Shown piece by piece: positions 1 through 64,000 of a stretch of 64,000 nt of DNA. Position 1 is the first letter of the stretch. The number at the start of each line of letters is the position of its first letter. Below the pieces are notes generated by a model, which was not told the origin of the DNA, ran no database searches, and saw nothing but the letters and a program-made list of their open reading frames with translations. Made by a program: the position numbers and the translations under genes. The stretch is from Terriglobales bacterium (GTDB lineage: Bacteria; Acidobacteriota; Terriglobia; Terriglobales; Acidobacteriaceae). Where the stretch lies: assembly GCA_035651655.1 (NCBI GenBank), contig DASRFG010000015.1, forward strand, positions 1-64,000. Direction: 5' to 3'.

Positions 1-19
1 ATGACGTACATAAAACCCT

Positions 20-67
20 CCATTTGCAATGACTTGCAGGCCGAGTGAAAACACCCCTTGCAAATGG
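20..67. repeat. 10-bp perfect inverted repeat around TTGCAA
   Basis: CCATTTGCAA at 20-29 is matched by TTGCAAATGG at 58-67, with 28 nt between the arms. It lies about 100 nt beyond the stop codon of the minus-strand gene ending at 172. It could be a transcript-end hairpin or a protein-binding palindrome. There is no T-run, so an intrinsic terminator is not well supported. Confidence 0.4.
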
Positions 68-171
68 CGGTGGACGCGCGTAGAAATACGAATGGCGTTT
101 GCTTCTTCGCAAGAGGGGCGACACCTTCCGGGCTTATCGAAATTCGCGCTTCGATAGGCCCATAATTGTTT

Positions 172-741
172 CTAGCCGCTTTTTAGTGCAACATACTTCT
201 CACGACCACGTTTCTTCGTTCTGAAGATATCCTTGTGCGTGCTAATAGCTGATTCGATGGATTGACGCGTCACTCGCTTAATCTCGAGTGTCTCCAATGC
301 TTCCTGAAGGTCGGAGACTCTTATCTCTCCCGTTACTGTGATTATCTGTTCGATTGCTTCCCACAACGAAAGACGCTGACGCAATTTGGCAGATGCCTTT
401 CTCTTGTACGCATCCGAGTCATAATGCTCATCGAGATCACGTTGCGGAAGGTCGTAATCCGGCCCCAATGTACCCCGTAGCTTTTCAATGTCATGCTGGC
501 GAAGTTCCATCTCTTTTCGCAAGTCGAGATAATGGTGGTACTCCGCAGCACTGCCCTCCATCTCACGACGGATTCTCACTACCTGCTCGTATTCGTGTAC
601 GAGCCGATTGTCGAGTGCCAGCAAGATGTCATTAACGGTGGGCACGAGAGACAGTGTAGGCCGTGTTGAAGATGTTGTCAACACTTCACTTGACAATGTC
701 TTTACATTGACACGATCCGCGTTGAGAGTGCTAGACATCAC
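172..741 (-). CDS. hypothetical protein with C-terminal winged-helix-like segment
   Basis: I do not recognise a named family. The 189-residue protein has a low-complexity Ser/Thr-rich start (residues 1-35), a charged, probably coiled-coil middle (about 45-120) and a C-terminal segment (about 125-185). That last part reads like a winged helix: a helix, a 'VSDLQEALE' strand/helix, a 'TRQSIESAI' recognition-helix-like stretch and a basic tail. A DNA-binding or checkpoint role is therefore an inference. The start is preceded by a GGGGGTG stretch that can serve as ribosome-binding site. It is divergent from the XRE-type gene at 976, with 234 nt between them that could hold both promoters. No signal peptide or membrane segment is seen, so it is probably cytoplasmic. 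Confidence 0.6.
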   Translation of the reverse strand: MMSSTLNADRVNVKTLSSEVLTTSSTRPTLSLVPTVNDILLALDNRLVHEYEQVVRIRREMEGSAAEYHHYLDLRKEMELRQHDIEKLRGTLGPDYDLPQRDLDEHYDSDAYKRKASAKLRQRLSLWEAIEQIITVTGEIRVSDLQEALETLEIKRVTRQSIESAISTHKDIFRTKKRGREKYVALKSG

Positions 742-975
742 GCACCCCCTTTTCCACAGCCTGTTTTGTGGGATTTGAGATTAGGACAGTACCTATCCCC
801 CATTGCGTTGACCCTCTTCTTGTCCCGCCTGTAATATCGAGCTTTGCCCTCCCGGTGTTTCTGCCTGAAAGATGACAGTGAACAAGAGGCTTGAGAAATA
901 CCGAAACGTACTTCTCCGCACGAAAGCGAGACTAAGCGCAGAAGCCTGGCAGCCCGGCGCCCTGATGGAGAATCA

Positions 976-2436
976 ATGACGATGTCCGATCGTCCAGCAC
1001 AGCGCAGCACATCAGATCCAAAGCACACTCCTGAAGACGCACTGGAAAAAGTGAAGCTAAAATCTCTGAAGGCAGACCTTCGGGAGGAGCTGGCGCGGTG
1101 CGATACCGAATTAGCTGATCTGAAACGCGATCAGACCTTGTCTGCCGGCAGACGCGAGCTCCTTACGGAGCACTGCAACTATCGGCGCGAATCCGCTAGC
1201 GACAAACTAAGGCTCCTCGATTCACAGGCAGAAATCAAATCAGCGAGATTCTGGGCCGGAGTCAGCAAAGCCTGGGCCGAATCGCCAGACGCGATCAAGA
1301 GAGAAGCCACACATATCCGAAGGCGGCGCGCTGGTATGGCATTCGGCCCGGTCAGCGGGAACCAATACCATCGCTCCAAGGAGCAAACAACAACTCCCGA
1401 GCAGGAGGCTCTGCACAAACTCAAATCAGAGGCTGCGAAAGCGGCGGGTATTTTGAGCAGGTTGGAAACCGAAATTTCCGAGAGTCAACGCCGGGCACTG
1501 GATCGCTCCAGAATGGACACAGAATGGGAGCGTTTACTGGGCACACAGACAGAGAGCCCGAATACAGTTCTCGAGGCAGGGCAGGAGGTACCCGAATACG
1601 ATCCGGTGAAGAAATTCGACAACCGGCTCACGTTCGCTGTGGCACAACAGGGAGATGCGCGGCTCGATGACGGTAGCGCCTCCAAATCTTCCAATCCCGA
1701 CTTTGATTGGCAGCAAATTGACCTCTCCCTTGCCAACCTAATGCTTAGTAACATCTCAGAAGAGATTCGAAAAAGCATTCGAGAAGAAGAACATCGAATC
1801 GATTTTGACAACATTCGCAACGAAAATGTGCTTGCAATCCCCACCTTACGGTTAAAAATGCACTTGCGACGCACGGGTGAGTGGGCGCAGCGAATATACG
1901 ACGCCTACCGCGAAGTTTGGCAACGACAAGGAAAGACCTTATCGCCGGAGTTTCTTCGTGCGGTGTGTGCGAGGGGGGTTCGTGTTTTAGTAGCGGCGCG
2001 TACAGGTGCGGTCATAAATGAACTTGAGACGGAAGCGGTACGTACGCGGAACTACCCGGAAGAGTGGCTGAAGGCCACCACAGCTGAGTTTCGTCGTGAA
2101 ATGCAACGACTTCTCGCCCACTGGGAGCGCAGAATTGAAATCGATGCGAAGCGCCAAGAACATGACCGAAATGCCCTGACTGACGCTACTGGCAAGTACG
2201 ACCACACCGCTGCAAAGTCCAAAAACTCCATTGTCGGAAAAAATCTAGACAGGTTTCGAAAGGAGTGTGGATGGAGTTTTAACGAGCTGGCGCAGCAGAC
2301 GGGATTGGACAAGAAGCTAGTTCTCGGCCACATCAATAAAGGCAAAGGCATTCGGCCCAATACAGTAAAAATCTATGCTGACGCTTTCGGTAGAAAACTC
2401 GAACGCAAGGTTCTTGTTGCTGAACTGGAGAGCTAA
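976..2436 (+). CDS. large hypothetical protein with C-terminal XRE-like HTH
   Basis: This is a 486-residue cytoplasmic protein. Its charged N-terminal half (about 20-190) is rich in Glu, Lys, Arg and Ala and likely coiled coil. The middle (about 240-400) is unfamiliar. The last 64 residues (about 423-486) look like a Cro/C1-type helix-turn-helix: 'GWSFNELAQQTGLDKK' gives the first two helices and 'RPNTVKIYADAFG' the fourth. ATG 976 is favoured because GGAG at 967-970 lies 5 nt upstream; a second ATG at 982 is possible. The HTH at the far C-terminus of a long protein differs from a simple repressor and suggests a sequence-specific scaffold or an island-borne factor. Its neighbour is a divergent gene with a possible winged helix. 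Function unknown. Confidence 0.65.
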   Translation: MTMSDRPAQRSTSDPKHTPEDALEKVKLKSLKADLREELARCDTELADLKRDQTLSAGRRELLTEHCNYRRESASDKLRLLDSQAEIKSARFWAGVSKAWAESPDAIKREATHIRRRRAGMAFGPVSGNQYHRSKEQTTTPEQEALHKLKSEAAKAAGILSRLETEISESQRRALDRSRMDTEWERLLGTQTESPNTVLEAGQEVPEYDPVKKFDNRLTFAVAQQGDARLDDGSASKSSNPDFDWQQIDLSLANLMLSNISEEIRKSIREEEHRIDFDNIRNENVLAIPTLRLKMHLRRTGEWAQRIYDAYREVWQRQGKTLSPEFLRAVCARGVRVLVAARTGAVINELETEAVRTRNYPEEWLKATTAEFRREMQRLLAHWERRIEIDAKRQEHDRNALTDATGKYDHTAAKSKNSIVGKNLDRFRKECGWSFNELAQQTGLDKKLVLGHINKGKGIRPNTVKIYADAFGRKLERKVLVAELES

Positions 2437-2625
2437 TGAGATTCGCCGAGCGATCGGAACGTCAGCAACGTTTAAAACGATACTCGCGGACGCGCGACTG
2501 AGTAGAAGCGTCGTGAGACGCACGCCAAAATTACCCGCGGATCCCTTGGTTATGCGCGACGCCGTGGCGAACGACACTCCCGGGTAGCATACTGGTAGCA
2601 CGTCGAAATGTCGCTAAGGCAAGAA

Positions 2626-2702
2626 TGGTGGGCAGTGCAGGACTCGAACCTGCGACCTCGTGCTTGTAAGGCACGCGCTCTAACCAGCTGAGCTAACCGC
2701 CC
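2626..2702 (-). tRNA. tRNA-Val (anticodon TAC)
   Basis: Read on the minus strand, the gene starts GGGCGGT, which pairs with ACTGCCC (one G-U pair), followed by discriminator A and an encoded CCA (2626-2628). The D arm is TTAGCTCAGCTGGTTAGAGC. The anticodon stem is CGTGC/GCACG around loop CTTACAA, giving anticodon TAC, which reads GTA (valine). The T arm contains GGTTCGAGTCC. All arms are intact, so the gene should be functional. Its first 31 nt plus one upstream base are duplicated at 4630-4661, so this copy carries a 5' half and upstream region that may have come with an inserted segment. Confidence 0.96.
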
Positions 2703-2703
2703 G
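2672..2703. repeat. 32-bp direct repeat, copy in tRNA-Val (att-like)
   Basis: This block covers the 5' half of tRNA-Val (acceptor strand, D arm and start of the anticodon stem) plus one flanking base. It is identical to 4630-4661. The identity ends sharply on both sides (g versus a at one end, t versus a at the other). Two such copies bracketing a short gene cassette fit a site-specific integration scar, or a decayed tandem tRNA duplication. Confidence 0.75.
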
Positions 2704-2937
2704 TCTCGTATTGCACTCATTCTAAAATTTGGCCTTGCACCATGATTTTACCCTACAGCAGTGCACAATTTAGTGCACAAACTCAATTCAGCTTGCTTGC
2801 TGGCACTGCTTCCGGTGTTACGAATACACGTTGCTCCTGTGCTTGCGCTGCTCGCTTCTGCGAATCCTGGGAAATGTAGGGGCTAGGAGTTGCGATGGGG
2901 TTTATACTTTCGAACTTGTTTACAGGAGACTTCGACA

Positions 2938-3537
2938 ATGTCCTCTGCACCTCAACCAGCCGTTATTGCCGGCGATCTAGCGAAGCTACAGCGAAGCACA
3001 AGGCGGCTAAAGATTACTTTTGCTATTGCCGCGATCATATTTTCGCTCTGCATAGGCGCATTAGTTTTTCTTGGTAGGCGTAAATCACAGGAATTGGGGA
3101 AAGCCAATGAAGACTTACAGTTCGATCAGTTTATCGCAGGTAACAATGCGGATACCGATTTTGTCCAACCGAGTGTGAACACGATTCAGTTTATGCACCG
3201 GGGATACTCAATTGTGTTCGATAGCGTGCAATACACCCAGAATGGGTTGGCCCTCAGCGGACGGCTCGGCAATCCAACGCAACTCTGGATTAGCTCACTA
3301 GCATTGAACTTTGCTGCTCGGCCATATCCATACAAAATTCGAGACAAATGGACCAAGGCGAAATTTCCATTTTGGGACTCCGAGTGGAATATCGGGACAG
3401 CAGAAACAACGGTTGGAGCCCTGAACCCGGGCGCAACAGCGCCCTTCAATGTCACCATTCCGAATGTGAAGCAGACCTCCGATACCCTTGAGATCGCAGT
3501 TCGCTTTTCGGGTGAGCGGTACTCATACACCCCATAG
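2938..3537 (+). CDS. single-pass membrane protein, unknown function
   Basis: The start is ATG 2938, because AGGAG at 2924-2928 sits 9 nt upstream; an in-frame ATG 48 nt earlier lacks a comparable site. The 199-residue product begins with about 25 polar residues containing a basic patch. One strong transmembrane helix follows (about 29-50, 'FAIAAIIFSLCIGALVFLG') and then a polar domain of about 145 residues. The anchored domain has beta-strand-like alternation ('YSIVFDSVQYTQNGLALSG', 'LEIAVRFSG') and recalls FxLYD/DUF-type extracytoplasmic beta-sandwiches, but I cannot name the family. The gene lies between the two tRNA-derived direct repeats, so it is probably part of the accessory cassette. 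It faces the PIN-domain pair, its 3' end convergent with theirs. Confidence 0.65.
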   Translation: MSSAPQPAVIAGDLAKLQRSTRRLKITFAIAAIIFSLCIGALVFLGRRKSQELGKANEDLQFDQFIAGNNADTDFVQPSVNTIQFMHRGYSIVFDSVQYTQNGLALSGRLGNPTQLWISSLALNFAARPYPYKIRDKWTKAKFPFWDSEWNIGTAETTVGALNPGATAPFNVTIPNVKQTSDTLEIAVRFSGERYSYTP

Positions 3538-3672
3538 ACAGTTCTAGTATTTTAACTGTCTCAACTGTTATTGGCATTAGCGTTGTTCCAAGCATGAGTG
3601 AGGCGGTAGAGCGAGAGTTGCGGCGGCTCAGCGCAAGAGATGGGGGCGGTCAAAGCCAAGCAAAGCAGTAGC

Positions 3673-4182
3673 CTATTTGCTCATCTTCCAAGCCATCGTG
3701 CGGATATGGTTAAAATTAAGCGCATCCAATCCAGCCTTACCCAATGCGTCCCAGAACGGCAAGTCATCAGTTATTACGAGGTAGTGTGATGCCCACTCTG
3801 CGATAACGCAATCTGTCAGTCCTAAGTAGGGGAACTCTGGTCTTGCCGTAGCTGAAAAGCTAGTGCTAGTAAGTTCCGTAAAGGTGCAGAAAGTTTCCAC
3901 GAATTGTTTGAAACATCCTGCTTTGCGATTCTCTTGTATTTGTCCAGCAAGATTACTTACTTCGGTAAGTACGTGCGGAGTTGTCACAGACGTTTTGAAC
4001 TTCTTCTCCAATAGCCAAGCCAACAATAAGAAGTCTTCAAGGGTATATGCCGCTACCCGCTTGAAATTTCCAATTAAAGTACGGTCATAAAAACCAATGA
4101 GAAGCAGAAGAAGCAAATTCGTATCAACCAAGGCACCTTTCGACTCAAATCGTGTTAACAAATCTTCGACATAAGTGCTCAT
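3673..4182 (-). CDS. PIN-domain putative ribonuclease (toxin-like)
   Basis: The 169-residue protein has the acidic pattern of PIN domains: Asp20 in 'LVDTNLLL', Glu74 in 'HVLTEVSN', Asp124 in 'GLTDCVIAEW' and Asp139/Asp140 in 'VITDDLPF'. PIN domains bind Mg2+/Mn2+ through such residues and cleave RNA, often as VapC-type toxins. It is somewhat longer than typical VapC (about 130-140 aa). The start codon overlaps the stop of the upstream 83-aa gene (ATGA), so the two are translationally coupled, as in type II toxin-antitoxin pairs. The upstream protein, however, does not look like a known DNA-binding antitoxin. The pair sits inside the tRNA-bracketed segment. The PIN assignment is firm; the toxin role is inference. 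Confidence 0.75.
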   Translation of the reverse strand: MSTYVEDLLTRFESKGALVDTNLLLLLLIGFYDRTLIGNFKRVAAYTLEDFLLLAWLLEKKFKTSVTTPHVLTEVSNLAGQIQENRKAGCFKQFVETFCTFTELTSTSFSATARPEFPYLGLTDCVIAEWASHYLVITDDLPFWDALGKAGLDALNFNHIRTMAWKMSK

Positions 4183-4430
4183 AATTTCCGGATTCTGATG
4201 CTGTGGAGGTCGCCTTTATCGCTTCCGACTTGCACGACCTTGTATTCCCGATCCGATATCATGCTAAGTGGTGGAGGTTGGGGACGTAAAAAGGAAAAAG
4301 TAATGTTCCAGAACGGCCCTTCCTCTGCCAGCTCGACTTCTTCAAGTCTCACTTCTCTGACGTCTGGAAATACTTCAGCCAGATAGTCGCTAGCAATCTT
4401 AACCGCGTTTTTCATAGGGATCATTGGCAT
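4179..4430 (-). CDS. 83-aa partner of the PIN protein, antitoxin-like position
   Basis: This small protein has an N-terminal helix ('MKNAVKIASDYLAEVFPD') followed by an apparent antiparallel beta region ('VREVRLEEVELAEEG', 'WNITFSFLR', 'REYKVVQVG', 'DLHSIRIRKL'), an alpha-beta(4) layout. It is acidic in the first half and basic at the end. It overlaps the start of the PIN gene by 4 nt and is first in the bicistron. No HTH, AbrB or RHH motif is visible, so if it is an antitoxin it may bind the PIN protein without being the repressor. Either the first ATG or ATG codon 6 could be the start. A TACAAT box 7 nt ahead of the first ATG suggests a leaderless message. Confidence 0.6.
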   Translation of the reverse strand: MPMIPMKNAVKIASDYLAEVFPDVREVRLEEVELAEEGPFWNITFSFLRPQPPPLSMISDREYKVVQVGSDKGDLHSIRIRKL

Positions 4431-4437
4431 GCGAACT

Positions 4438-4469
4438 ATTGTATCGTGGGACTATCGCCCTTTTAGGGC
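4438..4469 (-). promoter_or_regulatory. candidate leaderless promoter with palindrome for the 83-aa/PIN pair
   Basis: On the minus strand TACAAT (4438-4443) lies 7 nt before the ATG at 4430, placing the likely transcription start at or next to the start codon. Upstream is the short palindrome GCCCT-TTT-AGGGC (4457-4469), where an autoregulator would overlap the -35 region. No good -35 hexamer is seen. Confidence 0.35.
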
Positions 4470-4629
4470 AGTGATGCATTCCCTCTGTTTTGTATTTGCA
4501 CTTTCTTCGCCGGATGTTAGCTTTCGGTGCACAAAAAGTCTACAAAGCCCGGAGAAGTGGGGTAAACACGAAAGTATTAAGTAGAAGATGAGGCAAGGCT
4601 TAGTAAACGAGAGGAAATAATTAGCTGAA
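4470..4629. other. intergenic, no feature seen
   Basis: Between the PIN-pair promoter and the tRNA remnant I see no coding pattern, RNA fold or integrase remnant. Confidence 0.4.
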
Positions 4630-4661
4630 CACGCGCTCTAACCAGCTGAGCTAACCGCCCG
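4630..4661. repeat. 32-bp direct repeat, tRNA-Val 5'-half remnant (att-like)
   Basis: This is an exact copy of 2672-2703. The sequence on the anticodon side does not continue as tRNA (ttagctgaa instead of the anticodon loop), so it is not a second tRNA gene. It marks the far end of a segment of about 1.93 kb containing three genes. Confidence 0.75.
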
Positions 4662-4702
4662 ACTTTTGGTTACCGATACTTTATCACCCGACCTCGTTGC
4701 AC

Positions 4703-5023
4703 AGCTTGCCCAGGGCAGCGGAGGGCGGCTGCCCCTACGTGAGTGTCGTCGCCATGGGCAGCTTCTCTAAACACGTGGGCACAGACGCCTCGCCTGTGCT
4801 GGCCAGCCGAGGGCGGCTGCCCCCCGTGAGTATTCTCGCCGTGGGCAGCTTCTCTAAATACGTGGGCACAGGCGCCTCGCCTGTGTCGGGCAGCCGAGGG
4901 CGGCTGCCCCTACGTGAGTATTCTCGCCGTGGGCAGCTTCTCAAAACACGTGGGCACAGGCGCCTCGCCTGTGCTGGCGAGCAAAGCTTGCCCAAGGCAC
5001 GCGAGGGCGGCTGCCCCTACGTG
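4703..5023. repeat. tandem array of ~87-bp hairpin-rich repeats (4 copies)
   Basis: The core GAGGGCGGCTGCCCC recurs at about 4721, 4809, 4896 and 5003, giving periods of 88, 87 and 107 nt; the last interval holds an insertion containing AAGCTTGCCCAAGGC. Each unit carries two hairpins: GGGC-GGCT-GCCC, and a longer one built on GCACAGGCG-CCT-CGCCTGTGC with substitutions in some copies. Between them lies a conserved 'TATTCTCGCCGTGGGCAGCTTCTC' type stretch. The final unit is partial. The open frames through the array are by-products of the repeats and not genes. This resembles REP/BIME-type elements. No transposase is adjacent. Confidence 0.85.
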
Positions 5024-5188
5024 AATTCAGAGACACTGGATTTTATCGAAAGACCTAGCGCTCGAAGTTGTTCCGTTAGCGGGTAAACACATCGTGGGCA
5101 GAGCGCATCACACATGGAAACCCCAGACCACTAGCCATTCTGGGGCTATATCCCCTTCTAACGTACACACAAAGAGTCCCATCTTTAT

Positions 5189-6280
5189 ATGAAACGCGTC
5201 TCGGTTCTCCTGCTTCTGGTAATTTCGGGCACCACTCCCTGGGTCACTGCTCAACACCTTCAATCTCAGCGTCGGGGAATCACTGCTGCAATTCCTCTGC
5301 ATACGTCCAGCGGTATGGGGATGGCAGCGGCAGCAACTGCCGGAACCAGCACCCTGAAACACTGGTCGAGTTCGTTTGTCTGGAAGGGGACTACGTACCA
5401 CTACACCATGGTGGGCACAAACCCGTGGAATGGGTCGGCAACCACGACCATCAGCACCGAGGTGCAGCCGTTAAAGGTAGTGTTCTCCAATGGGGCGACG
5501 TTTTGGCCGCCCACGCAAACGCTGGTTAATTCGCCGCTGTTTCTTAATACGAAATTTCCCAGCGAGACAGGCCAGTATGGGGACATCTTCCAGCGGGCAA
5601 ACTTCTGGACGGTTGTGAGCCACTTGGCACCGAATTATCACGTTAAGCTGGGACAGCCGAGTGTGCGCCCCATCAAGACAATTCACGTACCAGCGATGTA
5701 TGGCAGCACGCAAACGTGGAGTGGAACCAAAGTGGGCCTGGTTCAATTTGACTGGCTCACGGCGACGATTGACAACCTGGCGAAAGCTGAAGGCTTCAAT
5801 GCCGCGACCCTGCCGATTTTTCTGGTGGGAAACGTGTTTGGGTACACCGACTCGCAAGTCAGCTCTTACTATGTCGGCTATCACTCGAGCGTTTCGCCGA
5901 GTCCCTCAACAATTCTGACGTACATCTTCGCGGCCTGGAACTCGGCAGGGTTGTTTACGAATGGGCTGAAGGACATGACGGCGATCAGCCACGAAGTAGC
6001 GGAATGGATCAATGACCCGTTCGTGAATAATATCGTTCCGGGCTGGAGTATCCCTATTAACCCGGGCTATTGTGTTTCCAACCTCTTGGAAGTGGGGGAC
6101 CCAATTGATTCTTTCTCAGATGCGTCGTTCCCGGTGACGCTCAACGGCAAGACCTATCACCCGCAAGATGAGGCCTACTTCTCCTGGTTCGCCCACCAGA
6201 GTCCATCGAAGGCGTTGCACGGTCAGTACTCTTACATAGCACCGGAGAAACTGAAGAATCCCTCACCGTATTGCCAGTAA
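5189..6280 (+). CDS. secreted protein with HExxE metalloprotease-like motif
   Basis: The 363-residue product begins with a clear Sec signal peptide ('MKRVSVLLLLVISGTTPWVTA', cut before QHLQ). The mature part has a beta-rich front half and, at about residues 264-276, 'SHEVAEWINDPF' followed by 'LEVGDP'. The same HE-x-A-E-x(3)-DP pattern with a later E-x-G-D is what I recall from plant EXORDIUM/phosphate-induced-1 proteins and related bacterial secreted proteins, where it looks like a zinc site. An extracellular metal-binding or peptidase role is an inference. No ribosome-binding site stands out before ATG 5189. It stands alone, 165 nt after the repeat array, upstream of the exopolysaccharide locus. 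Confidence 0.6.
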   Translation: MKRVSVLLLLVISGTTPWVTAQHLQSQRRGITAAIPLHTSSGMGMAAAATAGTSTLKHWSSSFVWKGTTYHYTMVGTNPWNGSATTTISTEVQPLKVVFSNGATFWPPTQTLVNSPLFLNTKFPSETGQYGDIFQRANFWTVVSHLAPNYHVKLGQPSVRPIKTIHVPAMYGSTQTWSGTKVGLVQFDWLTATIDNLAKAEGFNAATLPIFLVGNVFGYTDSQVSSYYVGYHSSVSPSPSTILTYIFAAWNSAGLFTNGLKDMTAISHEVAEWINDPFVNNIVPGWSIPINPGYCVSNLLEVGDPIDSFSDASFPVTLNGKTYHPQDEAYFSWFAHQSPSKALHGQYSYIAPEKLKNPSPYCQ

Positions 6281-6482
6281 GGCCGGTTCCGCCAGCGCAG
6301 CGCAGTTGAACCCCGGTTGGGCTAGCTGAACGTGCGCCCCAAATTTTTCCCAAAACAACCCGCGCGTAGGGGTTTCACATACAAAACTTCTATTAACACC
6401 TGACAAAAAGTGCTAAACTTTGAGTCATCTCAGGATTAAACAATAAATCTTAATCAGCTGTCAGTGCGGGGATTTTTTCGTC

Positions 6483-8789
6483 TTGAAGTCTCTAATGCAC
6501 CTGGAACCGAAGCCCGACAGGGTTGATACACCCTCCCTTGATGTCATAGAACCCCTCAGACTGAGGGCGTACCGGCCGATTTATCCGGACGCCCTGGAAG
6601 TTTCGCCTTTGCTGCACTACTGGCGAACCATCTACAAACGGCGATGGGTAGTGTTGGCAACTCTCTTCATCGTGTTTGCCTTAACGACGATTGCCACGTT
6701 GCGGATGACGCGCCTTTATGCAACGAGTTCGCGGATCGTAATTTTCCCCGAAAACGCTAATGTGCTGGGTTTGAAGGGGCCGGAGAACGCATACGCGGGC
6801 GAAGACGATCCTGACCTGTCACTGGAAACGCAAGTTGAAATATTACAAAGTGATGAGCTGGCAATGCGGGTCATTGAAACCGCCCACCTCGAAGAGAACC
6901 CCAGTTTTAACTTCGAAGCCGGAACTCCGGCTCAAAAAGACGGGCTAGGCTCCACGGGAACCGACCTTGACAATGTGCGCATGGCGGGTCTATTAGCCAG
7001 ATTTCGTTCCGGTCTGAACGTAGAAGTGGTGCCTCGCACAAGGGTGGTGGAGGTCCGTTATGTTGATCCCGATCCCAAGCTGGCAGCCGAGATCGCCAAC
7101 GCGCTGGTGAAAACCTTTGTCGAAGAGAACTTCAGGACAAAGTATGAAACCGCCATGCAGACCTCGGACTGGCTGTCCAAAGAACTATCAGATTTGCAGT
7201 TGAAGGTAGAAACTTCAGAACAGAGGGTGGTGCAGCACCAAAAGCAACACAACATTCTTGGAATTGACGAGAAGCAGAACATCGTCACCGCCAAACTGGA
7301 TGCCTTGAACCGGGAGCTCATAGATGCGCAAAACGATCGCATCCAGAAGGAGGCGGACAGTAAGCTCGTAAGCTCCGGGGGCAGCAGCGCCTTTGCCCGC
7401 ATATCAGCCAACTCATCGAGTGGAGGATTGCTGGAAAAACTGGAAGAAAAAGAAGCTGATTTGAGCTCCGACTACGCGCAAACCAGCACGCAATTCGGCT
7501 CTTCCTATCCCAAGGTAATGGCGCTGAGCAACCAACTCAGCCAGGTGAGAACGGCGATTGCTGCCGAACAGGCGAGGCTGAAGGCCAAGGTCCGGGACGG
7601 GTATCTGGCCGCGCTGCAGCGCGAAAAGATGTTGAGCGTCGAATTCGAAAAACAAAAACAGGAAGCTAACCAGCTCAATGAAAGCGCAATTGAATACCAG
7701 TCTTTGAAGCGGGACGCAGACTCCAACCGCCAGCTCTACCAGAACCTGTTACAGAGACTAAAAGAAGCTGGGGTCACGGCAGGATTGCGGTCCAGCAATG
7801 TGAGAGTGGTAGATATAGCCCGCGTGCCCGCCACTCCTTTCAAACCAAATACACGGCGCAATCTCGCGGTGGGGCTTTTCTTTGGGCTGCTGGCCGGTCT
7901 TGGCCTGGCTTTCTTGCTGGAAAGCATGGATTCGACGGTGCGTGATATGGAGGAAGCGAATGCCGTCTCCACGCTGCCGGGCCTGGGGACGATACCGTTG
8001 CAATTAAGTTCCCATGGCAGCAAGCGGCGAGAACTGTGGCAGGGTCCGCTCGGGGTTAACATCAGCAACAACCTTGTGGCGTATTGCAACCCGCAGTCGG
8101 CCGCGGCAGAGTCCTATCGCGCGCTACGCACTTCAATTCTGCTCTCTTCCAGCGGTGCGCCTCCCAAAGTATTGCTGATTACCAGTGCTCTCCCAGAAGA
8201 GGGAAAGACCACGATCTGTGCCAACTCGGCCATCGTGCTGGCACAAAAGGGCAGCCGTGTTCTGCTGGTTGATGCGGACCTGAGGCGGCGTGGGCTGGCA
8301 GCGATGTTGGGCGTGAGCTCCGACCGAGGTTTGAGTACGCTACTGAGCGGGGTGGATCCGGTGGAGCATTTCGTGATTCCGATTCCTCAGTTCCCTACCC
8401 TGTTTGTGCTTCCTGCAGGGCCGGTGCCGCCACATCCTGCCGAACTGCTCAGCTCGGACACCATGAAGGTATATCTGGCACAGTGGCGTGAGCAGTTCGA
8501 CCACATCATTATTGATACGCCGCCCTGTCTGTCAGTAACCGATGCTGTGGAGCTTTCGGTGGACGTGGATAAAGTGATCCTGGTGGCCCGGTCGGGAAAA
8601 ACACCGAAGGCAGCCTTGGGCAGGGCATGTGAGCTGCTGGGACAGGTAAACGCAAATGTTATGGGAGTGGTGTTGAATGCGCTCGATCTTCATGGCAGTT
8701 ACTATCGGTATTCTTATCAGCAAACAGAATATGCCAGCCGGTATTACGCGACGGCGGAAGACCGGCCACTAAGTGTCCATGGTTCCTGA
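6483..8789 (+). CDS. exopolysaccharide co-polymerase / BY-kinase (Wzc type), locus 1
   Basis: This fused polysaccharide chain-length regulator and bacterial tyrosine kinase acts in the inner membrane on polymer assembly and export. The Wzz domain has its first membrane helix at about 58-80 and a long periplasmic coiled coil (about 230-430) ending in a second helix ('LAVGLFFGLLAGLGLAFLL', about 460-478). The C-terminal ATPase has Walker A 'SALPEEGKTT', A' 'LLVDADLRRRG' and Walker B 'HIIIDTPP'. The last 30 residues hold seven Tyr (about 740-755), the usual autophosphorylation cluster. TTG 6483 or ATG 6495 may be the start; ATG 6495 has a GAAG 6 nt upstream. It heads an apparent operon with the TPR gene (12-nt gap). 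A paralogue lies at 57663-59927. The PHP phosphatase at 19688 is a likely counter-enzyme. Confidence 0.92.
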   Translation: MKSLMHLEPKPDRVDTPSLDVIEPLRLRAYRPIYPDALEVSPLLHYWRTIYKRRWVVLATLFIVFALTTIATLRMTRLYATSSRIVIFPENANVLGLKGPENAYAGEDDPDLSLETQVEILQSDELAMRVIETAHLEENPSFNFEAGTPAQKDGLGSTGTDLDNVRMAGLLARFRSGLNVEVVPRTRVVEVRYVDPDPKLAAEIANALVKTFVEENFRTKYETAMQTSDWLSKELSDLQLKVETSEQRVVQHQKQHNILGIDEKQNIVTAKLDALNRELIDAQNDRIQKEADSKLVSSGGSSAFARISANSSSGGLLEKLEEKEADLSSDYAQTSTQFGSSYPKVMALSNQLSQVRTAIAAEQARLKAKVRDGYLAALQREKMLSVEFEKQKQEANQLNESAIEYQSLKRDADSNRQLYQNLLQRLKEAGVTAGLRSSNVRVVDIARVPATPFKPNTRRNLAVGLFFGLLAGLGLAFLLESMDSTVRDMEEANAVSTLPGLGTIPLQLSSHGSKRRELWQGPLGVNISNNLVAYCNPQSAAAESYRALRTSILLSSSGAPPKVLLITSALPEEGKTTICANSAIVLAQKGSRVLLVDADLRRRGLAAMLGVSSDRGLSTLLSGVDPVEHFVIPIPQFPTLFVLPAGPVPPHPAELLSSDTMKVYLAQWREQFDHIIIDTPPCLSVTDAVELSVDVDKVILVARSGKTPKAALGRACELLGQVNANVMGVVLNALDLHGSYYRYSYQQTEYASRYYATAEDRPLSVHGS

Positions 8790-8801
8790 GTAGCTCCGCC
8801 C

Positions 8802-10088
8802 GTGGACCGTGGAGTGCAGTTGCGGCAGAAAGTCCGAAAACTACAAATTGCAATAGGTGCTGCGTGCGTGCTTCTTGCAATTTCGTATGGGTGGTTAGTC
8901 CTTAGACATTTCCGCGCGGAGCGATTGCGGGCTCGCTCTGATTTTGAACCTCTCAACCAAGCAGCCCAACTGGAAGCAGAAAATGCGGAAACGCATTGGC
9001 TGTTGGGACGCTATTGGCTACGACTAGCTCAGGCCCCCGAGCAAGCGCTGCCCGAACTGAATGCCGCTGTCAGCCTGGACCCGTACGCCGCACGTTATTG
9101 GCTGGAACTCGCGGTGGCATACCAAGTCTCAGATAATGCCCCACGGGAGAGATGGGCCGTGGAGCGCGCTCTGCAAGCTGAGCCCAGCTCGCCCGGGACC
9201 GCCTGGGAGGTGGCCAGTTCCTATTTAGCAACGGGGGAGTCCCATCGCGCGCTGCCGCTGTTTCGCATAGCAATGGCTAACGACGCAAACATGGTTCCCG
9301 CCGGCTTGGCCCTATGCTGGCGCGCCACCAAAGATGTACATCAGGTCTTGCGGGAAGCCGTACCTGCTGATCCGAAAGCCTATTTGCAATTCCTGCAGAT
9401 GTTAGCGAGAGAAAAAGAACCGGAAGCAGCTAATCAAGTTTGGTCGGCGATTAAAGCACAACAATTAGAGCTCATTGCCAAAGATGCGTTTGGTTACGTT
9501 GATTTCCTGATCGAGAGGCGGGATGTTGATCGCGCACAGCAGGTATGGAGCGATCTGCGGGAGCTCGATCCCAAGCTGAAAGGCGTACCGCCAGACAGCA
9601 GCATGATCACGAACGGCAGTTTCGAGGGTGACACTTTTAATGGCGGGTTCGAATGGCGGCAAGAAGACAAAAACGGACTCGCGGTCTCAATTGATAGGCG
9701 GATTTTCCATGAGGGGGCTCGCTCGCTGCGCATTGTTTTCACCGGTCCGGCAGTGGATAACACGGGCGTCTTCCAGTTTGTTCCGGTGAAAGGTGATACG
9801 GCCTATCGGCTCTCGGCTTTCATCAAGGCAGACGGACTCGTAAGCGCCAGTGGCCTGCGCATTGTGGTGGAGGATGCATATTCCGGTGAGACATGGGCGG
9901 CAGGTGATGAAGTTCTTGGAACCTCTGACTGGCAGGAAAAGCACCTGGAGTTCCGCACCCGGCCCGATGGTCGCCTGTTAGTGGTCCGCGTTGTCAGGAG
10001 GCCGGGCACTCCTTTAATCAAAGGTACCTTTTGGATGGATGATGTGAGCTTGCTGCCGGACACAACTGTAGCGGCGCTCCAACCATGA
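8802..10088 (+). CDS. membrane-anchored TPR protein with C-terminal carbohydrate-binding-like domain
   Basis: The 428-residue protein has one N-terminal membrane helix (about 13-31, 'IAIGAACVLLAISYGWLV'). TPR-like helical repeats follow at about 44-260 ('AENAETHWLLGRYWLRL', 'AVSLDPYAARYWLELAVAYQ'). The C-terminal beta domain (about 267-422) has the 'NGSFEGDTFNGGFEW' opening and 'WMDDVSLLP' ending typical of jelly-roll carbohydrate-binding modules. Starts are GTG 8802 or GTG 8814; no strong ribosome-binding site is visible. It lies between the BY-kinase and the ligase-like gene, which it overlaps by 4 nt. A periplasmic scaffold holding the growing polysaccharide is a reasonable inference, comparable to PelB/BcsC/AlgK-type TPR partners. 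Confidence 0.75.
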   Translation: MDRGVQLRQKVRKLQIAIGAACVLLAISYGWLVLRHFRAERLRARSDFEPLNQAAQLEAENAETHWLLGRYWLRLAQAPEQALPELNAAVSLDPYAARYWLELAVAYQVSDNAPRERWAVERALQAEPSSPGTAWEVASSYLATGESHRALPLFRIAMANDANMVPAGLALCWRATKDVHQVLREAVPADPKAYLQFLQMLAREKEPEAANQVWSAIKAQQLELIAKDAFGYVDFLIERRDVDRAQQVWSDLRELDPKLKGVPPDSSMITNGSFEGDTFNGGFEWRQEDKNGLAVSIDRRIFHEGARSLRIVFTGPAVDNTGVFQFVPVKGDTAYRLSAFIKADGLVSASGLRIVVEDAYSGETWAAGDEVLGTSDWQEKHLEFRTRPDGRLLVVRVVRRPGTPLIKGTFWMDDVSLLPDTTVAALQP

Positions 10089-11395
10089 GCGTGCTCCTGG
10101 CAGAACCGATTGTGCAGTTGAAAGCGACAACCTCCGCCGTTGGCCGGGCCTCGAAACTTGATCTTTTCTTGTTGATCGGCACCTCGCTGCTCCTAATGTT
10201 CGCGGTGCTCGCATTCGGAGCGGTCGAAATCTGGGCAGAAACGGCGCTCGAATTGGGAGCGGCCGCACTCTTGATTTGCGCAGTGTTAGCGCGGCTGTTT
10301 TCGAAAGATGCGCTGCGAATCAGGACCAGTCCATTATTCATTCCTGCCCTTTTATTCGCCGCTGTAATGTTAGCGCAGTTGGTTTTCCACCTTACGAGTT
10401 ATGGTTACGTGACACTGATTACCGCCCTGCAATACGCGGCATACGGGATGGTCGCGTTCGTAGCCGTGCAAATGTCCGGGGAAGAAAAATCGTCAAGGGT
10501 GGTCATGTTGATGTGGAGCGGCTTTGGCGCCGCCCTGGCGCTGTTCGCCGTGTGCCAGCACCTGACCTGGAACGGAAAGATTTACTGGGTTCGTATGCTG
10601 CACATGGGTGGATCGCCCTTCGGTCCGTACGTAAACCACAATCATTACGCCGGGGTGGCGGAGATGCTGACGCCGTTCCTGGCTGTCCTTGCAGTTAGCG
10701 GGCAAGTAAGAGGAGGGCAGCGGGTCCTGGCGGGCTTCGGGGCCGTACTCATGGCGGGAAGCATCGTCCTTTCAGGGTCGCGAGGCGGCGCTGTGGCACT
10801 GCTGGCGGAAATTGCCGTACTCATTTATATCGTCGCGCGAATTCGGCAGTCGAACCTGAAAATCGTAGTCGCAGTTCTAGGGCTGCTGATGCTCGTATTT
10901 GTGATCTGGCTGGGCACACCCGCGTTGTGGCGTCATTTCGGAGACTTGCAGGACAGTACTCGGGTAGCGATTCTGGGCGACAGTTGGAAGATGTTTCGGC
11001 AGCGGCCGCTCTGGGGTTGGGGCCTGGGGACGTTTCCAACGGTTTACCCGGGCTTTCGAAGCTTTTACACAAACCTGCTGGTGAATGCAGCGCATAACGA
11101 TTATCTGCAGGCATTGTTGGAGACCGGGGTGGCAGGATTCGCGTGCGTTGTATGGTTTGTTGCGTTGCTGTATCGCGACGGTCTGACCAAAATCCATCTA
11201 TGGCACCGCACCTGGGGCCACTCACTTCGAGTGGCGGCGCTGGTGGGATGCACGGGAATCCTGGTGCACAGCTTCTTCGACTTCAACCTACAGATTCCGG
11301 CAAACGCCGCGATATTTTATTTTCTCTGCGCGCTGGTGACGAGTCCCAATGATCGGCCCGATGCGGCAGATAGAAGTCTGCACCTCGTTCCGTAA
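10085..11395 (+). CDS. O-antigen ligase / Wzy-family polymerase membrane protein
   Basis: This 436-residue polytopic protein has about 10-12 membrane helices, starting near residue 21 ('DLFLLIGTSLLLMFAVLAFGAV'). The large periplasmic loop carries the Wzy_C/O-antigen-ligase pattern: 'RQRPLWGWGLGTFPTVYPGF' and then 'AHNDYLQALLETGVAGF', with the His and Glu typical of the family. An earlier 'GPYVNHNHYAG' fits the family's conserved loop. Such proteins polymerise or transfer undecaprenol-linked glycans at the outer face of the inner membrane. The ATG overlaps the stop of the TPR gene (ATGA), giving tight coupling. Its stop is 1 nt from the stop of convergent epsI, so no terminator can separate them. 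Confidence 0.88.
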   Translation: MSVLLAEPIVQLKATTSAVGRASKLDLFLLIGTSLLLMFAVLAFGAVEIWAETALELGAAALLICAVLARLFSKDALRIRTSPLFIPALLFAAVMLAQLVFHLTSYGYVTLITALQYAAYGMVAFVAVQMSGEEKSSRVVMLMWSGFGAALALFAVCQHLTWNGKIYWVRMLHMGGSPFGPYVNHNHYAGVAEMLTPFLAVLAVSGQVRGGQRVLAGFGAVLMAGSIVLSGSRGGAVALLAEIAVLIYIVARIRQSNLKIVVAVLGLLMLVFVIWLGTPALWRHFGDLQDSTRVAILGDSWKMFRQRPLWGWGLGTFPTVYPGFRSFYTNLLVNAAHNDYLQALLETGVAGFACVVWFVALLYRDGLTKIHLWHRTWGHSLRVAALVGCTGILVHSFFDFNLQIPANAAIFYFLCALVTSPNDRPDAADRSLHLVP

Positions 11396-11396
11396 A

Positions 11397-12050
11397 TTAC
11401 TTTACTTGCGTCGCCTGGCGTAGCAGGCGCACCACGACGGGATCCACTTCTGCCGCTAATTGGGAGAGCCGGGAAAACGCCGCAGCAGAACTCGGCTGGT
11501 CCTTTATAGGCAGACAGAGATCCACGAGGAAAGAATCCTGGCCGCGGCCGCGTAGCAGGGCGAGTTTCTGTCGGAACCAGAGGCGGATCGCGTTGTCGTG
11601 AATACCGCCGTCCTCAACCCTCCAGTAGTATGCGCAAGCTTCAGTCTCGCCGGAAGGAGCAGTGGAGACGATCTGGCTGAGCTCCAGATTGGCAGCTCCG
11701 GGCAAGGGCGCTTGGCTGCGCTGCGTAAGCATCCAGCCGTTATAACGCAAGCAGTAGCTGGGACTGTGAACTCCCACGGGAACGGGCGCAATAAAGATTT
11801 CAACCGGAAGCTGTTTTCCATCCGAGTAATTGCGATAAACGATCGCCGCCGGCTGATAGGAGTTACGGGTTTCTCTCGCGTCGCTGTCCTGCACATCCGT
11901 ACCGGAGAGTCCTGCTAATTGATAGGGGAAGGTGCGCAAGAGAGTAGTGTGAAGGAGTGGCGTCTGATGCTCCGGCAATATTGCTTGAGCAAGGATGCCA
12001 GAGCCCAGCATGGCGATAGCGATCAGCCAATTTCGCGAAATCGGTTGCAC
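11397..12050 (-). CDS. epsI: EpsI-family exosortase-associated protein
   Basis: The 217-residue protein has an N-terminal signal anchor (about 7-24) and the EpsI-domain signature 'HSPSYCLRYNGWM' with its conserved Cys, followed by a beta-rich body ('ACAYYWRVEDGGI', 'IRLWFRQKLALLRG'). EpsI domains accompany exosortases as separate proteins or C-terminal fusions and are thought to act in exopolysaccharide/PEP-CTERM processing; the biochemical role is not settled. The start overlaps the exosortase gene by 28 nt, so the genes are coupled. It is third in the module 64-aa substrate, exosortase, EpsI. Other in-frame starts within the overlap are possible. Confidence 0.85.
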   Translation of the reverse strand: MQPISRNWLIAIAMLGSGILAQAILPEHQTPLLHTTLLRTFPYQLAGLSGTDVQDSDARETRNSYQPAAIVYRNYSDGKQLPVEIFIAPVPVGVHSPSYCLRYNGWMLTQRSQAPLPGAANLELSQIVSTAPSGETEACAYYWRVEDGGIHDNAIRLWFRQKLALLRGRGQDSFLVDLCLPIKDQPSSAAAFSRLSQLAAEVDPVVVRLLRQATQVK

Positions 12051-12952
12051 CTTATACCTCGAGCGATCACAAACAGGAGTAACACAGCCACCCCGAACAC
12101 GAAAAATCCAAATACGTAATCTGATGCTTCTTCGTACTTCATGAAAGCTGGACCCACTGTGTACGTCAGGCAGACATTGGCAAAGAGCCGGATGAAATTT
12201 GAGAAATATGCGAGAGGTAGACCTGCGATAACCAACGCCGCCTTGCGATACCAGCGGGCGTCCACGAGATAGGCGTACAGGACTGCAACCACCAACATGG
12301 CCAGCGACGAGCGTACTCCATTACATGCCGGGGCCACATTCACCAGTTGCGCAGGATCGGGGAAAAGCAGCATGGTCCCGGCTCTCTGGACGCCAATTCC
12401 GATGGCGTGTGCCAGACCGACGGTAACTTGGGCACACATTATCTGCAGCGGATAATCGAAGCTGGCAAACACCGCGGGTGGCAGCGGCACCATAAACAGG
12501 AGAAATCCCAAGGGAAACGCCAAGGCACGCAGCACCTTGGAGCCCCACACCGCCAATATGATTCCGCTTAACGTAAAGACCAGGAGCAGAGGGGTCAACG
12601 AGTAGAACCCAGCACCCAAGCCATCCAGCGCCAGAAGAAGTAAAACGCTGGTTCCAAGCAGTAGAACGCCGCCGACTTTTGGACGCCGGGGGAGATCCCT
12701 GATCCGCTTAAATTTTAGATAAGCGAGCGCCAAGCTGGCGAAAGGCACCAATGCCGAGAAGGAGTACAACCCGTCCGACGTCCAGAGTTGAAACATCCAA
12801 ACGAAGCGGTGCCAAAAGAGCCAGACCAGGAGAAAGGCTACGAGGAGCGCCAGGACAGTTTCGGATCCGAGAACATTCGAAGGGCCAGGCGTCGGGATGC
12901 GAAGGGATTCCGACTGCCGCACAGGATTATCGGCCAGAGCGGGCGCGGACAT
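12023..12952 (-). CDS. xrt: exosortase/archaeosortase family transpeptidase
   Basis: This 309-residue protein has about 8 membrane helices. The active-site region 'NVAPACNGVRSSLAML' supplies the nucleophile Cys210, and 'YFSNFIRLFANV' supplies Arg255, both at canonical places. Exosortases cut sorting signals behind a PEP-like motif and probably pass the protein to a surface acceptor. The third conserved position, normally His in an 'HDxxG' context after the Arg helix, reads 'EASDYVFGFFVF' (272-286) here, and there is no His in the last 120 residues. The start lies inside the 3' end of the 64-aa gene (26-nt overlap), and the 3' end overlaps epsI. A weak GGAAG precedes the ATG, so coupling probably drives translation. 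Confidence 0.9.
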   Translation of the reverse strand: MSAPALADNPVRQSESLRIPTPGPSNVLGSETVLALLVAFLLVWLFWHRFVWMFQLWTSDGLYSFSALVPFASLALAYLKFKRIRDLPRRPKVGGVLLLGTSVLLLLALDGLGAGFYSLTPLLLVFTLSGIILAVWGSKVLRALAFPLGFLLFMVPLPPAVFASFDYPLQIMCAQVTVGLAHAIGIGVQRAGTMLLFPDPAQLVNVAPACNGVRSSLAMLVVAVLYAYLVDARWYRKAALVIAGLPLAYFSNFIRLFANVCLTYTVGPAFMKYEEASDYVFGFFVFGVAVLLLFVIARGIRCNRFREIG

Positions 12953-13121
12953 ACTTCCACGTCACTCCTGCCGAACCTAAAAGTCCCAGAATGATGGTCG
13001 GGTTCTCCGGCGATCTCCTACGTCGGGCCTCGGCGTGAATAGGAATCAGAACAACAAGGAAAAGAACCACAATGGGTGCGCTCAATCCGCGCACACCCTT
13101 CGCCAATGCCTGAATGCTCAT
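12927..13121 (-). CDS. 64-aa PExPT-CTERM-like exosortase substrate
   Basis: This tiny protein contains a Sec signal peptide (hydrophobic core about 15-28; possible cleavage after 'IHAEA'), a run of four Arg (33-36), then Ser-PENPT (38-42). A hydrophobic helix follows ('IILGLLGSAGVTW') and a basic tail ending RARSGR. Motif, membrane helix and basic tail make the tripartite exosortase sorting signal, and PENPT fits the PExPT variant I recall from Acidobacteria. Almost no mature domain remains, so processing would release only a few residues at the surface. It is first in the exosortase operon, 56 nt behind a TTGACT-N17-TATAAA promoter. A dedicated substrate or pilot peptide is inferred. Its size could have led to it being missed. 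Confidence 0.75.
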   Translation of the reverse strand: MSIQALAKGVRGLSAPIVVLFLVVLIPIHAEARRRRSPENPTIILGLLGSAGVTWKYVRARSGR

Positions 13122-13176
13122 CGTAGGTCACAGAAAACCTTACTGAATGTTGAGCTGGACTGGCTGAGTTAACACC

Positions 13177-13205
13177 TTTATATCCGTGGCTTCCCTGACA
13201 GTCAA
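13177..13205 (-). promoter_or_regulatory. near-consensus sigma-70 promoter for the exosortase module
   Basis: On the minus strand, TTGACT (13200-13205) and TATAAA (13177-13182) are separated by exactly 17 nt, each one mismatch from consensus. The -10 lies 55 nt from the ATG at 13121, leaving a leader of about 50 nt. This is among the best promoter matches in the window. Confidence 0.7.
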
Positions 13206-13365
13206 CGTTAAAAAAAGTAGAAAAGTTGTGGGAAACCTTGGTGCGTGAAATAAAGGCGGCCAGCTGCTTTCGGCGGTGCAATTAGGTGGACGCAAATAAA
13301 GAGACTAGGTGCTTAATTACTTTGAGCACTGGTGCGTCTCGAGGTGCGCATTACACAAACAAGTC

Positions 13366-13394
13366 TTGACACTGTTCCGGAAGTGGATTAATGT
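13366..13394 (+). promoter_or_regulatory. candidate sigma-70 promoter for the methyltransferase
   Basis: TTGACA (13366-13371), 17 nt, then TAATGT (13389-13394). The -35 is perfect and the -10 is weak (three of six). It faces the methyltransferase at 13459, divergent from the exosortase promoter. The rest of the 337-nt spacer (13122-13458) shows nothing else clear. Confidence 0.45.
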
Positions 13395-13458
13395 GCTCGC
13401 ACCGTCCCGCACCGCTCCGCAGAGCAACTTCCGAGCATCACGCTTCCGGTATTGAAAC

Positions 13459-14259
13459 ATGACTAGAGCGAGCACCGTAAGTGAGCATCACACGTTTACC
13501 ATGCTCTCCGAGCTCCACGCCCTGCAGTCAGTGCTGGACTCCATGCCTGCACCGAGGACGGTCCTCGACGTTGGCTGCGGATCGGTAGCCTATGTCAACT
13601 TCCGAAACGCTGAGGTCACCGGGATCGATGTTTGCCAAGCGAATGTAGACCGGAACCAGAAACTCGCCCACAAGATTGTGGCTGACGTGGAAAAGCTTCC
13701 ACTTCCGAAAGAGACATTCGATGCGGTTCTGTGCTGGGACGTGCTCGAACATCTGTCTTCTCCCATGGGCACTCTTGAACGGCTCTGCGGGTGTCTCACC
13801 CCAGGCGGCATCATGGTCATTGCGTTCCCGAATGTTCTCTCGCTGAAAGGGCTCGTCACGAAGTTCACGCCGCATGGTTTTCACGTGTGGGTGTACAAGC
13901 ATTTCTACTCCAGCCAGAACTGCCCCTATGCGGAGCCTTTTCCTACGTACTTGCGATTCTCCATGTCGCCTGTTTCCATCAAGAGATTTGCAGCCGCGCA
14001 TGCCATGGCGATCGAATACCTAAAACTTTACGAATCGCCTGAAGTCAGAAACATGCGTGCCCGCCGCAAGCTCATCAACACCTGTCTTGCCTTGATACGT
14101 CGTGCCTCGCTTTTGCTCATGCGACACGATACTGATTTGACTGACTGCATCATGGTGCTCAGGAAGGGGCAAGACCGCAGCGCCGTTACTTCGAGCCCCA
14201 GCAAAGACTACCGCGACCTAACCCGACAGCAAGCGGATAGTGACCTGTTGGTAGGTTGA
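13459..14259 (+). CDS. class I SAM-dependent methyltransferase
   Basis: The 266-residue cytoplasmic enzyme has the SAM-binding motif I 'TVLDVGCGSVAYV' (about 35-47), acidic motif II 'VTGIDVCQAN', motif III 'LPLPKETFDAVLCWDVLEHLSSP' and the motif 'LTPGGIMVIAFPN', as in Methyltransf_11/UbiG-like enzymes. The second half contains substrate-specific helices and a basic patch ('MRARRKL'). The acceptor cannot be read from the sequence; the position beside the exosortase/exopolysaccharide genes suggests a sugar or lipid carrier. A divergent spacer of 337 nt separates it from the exosortase module. The 3' end faces the NHL protein gene. Confidence 0.85.
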   Translation: MTRASTVSEHHTFTMLSELHALQSVLDSMPAPRTVLDVGCGSVAYVNFRNAEVTGIDVCQANVDRNQKLAHKIVADVEKLPLPKETFDAVLCWDVLEHLSSPMGTLERLCGCLTPGGIMVIAFPNVLSLKGLVTKFTPHGFHVWVYKHFYSSQNCPYAEPFPTYLRFSMSPVSIKRFAAAHAMAIEYLKLYESPEVRNMRARRKLINTCLALIRRASLLLMRHDTDLTDCIMVLRKGQDRSAVTSSPSKDYRDLTRQQADSDLLVG

Positions 14260-14299
14260 ATTGAGTGGGCTAGGAGTCCGCTCTTCCCGAGTTCTCTGA

Positions 14300-15406
14300 C
14301 TAGTGGTTAGTTTCTAGAATGAGTTTCTGCACCCGCCAATTGAGCAGTTCGCCCACGTAGAGCTCGTTTTCCGAGGGGCAGGCAATTTCGTGGATCCACC
14401 CGAATTGTTTGAGTTGCTTGCCAGACTGGCCCAGCACTCCCATAACTTTTCCATCCAAACTCAGCTTGTATATACGGCCGGGAAATGCATCGGAGCTATA
14501 CAAAACCTGATTAGGCGGAGGGGTAATGCAAATCGCCCACGGTGCGCCGGGCGCCATTGTGCCCGTGGGCTGCGTCGGCTTGTTGCCGATCGCGGGTCGA
14601 GCGTTCGCATCCACCGGCACGTTGATGGTGATCTGGCGGAGAAACTTGCCATCGCCGTCAAAAACCTGAATCCGCCGGTTGCCGCGGTCCGCCACATAGA
14701 CATTCCCCTGGGCGTCAACTGCAAGGCTATGCGGCGTGCTAAATTGGCCGGGCTTGTCGCCGGGCTCGCCCCAGGACTTGATCCAGTTGCCATCCTTATC
14801 GATCTTCGCAATTCGGGAATTGATGTAGCCGTCGCTAATGTAAGTGTTGTCGGCTGAGTCCCAAGCCACATCAGTCACCTGCCTGAACATTCCGTCAACC
14901 GGAGGCAGCGGCGGCTGAGGATGCTTCAGCGGCGCCGTCCCCTCGTCGGAGGCCTCCTGTTTGCGTCCGAACACCATTGCCACTCGTCCCGCGGGGTTGA
15001 ACTTGATCACCATGTCCGAGCCTTTATCGGTAACCCAGATGTTGTCATGTTTGTCTACCTTGACGGCGTGCGCGAACGACCAAGCGTAGAGATTGTGGCC
15101 AATCTCGCGCACAAAGGTTCCATCCGGGCTGAACTCCAAGAGCTGTGCCGCGCTTGCACCATAAGCAGGCCCAGTGCTGTTGGCGCGTGAGAAGACAAAG
15201 ATGTGTCCTTTGGAATTCACCGCCACACCAGGCACTTCGCCCAAATAGAGGTCAGACGGGAGTTTCAGGAAATCAGGGACCGAGCTGTAGTGGATCTCCG
15301 GGACAGGTGATGATTGCTGAGCGGCCAGGCGGCCGATCAGAGCAAAAAACAAGATAATGACCAAGCACCTCATCGGCATGACCCTCCTGATAGCGCTCCG
15401 CATCAT
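14300..15406 (-). CDS. secreted NHL-repeat six-bladed beta-propeller protein
   Basis: The 368-residue product begins with a basic n-region and a signal peptide ('CLVIILFFALIGRLAAQ'). It contains at least four to five NHL blades: 'GVAVNSKGHIFVFSR', 'AVKVDKHDNIWVTDKGSDMVIKF', 'SLAVDAQGNVYVADRGNRRIQVF', and a final 'WIHEIACPSENELYVGELLNWRVQKL'. The periplasmic or secreted propeller resembles the peptidyl-alpha-hydroxyglycine lyase/NHL group, though no catalytic residues can be assigned with confidence. Acidobacteria carry many such proteins. Its 3' end converges with the methyltransferase. Role unknown; ligand binding or scaffold is likely. Confidence 0.8.
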   Translation of the reverse strand: MMRSAIRRVMPMRCLVIILFFALIGRLAAQQSSPVPEIHYSSVPDFLKLPSDLYLGEVPGVAVNSKGHIFVFSRANSTGPAYGASAAQLLEFSPDGTFVREIGHNLYAWSFAHAVKVDKHDNIWVTDKGSDMVIKFNPAGRVAMVFGRKQEASDEGTAPLKHPQPPLPPVDGMFRQVTDVAWDSADNTYISDGYINSRIAKIDKDGNWIKSWGEPGDKPGQFSTPHSLAVDAQGNVYVADRGNRRIQVFDGDGKFLRQITINVPVDANARPAIGNKPTQPTGTMAPGAPWAICITPPPNQVLYSSDAFPGRIYKLSLDGKVMGVLGQSGKQLKQFGWIHEIACPSENELYVGELLNWRVQKLILETNH

Positions 15407-15506
15407 ACGCCCTGGCTGTACTGGAGGAAATATAGGAGGCCGAAGAGCCGCAGTCGTTTAGCCAAAGGGAACCATTGTCCGAAATACCGGGTCGGGACGG
15501 CCCACT

Positions 15507-17108
15507 CTAAGGACCGACGTTGGTTACGTCTTTGGCGGTGCTCCATCGTGAGCCGCCGCCCGATGCAGTGGCCGAGTTGGTCACGCTAGCGGGAGCGTCG
15601 CTAGAGACGTTCACTGTCACCGTGACCGGCGGAAAAGTTGCACCGACCGCCAGCCCGTCGGACCGTGTGCAGAAGAGCGTTGCCAGTGTGCAGCTCCAAC
15701 CATCGCCGGAAATGCCGGTCGCAACCAGTCCATCGGGCAGCCGATCAACCAGGTTCACGGCAGAGGTGTAGGCGGAGTGAATGGCGCGATCGCCAACGTT
15801 CTTTGCCGTAATCGTGTAGGTCGCGCCCATTTGGCCTCGGGTAAAATTGCCGGAGTGAGTGAGGGAGGTGAAGAGTTGGGGAGAGGCGAAGACCCAGGTC
15901 GCTCCGACGCCATTGTTATCAAATTCTTCGCTTTCGATCATGGTGTTACCATTTGCGGTAACGGCGAGAGCACTTCCACCTCCCGCTACGGTGCCTCCCT
16001 TTCCGATATATACGTTTTGCAGCTTCCAAGTGCCGCCTACTTTCACGAACAAATCTTGAAATGTCGTATGCTCGGAAGGGTGATAACGGTTTGCAATCAC
16101 CGTGTGCCCATCTGCGGAAAGCACCGAGCCACCATCATCCGGGGCTCCAAGCTGGGGTCCGTTTTGAGACCACACACCATCTTTGCGGTAGAAAAACTGG
16201 TCACGAGTGAGAAGCGTATCGCCGTTGGCGGTAAGACTGGATGTCACAAGCTCATCGTTACTCACGGACAGCGACAACACTGCCTGTTGTGTCCAAATTT
16301 CATTCAATCGAGTGAAGACCACCACGGAACGTGCTGTGGCGTCTCCGGATGGGGGGAGGCTTCCAACAAGCGTGTTGCCGTCGGCAGAAATCGCAACAGG
16401 CCTTTCTAAGCCATAATCAGACAGTCTCTGCCTCTGCATCCAGATTCCGCTTGAGCGGGTGAAGACCCAAACACCTCCGCGACCACCAGCCGGAAAGCTC
16501 CCGGCATCGACAAGGGTGTTCCCATCAGCCGAAAGAGCAAGGCCGGTACCTTGAAATGGACGTCCGCTAGTATCACCAACGAGTTTACTTCCCTGCTGGG
16601 TCCAAGCACCGCCAGACCTGATAAATATCCATACGGCGCCGATGCCACCGTTATCTCCCCCACCGCCCACTGCGGCCGTGTTTCCGTCCGCGGAAAGCGC
16701 CACTGAGCCTCCTTGTGTGGCAGTCCCTATTGCACCAGTCCCGACAAGCTTTTCTCCTTGCTGGGTCCATACACCGTTGGTCCGAGCGAACACCCAAGCG
16801 GCTCCGACGCTTCCATTGTCCGATGGACCGCCGATCAGGGCAGTATTGCCGTCTGCCGAAATGGCAACAGAATTACCCTGCTGCACGAGGAATGGGGGCA
16901 CGATGATCCATCCCGTCCCCACCAACTTCGGCCCTTGCTGGTTGTAGTTCCCGGGGCCGGCGCTTGCGACTGTTGCCGCCGTGCACACGACTAGCAATAC
17001 GAGTAGGGTTCGTGCTGTTTCATTTCTGAACCGGCTCTTATTGCCCAGTTTCCGGCTGCCTGGAGATCCTCGCAATATCTCAGCAATGTTGAGAAGGGAG
17101 CGATTCAC
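15507..17108 (-). CDS. secreted FG-GAP/integrin-alpha-like propeller with C-terminal DUF11
   Basis: The 533-residue protein starts at GTG with AGGAGG 7 nt upstream. A long n-region precedes the signal core 'LLVLLVVCTAATVASA' (about 35-50). Residues 55-410 hold about seven repeats of the type 'ISADGNTALIGGPSDNGSVGAAWVFARTNGVWTQQG', which are FG-GAP-like propeller blades. The last 115 residues match the DUF11 pattern ('YTITAKNVGDRAIHSAYTSAVNLVDRLPDGL', 'VTVTVNVSSDAPASVTNSATAS'). DUF11 domains are common in surface proteins as Ig-like stalk units. No sorting motif follows it, so the protein is probably released or held non-covalently. Role unknown; surface recognition is plausible. Confidence 0.8.
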   Translation of the reverse strand: MNRSLLNIAEILRGSPGSRKLGNKSRFRNETARTLLVLLVVCTAATVASAGPGNYNQQGPKLVGTGWIIVPPFLVQQGNSVAISADGNTALIGGPSDNGSVGAAWVFARTNGVWTQQGEKLVGTGAIGTATQGGSVALSADGNTAAVGGGGDNGGIGAVWIFIRSGGAWTQQGSKLVGDTSGRPFQGTGLALSADGNTLVDAGSFPAGGRGGVWVFTRSSGIWMQRQRLSDYGLERPVAISADGNTLVGSLPPSGDATARSVVVFTRLNEIWTQQAVLSLSVSNDELVTSSLTANGDTLLTRDQFFYRKDGVWSQNGPQLGAPDDGGSVLSADGHTVIANRYHPSEHTTFQDLFVKVGGTWKLQNVYIGKGGTVAGGGSALAVTANGNTMIESEEFDNNGVGATWVFASPQLFTSLTHSGNFTRGQMGATYTITAKNVGDRAIHSAYTSAVNLVDRLPDGLVATGISGDGWSCTLATLFCTRSDGLAVGATFPPVTVTVNVSSDAPASVTNSATASGGGSRWSTAKDVTNVGP

Positions 17109-17409
17109 GGTACTCCTCCTGGGCTCGACAGGCGAACTGCCATTTCTGGCATCCTGGCCTCAATCGGTTAGTGGGCCGTTGTGTCCAATGGGCGGGAGAG
17201 TGCTCTTTGAGGCAGCAGAAGCCTACTCCCGAACAGGAGAAAAGGCAAATTGCATTTACAGAACAACCAGGCTTCGCTATTTCCGATTTCGGATGCAAGA
17301 ACGGTAGCGCTGTCTTACTGCCGTCGTCTCAGAGGATGCAGATTTGGGTGAAGGCTGTGGCGCAAGATTCGGTGAGGGTAAGGTTTCGGTGACGGCGTCT
17401 GATCTCCCC
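17109..17409. other. 301-nt spacer between two minus-strand secreted-protein genes
   Basis: This holds the ribosome-binding site of the gene at 17108 (AGGAGG) and presumably its promoter. I see no terminator with a T-run for the gene starting at 19143, no small coding frame with a convincing start, and no repeat. Confidence 0.4.
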
Positions 17410-19143
17410 TCACGGTAATAGACCAAAAATGAATAGCTTTCCCTGATTGTCGTTCAGATCATTGCTGGCGACGTAAACCCGCCCGTTTGCCACAGTAGGA
17501 ACGCTGAACCTCGCGACCGCCTGCAAGGCGTCTCTGCTCGGAACCTGGTTGCTGTTGTACAGCTCTTTGGATAAGTTTGTAGCGTCATAGGCATGCAAGA
17601 TGCCTGTACCCGGTCTTTCTAAGGCCCAGACAATGCCGTTCGTTAGACCGTTACTCGATACCACCGGGTTCGCACCCGGGTAGAAGAAGCTGGTAGAACT
17701 TTGTGACACCGGCGAAGTGGAGAGGCGGCCATCGGTAAGACTGAAGGCCTTCAGTGTAGTTGCGGACCCTCCAATGTAAACTCTTCCGGCAAAATAGGCA
17801 GGAGTGGTGTAGACACCATTAGGAAACTGACCGCTTATGGACTGCACAATCTGGCTGTCACTGCCGGGCTGGAAGTGACCCAGGTTTTGACGATCGAGAA
17901 GGTAAACACGACCCTCTTTTCCTCCGGCCACTATCAAGTCGGGATGAGGGGTTCCTGGTTTTGAAGGCAAAAGAAGTGTACCGCCAGACCCAACGTCAAG
18001 ATCTTGAGCATCGAGAATGGATTGGTTAAACGGGGTGAAGTAATCGGCCACCTGCAAAACGCCACCGTTGGTGGTAAGACGCAGGAAGCTGTCCCCTAAG
18101 TTGGCATTAGGAACATCCCACGTGCCTTGCCCAACACTGCAAAACATATTTCCTTGCGCATCGGCGGCAAGGGCGGCGGGACTCCAAATGCCCGCAGCTT
18201 GCCCGTTAGGAGTTGGATTGAACACCGCGACAGTATCCAGCGTTTTAGTCGTATTGTTAGGAGCGTAACCGATTATCCAACCGTGATACGGATGAACGTC
18301 GTCGGGCGAACCAAAAGCCACGTAAACCACGCCATTTAATCGCAGCAGGGCAGCGCGGTTATTGGACGTCAAGCCATTAAAAGAAACGGTACTGCCGTTT
18401 CCGCCTTCTCCGTTGCCAGATACCGTAGCCTGAATGAGCTTCGAGCCCCACATTGCATGAAAGCCGGTTCTGATGTCTAAAGCGTGAATACGGTGAATAT
18501 ATTTGCCGTTCATCTTAAAACGCGCGACGACGTACATAGTATTGGTGCCGGGCGAGATGACGGGAGTCGCGGTAATCCCAATGCTGGCGGCAGTGCTGCA
18601 CATGTGAACGTCAGCGCAGGGCACCGGTGTTGATCCGGTTGCTGCATTGTTAAGGTTTTTGTACCAGAGCGGCGTACTGTTCTTACCCTCGGCGTCAAAA
18701 GCGTACACGCTGTTGTTTTCAGTAGCCACATACACCACATTGTGCACGCCTTGATTTGGGATATCGACGTTCGAGACGTACAGCGGTTGGGCGTAGACGT
18801 AGCCGTCCACGGTGTAGGTAAATAATTTCCCGAAGCGAGAAGAGTTTACAGTCTTAGGAGTCAACACCGTTTCGCGGGAGTTCAGGCCAGACCGGGAATT
18901 ATCGTTGCGATATGTAAACACCCCTACAAGATCGACGTCTGTAGCCGGGGCAATCGCGGACTGACTTTCGCCGGCCGAGCTGGCAGGAGTCAAAGTACCG
19001 TTCAGAACGTTCCCAGCAATGTGCACTAGCGAAAGCGTTGCGGAAGCAAACGTCGTGTTGACAAAGCTAATGAGTGCATTCTGATAATGAGCGGAGCAGG
19101 CAACGATCGAACAAAGCAACAGTACTACTCTCATTAAAGGCAC
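17410..19143 (-). CDS. secreted PQQ-like eight-bladed beta-propeller protein
   Basis: The 577-residue product starts at GTG 19143, with AAGGAG 5 nt upstream, and has the signal peptide 'MRVVLLLCSIVACSA'. From about residue 70 it shows repeated PQQ-like blades: 'GYVYAQPLYVSNVDI', 'HNVVYVATENNSVYAFDA', 'LIVAGGKEGRVYLLDRQNL', 'GRVYIGGSATTLKAFSL', 'NGRVYVASNDLNDNQGKLFIFG'. Similar Acidobacteria proteins are annotated as PQQ-binding-like repeat or outer-membrane-assembly-like proteins. I see no dehydrogenase catalytic Asp/Ca site that would make it a quinoprotein enzyme. A structural or ligand-binding extracytoplasmic role is likely. It lies in tandem with the FG-GAP protein but 301 nt apart. Confidence 0.78.
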   Translation of the reverse strand: MPLMRVVLLLCSIVACSAHYQNALISFVNTTFASATLSLVHIAGNVLNGTLTPASSAGESQSAIAPATDVDLVGVFTYRNDNSRSGLNSRETVLTPKTVNSSRFGKLFTYTVDGYVYAQPLYVSNVDIPNQGVHNVVYVATENNSVYAFDAEGKNSTPLWYKNLNNAATGSTPVPCADVHMCSTAASIGITATPVISPGTNTMYVVARFKMNGKYIHRIHALDIRTGFHAMWGSKLIQATVSGNGEGGNGSTVSFNGLTSNNRAALLRLNGVVYVAFGSPDDVHPYHGWIIGYAPNNTTKTLDTVAVFNPTPNGQAAGIWSPAALAADAQGNMFCSVGQGTWDVPNANLGDSFLRLTTNGGVLQVADYFTPFNQSILDAQDLDVGSGGTLLLPSKPGTPHPDLIVAGGKEGRVYLLDRQNLGHFQPGSDSQIVQSISGQFPNGVYTTPAYFAGRVYIGGSATTLKAFSLTDGRLSTSPVSQSSTSFFYPGANPVVSSNGLTNGIVWALERPGTGILHAYDATNLSKELYNSNQVPSRDALQAVARFSVPTVANGRVYVASNDLNDNQGKLFIFGLLP

Positions 19144-19687
19144 AAGTCTCCTTCAAACAACCACCACCATTATGGTTAATTCGGCGCCCAAGCAATCCTG
19201 CAAGACGGGCGAAATGCTGCTAGCGCTATGTTGGAGATCAGAAAAGCCTGGGCTGTTGTCCGCCGCAACCCGCGACTGACGCCAGTTTTCTGGATTACCT
19301 TCCCCTTGTCAAGCGCTCGAAGCGCATACGCAATCTCCGAGCATAGAACTGCAACACTTTGCACTTAGGGAGTGCCTGATTGTGAACGCGATATGAATTT
19401 AGCTGCGAACGCTCACAGTGAATGAGTACATAGTGTCAGCATTTGATATCACTGTTTGAACGTGCGCACCTTGGCACCACGGGACTCCAAGCACGTATAT
19501 ATAATGCCAGTGTTCTGAATCTGTAACTTCATCCCCAACAACATCTGTGCCTGTCGCCAGGCAACAATTAAAAGGTTTGGCCTTCCCCAGGAGAGTTGTG
19601 GGCGGCTGGCTGCAAGGGACCATTTCCGCGGCATGCTACTGGGCGCTATGAGTCCGAATACATTAAGAGATCCTTCTGCCAGGTGCT
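19144..19687. other. 544-nt intergenic region, no supported gene
   Basis: This spacer separates the minus-strand PQQ-like gene from the plus-strand phosphatase gene. Two minus-strand frames of 62 and 74 codons exist (19176-19364 and 19399-19623), but neither has a convincing ribosome-binding site, recognisable domain or signal peptide. The second has an unusual Trp/His/Tyr-rich stretch and may be a decayed gene end. Promoters for both flanking genes should be here but none is clear. Confidence 0.4.
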
Positions 19688-20446
19688 ATGATCAACAATT
19701 CCGGCACACTGATGGTTGACATCCACTGTCACATATTGCCTTTCCTGGATGATGGACCTAAATCCTGGGAAATTGCGTTAGAGATGTGTCGTCTGGCTGG
19801 GGAAGATGGTGTCGAGCATATCGTGGCGACACCCCACGCGAATGACCGCTACGCATACGATCGCAAGCAGGCACAGGCAGCGCTCGACCTTCTGCGACAG
19901 CGCAGCGACCCCAAACTCAGGTTTAGCCTGGGATGTGAACTGTTCCTGTCCTACGATAACCTGGAGAGCGCGCTGGCCAATCCGCGTAACTTTATCATTG
20001 GGCAGACGGGTTATCTGTTGGTGGAACTAAGCAGTTATGGATTACCGCCGGCAATAAACGATTCGCTGGTTCGGCTGCGATCGAGGGGGCTCGTGCCTAT
20101 CATCGCTCACCCCGAGCGAAATCCAATTTTGCAGCGGAATCCCACGAAGATCATGGAATTTGTAGAACAGGGATGCCTGACCCAGGTCACCGCCTCTGCG
20201 CTCACAGGCGCCTGGGGCGGTGTGGCGCGCCGGAGCGCGTTGTGGTTGTTGGAGCGCGGGGCGGTGCACGTGCTGGCAAGCGACGCGCATGACATTAAAC
20301 AGCGGCCCCCGCTACTTTCCGCGGCGCGGCAAGCCGTGGCAAAGAAATTTGGGGAAGCGCGCGCACATGCCTTGCTGGAAGACCACCCACGCGCCATCCT
20401 GGCAGGCCAACCTATACCCCCGGTTGCTCCGGTTTCTGGTTCTTGA
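19688..20446 (+). CDS. CpsB/CapC-type PHP tyrosine-protein phosphatase
   Basis: The 252-residue cytoplasmic enzyme of the PHP superfamily dephosphorylates the Tyr tail of BY-kinases in Mn2+-dependent CpsB/YwqE-type systems. Metal-site motifs are 'DIHCHILPFLDDG' near the N-terminus, 'VATPHAND' (about 44-51), 'GCELFLS', 'PIIAHPERNP' (about 137-146) and 'VLASDAHD' (about 198-205), all intact. ATG 19688 or the ATG nine codons later may be the start. It is followed 100 nt downstream by the sugar-nucleotide dehydrogenase. Neither BY-kinase gene has its own adjacent phosphatase, so this enzyme may serve both loci. Confidence 0.88.
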   Translation: MINNSGTLMVDIHCHILPFLDDGPKSWEIALEMCRLAGEDGVEHIVATPHANDRYAYDRKQAQAALDLLRQRSDPKLRFSLGCELFLSYDNLESALANPRNFIIGQTGYLLVELSSYGLPPAINDSLVRLRSRGLVPIIAHPERNPILQRNPTKIMEFVEQGCLTQVTASALTGAWGGVARRSALWLLERGAVHVLASDAHDIKQRPPLLSAARQAVAKKFGEARAHALLEDHPRAILAGQPIPPVAPVSGS

Positions 20447-20546
20447 ACAAGCGAAAACTCCGGCGAGAGTCGATTGCTTGCCGCACCATTTAGAATTGTT
20501 GTGTTCCTGTTTAAGAGCGGAAAATATAACGGAGGTCGGATCCTTT

Positions 20547-21896
20547 ATGACTCTGCAGCCACTCACGTCTAAAAGGTCACAGCTCATCTCGGCGATTGAG
20601 AGTCGCACGGCCGGCATCGGTGTGATCGGATTGGGATACGTGGGGCTTCCTCTGGCTTTGTTATTCAGCGAGCAGGGATTTCCCGTGACAGGATTCGACA
20701 TTGACGACCGGAAAGTGCAGACCCTGAATACAGGAGGCTCTTATATACATCGCATCACCCCAGACGAAATTCAATTCGCCCGAGGGAAGGGTTTCTCAGC
20801 CACTGCGGATTTCGCGAGCCTGCGGGATGTAGATGCGATCATCATCTGCGTTCCCACGCCGCTCGATGAGCATCGCGAACCTGATTTGAGCTACATCACT
20901 TCAACCGGCGACTCTATTGCCCCGCACCTCCGGCCGGGACACCTTGTAATTTTGGAGAGCACTACGTATCCCGGTACCACTGACGAAGTGCTGCTGCCGA
21001 TTTTGGAGCAGAACAATGGGCGCGGCTTGAAAGCGGTCCGGGCGGGATCGGAAGGACAGTTCTATCTGGCTTTCTCGCCCGAGAGAGAAGATCCCGGTAA
21101 TAACAGTGTGTCCCGCCGCGATATACCGAAAGTGGTGGGAGGTTTAGAGCCAGAGGCTGCCGAGCTGGCCACCGCAGTTTACGGATCTATTTTCAATCGC
21201 GTGGTCAGGGTCTCGTCGCCAGCGGCAGCCGAGATGACAAAGCTCTTAGAAAATATCTACCGTTGCGTCAATATTGCGCTGGTAAATGAACTCAAACTGC
21301 TATGCCTGCGGATGGGAGTGGACATCTGGGAGGTGATCGAGGCGGCCTCCACCAAGCCATTCGGGTTCCAACCGTTCTATCCCGGACCAGGGCTGGGAGG
21401 ACACTGCATCCCGGTAGATCCTTTTTACTTGTCGTGGAAGGCGCGCCAATTCGATTTTCAGACTCGCTTCATCGAGTTGGCGGGCGAGATCAATACCTCG
21501 ATGCCGTATCATGTGCTGCGCTCGGTTTCCGACGCGCTGAACGCGCGGAAGAAATCGGTGAACGGGTCGAAGGTGTTGGTCCTTGGAGTGGCATATAAAA
21601 AGGATATTGACGACCTGCGCGAATCACCGTCTCTGACCATTATCGAACTGCTCCGTAAAGAGGGGGCGGAGGTGAGCTATCACGATCCCTACTTTCCGGT
21701 AGTCGGCCGCGGACGTAAATACAACCTGCAGATGCAAAGAGTTTCCCTGGAGAATCTGAGTGACTACGACTGCGTTCTTATCGTTACCGACCACTCTGAC
21801 TACGATTATGCGCGCATCGTGCGTGAGTCACAGCTGGTAGTTGACACGCGGAACGCAACCCGGGGCATGCAAGCCAAAAACGTGGTCCGGTGCTGA
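20547..21896 (+). CDS. nucleotide-sugar dehydrogenase (UDP-GlcNAc 6-dehydrogenase, WbpA-like)
   Basis: The start is ATG 20547, because GGAGG at 20531-20535 is well placed; the frame stays open upstream inside the phosphatase gene without meaning. The 449-residue cytoplasmic enzyme oxidises a UDP-hexose(NAc) to the uronic acid with two NAD+. It has the Rossmann motif 'IGVIGLGYVGLPLA' (about 24-37), the dimer segment 'EMTKLLENIYRCVNIALVNELK' and the active site 'GGHCIPVDPFYLSWKA' with Cys287. The run 'FYPGPGLGGHCIPVDPFYL' is closer to the WbpA/TviB (UDP-GlcNAc dehydrogenase) branch than to UDP-glucose dehydrogenases. A C-terminal 'GVAYKKDIDDLRESPS' completes the family signature. It provides acidic sugar precursors for the surface polymers made nearby. 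Confidence 0.9.
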   Translation: MTLQPLTSKRSQLISAIESRTAGIGVIGLGYVGLPLALLFSEQGFPVTGFDIDDRKVQTLNTGGSYIHRITPDEIQFARGKGFSATADFASLRDVDAIIICVPTPLDEHREPDLSYITSTGDSIAPHLRPGHLVILESTTYPGTTDEVLLPILEQNNGRGLKAVRAGSEGQFYLAFSPEREDPGNNSVSRRDIPKVVGGLEPEAAELATAVYGSIFNRVVRVSSPAAAEMTKLLENIYRCVNIALVNELKLLCLRMGVDIWEVIEAASTKPFGFQPFYPGPGLGGHCIPVDPFYLSWKARQFDFQTRFIELAGEINTSMPYHVLRSVSDALNARKKSVNGSKVLVLGVAYKKDIDDLRESPSLTIIELLRKEGAEVSYHDPYFPVVGRGRKYNLQMQRVSLENLSDYDCVLIVTDHSDYDYARIVRESQLVVDTRNATRGMQAKNVVRC

Positions 21897-22028
21897 ACCG
21901 CTGGACGCCTACCGCCGTCTAAATTTGCTCGTGCACCTTGGCAGTTATTACTCGTGGCGGGCGGGCACTCTAAACTGTAGCCTGCGTCGGGCCATACGAG
22001 TTGGCTCAAGCTGCGACGAGGAGAAACA

Positions 22029-22151
22029 ATGGACAGCCTGATTCTCGAGATCATGTTCGGGAGTTTGATTGCCGTCACCACATCCCTGACCTTCATGGAA
22101 GTACGCCGGATCCGCAAGCACATGGAACAGAAAGCGGGACCGCCTAAGTAA
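22029..22151 (+). CDS. 40-aa single-helix membrane protein
   Basis: This short gene is preceded by a strong ribosome-binding site (GAGGAG at 22018-22023, 5 nt before ATG). It encodes 40 residues: an acidic start 'MDSLILEI', a hydrophobic helix 'MFGSLIAVTTSLTFM', then a basic amphipathic tail 'EVRRIRKHMEQKAG'. Positive-inside topology puts the C-terminus in the cytoplasm. It lies between the dehydrogenase and the M23 peptidase. I know no family for it. The strong start signal, sensible topology and clean stop argue for a real small protein, possibly a subunit or regulator of a nearby membrane complex. Confidence 0.55.
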   Translation: MDSLILEIMFGSLIAVTTSLTFMEVRRIRKHMEQKAGPPK

Positions 22152-22247
22152 GAGGGAGTCAACTCGTCCCATCTACCTGTTGGGTTACACGCGAGCCCCG
22201 GCATCTCGTTCCCGAGTCTGATTTGCTTTTGACGAGCACACTCAGAA

Positions 22248-23198
22248 GTGTGCCTTGTCAAACGGGATACCCTTACTGGTTTACATCTTCAGTTGCGGTA
22301 CAGTGGAAGAGTGTCGCGGGTCGGCGTTTTCCTAGTTTTTTTGTGGGTCCTTGTTTGGGGCGCCCTGTCTCTGGCCGGGCAGGTAGCCCCTGCGCCGAGT
22401 TGGCAAGTGCGTCCTGAGCCAGAAACTCTGGTCAACGGGGCCCCTGCGATCTTGCGAGTAATCCCTTCCATCGACCTGAGAAATCTGAGTGGGTCGTGGC
22501 TGGGTCATGATCTCCACCTCCGGTTCGATTCCGCCAGCAGGTCGTGGTACGGCTTTTTCGGGGTGGACATTACCACTGCAGCCGGTTCTTATCCTCTCAA
22601 GCTGAGGGGAGAAACCGCCGCAGGCTCCCCCGTTATTTATGAGGGCAGCCTGCAGGTAAGCACAGCCGCCTACCCCACGGTGACATTGACGGTCCAGCGC
22701 AAGTTCGTTGTCCCAAATAAGAGACAAGCTCAGCGGGTCAAGAAGGAAGAAGCGATCAAGCATCGCGCGTTCGCTCGCAGCAGCGACCAGCAGTTATGGA
22801 GCCAGCCATTCATGGTTCCAGTGAACACCGCCGTCTCTGAGGTCTTCGGTGTCAATCGAGTCTTCAACGGGAAATTGCAAACCCGACACTTGGGCTTGGA
22901 TTTTCATGCGTCTCCGGGTACCCCGATCGTTGCCGCCAATTCCGGGACCGTCCTTCTCGCACGCAGGCTCTATTTCGAAGGCCGGTGCGTGGTGGTGGAC
23001 CACGGCCAGGGACTCATGACCCTTTACATGCATTTCTCCAGGTTAAAGGTGAAGGAAGGCCAGAGAGTCTCTCGAGGACAGGTACTTGGCCTCAGCGGCG
23101 CAACCGGGCGGGTTACGGGGCCGCACTTTCACTGGTCGCTGCGATGGGAAGGAACATATCTGGATCCAGGCAAGCTCGCATCGCTGAACTTGCCCTGA
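22248..23198 (+). CDS. secreted M23 (LytM) family metallopeptidase
   Basis: The 316-residue product has a signal anchor (about 25-44; GTG 22311 is an alternative start just before it). A beta-rich middle (about 50-150) resembles Acidobacteria/NlpD-like spacer domains, and the LytM domain spans about 185-310. The zinc and catalytic residues are present: His214 and Asp218 in 'RHLGLDF', His262 in 'LYMHFSRL', and His293/His295 in 'GPHFHW'. An active endopeptidase cutting peptidoglycan cross-links is expected, unlike degenerate EnvC/NlpD activators. It acts in the periplasm. Cutting the wall could make room for polymer export or for cell division; context does not decide. Confidence 0.88.
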   Translation: MCLVKRDTLTGLHLQLRYSGRVSRVGVFLVFLWVLVWGALSLAGQVAPAPSWQVRPEPETLVNGAPAILRVIPSIDLRNLSGSWLGHDLHLRFDSASRSWYGFFGVDITTAAGSYPLKLRGETAAGSPVIYEGSLQVSTAAYPTVTLTVQRKFVVPNKRQAQRVKKEEAIKHRAFARSSDQQLWSQPFMVPVNTAVSEVFGVNRVFNGKLQTRHLGLDFHASPGTPIVAANSGTVLLARRLYFEGRCVVVDHGQGLMTLYMHFSRLKVKEGQRVSRGQVLGLSGATGRVTGPHFHWSLRWEGTYLDPGKLASLNLP

Positions 23199-23420
23199 CA
23201 ATTCGGCTCCCGCCGAAAGCCCGATGTGATGCCTCTTTCAGCTGACCGCCAACTGTAAGTGTGCAAATAATTGCATCTTTACAGCGCCGTTTCTTTGACG
23301 TATATTCCTCGCGCTTTTCAGGCTCACCAACTAGAGAAGTGCTTCTCCGCTCCGGCGTTCAGCCTAATTTTATCTGCGCGCCAGGAGCTATCGTGCAGCA
23401 CTATTGAAGGAGTTATTGAA

Positions 23421-24455
23421 TTGCTCCGACTGATCCGGTGTGCATTCTTGACCGCCATAGCGACTGGTGTCGTTGTGACCGCGAACGCCGACGCAATCTG
23501 TAAAAGCGGACCAAATTCCTTATCGGTCGAGTGGACGAACCAGCAGCTGAGTATTTGTGCAACGACAATTCCTGTCACTGCGGTGCTTCGCGAAGTGGCG
23601 CGCAAGACGGGTCTACGTATGCACGGCTTGGAGAAGCCGTTGGGGACCACTTCCCTTCAGCTTGAGAAGGTACCTTTACAATCCGCCCTCAACGCTTTGC
23701 TCGAAGGAGTTGACTTCATTATCGTTGGTGACCTGTCACATTCTTTAGAAACATCTCAGCTCTGGATACGGAGAGAATCTCACGTTGCCCATAAAGGGAT
23801 GATTCGTCTGCCAGCGAGGGACTTGTCTGAATCGGGAGTTTCAGTGGAAGCAAATGCGGTTGCCGAACAGATGGATTCGGGAGAACGACTTGACGAGTCG
23901 GAACCGGAAGCTGAGGAAGTTCAGCAAACGTTCGAGCTTGACCCCACAGAAAAATTCGACTCCCTGGCGAGCTCTATTACAAAGCGGGACCAGGAAGCAC
24001 TCGCCACCGCCGTTCTGGATTCGGATCCAGTGCTTCAGAGCAACGCTTACGAAGCGCTAAAATCGGTGAACGCTGATGCCGCAAAAGAGGCCCTATTCGC
24101 AGCGGCAGAGAGCGAGCAGCCATCCACCCGACTTGAAGCCCTTCAACTGTTGCAACAATCTGGTCTAACTGACGATCGAAGCTACCTGACCACGCTCAAC
24201 AATGCTCTTGGGGACTCTGATGTTCAAGTCCGCATGGCTGCTCTCCAAGGACTGGCGCGGCTGGATAGTCCAGAGGCGATGAGTTACCTGCGGCCGCTGC
24301 TTCACGATCCAGATCCTGCCATTCGATTGATGTTGATCTCCAGTGTAGGGGCGAAAGACAAGTCTTTGATTTCCACGGCGCTGCAAGATGGAGACGAGGC
24401 CGTGAGTTCCGCTGCAGCCTCGCTGTTACAAGAAGTTCAGAACGAAGATAAATAG
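23421..24455 (+). CDS. periplasmic STN-like domain plus HEAT-repeat protein
   Basis: The start is placed at TTG 23421, because AAGGAG (23407-23412) lies 8 nt upstream and the frame then opens with a proper signal peptide ('MLRLIRCAFLTAIATGVVVTANA'). The 344-residue product has an N-terminal STN/secretin-short domain pattern ('ISICATTIPVTAVLREVARKTGLRM', then 'LEKVPLQSALNALLEGVDFIIVGD'), an acidic linker, and a C-terminal HEAT/PBS-lyase-like array ('DSDVQVRMAALQGLARL', 'DPDPAIRLMLISSVG', 'DGDEAVSSAAASLLQ'). STN domains appear at entrances of secretins and TonB receptors; HEAT arrays bind proteins. It probably works in the periplasm as a binding adaptor. It shares a short gap (14 nt) with the sialidase-like gene and may form an operon with it. 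Confidence 0.7.
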   Translation: MLRLIRCAFLTAIATGVVVTANADAICKSGPNSLSVEWTNQQLSICATTIPVTAVLREVARKTGLRMHGLEKPLGTTSLQLEKVPLQSALNALLEGVDFIIVGDLSHSLETSQLWIRRESHVAHKGMIRLPARDLSESGVSVEANAVAEQMDSGERLDESEPEAEEVQQTFELDPTEKFDSLASSITKRDQEALATAVLDSDPVLQSNAYEALKSVNADAAKEALFAAAESEQPSTRLEALQLLQQSGLTDDRSYLTTLNNALGDSDVQVRMAALQGLARLDSPEAMSYLRPLLHDPDPAIRLMLISSVGAKDKSLISTALQDGDEAVSSAAASLLQEVQNEDK

Positions 24456-24469
24456 ATTAAGGAGGAAAA

Positions 24470-26317
24470 ATGCGGTCACGAAATGTGGTCTTCTTTTTGG
24501 CCCTGGTGTTATGCGGACCCATAGTGGTTGCGCAGGGCAATCCGGGGGTGTTTCAGTATTATGTCGCGCCAGTCTCTTCCCGACTCGCGTTTTTTGCCTC
24601 CCAGCAGGGGGGCCAGGTCTTGTTGCATTCTCCGGCACCTAACGCACGTGCCTTGCTATCGCGGTTCCACCCAGAATTGCTCGCATCCTATCCACAGAGT
24701 CCGGTGCTGAAGAGCCCCAGTGGAAGAACGGCCGTGCCGCTCGCATTAGTTGGCTGCGGGACGACCTCGGGTACACAAATGAACTTTGAGGGAGCAGCGA
24801 ACGCGCTCCCTCAGAATAGCGAATCCATAGATCATATCCGGAACTTCTTTCCCACCGGTACCGGAAATCTGGATTTGGTTGTGGAGACCGCTAACGATGC
24901 GCGTGGATTGGCTGGGCCAGGAAACGCGGGAAGTATCTTTGTTCACCGCGACCCCAACGCTGCTTGCTACGCTGGACCGCCGGCCAGCCCTGCGAACACA
25001 GATTTTGAAATGGGCAATCCCACGATTACGAGCCCACTCCTCTCTACAGATATAGCGCGGAGCATGGGTCTATCTCGGGTACTGGCTGATCCCGCAAACG
25101 GACAATTCATAATCGCGGATTTGCGGCTTGGCAACCAAGTAGCCGGGGTTGGTCTGCGGCGGATCCCCACGGCTGAACTAACCAACACGACCAACTGTCC
25201 GCCAGGAACACTATCATTGGCGCAAAGTACTATTTGTGCCACTACCGGTGGAGCTGCAGTTATCGTAAGCGCGACAGACGACGAAAATGTGGATTTCCCC
25301 GGCTTAGCCCAAGACCAGCGAGCAAGCGGTGTCGGGGCGGGAGACATTTACGTCTCAAATACAGCTTTAGACGCAATTGGCTATACGACGGAAATTCACC
25401 TGACGGCTTGCACCAAGGCGTTCGCGACACTGGCGAATTGCTCACCGACAAAAACCATCAGCAGTGCCGCCGATACGGGAGCTCAATTCAGCAGCGTCTC
25501 GGTAGTGCCTCCGGGTGGCCCAAACGCAGGCACCATTACGGTAGTTTACGGAGCATTTGGTTATAACCCCTCTACCGGCATGCCAAATGTGGCAATCAGA
25601 CTTGTAAAATGCACTCCCAAGGGCGCTCCAGTAGCCCCCACCTGCGGATCACCCATTGCGGTGGTCACGGAAGCCAATCCCTTGACCGTAGGCCGGACCT
25701 TCGGGTTTGCAGGACAGCTCATGGGCAACGCAGGACTAAACGTTAATACCATACCAACCCACGCCAACCGCGCGGACAGTACGACTGGGCAGACAACATT
25801 CGTTGTCTGGACCCGTTGCAAGGCAAATGTTATTGTCATTCCCGGTTCGGCGTGTCCAGACGCGGACATATCCATGAGAACCTCCACTGACCTTGGAACT
25901 ACCTGGGCAGCGGTGACCGCCCTCGACGCCACCTCTAGTGCCCACGAGTTTGACCCGGCGATCACTGTCGACAATGGACAGAACATAACCGACGTGGCCT
26001 ATTACCACACACCTGATACCGTCCGTTTCAAGAACCGGACCGTGGTTGATATGAAGCAAATACCCAACGCTTCCACCACACCAGGTGCGGTAGTGGCCAT
26101 TACTTCTACCGCTGACTCGCCAGAAGGGGATGCAAACTTCACAACCTTCGGGTTTGGCGCCGGGCTGGGCGATTTTCTGGGAATCAGCAGCCATGGAGCC
26201 GCCGGCGTGGGAACGAGCTGCGCGTATGTGGGACACACTAATAACGTCCGTCTCGGCACATATGGCGGCTTGAGCAATGCAGAGTCGAACAACCACGTCA
26301 GCAAATTCTGCTATTGA
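24470..26317 (+). CDS. secreted sialidase-like (BNR) propeller protein
   Basis: The 615-residue product has an excellent start (AAGGAGG 5 nt before ATG) and signal peptide 'MRSRNVVFFLALVLCGPIVVAQ'. The body (about 90-600) reads as a propeller with BNR/Asp-box-like sequence near 'MRTSTDLGTTWAAVTAL' and long Gly/Asn loops. Several Cys pairs ('CTKAFATLANC', 'CTPKGAPVAPTC') suggest disulfides. I see no arginine triad that would make it a true sialidase. It follows the STN/HEAT gene by 14 nt and is closed by a strong terminator, so the two are probably one transcription unit. Similar in style to the protein at 45096-46763. Confidence 0.7.
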   Translation: MRSRNVVFFLALVLCGPIVVAQGNPGVFQYYVAPVSSRLAFFASQQGGQVLLHSPAPNARALLSRFHPELLASYPQSPVLKSPSGRTAVPLALVGCGTTSGTQMNFEGAANALPQNSESIDHIRNFFPTGTGNLDLVVETANDARGLAGPGNAGSIFVHRDPNAACYAGPPASPANTDFEMGNPTITSPLLSTDIARSMGLSRVLADPANGQFIIADLRLGNQVAGVGLRRIPTAELTNTTNCPPGTLSLAQSTICATTGGAAVIVSATDDENVDFPGLAQDQRASGVGAGDIYVSNTALDAIGYTTEIHLTACTKAFATLANCSPTKTISSAADTGAQFSSVSVVPPGGPNAGTITVVYGAFGYNPSTGMPNVAIRLVKCTPKGAPVAPTCGSPIAVVTEANPLTVGRTFGFAGQLMGNAGLNVNTIPTHANRADSTTGQTTFVVWTRCKANVIVIPGSACPDADISMRTSTDLGTTWAAVTALDATSSAHEFDPAITVDNGQNITDVAYYHTPDTVRFKNRTVVDMKQIPNASTTPGAVVAITSTADSPEGDANFTTFGFGAGLGDFLGISSHGAAGVGTSCAYVGHTNNVRLGTYGGLSNAESNNHVSKFCY

Positions 26318-26329
26318 CAGGGTTGAAGG

Positions 26330-26362
26330 AGAGGGACACCCGGGTGTCCCTCTTTCTTCTTC
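26330..26362 (+). terminator. intrinsic terminator
   Basis: AGAGGGACACCC (26330-26341) is directly followed by its complement GGGTGTCCCTCT (26342-26353) and then TTCTTCTTC. The 24-nt palindrome starts 12 nt after the stop codon of the sialidase-like gene. Confidence 0.85.
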
Positions 26363-26380
26363 TCTAAGCTGAGAACCGCG

Positions 26381-27142
26381 TTAGCGAGCCGCCGCCGATC
26401 CCCACTTTTCTTCCAGGCGTCGCTCAAACGAGCGGAATAGCAGCCCGTCCACAATGTAGCCAATTCCGACAATCAATCCCATGACCGCAATGACGCGGCT
26501 CATGTCATTGAGATCGCGTCCCATCATCAGCAACTGACCCAGACCGAGGCTGACGAATATCATCTCGCCGGAAATGAGAGAGCGCCAGGCGAATGCCCAA
26601 CCTTGTTTCAATCCAGAGACCAGGTAAGGAAGACTGGCGGGCAGAAGCACATAGAGGAAGAGCTTAAGGCCACCAGCCCCGAGGTTTCGTCCGGCCATTC
26701 CATAGATTTTGGGCATCTGGTGGCGAGCGTCTTCCATGCTGATGGTTATGGAAAGGAGAGAGCCCATAACGATCACGAAAATTATGGCTTTCTCGCTCAA
26801 ACCGAACCATAAAACAGCGAGCGGTAACCAGCAGATACTTGGCAAGCTTTGCAGGCTGACGAGCAGTCCGCCAACGGTTTCTTCCAAAAATCTGCTGCTG
26901 GCGAGAACCAGCCCCAACACCATGCCAAGCACGACGGAGATGCCATAGCCAATGGCAATGCGCCGCATGCTCACTTCAATGGCGATCCAGAAGGTGCGGT
27001 CGGAGAAACCGCTGACCAGCGAATCCCAGACACCTTTCGGGGTCGGTACCAGGTACGGAGGCCATATCTTTAATCTTGCGATCACTACCCAGATGGCGAG
27101 CAGAGCGGCATAAAAGAGCACCTGCCTAGTTATGCGCTTCAT
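26381..27142 (-). CDS. ABC transporter permease, sulfonate/taurine (SsuC/TauC) type
   Basis: This 253-residue polytopic protein has about six helices and the BPD_transp_1 fold. The EAA loop signature reads 'NLGAGGLKLFLYVLLPASLPYLVSGLKQGWAFAWRSL', close to SsuC/TauC/NrtB permeases. ATG 27142 is preferred over the upstream in-frame ATG at 27187, as the hydrophobic N-terminus begins there; the gene overlaps the ATPase by 17 nt. It forms the membrane channel of a group-specific importer for sulfonates, taurine or similar anions; the substrate cannot be read from the sequence. It is last in the operon rrf2, binding protein, ATPase, permease. Its 3' end meets the terminator of the convergent gene. 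Confidence 0.9.
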   Translation of the reverse strand: MKRITRQVLFYAALLAIWVVIARLKIWPPYLVPTPKGVWDSLVSGFSDRTFWIAIEVSMRRIAIGYGISVVLGMVLGLVLASSRFLEETVGGLLVSLQSLPSICWLPLAVLWFGLSEKAIIFVIVMGSLLSITISMEDARHQMPKIYGMAGRNLGAGGLKLFLYVLLPASLPYLVSGLKQGWAFAWRSLISGEMIFVSLGLGQLLMMGRDLNDMSRVIAVMGLIVGIGYIVDGLLFRSFERRLEEKWGSAAAR

Positions 27143-28037
27143 GGTACTCGGCCTCCAAGGATTTGTTGATCTCCTCACGCAACTCATCCAGGATGTCGCC
27201 CGCCGTGGTTGCTACTACCGTGTCTTCGAGATGGCGTGGACGAGGCAAGTCGATCTTGAACTGACTCTTTACCCGCCCGGGACGAAACGTCATGAGGACA
27301 ACCCGGTCTCCAAGGCGGACGGCTTCGCGAACGTTGTGGGTGACGAAAACGATGGTCCGGCCGGTTTCCGACCAGATGCGTTCCAACTCATCGTGAAGCA
27401 AGTCGCGAGTTTGAGCGTCCAGGGCCGCGAATGGCTCGTCCATCAACAAGACATCCGGCTCGGCGGCCAGTGCGCGAGCCAAAGCCACACGTTGACGCAT
27501 TCCCCCAGATAGCTGGTGGATGTAACTCTCTTCGAATTTGGAGAGATGTACCAGACGGAGATACTCGCGCGCGGCAGCGCGACGCTGATGCTTGCGAACG
27601 CCTGCCACTCGCATACCGAATTCGACGTTGTCGAGGACGGTGAGCCAAGGAAAGAGACCTAGTTCCTGAAAAATCATGATGCGGTTGGTACCGGGGCCGG
27701 TCACCGGTTGACCGTCCATCAGGGTAGTGCCAGCCGTAGGTTGAATGAGGCCGGCGAGCACATGGAGCAAGGTTGACTTTCCGCAGCCAGAAGGCCCGAC
27801 AATGCAAAGAAACTCGCCAGGGTTCACCTCGAGGTTGATATTGGCAAGAGCGACCAAATCGCCGTTGTTCTGTGAGCGGTATGACTGAGAAATATTCTGC
27901 AGCGAAATTTTGGGCGTGCTCTGCGGAGCAGCTTGAACTGGGGTAGCGGTGGTTGGCTCCGCCGCAGGTCGAATTTGCCCATCGGGGCTGTCGTCGGCTC
28001 GAGCGGCGGATGCCCATCGTTGACTTTGTCGGATCAT
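27126..28037 (-). CDS. ABC transporter ATP-binding protein, SsuB/TauB type
   Basis: The 303-residue ATPase has every motif: Walker A 'GPSGCGKST' (81-89), Q-loop Gln124 in 'FQELGLFPW', signature 'LSGGMRQRVALARAL' (from 176), Walker B 'VLLMDEPFAALD' with Glu201 and switch His234 in 'VTHNV'. The 'PWLTVLDNVEFG' and 'RPGRVKSQFKIDLPRPR' segments are typical of nitrate/sulfonate/taurine importers. The N-terminal 40-residue Pro/Ala-rich extension is unusual, and the real start could be further in. The gene overlaps the binding-protein gene by 4 nt (ATGA). Confidence 0.93.
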   Translation of the reverse strand: MIRQSQRWASAARADDSPDGQIRPAAEPTTATPVQAAPQSTPKISLQNISQSYRSQNNGDLVALANINLEVNPGEFLCIVGPSGCGKSTLLHVLAGLIQPTAGTTLMDGQPVTGPGTNRIMIFQELGLFPWLTVLDNVEFGMRVAGVRKHQRRAAAREYLRLVHLSKFEESYIHQLSGGMRQRVALARALAAEPDVLLMDEPFAALDAQTRDLLHDELERIWSETGRTIVFVTHNVREAVRLGDRVVLMTFRPGRVKSQFKIDLPRPRHLEDTVVATTAGDILDELREEINKSLEAEYHEAHN

Positions 28038-29059
28038 CGGATTGCGGCTCTTCCCTTCTCTTTAAGTACCTTGTCTAAGATCGAAAGATCGCACAAGCCT
28101 GATAAGTCCGGATTAGCTTTGCCCAGAAAGCCTTGTTCGTAGGCCATTCGGGCTGAAGTTGATAGCGAAGATCGAAGCGGATCGTAAGTCACTCTAATGC
28201 GAGAGAAGGCCTCGTCCAACACTGCGTCCGCGAGGGCTGCGCCCGTCAGCTTCTGAATTTCCTGGTTCAGCGCACGTTTACTCTCCGGCAGATGATGGTT
28301 AATCCAGTCAGTCAAGGCTACGTGCGTCCGGATGAAGTTCTCCACCATGTCGGGATGCTCATGGAGAAACTTGGTGTTAACCACCACCAACGCAGTCACA
28401 AATTCCCCCTTCGGCCAGAGTGTCCGCTCATCAAGAAATAGCCGACCACCACCCTCGTGGATCAGCCTCGTCGCCCAGGGCTCCGGGGCCCAGGCGGCGT
28501 CCAGTTGTTTTTTCAGAAAAAGATTGAGTTGGTCTGCGTTGGCAATGGGCAAGACCTGGACGTCACCGCCCTTCTCGCGCGGCTTAAGATTTTGTGAGCG
28601 CAGCCATGCCCGCAAGGCAATGTCCTGCGTGTTTGCAAGTTGCGGAGACGCTACTTTCTTGCCATGAAAGTCCGCCGGCTTTTGGATGCCTGAGTCAGCG
28701 CGAACAATGAGCGCGGCGCCTCCACCGGCGGCTCCTGCAACGACGCGCAGAGCTTCGCCGTTGGAGCGAATGTAGCCGGTAATGGCGGGGTTCGGACCGA
28801 TGTAAGTAATGTCGAGCGCACCGGCAAAGAGGGCTTCAATAGCGGAAGGGCCGGCAGTAAAGATTTTCCAGTCCACTCGAGCCCCGGGCCCCATACCGCG
28901 CTCGAACCAGCCCTGATTCTTTCCTACCATGGCCTGCGCATGTGTGATGTTGGCAAAAGCGCCGATACGGACGACGGTCTGACCGAAGGCAGGCAGGCCT
29001 ATGACGACGACCAGATAAACCAAGTTGGCAAGAACCAATCGCACAATTTGCCTCGTCAA
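28034..29059 (-). CDS. periplasmic substrate-binding protein, SsuA/NMT1-like
   Basis: The 341-residue product has the signal peptide 'MTRQIVRLVLANLVYLVVVIGLPAFG' and the fold of SsuA/TauA/NMT1-type binding proteins. Typical segments are 'VRIGAFANITHAQAMVGKNQGWFERG', 'DITYIGPNPAITGYIRSNGEALRVVAGAAGGG', 'GKKVASPQLANTQDIALRAWLR' and 'DAAWAPEPWATRLI'. It should capture an organosulfonate or other small anionic sulfur compound in the periplasm. It lies 26 nt after the Rrf2 gene, so the operon is regulated by its own first gene. No lipobox. Confidence 0.9.
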   Translation of the reverse strand: MTRQIVRLVLANLVYLVVVIGLPAFGQTVVRIGAFANITHAQAMVGKNQGWFERGMGPGARVDWKIFTAGPSAIEALFAGALDITYIGPNPAITGYIRSNGEALRVVAGAAGGGAALIVRADSGIQKPADFHGKKVASPQLANTQDIALRAWLRSQNLKPREKGGDVQVLPIANADQLNLFLKKQLDAAWAPEPWATRLIHEGGGRLFLDERTLWPKGEFVTALVVVNTKFLHEHPDMVENFIRTHVALTDWINHHLPESKRALNQEIQKLTGAALADAVLDEAFSRIRVTYDPLRSSLSTSARMAYEQGFLGKANPDLSGLCDLSILDKVLKEKGRAAIR

Positions 29060-29085
29060 CGGGCAGCTTCCGGGCGGAACGCTAA

Positions 29086-29559
29086 TCAGCGATGCGCCAC
29101 GCTTACCTTCACACGACTTCCCTTCTTCAACCTGGCTGGCGTGCCACTACGGTCAGTGCCCGCTACATCTGCCAGCGAGGTGTTCTCTAGAATGTCAGCG
29201 GCAGCATTGCGAACATCCATGAATACGCGATACAGCGCCCGGTGCTCTTTATCTTCATCAATCAAGTGCTGCAACGAGGTGACGTCGCCGAACGGGGCAA
29301 GCGGACCGTCAATGATACGAATGACCTCACTCAATACAATCTCGGACGGAGGACGCCGGAGCTGGTAGCCGCCGCGGGCTCCACGCACGCTTTCAACAAG
29401 CCGCGCGTTCTTCAACTGAAGCAAAATCAACTCTAGAAATTTCTCCGGAAGGTCTTCTTCCTGGGCGATGTCGTGAATACGAATCGCGCCCTGGTCGTAG
29501 TGCCGGGACAACATGATGAGGGCCTGCAGCGCGTAAAGACCTTTTTGTGAGACCTTCAT
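29086..29559 (-). CDS. Rrf2-family transcription regulator without cluster cysteines
   Basis: The 157-residue regulator has the Rrf2 winged HTH: 'MKVSQKGLYALQALIMLSRHY', 'IRIHDIAQEEDLPEKFLELILLQLKNARLVESVRGARGGYQL', wing 'RPPSEIVLSEVIRIIDG'. The dimerisation helix follows ('RALYRVFMDVRNAAADIL'). It has no cysteine at all, so it cannot carry an IscR/NsrR-type Fe-S cluster and resembles CymR, which senses sulfur status through protein partners. As first gene of a sulfonate-type importer operon, a sulfur-starvation role is a good inference. A 25-bp palindrome 23-47 nt upstream is the likely autoregulatory operator. Confidence 0.9.
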   Translation of the reverse strand: MKVSQKGLYALQALIMLSRHYDQGAIRIHDIAQEEDLPEKFLELILLQLKNARLVESVRGARGGYQLRRPPSEIVLSEVIRIIDGPLAPFGDVTSLQHLIDEDKEHRALYRVFMDVRNAAADILENTSLADVAGTDRSGTPARLKKGSRVKVSVAHR

Positions 29560-29581
29560 GGGAAATTGGGATTAAGTCTAG

Positions 29582-29606
29582 ATATCCTACTGTATAAGTA
29601 GGGTAT
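29582..29606 (-). promoter_or_regulatory. Rrf2-type 25-bp palindromic operator overlapping the promoter
   Basis: The half-sites ATATCCTACT (29582-29591) and AGTAGGGTAT (29597-29606) are separated by GTATA, with a single mismatch between arms. The spacing ATA-N3-NACT-N5-AGTN-N3-TAT is the same as in the IscR type 1 box. It overlaps a TATACA-like -10 on the minus strand, so binding would block transcription of the Rrf2/ABC operon. Confidence 0.7.
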
Positions 29607-29725
29607 TAGGTAGAGGAATCTTTTAATTCGCCGAGCTTCGCCCGAGAAAGCCTCGGTTTGTAGCCAGTTCCCAAGGTTTCAGTGGCTTTTACGCCGCTTT
29701 CTTAGGTAGTGAGCGGTGAATCATG

Positions 29726-29855
29726 GGAGATAGCATCTCCGGCATGTTTTGCAACATGCCTCGGTCCCATGCAGTGTGCAAAACACTGCGATGGGGTGAT
29801 TTTGCCTGCAACGCAAAATGCAGAAATTGCAACCATTTCGGTTCACCAGCGCTGG
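29726..29855. other. run of six consecutive short hairpins/palindromes, several with TGCAA in or beside the loop
   Basis: Listed in order: GGAGAT-AGC-ATCTCC (29726-29740); GGCATGTT-TTGC-AACATGCC (29741-29760); CCCATGCAGTGT-GCAAA-ACACTGC-g-ATGGG (29766-29795, one bulge); ATTTTGC-CTGCAAC-GCAAAAT (29799-29819); GAAAT-TGCAACC-ATTTC (29823-29839); and the palindrome CCAGCGCTGG (29846-29855). Hairpins two to five all place TGCAA in or across the loop. Stems differ in sequence while loops agree, as expected of an RNA whose loops are bound. It lies in the leader of the + gene at 29946, about 90 nt before its start. A structured leader RNA or sRNA is inferred; no known class is recognised. Strand is unknown, + being likelier. 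Confidence 0.5.
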
Positions 29856-29945
29856 CAATCTAATTGCACCTCGCTTGGTTGTCTGGATTCAGCCCACCAT
29901 CCCCCTGGGTTGATGCTCCACCTATCTTCCAAGGAGTTCTAAGCG

Positions 29946-31709
29946 ATGACGCGTCACATCTCTGTATGCCTGGCGTTAGCCGCCGGGTTGTTGTTGATTG
30001 GAAACACAGCGTGTAGCGGAGGGGGATCCAGTTCAAACAGTCCCGGCCCCACGCCACCACCAGCGCCACCTCCGCAAGCGGCGAGCATAGCCGTCTCTCC
30101 AACGTCGGTCACGGTTCCAGCGGGAGCGCAGCAACAGTTTACGGCCAAGGCGACTCCATCCAAGAGTTCATTGATCTGGACGGTCAATGGAGTGCCTGGC
30201 GGAAATGCGATTGTGGGAACAGTCTCGAACAAGGGCTTGTATACCGCGCCTTCGTCCCCGCCGGCCGCAGGGCAGGTGGAGGTTAAAGTGACACTTAAGG
30301 CGGACCAGACAAAATCGGCTGCCGCGCGTGTCTCGACTGTGTTTTCAAATGCCAGCCTCAAAGGATCATATGTATTCAGTGCGGTCGTGGTTGATGCAGC
30401 CGGGTTCACCTTTGCGGGTGGCGTCCTCAAAAGCGACGGAATGGGAGGGATCGTTGACGGTATAGAGGATAGAAATAGCTCCGTTGATGGTCCTACCACG
30501 AACCTGGCGGTCTCAGGGACTTATTCGGTCGGGTCCGACGGCCGGGGCGTTGCGACTATTTCCAATGGGTCCGGAAGTGCGACTTTTAGTTTTGTGCTCG
30601 CCTCAAGCAAGGGCGGCCAGATGATCCAATTTGACAGCTCCTCCGTCAGCTCGGGAGCAATATTGCAGCAAGATCCCACTGCTATATCCGATGTCGCCGG
30701 TACCTATGTCTTTGGGTTCCAGGGGCAGGCGATTACACCTACTACCAGGCAGTCGATGTCGAGTGTCGGTCAACTGGTATTCGCGGGTTCCGGAGCGGCC
30801 TCAGGCACGGAAGATCTGAATGAAGGCTCGACGCAGGCGACTCTGCCATTCAGCGCCACCTACGTACTGGGTGCCAACGGCCGAGGCCAGCTAAACCTCA
30901 CGAATTCGTGGGGCAGTAAGGCATACGCGTTTTATATTGTGGACCGCAGTAAGATTGAGTTGGTCAGTATTGACCCGAATCCTGGCCTTATTGAGGCCGG
31001 GGTCGCAGTGGCCCAACAGAATATTCCCTACAGCAACTCATCTCTGGGTTCGACCGCTGTCCTGCTAAGCGGGGTTGACCCATGCAACGAGTCACCCTTT
31101 GTTTCGGCCGCTCGGTTCGACACCGACGGGGCTGGCACAATTCTGAATGGCGTCCTGGACCAGACCTATCAGGGTGTTTTCACAGACGGGGCTTCGTTGT
31201 CCGGAGTTTACAACGTGGATGCAAATGGACGAGGAACAGCTTCATTCACGAGCTCGGCTGGAACGGTGAACTTTGTCTTTTGGCTGGCCTCCGTCGGCAA
31301 TGCACAATTCATGGCATTGGACACGGGCGTAGTAGCGGGTGGCGTTGCTCTTTCCCAAAAAGGTCTGCCGTTCTCAAACACCTCCCTGCAAGGCAACTTT
31401 GCGTTGGCGCTTACCGGTACCTCGGGTAGCGTGTCATCGGCGGCTTTGGCCCGAGTAAACTTCAGCGGCACGGGGACGTTCGGCGGAAAAGAGGACGTGA
31501 ATGTAGGTAGCGCGATGAATGCAGCCGTCCCGTTGACCGGCACATACTCGGTCGGCTCCGACGGGCACGGAACGGCGTCAATGACCGGTCTTGGAACCGT
31601 CCCCCTTCGACTGCACCAGGTAAACCAGTCAGAGGCCATCTTCATCTCTGCGGACCCCACTCAGCCAGTGATCGGGTTGGGCGAAAAGCAGTGTTCTGAT
31701 TGTCACTAA
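29946..31709 (+). CDS. Ig-like surface lipoprotein ending in CxxCH
   Basis: The 587-residue product starts at ATG with AAGGAG 10 nt upstream. It has a lipoprotein signal ending 'LIGNTAC' (lipid on Cys23), then a Gly/Ser and Pro linker and a bacterial Ig-like domain (about 45-120, 'SIAVSPTSVTVPAGAQQQFTAKATP'). Three or four imperfect repeats of about 115 residues follow, containing 'GTYSVGSDGRGVATI', 'ATYVLGANGRGQLNL', 'GVYNVDANGRGTASF' and 'GTYSVGSDGHGTASM'. These repeats are frequent in Acidobacteria secreted proteins. The last five residues are Cys-Ser-Asp-Cys-His, a CxxCH motif with no cytochrome domain. Role unknown; outer-membrane adhesion or scaffold is plausible. Confidence 0.75.
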   Translation: MTRHISVCLALAAGLLLIGNTACSGGGSSSNSPGPTPPPAPPPQAASIAVSPTSVTVPAGAQQQFTAKATPSKSSLIWTVNGVPGGNAIVGTVSNKGLYTAPSSPPAAGQVEVKVTLKADQTKSAAARVSTVFSNASLKGSYVFSAVVVDAAGFTFAGGVLKSDGMGGIVDGIEDRNSSVDGPTTNLAVSGTYSVGSDGRGVATISNGSGSATFSFVLASSKGGQMIQFDSSSVSSGAILQQDPTAISDVAGTYVFGFQGQAITPTTRQSMSSVGQLVFAGSGAASGTEDLNEGSTQATLPFSATYVLGANGRGQLNLTNSWGSKAYAFYIVDRSKIELVSIDPNPGLIEAGVAVAQQNIPYSNSSLGSTAVLLSGVDPCNESPFVSAARFDTDGAGTILNGVLDQTYQGVFTDGASLSGVYNVDANGRGTASFTSSAGTVNFVFWLASVGNAQFMALDTGVVAGGVALSQKGLPFSNTSLQGNFALALTGTSGSVSSAALARVNFSGTGTFGGKEDVNVGSAMNAAVPLTGTYSVGSDGHGTASMTGLGTVPLRLHQVNQSEAIFISADPTQPVIGLGEKQCSDCH

Positions 31710-31727
31710 CGTCGCTGTAATAGACCG

Positions 31728-31755
31728 AAAGCTGCCGCCCTGCGGCGGCAGCTTT
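31728..31755 (+). terminator. strong hairpin after the Ig-like lipoprotein gene
   Basis: AAAGCTGCCGCC-CTGC-GGCGGCAGCTTT is a perfect 12-bp stem with a 4-nt loop, 18 nt after the stop codon. Only TTT follows, but the A/T at the stem ends makes it usable on either strand. Confidence 0.75.
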
Positions 31756-32005
31756 CAACGACGGCCCGCCCGCAGACGGGGACGGAACGGACAATCCGGT
31801 TGCCTGTCCCCTGCTTCGGGGAACCGCTCCCCTCTTTACAATCGGTAAACCCGACGAAAGACCCCGTGTCCATCAAAAGGGCATCGCCGTGCCCTGGAAG
31901 CCGCCTCCACCACACCTTAGCTCCAGGCAACAGCTACTCTGGTTGACTCATCTATCAGATTTCTGGGCCGCCTCGGTGATCGAATAGTTTCTTCTGGAGT
32001 ACCCA

Positions 32006-33841
32006 ATGCGATACAAGTCAGGTTTTAGTATCACCACTTTGGCGTTGCTGGTAATTCTGTCAGGGTGCGGAGGCGGAGGAGGCAGTAATACCCCTCCCGG
32101 TCCTACACCAGCCCCCCAACCGCCACCAGCGGCGGCTCCAAGCGTTTCAGTGGCAGTGCAGCCGGGCGCCATTGTGAGTGGTTCCAAGGCCGCCCTGACG
32201 TGGAGTTCCAAGGATGCAACCTCAGTTTCAATCGACCAGGGCATCGGACCGGTTGCGACCAGTGGATCCATGGAAGTCTCCCCCACGGCAACAACTCATT
32301 ATCAAGCGACCGCGAAAGGGCCAGGAGGAACCACCTCCGCGGGCGCAACCCTGACGGTAGACGCCAAGGTGACAGTCCAGATCTCCGCCAGCCCAGACAG
32401 CATTACACCGGGCAAGTCCTCAAAATTGACATGGTCGAGTGCAGGAGCCACATCCATAAGCTTGACTCCCGGGATCGGAACGGTTGGTCCGGATGGATCC
32501 ATCGACGTGTCTCCAAGTAGCGACACCACCTACACAGCGACCGCTACGGGCCCTGGAGGGACGGCCAGAGCGTCAGTCAAGGTGAAGGTGAAACGTGCCG
32601 GGATCGAGGCAATTAACCATATTATTTTCATGCTGCAGGAGAACCGTTCGTTTGACACTTATTTTGGCCACTTAAATGATTATCGAGCTGCCCAGGGATT
32701 GCCAACCGATGTAGACGGGATGCCTGCAGGCGCGTTTAACCCGAGTGCTGATGGAAAAAGCGCGGTATACGCATTTCATTTCAAAACCATGTGCATGGAA
32801 AATGTGACGGCGAATTGGAATTCCAGCCACGCTGATTACAATCGCCGGCAACCAGTTTCTGAAACGGCCACTCTTGACGGGTTTGTTCTAAGAGCCTCAA
32901 TGTTGGCGGTCATAGATCCCCAAGGCATTAGAGCTATGGGCTACTATGACGCGAGTGATTTGCCCTATTACTATTACATGGCGTCACAGTTCGCGACTTC
33001 AGACCGTTGGTTCGCGCCGGTGTTGTCACGAACCAATAGCAATCGTTTGTACGTTCTTTCCGGAACTTCGGCTGGGTACACTGACATACCCACGAAACCT
33101 TTGACTAATAAAACTATCTTCGAACTGCTGGAAGAGAACGGAATCTCCTGGAAGGTTTACACCATTGGGAGCAACACCTTCCTGGACAATTTTCAACCGT
33201 TCGAGAAGCAGCACCTCGCGAATATTGTTCCAATAGCGCAATATTTTACTGATCTCGACAACGATACCCTGCCGTCAGTCGCGCTCATCGAAACTACCGG
33301 CTGGTCTGACGAACACCCCCGGGAGAACACCAGCATCCAGGCTGGCGCTGCGGAAGTTGCCAAAATAATCAATGCCCTCATGAAGAGCAGCTCGTGGGAG
33401 GATTCAGCATTTATATGGACCTTCGACGAAGGCGGGGCGCTCTATGATCACGTGCCGCCAATTCCTGCTCCCAATCCCGACGGCATTTTGCCCGTGGACC
33501 TGGCGCCTAACTCACAGCATCCTGCCCTGCTCTGTTGGCAACCAGATGGAAGTATCAATCCGAGTCCGACCTGTCGGTTTGAGTACACCGGGTTCCGGGT
33601 GCCGCTCATGGTGATTTCACCGTTTACGAAACCTCATTACGTTTCGCACACTCCCACCGACTACACCGCCATCCTGAAGCTGATCGAAACTCGGTTTAAC
33701 TTGCCAAATCTCACCGAACGCGACAAGAGCAGCATTGACATGACCGAGTTCTTCGACTTTGTCAATGTTCCCTGGCAAATTCCGCCAACACCGCCCGTAC
33801 AACCTCAGAATGGACTTTGTGATCCCAGTCAGATGCAGTGA
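32006..33841 (+). CDS. lipoprotein phosphoesterase (phospholipase C/acid phosphatase family) with two Ig-like domains
   Basis: The 611-residue product has the lipobox 'LVILSGC' (Cys21), a Gly/Pro linker and two similar Ig-like domains (about 45-125 and 125-200; 'LTWSSKDATSVSIDQGIGPV' versus 'LTWSSAGATSISLTPGIGTV'). A phosphoesterase domain of the PF04185 type starts at about 208: 'INHIIFMLQENRSFDTYFGHL', then 'TSDRWFAPVLSRTNSNRLYVLSG', 'LIETTGWSDEHP' and 'WTFDEGGALYDHVPPIPAP'. The Asn/Glu near the start and the Asp-Glu/Asp-His cluster agree with the metal site of AcpA and bacterial phospholipases C. It should hydrolyse phosphoesters outside the cell while tethered to the membrane, and may release phosphate from lipids or nucleotides. 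GGAG lies 7 nt before the ATG. Confidence 0.85.
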   Translation: MRYKSGFSITTLALLVILSGCGGGGGSNTPPGPTPAPQPPPAAAPSVSVAVQPGAIVSGSKAALTWSSKDATSVSIDQGIGPVATSGSMEVSPTATTHYQATAKGPGGTTSAGATLTVDAKVTVQISASPDSITPGKSSKLTWSSAGATSISLTPGIGTVGPDGSIDVSPSSDTTYTATATGPGGTARASVKVKVKRAGIEAINHIIFMLQENRSFDTYFGHLNDYRAAQGLPTDVDGMPAGAFNPSADGKSAVYAFHFKTMCMENVTANWNSSHADYNRRQPVSETATLDGFVLRASMLAVIDPQGIRAMGYYDASDLPYYYYMASQFATSDRWFAPVLSRTNSNRLYVLSGTSAGYTDIPTKPLTNKTIFELLEENGISWKVYTIGSNTFLDNFQPFEKQHLANIVPIAQYFTDLDNDTLPSVALIETTGWSDEHPRENTSIQAGAAEVAKIINALMKSSSWEDSAFIWTFDEGGALYDHVPPIPAPNPDGILPVDLAPNSQHPALLCWQPDGSINPSPTCRFEYTGFRVPLMVISPFTKPHYVSHTPTDYTAILKLIETRFNLPNLTERDKSSIDMTEFFDFVNVPWQIPPTPPVQPQNGLCDPSQMQ

Positions 33842-34006
33842 TGCACACAGCTTGTAGTGGCCACATCGTCAACACATAGGGACCGCCTTCTGCGCTACAT
33901 TGTTGATGTGAGTGTCTTGGGCTTCTATCGAATTTCTTGCTCTTCTGGATATCTCCATCCAGGGCGAGACCGTGCATAACAAAGCTACAGCTCTATCAGG
34001 CCTCGT

Positions 34007-35542
34007 ATGAGTAGCTCACCGCGCACTTATAGCGGGGTGCATGTAGTCTCCCTTTTGTCTGTAGCGCTGCTGGGGCTGATTCACCTTGCTTATCCCTTTG
34101 GTGGAGATCAAGCTCTGTTTGCTGTGGGCGCGCGCAGCATGGCTAAGGGTGCGGTGCTGTATCGCGATTTCTGGGACGCCAAACAGCCCGCCATTTATTG
34201 GTTCTACGTCACCGCCGGCAAGCTCTTAGGCTTTACAGAAGTTGGGATTCACACGTTTGAACTGCTGTACATGCTGGTGTTTTGCGTAGTATTGATCTTT
34301 GCTCTTAGACCTTACTTCCAAATCAGGCACTTCTCCGCCCTGGTCCCCATTCTGACCGTGGGCGTGTATTACGGCAGCGGGCATAACCAGCTCACGCAGG
34401 TGGAAAGCCTGGTTGGTCTTCCGATGTTCCTGACGGCCTGGTTCGCTGCGGATTCTGTGCAAAGAGAAAAAGCATCATGGCTGGGGCTGCTATTGTCAGG
34501 CATTTTTGGGGGAATTGTCCTGCTGTTCAAATTGTTCTTCTTGCCGATCGTAGGTTGCTTTTGGGCGGCCAGCTGTTGGTGGGCGTTTGCCCGCCACCGC
34601 CACGAGCCAGTTAAGTTCTTGACCTCCTACATCGTGCCGATCTGCCTCGGCCTTTTGATAAGCATCGGCCTGACCGTGGCGTATTTCGCACGAATACACG
34701 ATCTGGCAAATCTAATATATGCGACCTGGGATTTTCCCCGCGAGGCTGCTCGCGAGCTGCCTTGGAAGCAACGCATCGGACAGTTGTTAGTTGGCTTTCA
34801 GTGGTTCCTGGATCGTTTCGCGCCGTTGCTTGCCCTGGGGTTCGTTGGCGCTTGGGCGAGCCTACGGCGCAGTCGAGACCCTCTGACCATCAACCTGGTC
34901 CTGTGGTTAGGCGCGGGGCTGTTCGTGATCATTCTGCAACGCTACTCCTGGTGGGATTACCATTACATGCTGCTTTTTGTTCCACTGGGTATTCTTGCTA
35001 GCAAGGGGATAGAAGTCCTGTGGATTCATCTGAGAGACAGCGGAACATCTTTGGCCCGCCCCCATCTGCGGTTTGCTCTTGTGGCGGCTCTAGTCTTGCT
35101 GTTTTCCCCGATAGCGAGTTCCTGGGCCATGGAGGCCCTTCAGTTAGCACACCACCACTTCGCTTTAAGTGCGGACGATCGTATTAAGTTACAGGGCAAG
35201 ATTGATTCCTACTACGCTACCGCCCATGAGGAGGTTGGATTCTTGCTGCTGCCTGACAGCTTGCCCGGTGACATCTTCGTATTCGGCGATCCGGTTTTTT
35301 ACCTGATGTCCGAACGCAACCAGGCGATTCCCTTCAATGGATGGTCGCCCGACACGTTGCTTCGTGAGCAGTGGAAAGCTGTTGAAAAGGATCTGGTGCG
35401 CGCCCAGCCCCCTTATCTCTTTGTAGCGCGAGATTTCGAGATCTCACCCGCCGTGATCCAGCTGATCGGAAGGAAGTACGACGTGTTGCACACCAGCCCC
35501 GACGGGGTTTGGTATATTTTGCGGGAAGCAAAAAGAAATTAG
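34007..35542 (+). CDS. GT-C type membrane glycosyltransferase (GT39/PMT-like)
   Basis: The 511-residue protein has about 11 membrane helices and a C-terminal soluble tail of about 130 residues. The first external loop holds 'YPFGGDQALFAVGARSMAKG' (Asp about 33), the GT-C position of the catalytic acidic residue, then 'GAVLYRDFWDAKQPAIYWFY', a signature of dolichyl/undecaprenyl-phosphate-sugar: protein or lipid transferases (PMT_2). Similar proteins add sugars from a polyprenyl carrier to lipids, glycans or proteins at the outer face of the membrane. The acceptor is not predictable. It stands alone with its own terminator. Confidence 0.8.
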   Translation: MSSSPRTYSGVHVVSLLSVALLGLIHLAYPFGGDQALFAVGARSMAKGAVLYRDFWDAKQPAIYWFYVTAGKLLGFTEVGIHTFELLYMLVFCVVLIFALRPYFQIRHFSALVPILTVGVYYGSGHNQLTQVESLVGLPMFLTAWFAADSVQREKASWLGLLLSGIFGGIVLLFKLFFLPIVGCFWAASCWWAFARHRHEPVKFLTSYIVPICLGLLISIGLTVAYFARIHDLANLIYATWDFPREAARELPWKQRIGQLLVGFQWFLDRFAPLLALGFVGAWASLRRSRDPLTINLVLWLGAGLFVIILQRYSWWDYHYMLLFVPLGILASKGIEVLWIHLRDSGTSLARPHLRFALVAALVLLFSPIASSWAMEALQLAHHHFALSADDRIKLQGKIDSYYATAHEEVGFLLLPDSLPGDIFVFGDPVFYLMSERNQAIPFNGWSPDTLLREQWKAVEKDLVRAQPPYLFVARDFEISPAVIQLIGRKYDVLHTSPDGVWYILREAKRN

Positions 35543-35558
35543 CCTATAACAACAAAGA

Positions 35559-35597
35559 GGCCCCGGCGGATTGTTGCAGACCCCCGGGGCCGTTTTT
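35559..35597 (+). terminator. intrinsic terminator
   Basis: GGCCCCGG (35559-35566) pairs with CCGGGGCC (35584-35591) across a 17-nt loop, followed by GTTTTT. It lies 16 nt after the stop codon of the glycosyltransferase gene and may also serve the convergent gene. Confidence 0.8.
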
Positions 35598-35622
35598 ACT
35601 TCTATGCAGCAAGAGCGCTGCA

Positions 35623-38319
35623 CTATTGACTTGGAGAGACCGCTCCAAACTGTTTAAATAAATTACGGGTTATCTGTTGCACCGCCGGGTCTACCAGGAT
35701 GGGATGGATTGTTGTGGTCATCCTCCAGTCGTCCAGACCCCAGACCCATTGCATAGTGCCAGTGGCGAATACCAAACTTCCCGCGGGCGACGTGTAAATA
35801 GTCATATCGGAAAGCAAGCTCTGCGTGCCGTTGAAGTACGGCGAGCTCGCCAAGACTTGCGTTCCCGCAGGGGTATTACTAAATAGCGTATCGAGTTCGT
35901 AGCCGAGCATTTGAAAGAAATGGTCGCCATTGCGCAGCCCTGTGTTCTGAAAAAGAAAATGTGAGGCGGCGGACAGCACCACATCTCCAGAGACGTGAGA
36001 ACTCTGATACATAACCCCCACCAGCAAGTTTTCTGGGCGATTGACCGGAGAGTCACGGAATCGGACGGTTACGAGTCGCTTGTCGTTGGGATTGCCATCG
36101 TTATTGAACGGATCAAGTGCCGCGCTCTTGTAGGACACCATGGTGCGATTTGCGGCTCCCGTAAGGGGGCTCGGCTCAAACCGGACTTGCCAGTATCCGG
36201 TATTAGCGCCTAAGAATGCCAAACCAATACCCGCTGCACGTGCTGCTTCGACGTTGTCCCGCATCTGCCCGGACCAGTACTCGTCATGAGGCACAGAAAC
36301 GAATACCTTATGTTTAAGAAGCAGACTTCCGTTGATGTGGGTGTCCACATCCGCCACGTAGGAGACGTCATATCCCTCTCGCTCAAGGAAGCGCACGAGA
36401 TTTATTCCCCAGCGAGGAAACTCTCCCAGTCCCCAGTAGGCGGAGAAGTATGGACGATTGAAGGACACTTTGTATGCCTGTGGAACTGTATACAGAGAAT
36501 AGCCACCCCAATCGTTATAGGCCTGGTCCGTATTTAAACTGACCTGAAACAGGATGTTGGAAGAACGCGCGTCATCGCGAACCACAAAAATGATGCCGGC
36601 TTGTTTACCGGTTCCAGTGGCCGTCAGTTTGGCCATATAGACTCCGCTTGGCCAAGTACTCGGGACGTTGAGAGTATAAGGACTGATCCACGAGCACTCG
36701 ACCATGCGCGTGACCGGATCAATTGAGGGTGCTGGCTGCTGCACCCCTGCCAGGGTGATCGTGGGGAGCATTCTGCGCGCTCCACTACCTCCATACCAGC
36801 CCAAGCGGTAAATATCCAGGGCGTATGTGGGTGCTGCTGTATTAACAAATAAGTTCACGGCTTCGCCGTGATTAATACTGCTTTCGGAGGCGTATCCCTC
36901 GATCTCACGATGTGTCGCTAAATTTGTGATCTGCCAGGACGAATCCCCGGCAGCAGCATTCTCCACCTGGGTCGGGTTGAGGGAGGTGGTTAAAAGACCG
37001 GTGCCGTACAAACTCAATATCTGAGGCCGAGAGCTGGCGCTGGAGGCGATACTAACGGAACCATTGAAAGTGCCGGCTTGAGTCGGGGTGAATTTCACGC
37101 TGATAGTGCAGCTAGCTCCTGCGCCTAAGGATGTAGCGCAATTGTTACTCTGCAAATAACCCGCACTGGCCACGATGCTGCTTATGCTCACTGGTGAAGA
37201 CGAGTTATTGGTCAAAATGGTCGATTTCGTAGCACTGGTATTGCCTACCAACATTCCGCCAAAGTTCAAGCTTGAGGAAGACAGTGACGTGGAAAGAACA
37301 CCGACGCCACTCGCCTGTACTACATGTGGGCTGGTGGCGGCGTCGTCGGTCAGCGTAATTGCGCCTGAAGTATTTCCATCTATCGTGGGACGAAACGTCA
37401 CATTCATCGTACACGCCTGGCCGGTCAAGAGAGTCACTCCGGAGCACGCGCCATCTTGTGAGTAATTCCCGCTTGCAGTTACATTGCTTATGGTAAGAGC
37501 CGGGCCATTATTGGTGACAGTAACTGGCTTCGCCGCGCTGGTCGTGCCCACGATCTGATTGCTAAGCGACACTCTTGCTGGAGAATAGGTTAATGGTGAG
37601 ACAGGGGACCCGGTGGCGCCTCCGGAAAGGGCCAGCACATGTGGGCTACCGTTCGCGTCATCAGTGATAGTCAAAGCACCCGGAACGGTTCCCGCGAATT
37701 TCGGGCTAAATGTGACCAGAATCGCACAACTTGCGAGAGCAGCGAGCGAAGACCCACAATTATTGGTCTGAACAAAATTGCCGCTGCTTACGATGCTGAA
37801 GATAGTTAATGGAACGGATTGATAGTTCGTCAGAGTAAGGGTGGTCGCGGAACTGGTTTTGCCCACACTTGCGGCGAATGTGGCCGTTGCCATGGGTGAG
37901 ATCACAACCGGTGGAACACCGATTCCTGAAAGATTTATGGTGGTTGTAGCAATGCTGCCAAAGCGGCTAGCGGAGGTTACGGTCAGAGAACCAGTTACGG
38001 GTCCCACCCCAGACGGACCAAAGGCAACATTAATGGTGCATTGGGCGCCTGAGGAGAGCTGAGAGCAGTTGTTGCTTTGAGCAAACCCTGCGCTCACGCT
38101 GATTAGAATAGTCAATCGTCTTTGGGTTTGGTTTGTCAGGGTGATCTGCCTTGCGCCGCTGGTGGTGCCCGCGACCTGAGTTGAGAAGTTCAACTGATTC
38201 ACTGACAAGCCGACTGCGGACGTCGCAGAGTAGCCAGTGGTTCCACAACCAAGAAAGAAGATTGCAAGAAAAAACACGCCAGAGATTCGGGCGATAAGAT
38301 ATTGGCCAACCATAATCAT
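35623..38319 (-). CDS. choice-of-anchor D repeats fused to N,N-dimethylformamidase-like domain
   Basis: The 898-residue lipoprotein has the lipobox 'FLGC' (Cys25). Residues 35-450 hold four to five ASPM-SPD2-Hydin/choice-of-anchor D units ('LNFSTQVAGTTSGARQITLTNQTQRRLTI', 'SLSNQIVGTTSAAKPVTVTNNGPALTI', 'LNFGGMLVGNTSATKSTILTNNSSSPVSI'), each with the 'NNC...C' disulfide pair. From about 455 the C-terminal half matches the large subunit of N,N-dimethylformamidase: 'LDIYRLGWYGGSGARRM', 'FQVSLNTDQAYNDWGGYSLY', 'SYVADVDTHINGSLLLKHKVFVSVPHDEYWS' and 'GANTGYWQVRFE'. The catalytic substrate is unknown, as many DMFase-like proteins are secreted and not amidases for DMF. The fusion places an enzyme-like head on a beta stalk at the cell surface. 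Confidence 0.82.
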   Translation of the reverse strand: MIMVGQYLIARISGVFFLAIFFLGCGTTGYSATSAVGLSVNQLNFSTQVAGTTSGARQITLTNQTQRRLTILISVSAGFAQSNNCSQLSSGAQCTINVAFGPSGVGPVTGSLTVTSASRFGSIATTTINLSGIGVPPVVISPMATATFAASVGKTSSATTLTLTNYQSVPLTIFSIVSSGNFVQTNNCGSSLAALASCAILVTFSPKFAGTVPGALTITDDANGSPHVLALSGGATGSPVSPLTYSPARVSLSNQIVGTTSAAKPVTVTNNGPALTISNVTASGNYSQDGACSGVTLLTGQACTMNVTFRPTIDGNTSGAITLTDDAATSPHVVQASGVGVLSTSLSSSSLNFGGMLVGNTSATKSTILTNNSSSPVSISSIVASAGYLQSNNCATSLGAGASCTISVKFTPTQAGTFNGSVSIASSASSRPQILSLYGTGLLTTSLNPTQVENAAAGDSSWQITNLATHREIEGYASESSINHGEAVNLFVNTAAPTYALDIYRLGWYGGSGARRMLPTITLAGVQQPAPSIDPVTRMVECSWISPYTLNVPSTWPSGVYMAKLTATGTGKQAGIIFVVRDDARSSNILFQVSLNTDQAYNDWGGYSLYTVPQAYKVSFNRPYFSAYWGLGEFPRWGINLVRFLEREGYDVSYVADVDTHINGSLLLKHKVFVSVPHDEYWSGQMRDNVEAARAAGIGLAFLGANTGYWQVRFEPSPLTGAANRTMVSYKSAALDPFNNDGNPNDKRLVTVRFRDSPVNRPENLLVGVMYQSSHVSGDVVLSAASHFLFQNTGLRNGDHFFQMLGYELDTLFSNTPAGTQVLASSPYFNGTQSLLSDMTIYTSPAGSLVFATGTMQWVWGLDDWRMTTTIHPILVDPAVQQITRNLFKQFGAVSPSQ

Positions 38320-38634
38320 TCATCTCCTACGACGGTTGAAAGGACCTGTTGTGAAACAATGAACGCGCCCTCAGTCAGGAGTGAGTAAATCCCTCCCAAC
38401 ACGCGACCAGAGCGGGATTCGGAGCAAAGCGGAAATCAACTCGAGCCAGATATATTAGAATGCAGGGCTGCACCTGCTTGCAAGGAAATAAGGTGCTGAA
38501 GCATAATTTTTATCGCGTTGGAACAATCCAGAGGCAAATACCAGGTCCGCTGCGAGATCACTATGGAATGGGTAACTCATGGCTGGGGCTTGGTGCTAGT
38601 ATCTCAGAGACAATAACAACAAGCCAAACAAAAG
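38320..38634. other. 315-nt divergent spacer
   Basis: This lies between the minus-strand lipoprotein gene and the plus-strand AMIN gene, so both promoters should be here. I see no clear -35/-10 pair, RNA fold or additional gene. A CATAAT with a run of T near 38500 is a weak -10 candidate for the plus gene. Confidence 0.35.
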
Positions 38635-39414
38635 ATGGGCAGCCGTCAATACGACATGACCTTACCGTTACATGAAGACGATGTGCAAAAGTCTGCACTC
38701 TCCAGGTGCCAAAAATGTGGAGCTCGGTGCCCTAGTCATTGGCTATTTTGCCCGGAGTGTGAGTCGTTTCAGGGAAAGCCCGCCCTTGAGCAAACCATCA
38801 GGGAAAGTCCTCCGGGGCCGCCGGAGCTTCCACAATGGAGGTTTTGGCTAAGATCCCCGGTCATGCCGCGGCTGTGGGGTTGGAACGCGGTATGGGTAGC
38901 TTGTGGACTTATTTTGGCTCTCTTACTTGCCCAGAATCTTTACCGCCGTCATCCTTTGCCGGTAAAGACAGCCACCGATCCCAAACCGCCGCAATCGGCC
39001 ATTCCGGCTACCAGGCCGGGCAATAAGTCTGCGTTCAACTCAAAAGCGATTATCCAATCGGATCCCCGAAACGGGCAAACAACGGCAACAGATGGACCCG
39101 CGATCGTGCAGCGTTTAGATGTACGCCCCAATGTGGATGGCCTTACGATCCAAATAGTCTGCAACGTGCCGGTCACGCCACAGGTTGCAAGGTTGACTGA
39201 TCCTCCCAGATTGGTGATTGACCTGCCCAATACTCGTCTGGCCGAAGGCCACAGTCGAATGGCGGTGCATTCGGGCTTCGTGACCGAAGTTCGAGCAAGT
39301 CAATTTCGAGATACACCAGCGGTGACGCGCATCGTGGTAGAGCTTACTGATCTGCGCCATTACCACGTGGTCGCGGTGGGAAACAACGTTGCCATCATCA
39401 CCGGTAACACCTGA
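38635..39414 (+). CDS. zinc-ribbon, membrane-spanning AMIN-domain protein
   Basis: The 259-residue protein joins three parts. An N-terminal zinc ribbon comprises Cys25/Cys28 ('CQKC') and Cys39/Cys42 ('CPEC'). A single membrane helix lies at about 82-99 ('NAVWVACGLILALLLAQNL'). A C-terminal AMIN domain covers about 155-257 ('LDVRPNVDGLTIQIVCNVPVTPQVARLTDPPRLVIDLPNTRL', 'VTEVRASQFRDTPAVTRIVVEL'). AMIN domains bind peptidoglycan or target secretin/amidase complexes in the periplasm. Here the ribbon is cytoplasmic and the AMIN domain periplasmic. ATG 38635 or 38656 may be the start. A link to a type IV pilus/secretin or cell-wall machine is inferred. Confidence 0.8.
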   Translation: MGSRQYDMTLPLHEDDVQKSALSRCQKCGARCPSHWLFCPECESFQGKPALEQTIRESPPGPPELPQWRFWLRSPVMPRLWGWNAVWVACGLILALLLAQNLYRRHPLPVKTATDPKPPQSAIPATRPGNKSAFNSKAIIQSDPRNGQTTATDGPAIVQRLDVRPNVDGLTIQIVCNVPVTPQVARLTDPPRLVIDLPNTRLAEGHSRMAVHSGFVTEVRASQFRDTPAVTRIVVELTDLRHYHVVAVGNNVAIITGNT

Positions 39415-39447
39415 GCAAAAACACCGCAGATTCAGGACGATCTGCAC

Positions 39448-41253
39448 TCAAGAGGTGGAATGCCGCTTCAGTGAGGGTAAACGCTTCATGACCTGCATAC
39501 CGCCATCTTCAACAACCTTGTAGATGTAATCAGCTCGCACGCCTTTGAACTCGTCAACTTTGCCGCTGGGCCAAAGTACCTGGATGGAGTCAATCTTGTC
39601 ATGGACTCCGAGCCCGAAGTGCAAACGGAGGTCGCTCTGCGACAGATATCCTCCCCCACCACGCACCTCGCGAAATTGCGTCAGGCCGCCGGCGCGAAGC
39701 ACCAATCGGGCGCCGATAGCGGCGCGGTTGCTCTTGGTACCGATTAATTTGAATAAAACGCGATGGTTTGAACTCTCCCCCGTGTTCAACAGCAGCGACG
39801 GCTGCTTACCGACATTCAAGACCAGGACATCTACGTTCCCGGTATTGGCAATATCACCAAACGCCGCACCACGCCGAGACTCCAACGGCAGGGCGCGAAG
39901 GCCTGCGGGGGCGGAAACTTCCTCGAACGCTCCGTTGCGTAGGTTTCGATAGAGCAGTATCGGTTGGGCATATTTCGAACTTCCCGGGATCGTGTCGGCC
40001 TGAGGGTAGATGTGCCCGCTGGCGACAAACAAGTCCAGCCAGCCGTCATTATCCATGTCGAAAAGCGCTGTACCCCAACCCACCAAGGGAAAGCTATCTT
40101 TGGCTATGCCTGCCGACGAACGTACATCAAGAAATCCGTGGTCACCCCGGTTGTGGTACAGAGCGTTGGATTGCTCCGCGAAATTTGTCACGACCATGTC
40201 CAAACGCGCGTCGCCGTCGTAATCGCCCCAATCAACCCCCATAGACCCTTCTGCCATCGCATCGCCACTGAGAGCGGCGCCTGTCGGCAGGCCAACATCC
40301 TGGAATGTTCCATCGCGATTGTTGTGGTACAGATTGTTCGGAGAGGCATCGTTGCAAACGTATAAATCCGGCCACCCGTCGTTGTCGTAATCGGCCCATT
40401 CCACTCCCAGCCCAGGAAAACCCTGGTCGAGTATCCCGGCCTTTTGCGAAACCTCTTCGAAGGTCCCATCTCCACGATTATGAAATAGGAACGGCCTTTC
40501 TCCTACCATTCCCCAAGGGCCGCATTGAACCATGATGCTTTTGTAATGACAGAATTGGGTGCTGCCGAAGGCTGGCAGATGGTCAATCTCGACATGCACG
40601 TAGCGGCTGACGAAAAGATCCACATAACCATCACGATCGTAATCAGCCCACGCTACTCCGGAGCTAAAACCTCCACCGCGAACGCCTGCTTTTTGGGTTA
40701 CATCTTCGAAGCCGCAATTGCCCTTGTTACGATAGAGCACATTACCGCCGTAGCCGGTGACATAGACGTCCAGATTTCCGTCATTGTCGAAATCAGCGAC
40801 GGCCACTCCCATGCCCCACCCTTTTCGTAACATACCGGCGCGCTTGGTAATGTCTGTGAACTTGCCGTTCGACTCCTGGTGGTAAAGCGTGACCATTGGG
40901 TCGCCGCCTTCCCGAAAGCGTTCCACAGTAGAACCATTCACAATCAGGACGTCGAGCCTTCCATCATCGTCGCAGTCGAATAACCCTACGCCGCCGCTCA
41001 TGGACTCGATAATGTAGCGCTTATCGGGCGACGAGATGTGTTGAACTTTTAGTCCTGAGAGAAGGCCGATGTCCCTGAAAACCGGGACCTTTGAAGAGGA
41101 GGACTTGCTGTCCAGTTTTCGCTTGGCGGGTCGCAGGGAGGATGTGGGAGCCCGGAGACGGTGAAAAGTCTTTCCTGGTAATTGGCCACTGGTTGTAGGG
41201 ACGCAAAGGCCCAAAACAACAAGCACGGCGAGAGTCGGCCAAAACTGTTTCAC
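39448..41253 (-). CDS. secreted CRTAC1-family protein (FG-GAP/VCBS repeats with ASPIC/UnbV)
   Basis: The 601-residue product has the signal peptide 'MKQFWPTLAVLVVLGLCVPTTSG'. About six calcium-binding-like VCBS blades follow, with Asp-rich loops such as 'DFDNDGNLDVYVTGYGG', 'DYDRDGYVDLFVSRYV', 'DYDNDGWPDLYVCNDASPN' and 'DYDGDARLDMVVTNF'. The C-terminal ASPIC/UnbV domain ('GARLVLRAGGLTQFREVRGGGGYLSQSDLRLHFGLG') completes the family. CRTAC1-like proteins are extracellular and may bind Ca2+; their role in bacteria is not established. The 15-nt gap to the 246-aa gene upstream suggests co-transcription. Confidence 0.88.
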   Translation of the reverse strand: MKQFWPTLAVLVVLGLCVPTTSGQLPGKTFHRLRAPTSSLRPAKRKLDSKSSSSKVPVFRDIGLLSGLKVQHISSPDKRYIIESMSGGVGLFDCDDDGRLDVLIVNGSTVERFREGGDPMVTLYHQESNGKFTDITKRAGMLRKGWGMGVAVADFDNDGNLDVYVTGYGGNVLYRNKGNCGFEDVTQKAGVRGGGFSSGVAWADYDRDGYVDLFVSRYVHVEIDHLPAFGSTQFCHYKSIMVQCGPWGMVGERPFLFHNRGDGTFEEVSQKAGILDQGFPGLGVEWADYDNDGWPDLYVCNDASPNNLYHNNRDGTFQDVGLPTGAALSGDAMAEGSMGVDWGDYDGDARLDMVVTNFAEQSNALYHNRGDHGFLDVRSSAGIAKDSFPLVGWGTALFDMDNDGWLDLFVASGHIYPQADTIPGSSKYAQPILLYRNLRNGAFEEVSAPAGLRALPLESRRGAAFGDIANTGNVDVLVLNVGKQPSLLLNTGESSNHRVLFKLIGTKSNRAAIGARLVLRAGGLTQFREVRGGGGYLSQSDLRLHFGLGVHDKIDSIQVLWPSGKVDEFKGVRADYIYKVVEDGGMQVMKRLPSLKRHSTS

Positions 41254-41268
41254 GGTCCCAGGTAGACT

Positions 41269-42009
41269 CTACGGAAATTCAACTTTTACCGTGCATGATT
41301 TTGCTTGAACACTAACCTTTCCGGCAGCAGGCGTCTTAATATCAGGTAAATTCAGAGTAGCGGCATAAGTGCCGTCCTGACTTGCCTTGGCTTGTTGCTT
41401 ACTATCCTTCGCCGAGCCGCTCTCGATCGTGAGCTCTTCATTCGGCTGGAACCCAGCCGCCTGAAGTCTTACAACGGAGTAGTCCAAGTCCAGCATTTGA
41501 ATGCTCAAATGGCAAGACCCGCTGCTGGCTTCCACAGGAAACGGGACGATTTCTCCGTACGCGCGCAGGCGACCATCGTTAGTGACCAAACCTACTCGCT
41601 TCGGCTCAGCCCGGACAGCAGCGACCTTGAAATCAAGTGGCTCCTCGGTAACGTGTAGAGCGGAATTAGCCCGTCGAAAAACCGCCTTACCTTCATCGTT
41701 TAGCAGCACATTGGCGGCCGAGCGGGGATCTGTGCCCACATCCCATATCCACATAGTGTAGTCAAGGTCTTTGGGTAGTCCTGTCGCCCAAAGCTCATAA
41801 ATAATCACAGGGGTACCTTGTACTTCCGCGCGGCTCTTTTCTCGCAGAGCAAGCTTGGCCCCGGGAGTACTCATTCCCCAAGTCTTAGGACTAGGCATGA
41901 CCACCGACGCGTCTGGAGGGGCATTCCGGGATTGATTTTGGGTCAATGCATCTAAGCCGCTTAATAGCCAGAGTGTAGCTAGCAATAAAAATCCGGTTCT
42001 TGATTTCAT
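41269..42009 (-). CDS. secreted hypothetical protein upstream of the CRTAC1 gene
   Basis: The 246-residue product has a signal peptide ('MKSRTGFLLLATLWLLSGLDALT') and no family I can name. Two beta-rich sections are visible: about 50-150 ('VIIYELWATGLPKDLDYTMWIWDVG') and about 160-246 ('DYSVVRLQAAGFQPNEELTIES', 'GKVSVQAKSCTVKVEF'). It reads like a pair of Ig-like/fibronectin-type domains. Two Cys residues (about 164 and 239) may form a disulfide. The 15-nt distance to the CRTAC1 gene suggests both act together outside the cell. It diverges from the Ig-like lipoprotein gene on the other strand. Confidence 0.65.
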   Translation of the reverse strand: MKSRTGFLLLATLWLLSGLDALTQNQSRNAPPDASVVMPSPKTWGMSTPGAKLALREKSRAEVQGTPVIIYELWATGLPKDLDYTMWIWDVGTDPRSAANVLLNDEGKAVFRRANSALHVTEEPLDFKVAAVRAEPKRVGLVTNDGRLRAYGEIVPFPVEASSGSCHLSIQMLDLDYSVVRLQAAGFQPNEELTIESGSAKDSKQQAKASQDGTYAATLNLPDIKTPAAGKVSVQAKSCTVKVEFP

Positions 42010-42165
42010 CTACCCTTCCTTAATGCTTTTTGGTTTCCATCCGCTGTCGCCAAACAGTGCGCGGATTGGCATTGTACCTTTGCCGCTTGGCTGCTGTCCT
42101 TAGTAATCTGGCCGCTCTTTTTACGCGTGGCTACCCTAGAAATGGTTGTTTTGGTGGCCAACGCG

Positions 42166-42810
42166 ATGAGACAAAGAAGCTGGATTCCGACGTTGCTGCT
42201 GGCGATGACGACCTTTTGGCTAAGTGGCTGCGGAGTCGGAGGAAAATCGGCACCGCAAGGCGGCATCGCAGTAAGCGTCTCACCGAGCACTCAGACACTA
42301 CAATCTGGCGCATCCCGGCAATTCACTGCGACGGTAAGCAATGCCGCAAATTCCGCAGTTACCTGGAGCCTCAACGGGCCGGGGAGCATTTCGACCGACG
42401 GAATGTACTTAGCTCCTTTCGTCAGCTCCGCCACCCCAGTTTCAGTTGTCGCAACTAGCGTGCAGGACCCGACGAAATCCGGAAGCGCATCGTTAACCAT
42501 CACCATTCCGGGATTCCAGATCCTGGACCTCAACGCGCCCAATGTAGTGCTCAAGGACACCAGCTTTGAAGTGGTGGTTTACGGAGCAAAGTTCAACTCT
42601 GGCGCCCAAGTGCTTTGGAATGGAAGCGCAATACCCACCACTTTCGGCAATGACACACGCTTGGTTGCGAGCATTCCGAGCACAGTAACAGCGGCATCCA
42701 TTCAAGCCCAGCTCGCAGTCAGCAATTCCGCTGCGCCTGGCGACGTCTCCAACGTCGTTCCAGTCGATATCAAAGTATTTGACCCCAGTACCATGCAATT
42801 CTTGCCATAA
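42166..42810 (+). CDS. Ig-like/IPT-domain lipoprotein
   Basis: ATG 42166 is chosen because it opens directly on a lipoprotein signal ('MRQRSWIPTLLLAMTTFWLSGC', Cys22); in-frame ATGs at 42127 and 42142 would add a poor n-region. The 214-residue product has one Big_2-like domain (about 33-118, 'VSVSPSTQTLQSGASRQFTATVS') and an IPT/TIG-like domain (about 124-205, 'LNAPNVVLKDTSFEVVVYGAKFNSGAQVLWNG'). It stays attached to a membrane and probably binds or spaces other surface partners. The gene is isolated, with only 21 nt to the convergent GT117-like gene. Confidence 0.7.
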   Translation: MRQRSWIPTLLLAMTTFWLSGCGVGGKSAPQGGIAVSVSPSTQTLQSGASRQFTATVSNAANSAVTWSLNGPGSISTDGMYLAPFVSSATPVSVVATSVQDPTKSGSASLTITIPGFQILDLNAPNVVLKDTSFEVVVYGAKFNSGAQVLWNGSAIPTTFGNDTRLVASIPSTVTAASIQAQLAVSNSAAPGDVSNVVPVDIKVFDPSTMQFLP

Positions 42811-42831
42811 CGGATCCAAAGAACGCTTCTT

Positions 42832-44976
42832 CTAGTGAGAGGCTTCACCACGAGTTCCCATACCCTCTAATGCCTTACTGACTAACTTTTGAGCGGCTTC
42901 GGAAGCGGGATCGATGGCCAGCGCTTCTTTGTAGGCGGCGAGGGCTTCTTGAGGGTGGCCTTTCATCTGCAGGTATCTACCCCGATTTAGAATCATGCTG
43001 AGATAGGCTGGCAACACTTTGGTTTTGACCACATCGTCATCGTCAACCTGGCGGCTGCGTTCTTGTAGTGCCCGGAGGCGCAAAGGGGCATTTGCTGGAT
43101 CGTCAAACTCACGATTGCCCGCAAGTGCAAACACCAAACCTTGGGGCACCAGTCCCATATTGACCATGCTTTGTGCCCAGCTTTCCTTGCCGGCGCGCGC
43201 CATCGAAAGTACGTCCTGAGTGACATAGACTGATTTGGCGCGTGAGTGGTCTGCGACCAACGAGATCACGAGCTGGGAAAATGCGGTGCTGATCTGCCGA
43301 CTCAAGTTGAGATCCAACTCATATGCCTTCGGATCACTTTCCCAATGCTCCAGCTCCTGACGATAAGTAAGGATTGGCTTCTGCATATCTCGGAAAAGAT
43401 CCGGATATTGCTGCTGCAAATCGTCCAGATACCACGAGCGGCGCAGCAACTCAAGATCGAGTAAGATCACGTCTCGGCGCGTGCCCTCGACTTCGCGGGC
43501 GTAAAGCATCGGTGAAAAAACCTGCCAGTCGGTGGTCAGCAACATGCCTCCAGGGGAAACAGTTTGGAGGATGTTGTCCACATACTCCCGGGCGACGAGA
43601 TCGCGACGGCGATTGCTGTGCGAAAAATTGCCGACAAAGGCCACCCCTATGGAAGCCAGCACGAGTGCGGCCATAACTGCATAAGACCCGGCGATCCCGA
43701 GACTCATACTTGCCGCCTTAAGGGTCAGCCAACGCACCCCCACCGCTGCCAGAATCACGACGGCAATATAGATGGGTAGATAGTATGCATCTTTGTCTTC
43801 CGAAATCTGGTAAAGAAAGTTGAACGCCAAGTTCCCCGATATGAAAACCAGCACGAAATAGAACAGCGCGCGATCTCGTCTCGCCAATGTTCCAAAACCG
43901 AGGGCTGCCAGGACAAAAACTAAGGGCAGCCACCGCGGGCCGAATTCCCGGGACGCATACATCAGAAATTCTTTGGCCAGAGCGAAAATGCGGGAAATTG
44001 AAAGCTCAATACCACCGCGGTACTGGACTGCAGTGACGTGGTTCCAAATTCGCTCCAGAGTGCGTGGGTCACCCCAGTTCAATACTGGGTGCCGCGAGGC
44101 AGCAATCGGGAGATAAACGTAAACGCACACCCCTGCGGCGGCGGATAGCAAAGCATAGAGAAACCGTCTGCTCCAAAAGAACTCAAGGCCACCAATGGAA
44201 TAGAGCAACCAAAGGAATGCGGGCAAGGCCAGAGCAACGGTTACATGGTGAACCGCGAGACCTAATCCGAGCGCGAGCGCGGCGAGATAGACCCAGCGGT
44301 TCTCTGTCGCATTGTCTCTAACCGTACTGCGCCATCGCAATATACAGAAGAGGGCCGACACCAGCAGCAAGGAATTCAGGGAGTACACCTCAGCAACGGT
44401 GGCGTATGACCAGAGGGTCCGCGAAAAAGCGAAGACTCCTCCCGCCATGAGCGCTGGGGCCAGAAGAGTGAAAAGTCTCCAGTGTTCTCCCGCAGCCGTC
44501 TGGGTGTGAAACTCCTCACGTTCGCTGCTGCCACGGCCACGTGCACGCCAGGGTTCACCTAGTTCCGATCCTCTCAGCAGAGGAGCTTCTATTTGAGCAA
44601 GCGCTAGCGTAAGTAAACCGGCGGCAGAAGCAGCAAAGAAGGCTGAGGCGAAGTTTACCCTGGCGGCTACGTTGGAAATCGGGAGAAGAGTAAACCAATG
44701 CGTCAACAACAGGTAAAAGGGAAATCCCGGGGGGTGCCCAATTCCCATGTTCCGAGCATCCACAACCAGTTCACCACTATCCACCAGGGTTACTGTGGGG
44801 GCGAGCGTTAGGAGGTAAACCAACAGCGCGGACACAAAAACCAAGGCTGCCGCCATCTGCCGACCGTGAGCCAATGCGAAGCGCAGTTTCGTGTTGATCT
44901 GTGGCAAGCCGCTCTTAGTTTCAATCATGTACTCGGACAAGAAGACTGCGGAGTTGCGGAACCGCGGAGGGGACAT
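42832..44976 (-). CDS. DUF2723/GT117-type membrane glycosyltransferase with TPR tail
   Basis: The 714-residue protein has about 11-12 membrane helices, with the DUF2723 signature 'LTLAPTVTLVDSGELVVDARNMGIGHPPGFPFYLLLTHWFTLLP' (about 55-98) in the first external loop; the Asp-Ser-Gly-Glu is the likely catalytic acid. The last 60 residues form a single TPR-like unit ('KGHPQEALAAYKEALAIDPASEAAQKLVSKAL'). The family is related to human TMEM260, an O-mannosyltransferase, and in bacteria is usually annotated as a protein O-mannosyl transferase-like protein. It could decorate secreted Ig-rich proteins encoded on both sides. The substrate is not shown by sequence. Confidence 0.85.
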   Translation of the reverse strand: MSPPRFRNSAVFLSEYMIETKSGLPQINTKLRFALAHGRQMAAALVFVSALLVYLLTLAPTVTLVDSGELVVDARNMGIGHPPGFPFYLLLTHWFTLLPISNVAARVNFASAFFAASAAGLLTLALAQIEAPLLRGSELGEPWRARGRGSSEREEFHTQTAAGEHWRLFTLLAPALMAGGVFAFSRTLWSYATVAEVYSLNSLLLVSALFCILRWRSTVRDNATENRWVYLAALALGLGLAVHHVTVALALPAFLWLLYSIGGLEFFWSRRFLYALLSAAAGVCVYVYLPIAASRHPVLNWGDPRTLERIWNHVTAVQYRGGIELSISRIFALAKEFLMYASREFGPRWLPLVFVLAALGFGTLARRDRALFYFVLVFISGNLAFNFLYQISEDKDAYYLPIYIAVVILAAVGVRWLTLKAASMSLGIAGSYAVMAALVLASIGVAFVGNFSHSNRRRDLVAREYVDNILQTVSPGGMLLTTDWQVFSPMLYAREVEGTRRDVILLDLELLRRSWYLDDLQQQYPDLFRDMQKPILTYRQELEHWESDPKAYELDLNLSRQISTAFSQLVISLVADHSRAKSVYVTQDVLSMARAGKESWAQSMVNMGLVPQGLVFALAGNREFDDPANAPLRLRALQERSRQVDDDDVVKTKVLPAYLSMILNRGRYLQMKGHPQEALAAYKEALAIDPASEAAQKLVSKALEGMGTRGEASH

Positions 44977-45026
44977 CGGCGATGGCGTCGGTCAGAATGC
45001 GGGACCGATGGCCTCTAAAATACAGA

Positions 45027-45059
45027 GGGAGTCCAGTCTGAGAACCGGGCTGGACTCCC
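45027..45059 (-). terminator. candidate terminator for the secreted-protein gene at 45096
   Basis: GGGAGTCCAG (45027-45036) is complementary to CTGGACTCCC (45050-45059). On the minus strand the hairpin lies 36 nt after the stop and is followed by CTCTGTATTTTAG, a weak T-run. Confidence 0.55.
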
Positions 45060-45095
45060 CAAGGTTAAGAAACCACTTACGATGGTTTCGGCGAA

Positions 45096-46763
45096 TTATG
45101 GGTAAATGCGATGCGAGCCTTTGTGGGCCCGATAGCATTCGTAGCTTTGAGAGTCAGCAAACTCATTTGAGCGAGCGTTGACCCCGCCGTTGAGCAGCCC
45201 ATATACGGAAGCTACGAAAGCCTGCCGACAGGTGTTGCCTCGGTTGACAGTAGTGTAATCGCCCATGCGGCTGGCGTTCTGGTTCGCTGTGGCCGTAAAG
45301 ATCGCGTTACACGGGTTTCCCCTCGTGCCTGCACAGATGTTCTCGTCACTGACACCAATGAAGCCGGTCGCGGGACCGACGCCGCAGGAGCCGCTAGGGC
45401 AGCTGCCAAACAGACCCGAGAACCCGATGTCCCCGTTTTCATTGCTGGCGACGTTCACGTAACCAATACACGACGCACCGTTTGCCAGGTGTGGCTGGGA
45501 GAGCAAGGCAAAGTCTGTCGCTCGCACCAGTGCGGCGTGAGTGTAGGAGGCGGAATGGGACGCATCCTGGGCCCCATTCCAGTACACGGCAACGTATTCC
45601 GTGCCGCGATCACGAGCAACGGTAGACTTCACCGTAAACCCGTGCACCGACGTGCTCAGGAAGAAGCTCTGCCAGTTCACGCCGTTGAAAAAGCAGGATC
45701 CAGCTCCATTGTTGGTGGTGTCAACGGCGATGTCGGCGAAGTTAAGGAAATTGTCAAGATCCCTCCACCGGAAGACTCGCAAGGTGCTGGCGTCCTTTTG
45801 AAATTCGAAAAACATTGTGTCACTAGCGCCGGCGGCGGGAGTAAAGACCCGCTGTCCGGTGTCCGCTCCGGTGTAGTCAAACTCCTGAAGACCGGCTCCA
45901 ACGCAGTTGGCCATCTGGTTGATATTGAAACGGCGCATCTTAGAGACCCACTGGTTAGATGTACTGATCTCGTTCGTGGACAGGTACAACCATTGGTAGG
46001 TGCCCTTGATGTGAGGATAGTCGGGAATCCACTGGTGGTTCACCGGATCAGGGTCGATGTCATAAAAGCAGTTATCGCCTGAAACCAGATTACGCACGTG
46101 GATGCGAACATCGCCTACGCTGCAGTTTGCATTACAGAAGAGCTCCGACCAGAAGAACGTTTCGGAAGCCTCGTCCTTGTACACGTCCTGATCGCAGCAA
46201 AAGAAGGGAGCAAAGGCCGGTCCGGCATCGTCGGGAATCGTTGTCCACGTAGTCCCGCCATCGGTAGCATAGCCACGGTTCCAGTTCGCCGAATAGAAGA
46301 CGTACGGACCATCGGAGGCATTGGCAGGCTCAAAGACAGCCGATCTTCCATCGCCAACCACGGTGTAAGGTAAATTACGACCGACGTACACAGTGCCACC
46401 CGCAGGAAAAACACCGCCCGCTGGAGGACTGGTTACTTCGGGAAATCGCGGTTGCACGCTTACGTTCGAAGCAGGGCGCAATTGCTGGACTACACCCCGA
46501 TTAGGGCCGGGCAGTACCGCCGGGGTGCGGCTGAGAACAGCATTCATCCGGGCCTCGTGAAGCTCTTCCAGTTGTTGGTGCTGGGCAGCGCTCATTTGAG
46601 CAGCCGGCCGCAGCTCACTTGCAGGGTGGGCGGCGATTGTGCCACTGGTGACAGCGCGCTGCTGTATGTTCTCGGTTTGCGCCTGCAGGACGCTGGGGGA
46701 GACCATACAGACCACCGCTGCCATTGCGGCAATGGCAATACAACAGGCAAAAAATCTTTTCAT
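45096..46763 (-). CDS. secreted sialidase/BNR-like hypothetical protein
   Basis: The 555-residue product follows AAGGAG (about 7 nt before ATG) and has the signal peptide 'MKRFFACCIAIAAMAAVVCMVSPSVLQAQ'. Residues 30-110 are Ala/Gln/Pro-rich and probably flexible. The rest (about 125-550) looks like a propeller: an Asp-box-like 'RGYATDGGTTWTTIPDD', Cys pairs 'FFCCDQDVY' and 'FCNANCSVGD', then 'YPHIKGTYQWLYLSTNEIST' and 'RFNINQMANCVG'. The ending contains 'MGDYTTVNRGNTCRQAFVASVYG', common to secreted Acidobacteria/Chloroflexi proteins. No enzyme residues assigned. It is the same general type as the protein at 24470-26317, with weak visible similarity only. Confidence 0.65.
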   Translation of the reverse strand: MKRFFACCIAIAAMAAVVCMVSPSVLQAQTENIQQRAVTSGTIAAHPASELRPAAQMSAAQHQQLEELHEARMNAVLSRTPAVLPGPNRGVVQQLRPASNVSVQPRFPEVTSPPAGGVFPAGGTVYVGRNLPYTVVGDGRSAVFEPANASDGPYVFYSANWNRGYATDGGTTWTTIPDDAGPAFAPFFCCDQDVYKDEASETFFWSELFCNANCSVGDVRIHVRNLVSGDNCFYDIDPDPVNHQWIPDYPHIKGTYQWLYLSTNEISTSNQWVSKMRRFNINQMANCVGAGLQEFDYTGADTGQRVFTPAAGASDTMFFEFQKDASTLRVFRWRDLDNFLNFADIAVDTTNNGAGSCFFNGVNWQSFFLSTSVHGFTVKSTVARDRGTEYVAVYWNGAQDASHSASYTHAALVRATDFALLSQPHLANGASCIGYVNVASNENGDIGFSGLFGSCPSGSCGVGPATGFIGVSDENICAGTRGNPCNAIFTATANQNASRMGDYTTVNRGNTCRQAFVASVYGLLNGGVNARSNEFADSQSYECYRAHKGSHRIYP

Positions 46764-46960
46764 TTGAAGCTCCTTAGTGTGCTTCTAAATTCAATTGGTA
46801 CAGATACAGTCATACCGATTCAAGAACGGACAACCATCAACCCAAGACGATGCGCAAATATCGACAGCTTGCGCGCGCTTATGTAGAAGGCCTTTCAACT
46901 CTGCTGTGTATCAATGGAAAAACGACGTTGAGTGGTATTGCAAAGTGCAAGTGCGGCGTG

Positions 46961-46989
46961 ATTCTGCAGCCACGGTAAACAGTTGTCAA
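46961..46989 (-). promoter_or_regulatory. candidate sigma-70 promoter for the gene at 46763
   Basis: On the minus strand TTGACA (46984-46989) is a perfect -35 hexamer, followed after 17 nt by CAGAAT (46961-46966, four of six). It would give a leader of about 190 nt. The rest of 46764-47109 is A/T-rich near 47000-47100 with nothing else recognised. Confidence 0.4.
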
Positions 46990-47109
46990 GACAAAAATCG
47001 GCTTAATTATGAATTGTTTCTGAATATGTATCTTGATGTGTATCTTGCAGATGAAGCGATGAAGTGAATTGCGATGAGAGTGAATTAATTTGCAGTTTTT
47101 ATCTGAAAA

Positions 47110-48654
47110 TTAGCGCAAATGACTGGCGAACTCAGCAGGGGTGGTTCCGTCAGGTATGGAATTGCTGGAGAAAGTGCCGTGGGTCTGGGGCGTGACGTAA
47201 ACATCGCGGCCTCTGGCCAATCCGGAAAACCGGTTATTCGTGACGACGGCATCTTTCCCGGCCAAGGCCAGCCCAAATGGCGCCATGCCATTATCATCGT
47301 AAACGGTAGCATTCGACATCGAAAAGTGGTCGGAGTTGATCTGCAGGATGGCGTGCGGTCCGCGGGCACAACAGTAAACGCCGCCGTTAATTGTGGTGTA
47401 GTGGTCCTGGAACTGGTGGTCCCAGGTCCACGATTGGCCCAATTGCGAATTCGTATTGTATTTAACGGTACAGTTGTTGAAGGTATTGTGGATGTTCTGA
47501 TTTCCAAACATCGAAATACCGGCGCCAGTGTTGTTGAGTACAACACAGTCGTTGAAAGTGTTGTACTGCGAGATATCGGTAATGCTTATGCCGTTGTGAT
47601 TGCCGCCACCATTTTTGACGGTTGCGCCATTAATGGTGTTATGGCTGGCCCTCTGCAATTTAAACGGCCGCCCATCAGCGCTACCCGCATCAATATTTAT
47701 CTTTGAAAGAGTGCTGTAGTGGGTTTCGCGCAAGCCAAAACTGAAAGCTTTTTGCTCGTTGGTGTTAACTACATTCACGCTTTCGATGGCCGCGAGTGTC
47801 TGTCTTTGGAAGCCGATGGAATCCTCACCGCGACCGCTGCCCCCGTTACCACATTTAGTACAGGTAACGTCATGAACGTGGTTTTCGTATCCCGTGTCCA
47901 GCCTGATACCTCCGCTGGCCTGAGTTCCCATTAGGTTAGAGACGTTCACGTACCCGATTTCCGATTGGACGGCGAAATTCAAGTCAAGGCCACGGCTCGA
48001 CGCTCCAGTGTTCCCTGATCCATCAATACTCAGGTGGGAGATGATCACTCCAGAGATGGGGGTCAATTTTTGTATGTATGTACCGGCGGCCACCGTAAAC
48101 AACCATGAAAATGAATTCTCTATGGTCGCAGTATCACCCCTGGTTGAAGCGACTTTAACCAGTTGCTGATCGGCAATAAGAGGAGAATTGGGACCGTTGC
48201 TTTGAACCGCCACGTCGGACACCAGCACATAGTCACCAGGAGCGATCTTCAGCTCTACCAAGGCCCCTTTTTCGGCGGTGAAGGTATTGTCGGTCACATC
48301 TGAAACTAGTTTGCGGCGGCCACTCAACCCACCGCCGGCAACCCGCAAACCCACAATATCCGCGGTCCCACTAAGTTTCAGAGTCGCGCAATCGTTGGCC
48401 GGACCGCCGATAGTCAATGCGCTGGTATGAATGATTAATTCGGCGGTAATGAGATAGGTGCCGCAAGGAAAGTACAACCGGTCCCCCGGCCGCAGTGCGG
48501 CGATGGCGTGATTGATAGCGGCCGTAGCGTCGGTTTTGCCGTTGCCGACAGCACCGAAGACGCTTACATCACGGGTGGCGCCAGGGGAGAATGTACTGGT
48601 AAGGCAGCAGAGCAAGGCGATCAATAAAACCTTGACAGGCCGCAAGCAGCACAT
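47110..48654 (-). CDS. secreted pectate-lyase-3 type beta-helix protein (paralogue 1)
   Basis: ATG 48654 has AGGA 4 nt upstream and opens a good signal peptide ('MCCLRPVKVLLIALLCCLTSTFSPG'); a TTG 39 nt earlier is less likely. The 514-residue product begins its mature part with the Pectate_lyase_3 hallmark 'VSVFGAVGNGKTDATAAINHAIAAL', then 'RLYFPCGTYLI'. A right-handed parallel beta-helix follows, with Asn/Gly-rich turns ('HNTINGATVKNGGGNHNGISITDISQYNTFNDCVVLNNTGAGI'). This fold includes polysaccharide lyases, epimerases and phage tailspikes. It is homologous over full length to the product at 55045-56553. A role in cutting or remodelling the exopolysaccharide is inferred. Confidence 0.83.
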   Translation of the reverse strand: MCCLRPVKVLLIALLCCLTSTFSPGATRDVSVFGAVGNGKTDATAAINHAIAALRPGDRLYFPCGTYLITAELIIHTSALTIGGPANDCATLKLSGTADIVGLRVAGGGLSGRRKLVSDVTDNTFTAEKGALVELKIAPGDYVLVSDVAVQSNGPNSPLIADQQLVKVASTRGDTATIENSFSWLFTVAAGTYIQKLTPISGVIISHLSIDGSGNTGASSRGLDLNFAVQSEIGYVNVSNLMGTQASGGIRLDTGYENHVHDVTCTKCGNGGSGRGEDSIGFQRQTLAAIESVNVVNTNEQKAFSFGLRETHYSTLSKINIDAGSADGRPFKLQRASHNTINGATVKNGGGNHNGISITDISQYNTFNDCVVLNNTGAGISMFGNQNIHNTFNNCTVKYNTNSQLGQSWTWDHQFQDHYTTINGGVYCCARGPHAILQINSDHFSMSNATVYDDNGMAPFGLALAGKDAVVTNNRFSGLARGRDVYVTPQTHGTFSSNSIPDGTTPAEFASHLR

Positions 48655-48738
48655 AAATTCCTGAGAGGGGAGAAGCACACGGCGGCAGAACAAACTTTCA
48701 GCTACTCCTTTTAGCGTCCCGAGAGAGGGTACAGAATC

Positions 48739-50007
48739 TCAGACCTTTGTAGCAATGGCGAAGATCAGGCCGCCTTTGCCGGTGGCCGCTTCCCACACCC
48801 GGAGGAAAGGCGCTGATTTGGAAATCAGGTTCATTACTGAATTGCTAAAAAATGTGTAATGCTCACCAGAGCGAGTAACCTCTGACCGTGCTCGGAATAT
48901 GTTTTCGTATGAACTTATAACATCAAGACGCAATGACAGAAACGCCAGCAGTTCGTCGAAGTCCGTACCGGTTTCGGTAAACATAGTGAGAACCTTAAAT
49001 CCGTTTTTAGCAAACATCTCCTTCAACGTTCCCGTAGTGAACATATTCATGTGACCGGGATTGCCAGGTCCGCCCATGCCATGAAAACAGCGGTCCTGCA
49101 GAACGCGAAAGTGCAGATTATCAAAGTTCGGGACGGTAACAGCGACCAGCCCGCCTGGAGCGAGCAGGTCGTAGGCCCTGCGCAACTCGGCGGCGGGGAG
49201 ATTTACATGTTCCAGGACTTCCCACATGGTGAGCAAATCGAATTGCTCGCGACCAAGGGTTTCCACTACCTGGCCCAAAAATCCGGGAATGATCGGAATA
49301 CCGTGGAATTCCGCGCCTGCCACGGCGGCGTCGCGGTAGACCTCCACACCCGTGCATTCGTAGCCCATCCGCTTCGCCACGCCCAGGAAGTTCCCGGTCA
49401 AACAGCCAACGTCGAGTACGCGGCCCGGCTTCATGTGCTTACCGATCCGCCACAGGTACTCGCTGAAACGCTCTTCGTCCCCCTCCAGCGAGAGGGGTGA
49501 AAGGCGGGTTTCCACGAGTTTCTGGTTGATCGGATCGAGTACATCCCTACATTCCTTGAGAAACTCCGACCATTGTTCGTCCGACAATGCGGGACTGCTA
49601 TAGACCATGTTGCAAGCTTCGCAAGCCACATAGCGGTAGCCATCGGCGGTATTCCAAAGCTTGCGTGCCTGCCAGCTACCGCATAAGGGGCAGGAGCGCT
49701 CCGTAGCCTCAGCGAGATACAAATCGCGCTTCTCTTCCCAGATTCGATACTGTCGAACCCAAGCCTCGGAGCTGACAAACTGGCTGTTGCTCTTGGGTCG
49801 GTATTCGCCGGGAAAGAAAACTCCGAGCACTTTGCTGCACAGAGTTATCATGGCCGACACTGAGGCAACCGCCGCACTCTTCACCCAAAATTTCAAAGCG
49901 GGCCTGGAAACGGGTTTGGTTGCTTGTCGGTTTATGCGGGCGGTGACAACTCCCGGGGAAGATGTCAACTTCGGTTCCGGCTGTAGGTGAGTTCGAAGGG
50001 AAGACAA
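48739..50007 (-). CDS. class I methyltransferase with N-terminal zinc-ribbon-like module
   Basis: The gene starts at TTG 50007 with GAGGA 5 nt upstream, giving 422 residues. The first 85 are basic and partly hydrophobic ('SAAVASVSAMITLCSKVLGVFF'). A four-Cys module follows (Cys106, 109, 129, 132: 'CPLC', 'CEAC'), as in methyltransferases of sugar biosynthesis (NovP/TylF/Methyltransf_23 group). The SAM motifs are 'GRVLDVGCLTGNFLGVAKRMG' (about 195-215), 'FDLLTMWEVLEHVNLP' and 'LAPGGLVAVTVPNFDNL'. The acceptor may be a nucleotide-bound sugar or glycan. It sits between the beta-helix gene and the HAF gene, both secreted products, within a region of surface functions. Confidence 0.85.
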   Translation of the reverse strand: MSSLRTHLQPEPKLTSSPGVVTARINRQATKPVSRPALKFWVKSAAVASVSAMITLCSKVLGVFFPGEYRPKSNSQFVSSEAWVRQYRIWEEKRDLYLAEATERSCPLCGSWQARKLWNTADGYRYVACEACNMVYSSPALSDEQWSEFLKECRDVLDPINQKLVETRLSPLSLEGDEERFSEYLWRIGKHMKPGRVLDVGCLTGNFLGVAKRMGYECTGVEVYRDAAVAGAEFHGIPIIPGFLGQVVETLGREQFDLLTMWEVLEHVNLPAAELRRAYDLLAPGGLVAVTVPNFDNLHFRVLQDRCFHGMGGPGNPGHMNMFTTGTLKEMFAKNGFKVLTMFTETGTDFDELLAFLSLRLDVISSYENIFRARSEVTRSGEHYTFFSNSVMNLISKSAPFLRVWEAATGKGGLIFAIATKV

Positions 50008-50074
50008 GGTAGTCCTCGATGTTGGATTAACTCAACGGCGCAATCTTAAATGGGAAGGCTGAAGGCGCGTCTGT

Positions 50075-51172
50075 TCACTGCTTCCTTGAACCTGACACTG
50101 GTGTGAGCAGAAAAAGATGGGTCGGTCCTGCGTGCTGCTCGTCATCCAGGTGAACGTTGTGCAGCAGATCACCTGCCATGCCCCCAACCACCAGGATCTG
50201 CCCACGATCGTTGATATTCAACGCCGACGTCAGCAGTACACCTGATTCGGCAGGGACCAAGGTGTTGAGGTCCTGCATTCCGTCCTTGCGGGTCCAGACG
50301 AAGGCCCGCGAGCCGATAGAAGTCTTTACCGTGCCGACGACCTGGCCGGAGTTATTAATGGCCAGACCCTCGTTCATGTTACTACCCCCAAGTGGGTCTA
50401 ATGCCTGTATACCGTCGGTCCGCGTCCATATAAATGCATGCCTTACGGATGCACTACCGGAAGAGCCGGTAATTTCGCCGCGATCATTAATGGCCTGGGC
50501 TTTACTCATAGTATCGCCAGGAAGGGCACCCAAGTCCTGCACCTGCCCGGTGGAGGACCAGCGGCAAGCGTGTGATCCGGCCGGCAAATCACAGGCCCCA
50601 ACCACTTCACCTTTATTATTGATACCGTAAGCTTCGGCGTGACGGCTGCCGACGAAATTGGCCAAACGCCGCATTCCGGTCCGGCTCGACCAAACGAATG
50701 CATGCACCCCAGTTGCTCCGCTGGAGTAACCCACGACCTCGCCTCGATTGTTAACGGCGAAGGCTCGGCTCCCGGTGTCCCCGGGCAACATACCCAGATC
50801 GCGGAGAGTTCCGTCTCGAGTCCAGAGCACCGCATGTACAGATTCGGATGTATTCGATTCACCCACAATCACTCCAGAGTCATTAATCGCAAAAGCGCTG
50901 CCAGAATCGCCTCCTTGGAGCATCTGCAGTCTTTGGATGTGGTTCTTCCCTCCCCAAATGAAACCGCGGGAGTCACTGCCGTGGCTCTGACCAGCACGGC
51001 CGATTACTTCACCATTGAGATTTAGGGCATGACCAACGGTATCTCTGCCGGAATTGGCATCGATCTCAAGGATTGTGTACTCCGGCGCTGCCAAGGCAGT
51101 TTGCATCATCCCAACCAATAAAGCCGTCAATCCCAGGCAAGAGCGAACACGCGAAATCAGTCTCATCTGCAC
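50075..51172 (-). CDS. secreted HAF-repeat protein
   Basis: The 365-residue product has the signal peptide 'RSCLGLTALLVGMMQTALAA' and about seven HAF repeats of about 42-45 residues: 'AFAINDSGVIVGES', 'LGMLPGDTGSRAFAVNNRGEVVGYSS', 'LGALPGDTMSKAQAINDRGEITGSSG', 'LGGSNMNEGLAINNSGQVVGTV', each followed by 'HAFVW' or similar. HAF repeats are named for that conserved triplet and build a probable propeller in extracellular proteins of unknown function. The gene runs in the same direction as the methyltransferase 67 nt downstream. Confidence 0.88.
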   Translation of the reverse strand: MQMRLISRVRSCLGLTALLVGMMQTALAAPEYTILEIDANSGRDTVGHALNLNGEVIGRAGQSHGSDSRGFIWGGKNHIQRLQMLQGGDSGSAFAINDSGVIVGESNTSESVHAVLWTRDGTLRDLGMLPGDTGSRAFAVNNRGEVVGYSSGATGVHAFVWSSRTGMRRLANFVGSRHAEAYGINNKGEVVGACDLPAGSHACRWSSTGQVQDLGALPGDTMSKAQAINDRGEITGSSGSASVRHAFIWTRTDGIQALDPLGGSNMNEGLAINNSGQVVGTVKTSIGSRAFVWTRKDGMQDLNTLVPAESGVLLTSALNINDRGQILVVGGMAGDLLHNVHLDDEQHAGPTHLFLLTPVSGSRKQ

Positions 51173-51257
51173 TCCCTACATGAACACAATAAGAATAGTT
51201 GTCAAGATTGCATCGTCAGCTCTTCGTAAAGGAGGAGTGTGACGATGAACGATAAAG

Positions 51258-54200
51258 CTACTCAACCGATTCCATCAATGTCGGCGAGGTACTGGCAGCA
51301 AAGTTGTTATCAGAGCTGTACACCGCGCTCATGGAATGTACACCGACCGTGAGGGCATCAGTTGCAAATGAAGCAGTACCACCGGTTAGCGATGCGCTTC
51401 CGAGCAATGTCCCACCGTCGAAAAACTGCACAGTGCCTGACGCCCCCGGGGGAGAGACACTGGCCGTAAAGGTCACCGCCTGACCAAAAGGCGAGGGGTT
51501 AACATCAGTCGCAAGCGAAGTGGATGTAGCCGATTGATTGACTGTCTGTGTCAGGGCCGAGGAAGTACTGCCGGCAGTAGCGGTATCGCCGGAATATACC
51601 GCGGTCAGGCTGTGAGTACCCGCAGCCAGAGAAGACGTCGTAAAGGAGGCGGCTCCGGAGTTAAGTGACGTGGTCCCCAGCAGGTTGCTGCCGTCGTAGA
51701 ACTGCACAGACCCGGTTGCGGAGTTAGGCAGCACGGCAGCTGTGAAGGTCACACTCTGTCCATATGTTGAGGGATTCGCACCAGAAGAAAGGTTCGTGGT
51801 GCTGGTAGCCTGAATCGTAACTTGAGTGGTGCCGGTCACCCCAGCAAAACTTGCGGATCCGCTTGCCGTTCCTGCGGCAACTCCTTTTATAAGCCCCTTG
51901 CTTCCAGAAACGTTGTTTACGCTTAAGACATTGCTGTTACTGCTCACCCACTTTGCGGACGCTGTCAGGTTGACAACGCTGCCGTCGCTATAGTTTCCGT
52001 TAGCGATCAACTGCGACGCACTACCAATTGTGATGGTCGGACTTGCCGGTACCAGGCTGATACTACTCAGATATGGCACACCGATCCCCGTCAAGCCCAC
52101 GATATGTGGACTTGCAGGATCGCTATTCACCACACTCAAGTTAGCCGTTCGAGTACCCAGCGCACTTGGACTGAAGGTCACTGCGAAACTGCAACTGGTC
52201 CCAGCGGGCACGCTGCCGCCACATGTATTACCTGAAACGTTGAACTCGGTTGCATTCGGTCCAACCACGCTAACGCTAGAAATAGTTAAGGGACTACCGC
52301 CCAGGTTAGTGAGGGTTATGGGGAGGGGTTTGCTGGTAACGTTTGTGGCCACGCTGCCATAACCAACGGCCTTGGTGGAGAACTGAACATTGCTCCCCAT
52401 ACCGCTGAGGACCACGAGGCTAGGACTACTCGGGTCCGTGTCGCTGATGTTTAGGGTAGCGTTTCGCGGACCAGCATCGGAAGGGGTAAAGGTGATCCCT
52501 GGCGCACAGGATGCACCTGCAGCCAGCGTAATAGCACAGTTGTTGGTCGCGTTGAACTCCGCCGACGAGAAATTCAAGCTGTTGATGGTTATGGGTGCGG
52601 TACTGACATTGGATAAGGTCAAAGAAGCTTTATAGGTTGTCGGGACCCCGACTGGTTGAGTACTAAAAGCAAAACTCGTGGCTGATATTTTAAGACCAAA
52701 TCCGGCTCCGCTCAGCCCGATCTGACTGGGACTGGTGGGGTCAGAATGATTCACCACCATTGTCCCGGTATTCGCTCCGACCAGTTTAGGCTGGAAAAGC
52801 ACGCGGACGGTACACATGCGCCCAGGCTGAAGCGGAGTACTACAAGTATGGCTGGCGATGGAGAAGGAATCTCCGTTGGCTACGATGCTGTTAATGGTAA
52901 CCGGTCCTTGACTTACATTGGTTATAGAAACGGTAAGGGGCGCACTGACGGTGTTCAATAGCCGGCCGGCAAAACTAAGAGATGCCACATTAAAGGAAAG
53001 GACGCTCGGGGGCGAGGCCGCAGTGGTGAACGTTACCATGCTCGCAACGGAGGGCACACCATTGCTGTTGATTAGGAACAGCATATAGGGTCCAGGCGGG
53101 GCCAAATTGTTACTTGCAGGTGCGGTGATGTTCAATCCCCCGGGGGCCTGGGTAAACGTCAGGTGATTGATGCGCTGGCCCATGTTGAAGGTGTGGGTCA
53201 CCGACGAGGGTGCGATCCAGTTGACACTGTTGATGCTGGCAGCGTCATTAGTGGCGACGAAGAAGGTCTGTCCGGGATTCACCGATGTGGGAGCGGATTG
53301 GATCACAGGTCGCGGCCCCTTAAATAAATAAGGAGGAGAGAAGACCTCAGCACTTGCATAGCGACCTCCGGCAGACAAAACGCGCCCATCCGGCAAAAGC
53401 ACTGCAATCGAGTGATATCCGCGGTACACGCTGAGACTCGCAAGGGTCGTCCAGGTGTTGGTCTTTGGATTCCACAGTTCAGTCGGCAAAACCTGCTGAC
53501 TTGGATCGTCGAATCCGGGTGCGCTAGATCCGCCCGAAACAAATACCGTTCCATCCGGCAGCAGAGTTGCATTGTGCTGGCGACGAGCCACCGACATGGG
53601 CGCAGCGTACTGCCATTGCGGCGAGCTCGCGGTGAGATCTATGGTCTCAGTTGTAGCGGTGGGAGGATTACCACCACCGGCCAGCAATATCTTGCCATCA
53701 TCGTACTGTACCGCTGGACCGTAGTCGCGAGGAGAAAAGAGAGTGCGAGCCACGGATGTCCAAGCCCCGGCGTTATTCGTATTCAGGTACCGAGTGTTGT
53801 AACTGGGCCCGGCATAGAATACCGACCCGTTGGGCGCGAGAAACATCTTTGGGTAGAGCGGCAATATCAATTGGGCGCCGGTAAGTTCCCGCCATGATGA
53901 AGTGGCAGTTTGCCAAACTTCGGGCATCGCGTAATTACCCGCAGCGGGACTAATCTCACCGGATATGACCAGAACATCTCCGGTCGCGAGGGTTGTGTTG
54001 GTCGGATACCAGCGTGCGCCACTCATGTTTGGCAGATTGGTCCAACTACCACTAACCGGATCGTATATAGCGGCACTAGCAATGCCATAGTTGGTGGATA
54101 TCTCGCCACCCGCTACCAGCAGTTGACCGCTGGGCAGGAAGGAATGCCCCGAGCAAAAAATATTGAAGCCGGCGGGCACCGCGGCAGTAACAGCGTTGGT

Positions 54201-54530
54201 GGCCGGATCCCAGAGTTGGGGGTTATCACCGAGGTCAAAAGAAGGCCAGAACAGCACCTTACCCGTCGGCAACATGTGGGCGTGCACCGCAAGAAAAGGC
54301 CAGCTTTGAGGAGCCGACCACTGGCCCACAGTTGCGGGATCCTGAGCCCGGCTGGGTAGCGCCGCCAACAACATCTGAGCCGAAATAAGCAGCAGCCAAA
54401 GTAGTCCCCGGACACTCATGCTTGGCATACCATAGCGGCCGATATTCGCCCGTGACGTACGGTTCCAGCGAACATTTGAGAAAAAAAGCCGCATTCTCCG
54501 AGACTGGGCAGGTTTCCGGCTAACTTCCAT
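51258..54530 (-). CDS. galactose-oxidase-like copper radical oxidase (AA5-like) with Ig-type tail
   Basis: The 1090-residue product has a GGAG 5 nt before ATG 54530; ATG 54419 would leave a more usual signal peptide ('MSVRGLLWLLLISAQMLLAALPSRAQ'). Residues 65-400 form a Kelch propeller and 400-503 an E-set domain (DUF1929). The copper radical site of galactose/glyoxal oxidases is intact: Cys126 ('IFCSGHS') and Tyr175 ('ARWYPT') for the Tyr-Cys cofactor, Tyr372-His373 ('GYHSIAVLLPDGRV') and His446 ('THTFNMGQR') as ligands. After it come three choice-of-anchor D domains (about 505-830), a Big_2 domain (about 830-910) and two Ig-like repeats (about 912-1090). It should oxidise alcohols or aldehydes of sugars outside the cell and make H2O2; the substrate is unknown. 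Confidence 0.85.
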   Translation of the reverse strand: MEVSRKPAQSRRMRLFFSNVRWNRTSRANIGRYGMPSMSVRGLLWLLLISAQMLLAALPSRAQDPATVGQWSAPQSWPFLAVHAHMLPTGKVLFWPSFDLGDNPQLWDPATNAVTAAVPAGFNIFCSGHSFLPSGQLLVAGGEISTNYGIASAAIYDPVSGSWTNLPNMSGARWYPTNTTLATGDVLVISGEISPAAGNYAMPEVWQTATSSWRELTGAQLILPLYPKMFLAPNGSVFYAGPSYNTRYLNTNNAGAWTSVARTLFSPRDYGPAVQYDDGKILLAGGGNPPTATTETIDLTASSPQWQYAAPMSVARRQHNATLLPDGTVFVSGGSSAPGFDDPSQQVLPTELWNPKTNTWTTLASLSVYRGYHSIAVLLPDGRVLSAGGRYASAEVFSPPYLFKGPRPVIQSAPTSVNPGQTFFVATNDAASINSVNWIAPSSVTHTFNMGQRINHLTFTQAPGGLNITAPASNNLAPPGPYMLFLINSNGVPSVASMVTFTTAASPPSVLSFNVASLSFAGRLLNTVSAPLTVSITNVSQGPVTINSIVANGDSFSIASHTCSTPLQPGRMCTVRVLFQPKLVGANTGTMVVNHSDPTSPSQIGLSGAGFGLKISATSFAFSTQPVGVPTTYKASLTLSNVSTAPITINSLNFSSAEFNATNNCAITLAAGASCAPGITFTPSDAGPRNATLNISDTDPSSPSLVVLSGMGSNVQFSTKAVGYGSVATNVTSKPLPITLTNLGGSPLTISSVSVVGPNATEFNVSGNTCGGSVPAGTSCSFAVTFSPSALGTRTANLSVVNSDPASPHIVGLTGIGVPYLSSISLVPASPTITIGSASQLIANGNYSDGSVVNLTASAKWVSSNSNVLSVNNVSGSKGLIKGVAAGTASGSASFAGVTGTTQVTIQATSTTNLSSGANPSTYGQSVTFTAAVLPNSATGSVQFYDGSNLLGTTSLNSGAASFTTSSLAAGTHSLTAVYSGDTATAGSTSSALTQTVNQSATSTSLATDVNPSPFGQAVTFTASVSPPGASGTVQFFDGGTLLGSASLTGGTASFATDALTVGVHSMSAVYSSDNNFAASTSPTLMESVE

Positions 54531-54739
54531 TTCATCTCCATCTGTGAATCGCTGCGTTGAAAACGGCAGGCTAGAATTCGTGGGAACAGGTGTTATACGT
54601 CAGTGTCGGTGTGTATCAAATCTAACAGTTATTGAAGAAATGTAAAACTCCTCGGCGTCCTGCGTTCGGGGGCCGGTCTTGCAATCCTTCTCCTGACCAT
54701 TCGTGGGTCGCGATGCGTAATCCAGAAAAACAGTAATTT

Positions 54740-54758
54740 ACCTTAAGACAATTAAGGT
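54740..54758. promoter_or_regulatory. 7-bp palindrome in the 514-nt divergent spacer
   Basis: ACCTTAA-GACAA-TTAAGGT (54740-54758) is a perfect inverted repeat midway between the oxidase gene (-) and the beta-helix gene (+). It could be an operator or a short hairpin. The rest of 54531-55044 shows only a local direct repeat of ACATCGA (about 55011-55023) and the GGAGGA ribosome-binding site. Confidence 0.35.
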
Positions 54759-55044
54759 GTTTTAGGGGGTTTTATGTTGCCTTCTAAGATTCTTTTTGAT
54801 CCCCGGTAATCCTCTCATGAGCCGTTATCGTGCTAGGGTTGGTTTTAGCGCGCCCCGTCTCCCCCAATAACAATTTTTGGCAACTATCTTTGGAGAGCGG
54901 TTATGGGAGGGCGCACTGAAGTACATGAACATCAGGGCATGTGCGAATGGTGCACACGCCTTGTCTCCCCGCCCAACTGTAATCTCGACCCCGAACGCGA
55001 ATAGATGGAACATCGAACATCGAACCTGCGTCTGGAGGAATTCA

Positions 55045-56553
55045 GTGGGCAAAGCGAGCATTTTCCTAATCCTACTTCTTCTTGCAATCGCTGAATCGGG
55101 CCTGGCGGGCACCATTAACGTCACAACTTACGGGGCGACGGGAAATGGGTCCACCGATGATACGGCAGCCATTAATCGCGCCGTGGCCGCCATACCTTCG
55201 ACCGGCGCTACCCTTTACTTTCCTTGCGGGACATACATCGTGAGCTCCACGATTGGACCGATTTATACCAGCAATACCACCGTAACCGGGCCGGCGGTGA
55301 ATCCCACCTGTGTAACGCTGAAAGCTACCGGCACTCGGAACTTTGAAGTACTAACGGTCACCGGCCAGGGCTTAACCGGCTCGACGTTATTGGCTGCGAA
55401 TGCCGCATTGGGTTCCAACAAGTTTACGGTCGTGGCCGGTGGATTAGCTGCCCTCGGCATCCAAGCGGGCAGTTACGTTTTAGTTTCCGACCTGCCAACC
55501 GGACCGGGTACGCCACCGATCAGCCATCAGCAATTGGTGCGGGTGATCAGCACTGCTGGGGACGTTGCCACTTTCGATGGCACATTCGCGCAGGCCTTTA
55601 CTTTAGCGGCGGGCAGCTATGTACAGAATATCTCGACACCCATCATTGGAGCACGGGTCCTATATCTGGCGATAGATGGGGGAACCAACGTCGGAACGTC
55701 AACTTCAGGGTTGACGCTCGCGATGGCGGCAAACTGCGAAGTCGCGCATGTCTCGGTAGCCAACGTGTTAGGCCCGGGCATCAATATAGATATGGGCTAC
55801 GGCAACAACTTGCATGAATTGACGGTCACCTCAAGTGGCTCCAAGCTCGGCGATGCGATGCAGCTCTCTCGGCAAACGGTCGCGACGGTCCAAAACGTAT
55901 TGATCAATAATTCTGTTGGACACGGCTTCGGTTTCAGCATCCGCAAGGTCCACATGAGCACTCTGTCCTACATCACGGCGAACCAACACGGATCAATTGG
56001 CCGCGCATTTAAGACCCAGCGCTCCAGTTACAATCTGCTCACGAACATAATCGCTACCGGCGCCGGTGGAGGGCACAACGGTATCAGCGTGACCGACCAA
56101 TCGACTCACAACACATTCGTGAACTGCCAAGGACTTAGTAATACAGGAAACGGAATCTCGACGTTTGGTACCGGGAACTCCAACAACAGCTTTATCAGTT
56201 GTCAAGCCAAGTACAACACCGCGCAGCAGTTCTATCAAGTTCCGGGAACGGACGACAACACCACCGTCATAGGTGGGGTCTTTTGCTGCGGTCGTGTGGC
56301 CGCTCTCGACATTTTTGTAATCAAAGACAACAATTTCCACCTTGAAAATGCATCCATCTACGACGACCAACATCTGGCGATTGCGGGCTTGGTTGTATAC
56401 GGCGCTCGACCGGCCATCTTCGGCAACACGTTTTCTGGACTACCTGCTACTACGGATATTTACATTCGGAGCGGCGATGGCATCTACGGTTCCAACAAGA
56501 CACCCGACGGGATAGACAAGGGGAGCGACCCTACGAACATCTTCTTGCCTTGA
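55045..56553 (+). CDS. secreted pectate-lyase-3 type beta-helix protein (paralogue 2)
   Basis: The start is GTG 55045, with GGAGGA at 55034-55039 and the signal peptide 'KASIFLILLLLAIAESGLAG' right after; the frame is open upstream from 54877 without a site. The 502-residue product has the Pectate_lyase_3 hallmark 'VTTYGATGNGSTDDTAAINRAVAAI', 'TLYFPCGTYIVSS' and a right-handed beta-helix. It matches paralogue 1 over the full length, for example 'HNGISVTDQSTHNTFVNCQGLSNTGNGISTFG' and 'GGVFCCG', then 'NASIYDD'. It lies just before exopolysaccharide locus 2 and is convergent with it, which supports a lyase or epimerase role on that polymer, by inference. Confidence 0.85.
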   Translation: MGKASIFLILLLLAIAESGLAGTINVTTYGATGNGSTDDTAAINRAVAAIPSTGATLYFPCGTYIVSSTIGPIYTSNTTVTGPAVNPTCVTLKATGTRNFEVLTVTGQGLTGSTLLAANAALGSNKFTVVAGGLAALGIQAGSYVLVSDLPTGPGTPPISHQQLVRVISTAGDVATFDGTFAQAFTLAAGSYVQNISTPIIGARVLYLAIDGGTNVGTSTSGLTLAMAANCEVAHVSVANVLGPGINIDMGYGNNLHELTVTSSGSKLGDAMQLSRQTVATVQNVLINNSVGHGFGFSIRKVHMSTLSYITANQHGSIGRAFKTQRSSYNLLTNIIATGAGGGHNGISVTDQSTHNTFVNCQGLSNTGNGISTFGTGNSNNSFISCQAKYNTAQQFYQVPGTDDNTTVIGGVFCCGRVAALDIFVIKDNNFHLENASIYDDQHLAIAGLVVYGARPAIFGNTFSGLPATTDIYIRSGDGIYGSNKTPDGIDKGSDPTNIFLP

Positions 56554-56663
56554 GCTATCGAGGGGCCATCGCCGGTCCAATGTCGCTAGCTTGAAACAGG
56601 TGCGAGAGCCCCTTTTGCCTGCTGCAATGAGGGACCCTCCGCCAGTGCAACGCTTCAGCTTGG

Positions 56664-57641
56664 TTAATAACGACTGTACATGGCAACCCCAGTGGCGGCT
56701 TGCAGGATGGCTTCCATGCCGCGCTTGGAGAATGCCTTGGTGGCGCTGGTCGGAACAAATATGATGTCTTCAGCTTGTACCCTTACATCGGGTTTTTGTA
56801 GCGCAAGCATTCTCTTAAGTGGAAGGTCCCTTTGCTCGGGGCCTTGGGCGGTGCGTCGTATGAGCTTGGCCTTGTTCAAGGCCGCGGTTGGATTCGTGCC
56901 TTGGGCCAAGGCGATTGCCTGCAGAACGGTAAGATTGTCATTTTCTAGCACGATGCCGCTGGGCAAGCGAACATCGCCCACCACATAAACTACACCGGCC
57001 TTTTCTACGACAATAGTGTCCCCAGGAAGTACGTCCGGGCTCTCCTGCTTGGTATCCGCTTGGCCGGCAAGGGTGGCAACGATTTGCTTCTGTGGCCGGT
57101 TGGGATTCGAAATAGTGACTCTTCGAGCCGCCTTCGGCGTTGTGCCCCCGGCAAGAGAAATTGCCTGTAAGAGATTACGAGCTTTCAAGATCGAGTAAAA
57201 GCCCGGTTTTTGCACTTCCCCCAGAACGTAAACCCCCTCGGTGGAGTATTCACTGACTAGAACTGAGACTTGGGGATTCTTGTAGAAATTCCCATCCACC
57301 AGCTTCTGGGCGATCAAACTGGAGGCCTGAGCAGGTGAGAGACCGGCTACATGTAACGCGCCGATCAGGGGAAGCGAGATTTCGCCTGAATTGCTGACCC
57401 GGGTTTCCTGCTTAAAATCCTGGACCCCATAGATATTTACCACAACCAGATCTCCCGATCCGATGGGCAGTTCCGAAGTAGCGGACGGAGTTTCGGGGAT
57501 CTTAGCGTCAGTCCTAGTGGCTTGAGCAGGCGCAGCTGAGGGGACTTGTGATTCAGACTTCACCTGGGCCCGGGCAAAAGGCAAAGAAGACAATAGCGCG
57601 AGTCCTAAGAGGTAAATTGCCGATTTATTAACCATACCCAT
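56664..57641 (-). CDS. polysaccharide export protein (Wza-like, SLBB domains), locus 2
   Basis: ATG 57641 has GAGG 6 nt upstream, so the 325-residue form is preferred to the start 12 nt earlier. The signal peptide is 'AIYLLGLALLSSLPFARAQ'. The Poly_export domain covers about 60-140 ('IGSGDLVVVNIYGVQDFKQETRVSNSGEISLPLIGALHVAGLSP'), followed by SLBB units ('VSVLVSEYSTEGVYVLGEVQKPGFYSI', 'AGVVYVVGDVRLPSGIVLENDN'). Unlike E. coli Wza it has no lipobox Cys; the protein contains no Cys at all, so anchoring differs. It should form the outer-membrane or periplasmic channel for polymer export, paired with the BY-kinase gene 21 nt upstream. Confidence 0.9.
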   Translation of the reverse strand: MGMVNKSAIYLLGLALLSSLPFARAQVKSESQVPSAAPAQATRTDAKIPETPSATSELPIGSGDLVVVNIYGVQDFKQETRVSNSGEISLPLIGALHVAGLSPAQASSLIAQKLVDGNFYKNPQVSVLVSEYSTEGVYVLGEVQKPGFYSILKARNLLQAISLAGGTTPKAARRVTISNPNRPQKQIVATLAGQADTKQESPDVLPGDTIVVEKAGVVYVVGDVRLPSGIVLENDNLTVLQAIALAQGTNPTAALNKAKLIRRTAQGPEQRDLPLKRMLALQKPDVRVQAEDIIFVPTSATKAFSKRGMEAILQAATGVAMYSRY

Positions 57642-57662
57642 AACAAACCTCAATTTCGAATA

Positions 57663-59927
57663 CTAGCTGTTGGTCGCCCTGGCATCGCCATAGGCGTAGT
57701 AACCGTAATAAGTGAAGTCCGGTGAGTTCAGATCCACTCCGTTCACCACGATACCTGCCAGTTTGGCGTTGGCGCTGAGCAGAAGATCGCGCGCTCGGAG
57801 CAGCGCCGCCTTAGGCGTTTGGTCCGCCATCATGGTGAGCAGGACCGAATCGGCGTCGGCAGATAACACCAGGCAATCACTCGAAGAAAGCACAGGAGGA
57901 GTATCAATGACTATATGGGTGAAGAGCTGGCGCCATTCCGCAATCTTGCGGCGGATGACCATCGAGTCGAGCAATTGTGAAGGCTGAGCAGACAGGGGCC
58001 CTGCGGGCAACACAAACAGATTGGGAACGCGAGAAAACTGCACAATTGCGTCGCGATCACTAATCTGATTAGCTTCATTGAGCAGAGTGCTCAGACCATA
58101 TTCCGAGGACAATCCGAGCACTTTGTGAATACGGGGGGCGCGCAAATCTGCGTCTATCAGCAATACGCGGCCGCCTTTTTGGGCGAGCACGACAGCTGAA
58201 TTGATGCTTGTGGTTGTCTTTCCTTCGAAGGGGAGGGCGGACGTGACCATGATGACCTTCGGCGGCCCCTGGGGGGACATTAATAAGGATGTCCGCAGGG
58301 CGCGATAACTCTCCATCAGTTCGACGTTGGGCTGAGCGTGAGTGATCACAGCCGAGGCGTCCCGGCTCTCGCCCAGCCTGCGTTTCCCGTTACCATTCCC
58401 GGCATCCTTGCCGTTGGTGGCTGCCGGAATCTGCGGGACAATTCCGATCAATGGCAACTCGGCGATGGTCTCCACTTGGCGTGGGGAGCGAAGGCGGCTA
58501 TCCAGCCGCTCCTGGACAAAAACCAGCGTGCCGCCGCCCACAAATCCCAATATAAGGCCAAGCGCCAAGTTGAGGGGAATGTTGGGTACCGAGGGAGAGA
58601 ACGGCGCCCGCGCATAATCAACTATGCGAATGTTGCCAGACCTGAGCCCTGCCGAAACTCCTGCCTCTTTCAACTTCTGCGAGAGTCCGTCGTACAGCTG
58701 TTGAGTGGATTCAACCTCGTGCTTCAAAATCTGATATTGGATGGAACGCTCATTAAGCTGGTTAGCAGCCTGCTTCTGTTGGTTCAATGCCCCAAGCAGC
58801 ATCTGCTCGCGATGGAGTGCCATCAAGTAATCGTTGTGATGACGCCCCGCGATCTTCTTAAACTCAGCTCCCAAGGCCGAGTCAATCTGATCAAGCTGAC
58901 TCTTGAGCTCGATTACCTGCGGATGAGCTGGACCCATCTGAGCGGTGGCACGTGCATAACTGCTGGCGATCAGGGCCTGCTGGTCTTTGAGTTGTTTGAT
59001 CACCGGATTGTCCGCAACTCCGGGTATTAGCTCAGGATCACCAGCAAGTGTCGCCTGGTACATTGCTTCTTTTTGTATCCGGTCTGACTCAGCGCTGGTC
59101 AGGTTGCGGTTCAGATCGTCAAGCTTTTGAGTAATGATGTTTTGCTTATCGTCCACTCCCAGGATGCCGTATTGCTTTTGAAAGCTGGCAAGTGCGGCCT
59201 GGGAAGTTTCAATCTTGGACTGCAAGCCTTCCAGTTGCTTCGACAACCAGCCGGAAACCAGCTGTGTGGACTCGTACCGGGTCTTGAAGTTTTGCTCGAT
59301 ATAGGTACGCACCAACTCGTTCACAAATTGTTCCGCAAGCTTCGGATCCGGACCAGTGAACTTGATCTCAATAATCGGTGTGTGGGGAACACGCGAAACC
59401 TCAAGCCGGTCCTCATAATCTGAAAGCAAGGTCATATCCTCCTTGCTAGGAGGAATGATGGGGGATGACACCAATTCGCCAGTCTCCCGCGGGGCAGGAG
59501 CGTTGCCGGGCCCGATTAGGTGTAGCTGTCGCAGGGTCTGAAGGACGATTGTGTCGCTGGTGAGGATTTTCACCTGGGCGTCCAACTGCATGTTGTACTC
59601 GACTTCATCAATCGGAGCGGAGCCTTCATCCTTGAACCCGAGCATGCTTTGGTTCTCTTTACCGACTGAAATGCGACTTTCGACCTTGTAACGAGGGGTC
59701 ATGGTAAATGAAACAAGGGCAGCCAAACCGATCAGACCCAGGGTGCAGGCCATGATGGTGCGGCGACGCCGGTACAGCATCTGCCAATATTCGACAATCG
59801 TAGGTTCCGATTGCCGGCCAGAAAAGTCCTCTCGTTCCATCCTGGCGGAAATTTCTACATCCGACGGCGACGGCCGCAGCAACTCGTCGTTCTTACCTTC
59901 AATTAACTTGCTAAATGGTTGATACAT
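57663..59927 (-). CDS. exopolysaccharide co-polymerase / BY-kinase (Wzc type), locus 2
   Basis: The 754-residue paralogue of the product at 6483 has a Wzz domain with membrane helices near 58-76 ('IMACTLGLIGLAALVSFTM') and about 460-480 ('LNLALGLILGFVGGGTLVFV'). The coiled coil lies between (about 225-430). The kinase has Walker A 'SALPFEGKTTTSINS', A' 'LLIDADLRAPRIHK' and B 'HIVIDTPP'. The Tyr tail is 'TYYGYYAYGD' (five Tyr, about 740-747), shorter than in locus 1. The ribosome-binding site is AAGGAAAG before ATG 59927. It sits between WecB and Wza in one operon. Confidence 0.93.
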   Translation of the reverse strand: MYQPFSKLIEGKNDELLRPSPSDVEISARMEREDFSGRQSEPTIVEYWQMLYRRRRTIMACTLGLIGLAALVSFTMTPRYKVESRISVGKENQSMLGFKDEGSAPIDEVEYNMQLDAQVKILTSDTIVLQTLRQLHLIGPGNAPAPRETGELVSSPIIPPSKEDMTLLSDYEDRLEVSRVPHTPIIEIKFTGPDPKLAEQFVNELVRTYIEQNFKTRYESTQLVSGWLSKQLEGLQSKIETSQAALASFQKQYGILGVDDKQNIITQKLDDLNRNLTSAESDRIQKEAMYQATLAGDPELIPGVADNPVIKQLKDQQALIASSYARATAQMGPAHPQVIELKSQLDQIDSALGAEFKKIAGRHHNDYLMALHREQMLLGALNQQKQAANQLNERSIQYQILKHEVESTQQLYDGLSQKLKEAGVSAGLRSGNIRIVDYARAPFSPSVPNIPLNLALGLILGFVGGGTLVFVQERLDSRLRSPRQVETIAELPLIGIVPQIPAATNGKDAGNGNGKRRLGESRDASAVITHAQPNVELMESYRALRTSLLMSPQGPPKVIMVTSALPFEGKTTTSINSAVVLAQKGGRVLLIDADLRAPRIHKVLGLSSEYGLSTLLNEANQISDRDAIVQFSRVPNLFVLPAGPLSAQPSQLLDSMVIRRKIAEWRQLFTHIVIDTPPVLSSSDCLVLSADADSVLLTMMADQTPKAALLRARDLLLSANAKLAGIVVNGVDLNSPDFTYYGYYAYGDARATNS

Positions 59928-59951
59928 ATACTTTCCTTGGGTGCTTGTCCC

Positions 59952-61058
59952 TTATTGCATAACACGAATTGACTTCTCTAATTCTACTGCAGGTCGTTGA
60001 TTTTTAAGAAGGATATCCGCAATCCGTTCGCTGGCCCGGCCATCCCATAGCGGCGGTACGGACCCTTGCTTTGCTCTGCCATCAACAATCTTTGAAAGTT
60101 CGGCGCGAAGCTTCGACATATCGTGACCTATAAGCACGTTTGTTCCTAATGTCACCGTAACCGGCCGCTCAGTGTTATTTCGGAGAGTCAGGCAGGGCAC
60201 CTGCAAATAAGTGGTCTCCTCCTGTATGCCTCCCGAGTCCGTGATCACGACCGACGCATGCTGTTGCAAGGCCAGAAACTGAATATAGGGCAAAGGATCG
60301 AGGAGCCGCAGCTGGTCAACATTCAGCCCGAACTCACTTATGCGCTGTCGGGTGCGCGGGTGAACAGGGAAAACAATTGCGAACTCGTCGTTAACCGCCA
60401 GCAGCGACTGCAGTATCTGTTTGAGAACATGGGAATCGTCTACATTCGAAGGCCGGTGCAGGGTAACCAATGCATAACGGTCAGGATACCCATTCTTCCC
60501 ATGCCGAGCTGCTGCCGGCAGGAGATGGATGAGGGAATCGATCATAACGTTTCCCACACGGTAAATTTTGTCCGGAGAGATACCTTCATGGAGCAGATTA
60601 GTGTCGGCGTCTTCCGAGGGAGTAAATAAGAGGTCGGCAAGCTGGTCGGTGACCAGACGATTGATTTCCTCCGGCATGGTGCGATCGAAAGAACGCAGGC
60701 CAGCCTCTACGTGGCCTAACGGGATGAGCAACTTGGAGCAGACTAACGTGGCTGCCACAGTGGAATTGACGTCCCCATAGACCAACACAATGTCCGGTTT
60801 ACGTTCCAGAACCACGTCTTCAAAGCGGCTCATGATCTCAGCCGTCTGCCGAGCATGACTGCCCGATCCAACTGCCAGATTCACATCTGGGGCAGGGATA
60901 TTTAGTTGCTGAAAGAAGACATCCGACATATTGGCATCATAGTGCTGGCCGGTATGCACCAGGGTCTGCTTAACTCCGCTCCGCGCTGCCAATGCGCGAA
61001 GAACCGGCGCCGCTTTCATAAAGTTCGGTCTAGCCCCAACAACATGAAGAATATGCAT
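59952..61058 (-). CDS. wecB: UDP-N-acetylglucosamine 2-epimerase (non-hydrolysing)
   Basis: The 368-residue cytoplasmic enzyme interconverts UDP-GlcNAc and UDP-ManNAc. The family signatures are 'VVGARPNFMKAAPVL', 'LVHTGQHYDANMSDVFF', 'VLVYGDVNSTVAATL', 'GHVEAGLRSFDRTMPEEINRLVTDQLAD' (with the catalytic Asp, Glu and His region) and 'SVVITDSGGIQEETTYLQVPCLTLRNNTERP'. It gives ManNAc or, with the dehydrogenase at 20547, possibly ManNAcA for the polymer. It is followed by the kinase gene after 24 nt and preceded by the DUF354 gene by 11 nt, in one operon. Confidence 0.95.
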   Translation of the reverse strand: MHILHVVGARPNFMKAAPVLRALAARSGVKQTLVHTGQHYDANMSDVFFQQLNIPAPDVNLAVGSGSHARQTAEIMSRFEDVVLERKPDIVLVYGDVNSTVAATLVCSKLLIPLGHVEAGLRSFDRTMPEEINRLVTDQLADLLFTPSEDADTNLLHEGISPDKIYRVGNVMIDSLIHLLPAAARHGKNGYPDRYALVTLHRPSNVDDSHVLKQILQSLLAVNDEFAIVFPVHPRTRQRISEFGLNVDQLRLLDPLPYIQFLALQQHASVVITDSGGIQEETTYLQVPCLTLRNNTERPVTVTLGTNVLIGHDMSKLRAELSKIVDGRAKQGSVPPLWDGRASERIADILLKNQRPAVELEKSIRVMQ

Positions 61059-61069
61059 GCGAACCTGTC

Positions 61070-62182
61070 TTATTCCTCGATCGATAAAGTAGAAGAAACT
61101 GTAGGTTGTTCTAGATTCACCCGAGCAGGAATTTCGAGCCCCGAGTATTCACGGATGAAGCGTTCGATCTCAAGCGATACACATTCTCTGGTCAGAGAGG
61201 TAGCAGTCGAGGGAGTTTTCCGCTCCGGAGCTTTGCGGAACTGCAACTTCTCAATTTCTTCCTGCTGGTGAATCATTTTTAGCAGGCCCATCCGGGTCAA
61301 AGCCTCGTCAGCCGCTCCCAGTTTTCCGGCAAAGATGCTATAGGCGTTAAGTCCTAGCAGAGCGGCTTCACGTACCATGGTGCCGCCGCCACTGAAGATC
61401 GCGTCCGAATGCCACATTAAACTCAACCCATCGACCGCTTCGCTCGAAATGCGGAAGCGATCCGAAAGCGGGCCGTATTGTTTGCGCAACGCTATCGCTT
61501 GTTCCTCAGTGCGGGTAAGCGTGACAACCTGGATGTCGTTCTGCTGTTGCAATCGCTGCATCAGAGTATGAAGTAACTTCTCCGACTTCGGATCCTGATA
61601 ATGCGCCCACGTAGAAGGAGGACGGAGGGTCACAATAATTCGTTTTGGATCGAGCTGTAACTGGGTAAGGATGTTAGGGTCTGGCTTGAAGTCGTAAATG
61701 TACACTTCCTCTTTAAACCCAGGATAGGTCACCAATTTGTTCAGCTTCAGACCCTGCTTTTGGAGACGCTGCACCGGAATCTGCTGTGGTACCAGGACGC
61801 GGGTAGAGACCATGTTAAAGAAGCGGCATGAGACAAACTCATAGTCATAGAGCGTCATGGTGGGAATGCGAAGAAGATATGCAGCCAGCGCCATTGCCCG
61901 TGAACCGTGACTAATTGCAACCGTGGGCTTCTGCTTTTGTACATACCTGGCCAACTGCCCCGCCCTTTCCGCGGTTGCGCCCACTCGAGTCACAAAATGA
62001 CGTGGCGTACGATGCTTGCCGATGGTTACAAAATCGAGCCCATACCAACGGGCCAGCTCTTCTGTCTGTGAGAATGAGCGGACGGTAATAAAGTGCGGTA
62101 TGCCTTCGCGCTCCAGCTTACGAATGATGGGAGCGAAGAATTGCACGTGCGGCGAATTGTCTAAATCTATCCAAACGTTCAT
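61070..62182 (-). CDS. DUF354 family putative glycosyltransferase
   Basis: ATG 62182 is chosen because the family start 'MNVWIDLDNSPHVQFFAPII' begins there; the upstream frame from 62254 looks non-coding. The 370-residue product has a GT-B-like layout: N-domain 'IGKHRTPRHFVTRVGATAERAGQLARYVQKQKPTVAISHGSRAMALAAYL', C-domain 'DPKRIIVTLRPPSTWAHYQDPKSEKLLHTLMQRL' and 'SDAIFSGGGTMVREAALLGLNAYSIFAG', which resembles a nucleotide-sugar site. DUF354 proteins are common in archaeal and bacterial sugar clusters beside WecB. A transferase role in repeat-unit assembly is probable; donor and acceptor are unknown. Confidence 0.85.
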   Translation of the reverse strand: MNVWIDLDNSPHVQFFAPIIRKLEREGIPHFITVRSFSQTEELARWYGLDFVTIGKHRTPRHFVTRVGATAERAGQLARYVQKQKPTVAISHGSRAMALAAYLLRIPTMTLYDYEFVSCRFFNMVSTRVLVPQQIPVQRLQKQGLKLNKLVTYPGFKEEVYIYDFKPDPNILTQLQLDPKRIIVTLRPPSTWAHYQDPKSEKLLHTLMQRLQQQNDIQVVTLTRTEEQAIALRKQYGPLSDRFRISSEAVDGLSLMWHSDAIFSGGGTMVREAALLGLNAYSIFAGKLGAADEALTRMGLLKMIHQQEEIEKLQFRKAPERKTPSTATSLTRECVSLEIERFIREYSGLEIPARVNLEQPTVSSTLSIEE

Positions 62183-62261
62183 GGTTGTTCCAGGAAATCC
62201 CTCGGCGTGAGCGAGTTTGTGAGTGTTGGAATTGGGATACTGGTATGGAACCATTTACTGT

Positions 62262-63764
62262 TCATTGGTTTCTGTGGTCCGGTGACTGCACTGGTGTTTC
62301 TTGTTCTCCGTTCATAGAGCGTTGGCAAACTTCATCAGAGTTGGTGCGGCAGCGAGAGACTTCATAAAGAGGCCTTCCCTGCACTGCCCGAAAATACTGC
62401 GACGGCAACGGCTCCTTCTGCTCCCAGGCAACCATGCTGTTCTGCGGTAACGCACGCACTCGAAACTGCTTGGTTGACGGCTCATAGTTGCCAAAACTGA
62501 AACAATGTCCGATGCAAGCACGATCCAAGATCATGCTGATATCGGTCCCTTCCACCGCGGGATAGTAGAACTTCCCAATCACTCTTTCTCCCGCCGGCAG
62601 TTGGCGGACGGTTGCCTCAACATTGGATTCCAACCGGTTCATTGCGCCCGTGTCTCTATATGCCAGGCCAAAGAAAACCGCGGCGACCGCGATAAGTCCC
62701 CCCGCGTGCCAGCGCGCCGGCTTCACTTGAGCTAGCAACGCACAGCCCATAATCGCCGCTATCAGCGAAAACCTTTCAGTGACGTCCCCGTAGTCGGCAT
62801 TGTATGAAGGGAGCCAGATCTCTCTCGGCAATAGAAAAGCGCCGACTGCGCAGAGAACGTACATTTGAAATGGCAAACCAAGTAAAGATTCGCGATATCC
62901 TTGGGCGCGGACAAGCCGAACGAACAATACTCCGGCTATCAGGAGGAAGGCGACAAATACAACGCGATAAGGCTTCCCGAAAAGACGCACCTGATCAATA
63001 CCGGTTGCAAGCAGAATCTGGCGGACGGTCCAGTGCGACTGGAAGAGACGTACGACGGCCTCTCGTAAGCCTAGAAGAACTGCGATTCCCGCCAAGAACG
63101 GGATGGCTCGATGTTTGAGCGCTATGCCCCTATAGATAAGCGTATATAGCCAGGCAGAAAGCGTCCAAATCACAGGCAATGGCTGTGCCAGCCATGCCAA
63201 GGCGAGCAATGTTCCGGCCGCGGCGTAGTCCCAAGTCGTAGCCCGCCACAAAATCGCGAGTGCAAAGAATGATAAGCCAAGCGCAAGGTAGTAATTGAAC
63301 AGCCCTTGGTGGAACACCGCCCCATACGCAAATACTGCAATGGCGGGAGTAATGAACCACGGTACGCGTCGAGTGATGGCGCAAACAGTTGCGAAGGCGC
63401 CCCAAAAGAAAATAAGAACGGAAGCTCCCACCGCGATCCGCTGAGCAGCCGAAAAGCCCACCACCGCAGAAAGCCAGGTCAAAACACTGTCGAAAAGTAC
63501 GTTGGTCCACTGTTGGGTCAGCAAAAGACCAGGCGCGTTGCCTGACTTGATGAGAAGTGCCAGCCAAGCGTTGTAAGCATGGCTGCCCAGATCTCCAGCT
63601 TCAATTCTGGGATGCCAAAAGCACGGCACCAGCACGCCGAAGCTGATTGCGGCGATCGCCACGCCATGAGCGCGCACGAATTCCCCTGCGCGGGCGAGGC
63701 ACGACACTGCGGTGCCTTCTCTGGCCTTTATCTCTCGATCAACGGTGATAATCGCAGTAGACAT
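62262..63764 (-). CDS. polytopic membrane protein, GT-C-like, of the exopolysaccharide operon
   Basis: The 500-residue protein has about 11-12 membrane helices and a soluble C-terminal tail (about 400-500). The first external loop holds 'WHPRIEAGDLGSHAYNAWLALLIKSG', where 'GDLGSHAYNAW' could be the acidic GT-C loop. The last part contains 'LPAGERVIGKFYYPAVEGTDISMILDRACIGHCFSFGNYEPSTKQFRVR'. Similar Acidobacteria proteins are annotated as hypothetical or glycosyltransferase-family membrane proteins; function is inferred from topology and neighbours only. It is the most upstream intact gene of the minus-strand operon in this window. Confidence 0.7.
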   Translation of the reverse strand: MSTAIITVDREIKAREGTAVSCLARAGEFVRAHGVAIAAISFGVLVPCFWHPRIEAGDLGSHAYNAWLALLIKSGNAPGLLLTQQWTNVLFDSVLTWLSAVVGFSAAQRIAVGASVLIFFWGAFATVCAITRRVPWFITPAIAVFAYGAVFHQGLFNYYLALGLSFFALAILWRATTWDYAAAGTLLALAWLAQPLPVIWTLSAWLYTLIYRGIALKHRAIPFLAGIAVLLGLREAVVRLFQSHWTVRQILLATGIDQVRLFGKPYRVVFVAFLLIAGVLFVRLVRAQGYRESLLGLPFQMYVLCAVGAFLLPREIWLPSYNADYGDVTERFSLIAAIMGCALLAQVKPARWHAGGLIAVAAVFFGLAYRDTGAMNRLESNVEATVRQLPAGERVIGKFYYPAVEGTDISMILDRACIGHCFSFGNYEPSTKQFRVRALPQNSMVAWEQKEPLPSQYFRAVQGRPLYEVSRCRTNSDEVCQRSMNGEQETPVQSPDHRNQ

Positions 63765-63782
63765 TAATAGTTGAGGGACTGC

Positions 63783-64000
63783 TCACCTCATCGTGACTAA
63801 CGATTCGTGTTTTTGCTGAACCTCTGCCCTAGCATCAGCGTGCTCCGACGCCGAACGCGTGGGCTCGTGGTCTCTTAAACTACGGGGACGAAGACGGGCG
63901 AGTGCGCGGACGCTAAAAGCCTGGTCTATGCTAAACACGCCATATAAAGTCGCCATCGACGCCAATCCCAATAGGTATTGCCGTGCGGGTTGCACAACAA
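63783..64000 (-). CDS. possible 3' end of a gene leaving the window
   Basis: The frame is open from the window edge to a stop at 63783, giving at least 70 residues: a hydrophobic stretch 'YLLGLASMATLYGVFSI', then an Arg-rich and Glu/Gln-rich tail. It ends 18 nt before the membrane-protein gene, a spacing consistent with the same operon. Without the upstream part I cannot confirm that it is coding. Confidence 0.3.
   Translation of the reverse strand, partial: VVQPARQYLLGLASMATLYGVFSIDQAFSVRALARLRPRSLRDHEPTRSASEHADARAEVQQKHESLVTMR

Follow-up and report, generated by a model that had tools for sequence, protein, structure and literature searches.

Structured 5′ untranslated leaders, such as those of ompA and S-layer genes, stabilise or regulate the mRNAs of surface proteins. 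Multi-hairpin sponges of the CsrB/RsmZ type are free-standing RNAs with a terminator, in which several adjacent hairpins carry a repeated short loop motif (i.e. GGA). Elements of the MITE/REP type are palindromic and intergenic, with stems that are symmetric between strands. Finally, genome-wide surveys of ncRNAs have yielded orphan structured intergenic candidates (e.g. PMC6429828, PMC8632094, PMC11109978); such candidates are strongly structured, match no known family and rest on comparative support.

An array of hairpins was examined in a 64,000-nt stretch of an acidobacterial contig, hereafter the window. As in the ompA and S-layer leaders, a run of stem-loops lies in the putative leader of an exported surface protein gene; the array differs in being known from sequence alone, without homologues, and in placing one loop motif on unrelated stems, which is not typical of these leaders. 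Adjacent hairpins with a repeated loop motif are shared with CsrB/RsmZ, but the motif is TGCAA and not GGA (the loops are AGC, TTGC, GCAAA, CTGCAAC and TGCAACC), no T-tailed terminator was seen just after the array, and a gene in the same orientation follows it. Palindromic, intergenic, strand-symmetric stems are also found in MITE/REP-type elements, whereas the array is single copy in its genome with no related copies found. The array resembles the orphan candidates in being strongly structured, intergenic and without a known family, but it has no comparative support and is not GC-rich against the window (G+C of about 50% versus 54%).

Organization of the hairpin array and its locus

The features of the locus are as follows (energies are for RNA).

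29086-29559, minus strand: Rrf2-family regulator gene, divergent, upstream of the array, conserved in the family
29715-29722, plus strand: 5′ arm of the closing helix, GGTGAATC, paired with 29840-29847 in RNA folds
29726-29740, plus strand: hairpin P1, GGAGAT-AGC-ATCTCC; 6 bp, loop AGC, without TGCAA
29741-29760, plus strand: hairpin P2, GGCATGTT-TTGC-AACATGCC; 8 bp, TGCAA straddling the loop, -9.6 kcal/mol
29766-29795, plus strand: P3 as extended by CCCAT/ATGGG; 7 + 5 bp with one bulged G, -18.0 kcal/mol
29771-29789, plus strand: hairpin P3, GCAGTGT-GCAAA-ACACTGC; 7 bp, loop GCAAA preceded by T
29799-29819, plus strand: hairpin P4, ATTTTGC-CTGCAAC-GCAAAAT; 7 bp, -3.9 kcal/mol alone
29823-29839, plus strand: hairpin P5, GAAAT-TGCAACC-ATTTC; 5 bp, 0 kcal/mol alone
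29840-29847, plus strand: 3′ arm of the closing helix, GGTTCACC, in RNA folds
29846-29855: palindrome CCAGCGCTGG, at the right edge of the 130-nt region
29855-29867, plus strand: small hairpin GCAATCTAATTGC (GCAAT-CTA-ATTGC); weak, -1.6 kcal/mol
29946-31709, plus strand: gene for a lipoprotein-like surface protein with a Big_2 Ig-like domain (PF02368, 6.8e-07)

Five perfect Watson-Crick stem-loops of 6, 8, 7, 7 and 5 bp occupy positions 29726-29839 of a 130-nt intergenic gap. The original prediction had described six stem-loops or palindromes standing almost end to end; the count becomes five perfect stem-loops, plus two palindromes that lie at the right edge or barely past it. A larger inverted repeat of 20 nt has P2 and P3 as its arms, and TTTTGC/GCAAAA is repeated in the stem arms of P4. 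In RNA folding, the closing helix encloses the array as one multibranched domain. P4 competes in these folds with a merged P4+P5 structure of -8.9 kcal/mol, and the minimum-energy fold contains the merged form with part of the TGCAA of both hairpins inside a stem.

About 100 nt separate the end of the array from the start codon of the lipoprotein gene, which places the array upstream of this gene, as had been predicted. A lipobox-like LIGNTAC can be read in the encoded protein. Beyond the Rrf2 gene lie genes for a substrate-binding protein and then an ABC transporter ATPase. Two other sites were noted nearby. A 13-bp perfect hairpin, GAAAGCTGCCGCC-CTGC-GGCGGCAGCTTTC, without a T tail, follows directly after the lipoprotein gene (31727-31756). 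A 16-nt stretch at 29690-29705 (within TACGCCGCTTTCTTAG) exactly matches positions 1501-1516 of L002 in the same genome, ~190 nt upstream of an ATG; with an E of about 0.7, this match may be a promoter or chance.

Non-random clustering of hairpins

Hairpin density was scanned by counting perfect stems (5 bp or longer) with loops of 3-9 nt. At five hairpins per 130 nt, with 66 bases in stems, the array was the maximum of the 64-kb window. In 5000 dinucleotide shuffles of the region (mean of 1.1 hairpins), neither five hairpins nor 66 stem bases occurred, and shuffles of the whole window (n = 20) peaked at 40-52 stem bases. The array also ranked first in 464 kb of its own genome (i.e. the window and a further 400 kb), the sample on which the background rate for hairpin density rests; the runner-up was an 88-bp tandem repeat inside the window. 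Folding as RNA gave a z of -3.9 for 181 nt, and the best 168-nt window had a z of -5.0, second among the 328 intergenic windows sampled. Both blastn and the covariance model found a single copy in the genome. The hairpin array is a real, non-random, single-copy structured stretch.

Other structured or repeated sites were observed in this genome. Approximately three 88-bp tandem units, rich in palindromes (GGGCAGCC...GGCTGCCC, CACAGGCGCCTCGCCTGTG), occupy 4716-4982 of the window; similar palindromes occur elsewhere (L087 ~12965, L099 ~19794), which suggests a REP-like repeat family. The most structured intergenic window sampled (L091 11880-12090, z -5.4) has a long rod-like predicted fold after a TTGACA-like box and no Rfam match. 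Two Acido-Lenti-1 RNAs (RF01687) are located at L101 13166-13213 and 18124-18171, as would be expected if the genome is acidobacterial.

The shared TGCAA motif

TGCAA is present in or across four of the five loops (P2-P5). In 200,000 simulations that kept the stem and loop lengths but randomised their sequences, a 5-mer of any kind was common to four of five loops at a frequency of ~1e-5, a probability that is post hoc but general. No other cluster of three TGCAA(A/C) at such spacing exists in the 4.07-Mb genome. As P5 is unstable alone and P4 competes with the merged fold, presentation of TGCAA is firm only for P2 and P3; the four TGCAA loops originally proposed hold for these two and depend, for P4 and P5, on the folding energies and the merged fold. 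Given the larger inverted repeat of P2/P3 and the TTTTGC/GCAAAA arms of P4, palindrome copying may explain part of the motif sharing. TGCA is self-complementary, so that loop-loop kissing within or between transcripts would be possible.

The recurrence of this motif could instead reflect a cluster of DNA operators for a regulator recognising TTTTGCA/TTGCAA. In the sequence, TTTTGC/GCAAAA appears four times in alternating orientation within 75 nt, and the intergenic position between divergent genes would suit an operator region. However, the half-sites differ among the palindromes, the spacers vary, and TTTTGC-N3-12-GCAAAA was found at only six places in the genome versus two for a reversed control, a slight excess; we regard an operator cluster as improbable. 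All four TGCAA also fall in one reading frame (spacings of 27, 30 and 21) as Cys-Asn/Lys codons, raising the case of a 46-codon Cys-rich small protein (ATG at 29723 to TAA at 29863, 5 Cys) in which the hairpins would be incidental. The codon score of this frame (0.007) was below that of ~95% of true 46-codon gene pieces and in the range of false frames, there was no Pfam match, and tblastn in 100 relatives returned noise (best E of 0.009), giving no coding support for the frame as a gene. The in-phase spacing would arise by chance 1 in 27 times and the hairpins would be left unexplained, making a small protein very improbable indeed.

Homology searches

Rfam 15 gave no match at the gathering score and none up to an E of 10 on 29500-30000, in agreement, for this local region, with the earlier view that no known RNA class fits. 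A single-sequence covariance model had no convincing match in 150 family, 347 order and 396 phylum genomes (overlapping samples); weak matches (L047-L049, L081) had unrelated folds and were not the array. Within its own genome, the model matched only the array and its reverse complement. Using blastn against 60 relatives and 398 family genomes, weak matches were about as numerous as chance predicts; the three whose open frames were listed (L132, L133 and L007) were inside long open frames (glycosyltransferase-like for L132, phage-like for L007). Phages, plasmids and viral contigs yielded nothing convincing: a phage match (MT838379, E of 0.2) had no hairpin array, and exact 17-18 mers in IMG/VR hit 2 and 4 contigs, none carrying a hairpin array. 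A homologous structure in relatives, whose absence the original prediction had named as grounds for its own refutation, was not found in several hundred genomes by either method. The samples included no same-genus genome and stricter filters were applied in the large samples; hence the absence of a homologue is uninformative about recent function, and the null result is weak evidence against function and none for it.

By analogy with CsrB/RsmZ, the array could be a free-standing small RNA acting as a sponge that offers TGCAA loops to an RNA-binding protein. Repetition of a loop motif on unrelated stems would match this multi-hairpin design, but no sigma-70-like promoter was found for the array and no T-tailed terminator just after it, and the searches gave neither Rfam match nor homologue. 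Moreover, only two loops firmly present TGCAA and none contains GGA, so that a Csr-type sponge is not supported. We consider a sponge unlikely.

Comparison of the locus with relatives

The Rrf2 gene was present in 53 of 150 family genomes (E of 1e-15). No hairpin array was found upstream of Rrf2 at any of 29 relatives' loci; at four of these, the sequence available upstream was shorter than 1.2 kb. Among 15 lipoprotein-like genes elsewhere, the upstream regions were not unusually structured (z of -2.4 to +1.6), giving no sign that structured leaders are typical of the lipoprotein family. A scan for orthologs of the lipoprotein, one contig scan, returned a single distant match (L050, 34% identity) and no ortholog. 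The Rrf2 loci without an array and the lipoprotein-like genes without unusually structured upstream regions indicate that the array and its lipoprotein neighbourhood look lineage-specific.

A separate observation concerns the Rrf2 gene itself. The palindrome CCTACTGTATAAGTAGG lies just upstream of this gene (window 29580-29610), and a comparable AT-rich palindrome, CTATT-N-AATAG, occupies the same place upstream of the Rrf2 start in many relatives. This palindrome is probably an autoregulatory operator.

Folding as RNA and as DNA

Strand preference depended on the stretch folded. For 168 nt, the plus strand was more stable than the minus strand (-68.4 versus -59.5 kcal/mol), and the single G-U pair of the closing helix means that this helix forms better on the plus strand. 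For 301 nt, the minus strand was slightly better (-115.3 versus -111.3 kcal/mol). The array also folds well as DNA (z of -4.3) and, with all hairpin stems perfectly Watson-Crick, is equally palindromic as DNA. Good folding on both strands and as DNA means that the sequence does not settle the choice between RNA and DNA.

These properties bear on a close rival to the leader reading discussed below, namely a recent palindromic DNA insertion or a relic, without RNA function. It could be, for example, a lone MITE-like element whose inverted ends are imperfect, or a quasi-palindrome that template switching has made perfect. Five stems that are all perfect, folding of both strands and of DNA, and absence of the array upstream of Rrf2 in the 29 relatives are as expected of an insertion, and, given the 20-nt inverted repeat with P2/P3 as arms and the TTTTGC/GCAAAA arms of P4, palindrome copying could by itself yield part of the shared motif. 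An insertion accords less well with a single copy in the genome and with the failure to find further copies in relatives, phages or plasmids. Neither a transposase nor a reverse transcriptase was present among the window genes scanned, and a retron or transposon context was discarded on these grounds. An insertion or relic is possible but on the doubtful side.

Discussion

Our preferred reading, held tentatively and at somewhat below even likelihood, is that the array is a structured 5′ untranslated leader, specific to this lineage, that belongs to the Big_2 lipoprotein gene. The array has no coding signal and is upstream of this gene on the same strand, a position that fits a leader. Transcription would start near 29710, placing the closing helix close to the 5′ end of the transcript, and the leader would adopt a multibranched fold, with GGTGAATC/GGTTCACC as its closing helix and up to four TGCAA loops presented. 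Such a leader might then influence, in cis, how stable its mRNA is or how well it is translated. Folding of 29709-30005 predicts that most of the ribosome-binding site is base-paired with sequence lying past the array, a model that hints at translational control. Transcription, action at the RNA level and any effect on the lipoprotein gene are what we infer. No sigma-70-type promoter match was found for the array, and the lack of a homologue in hundreds of genomes, leaving no covariation, counts against a leader.

A more elaborate possibility is a regulatory RNA restricted to the genus. Its four hairpins, each with a self-complementary UGCA(A) loop, would engage in kissing or in multivalent binding of an RNA-binding protein; we judge this to be as improbable as the operator cluster. 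The repeated protein-binding loops, multi-loop antisense RNA or sponge suggested in the original prediction are unproven roles.

The array is a statistically solid candidate that is comparatively unsupported. Were it to function, the array would represent an orphan structured leader, with a loop motif that recurs, in an apparently acidobacterial lineage; to our knowledge, RNA regulation has been little studied in such lineages.
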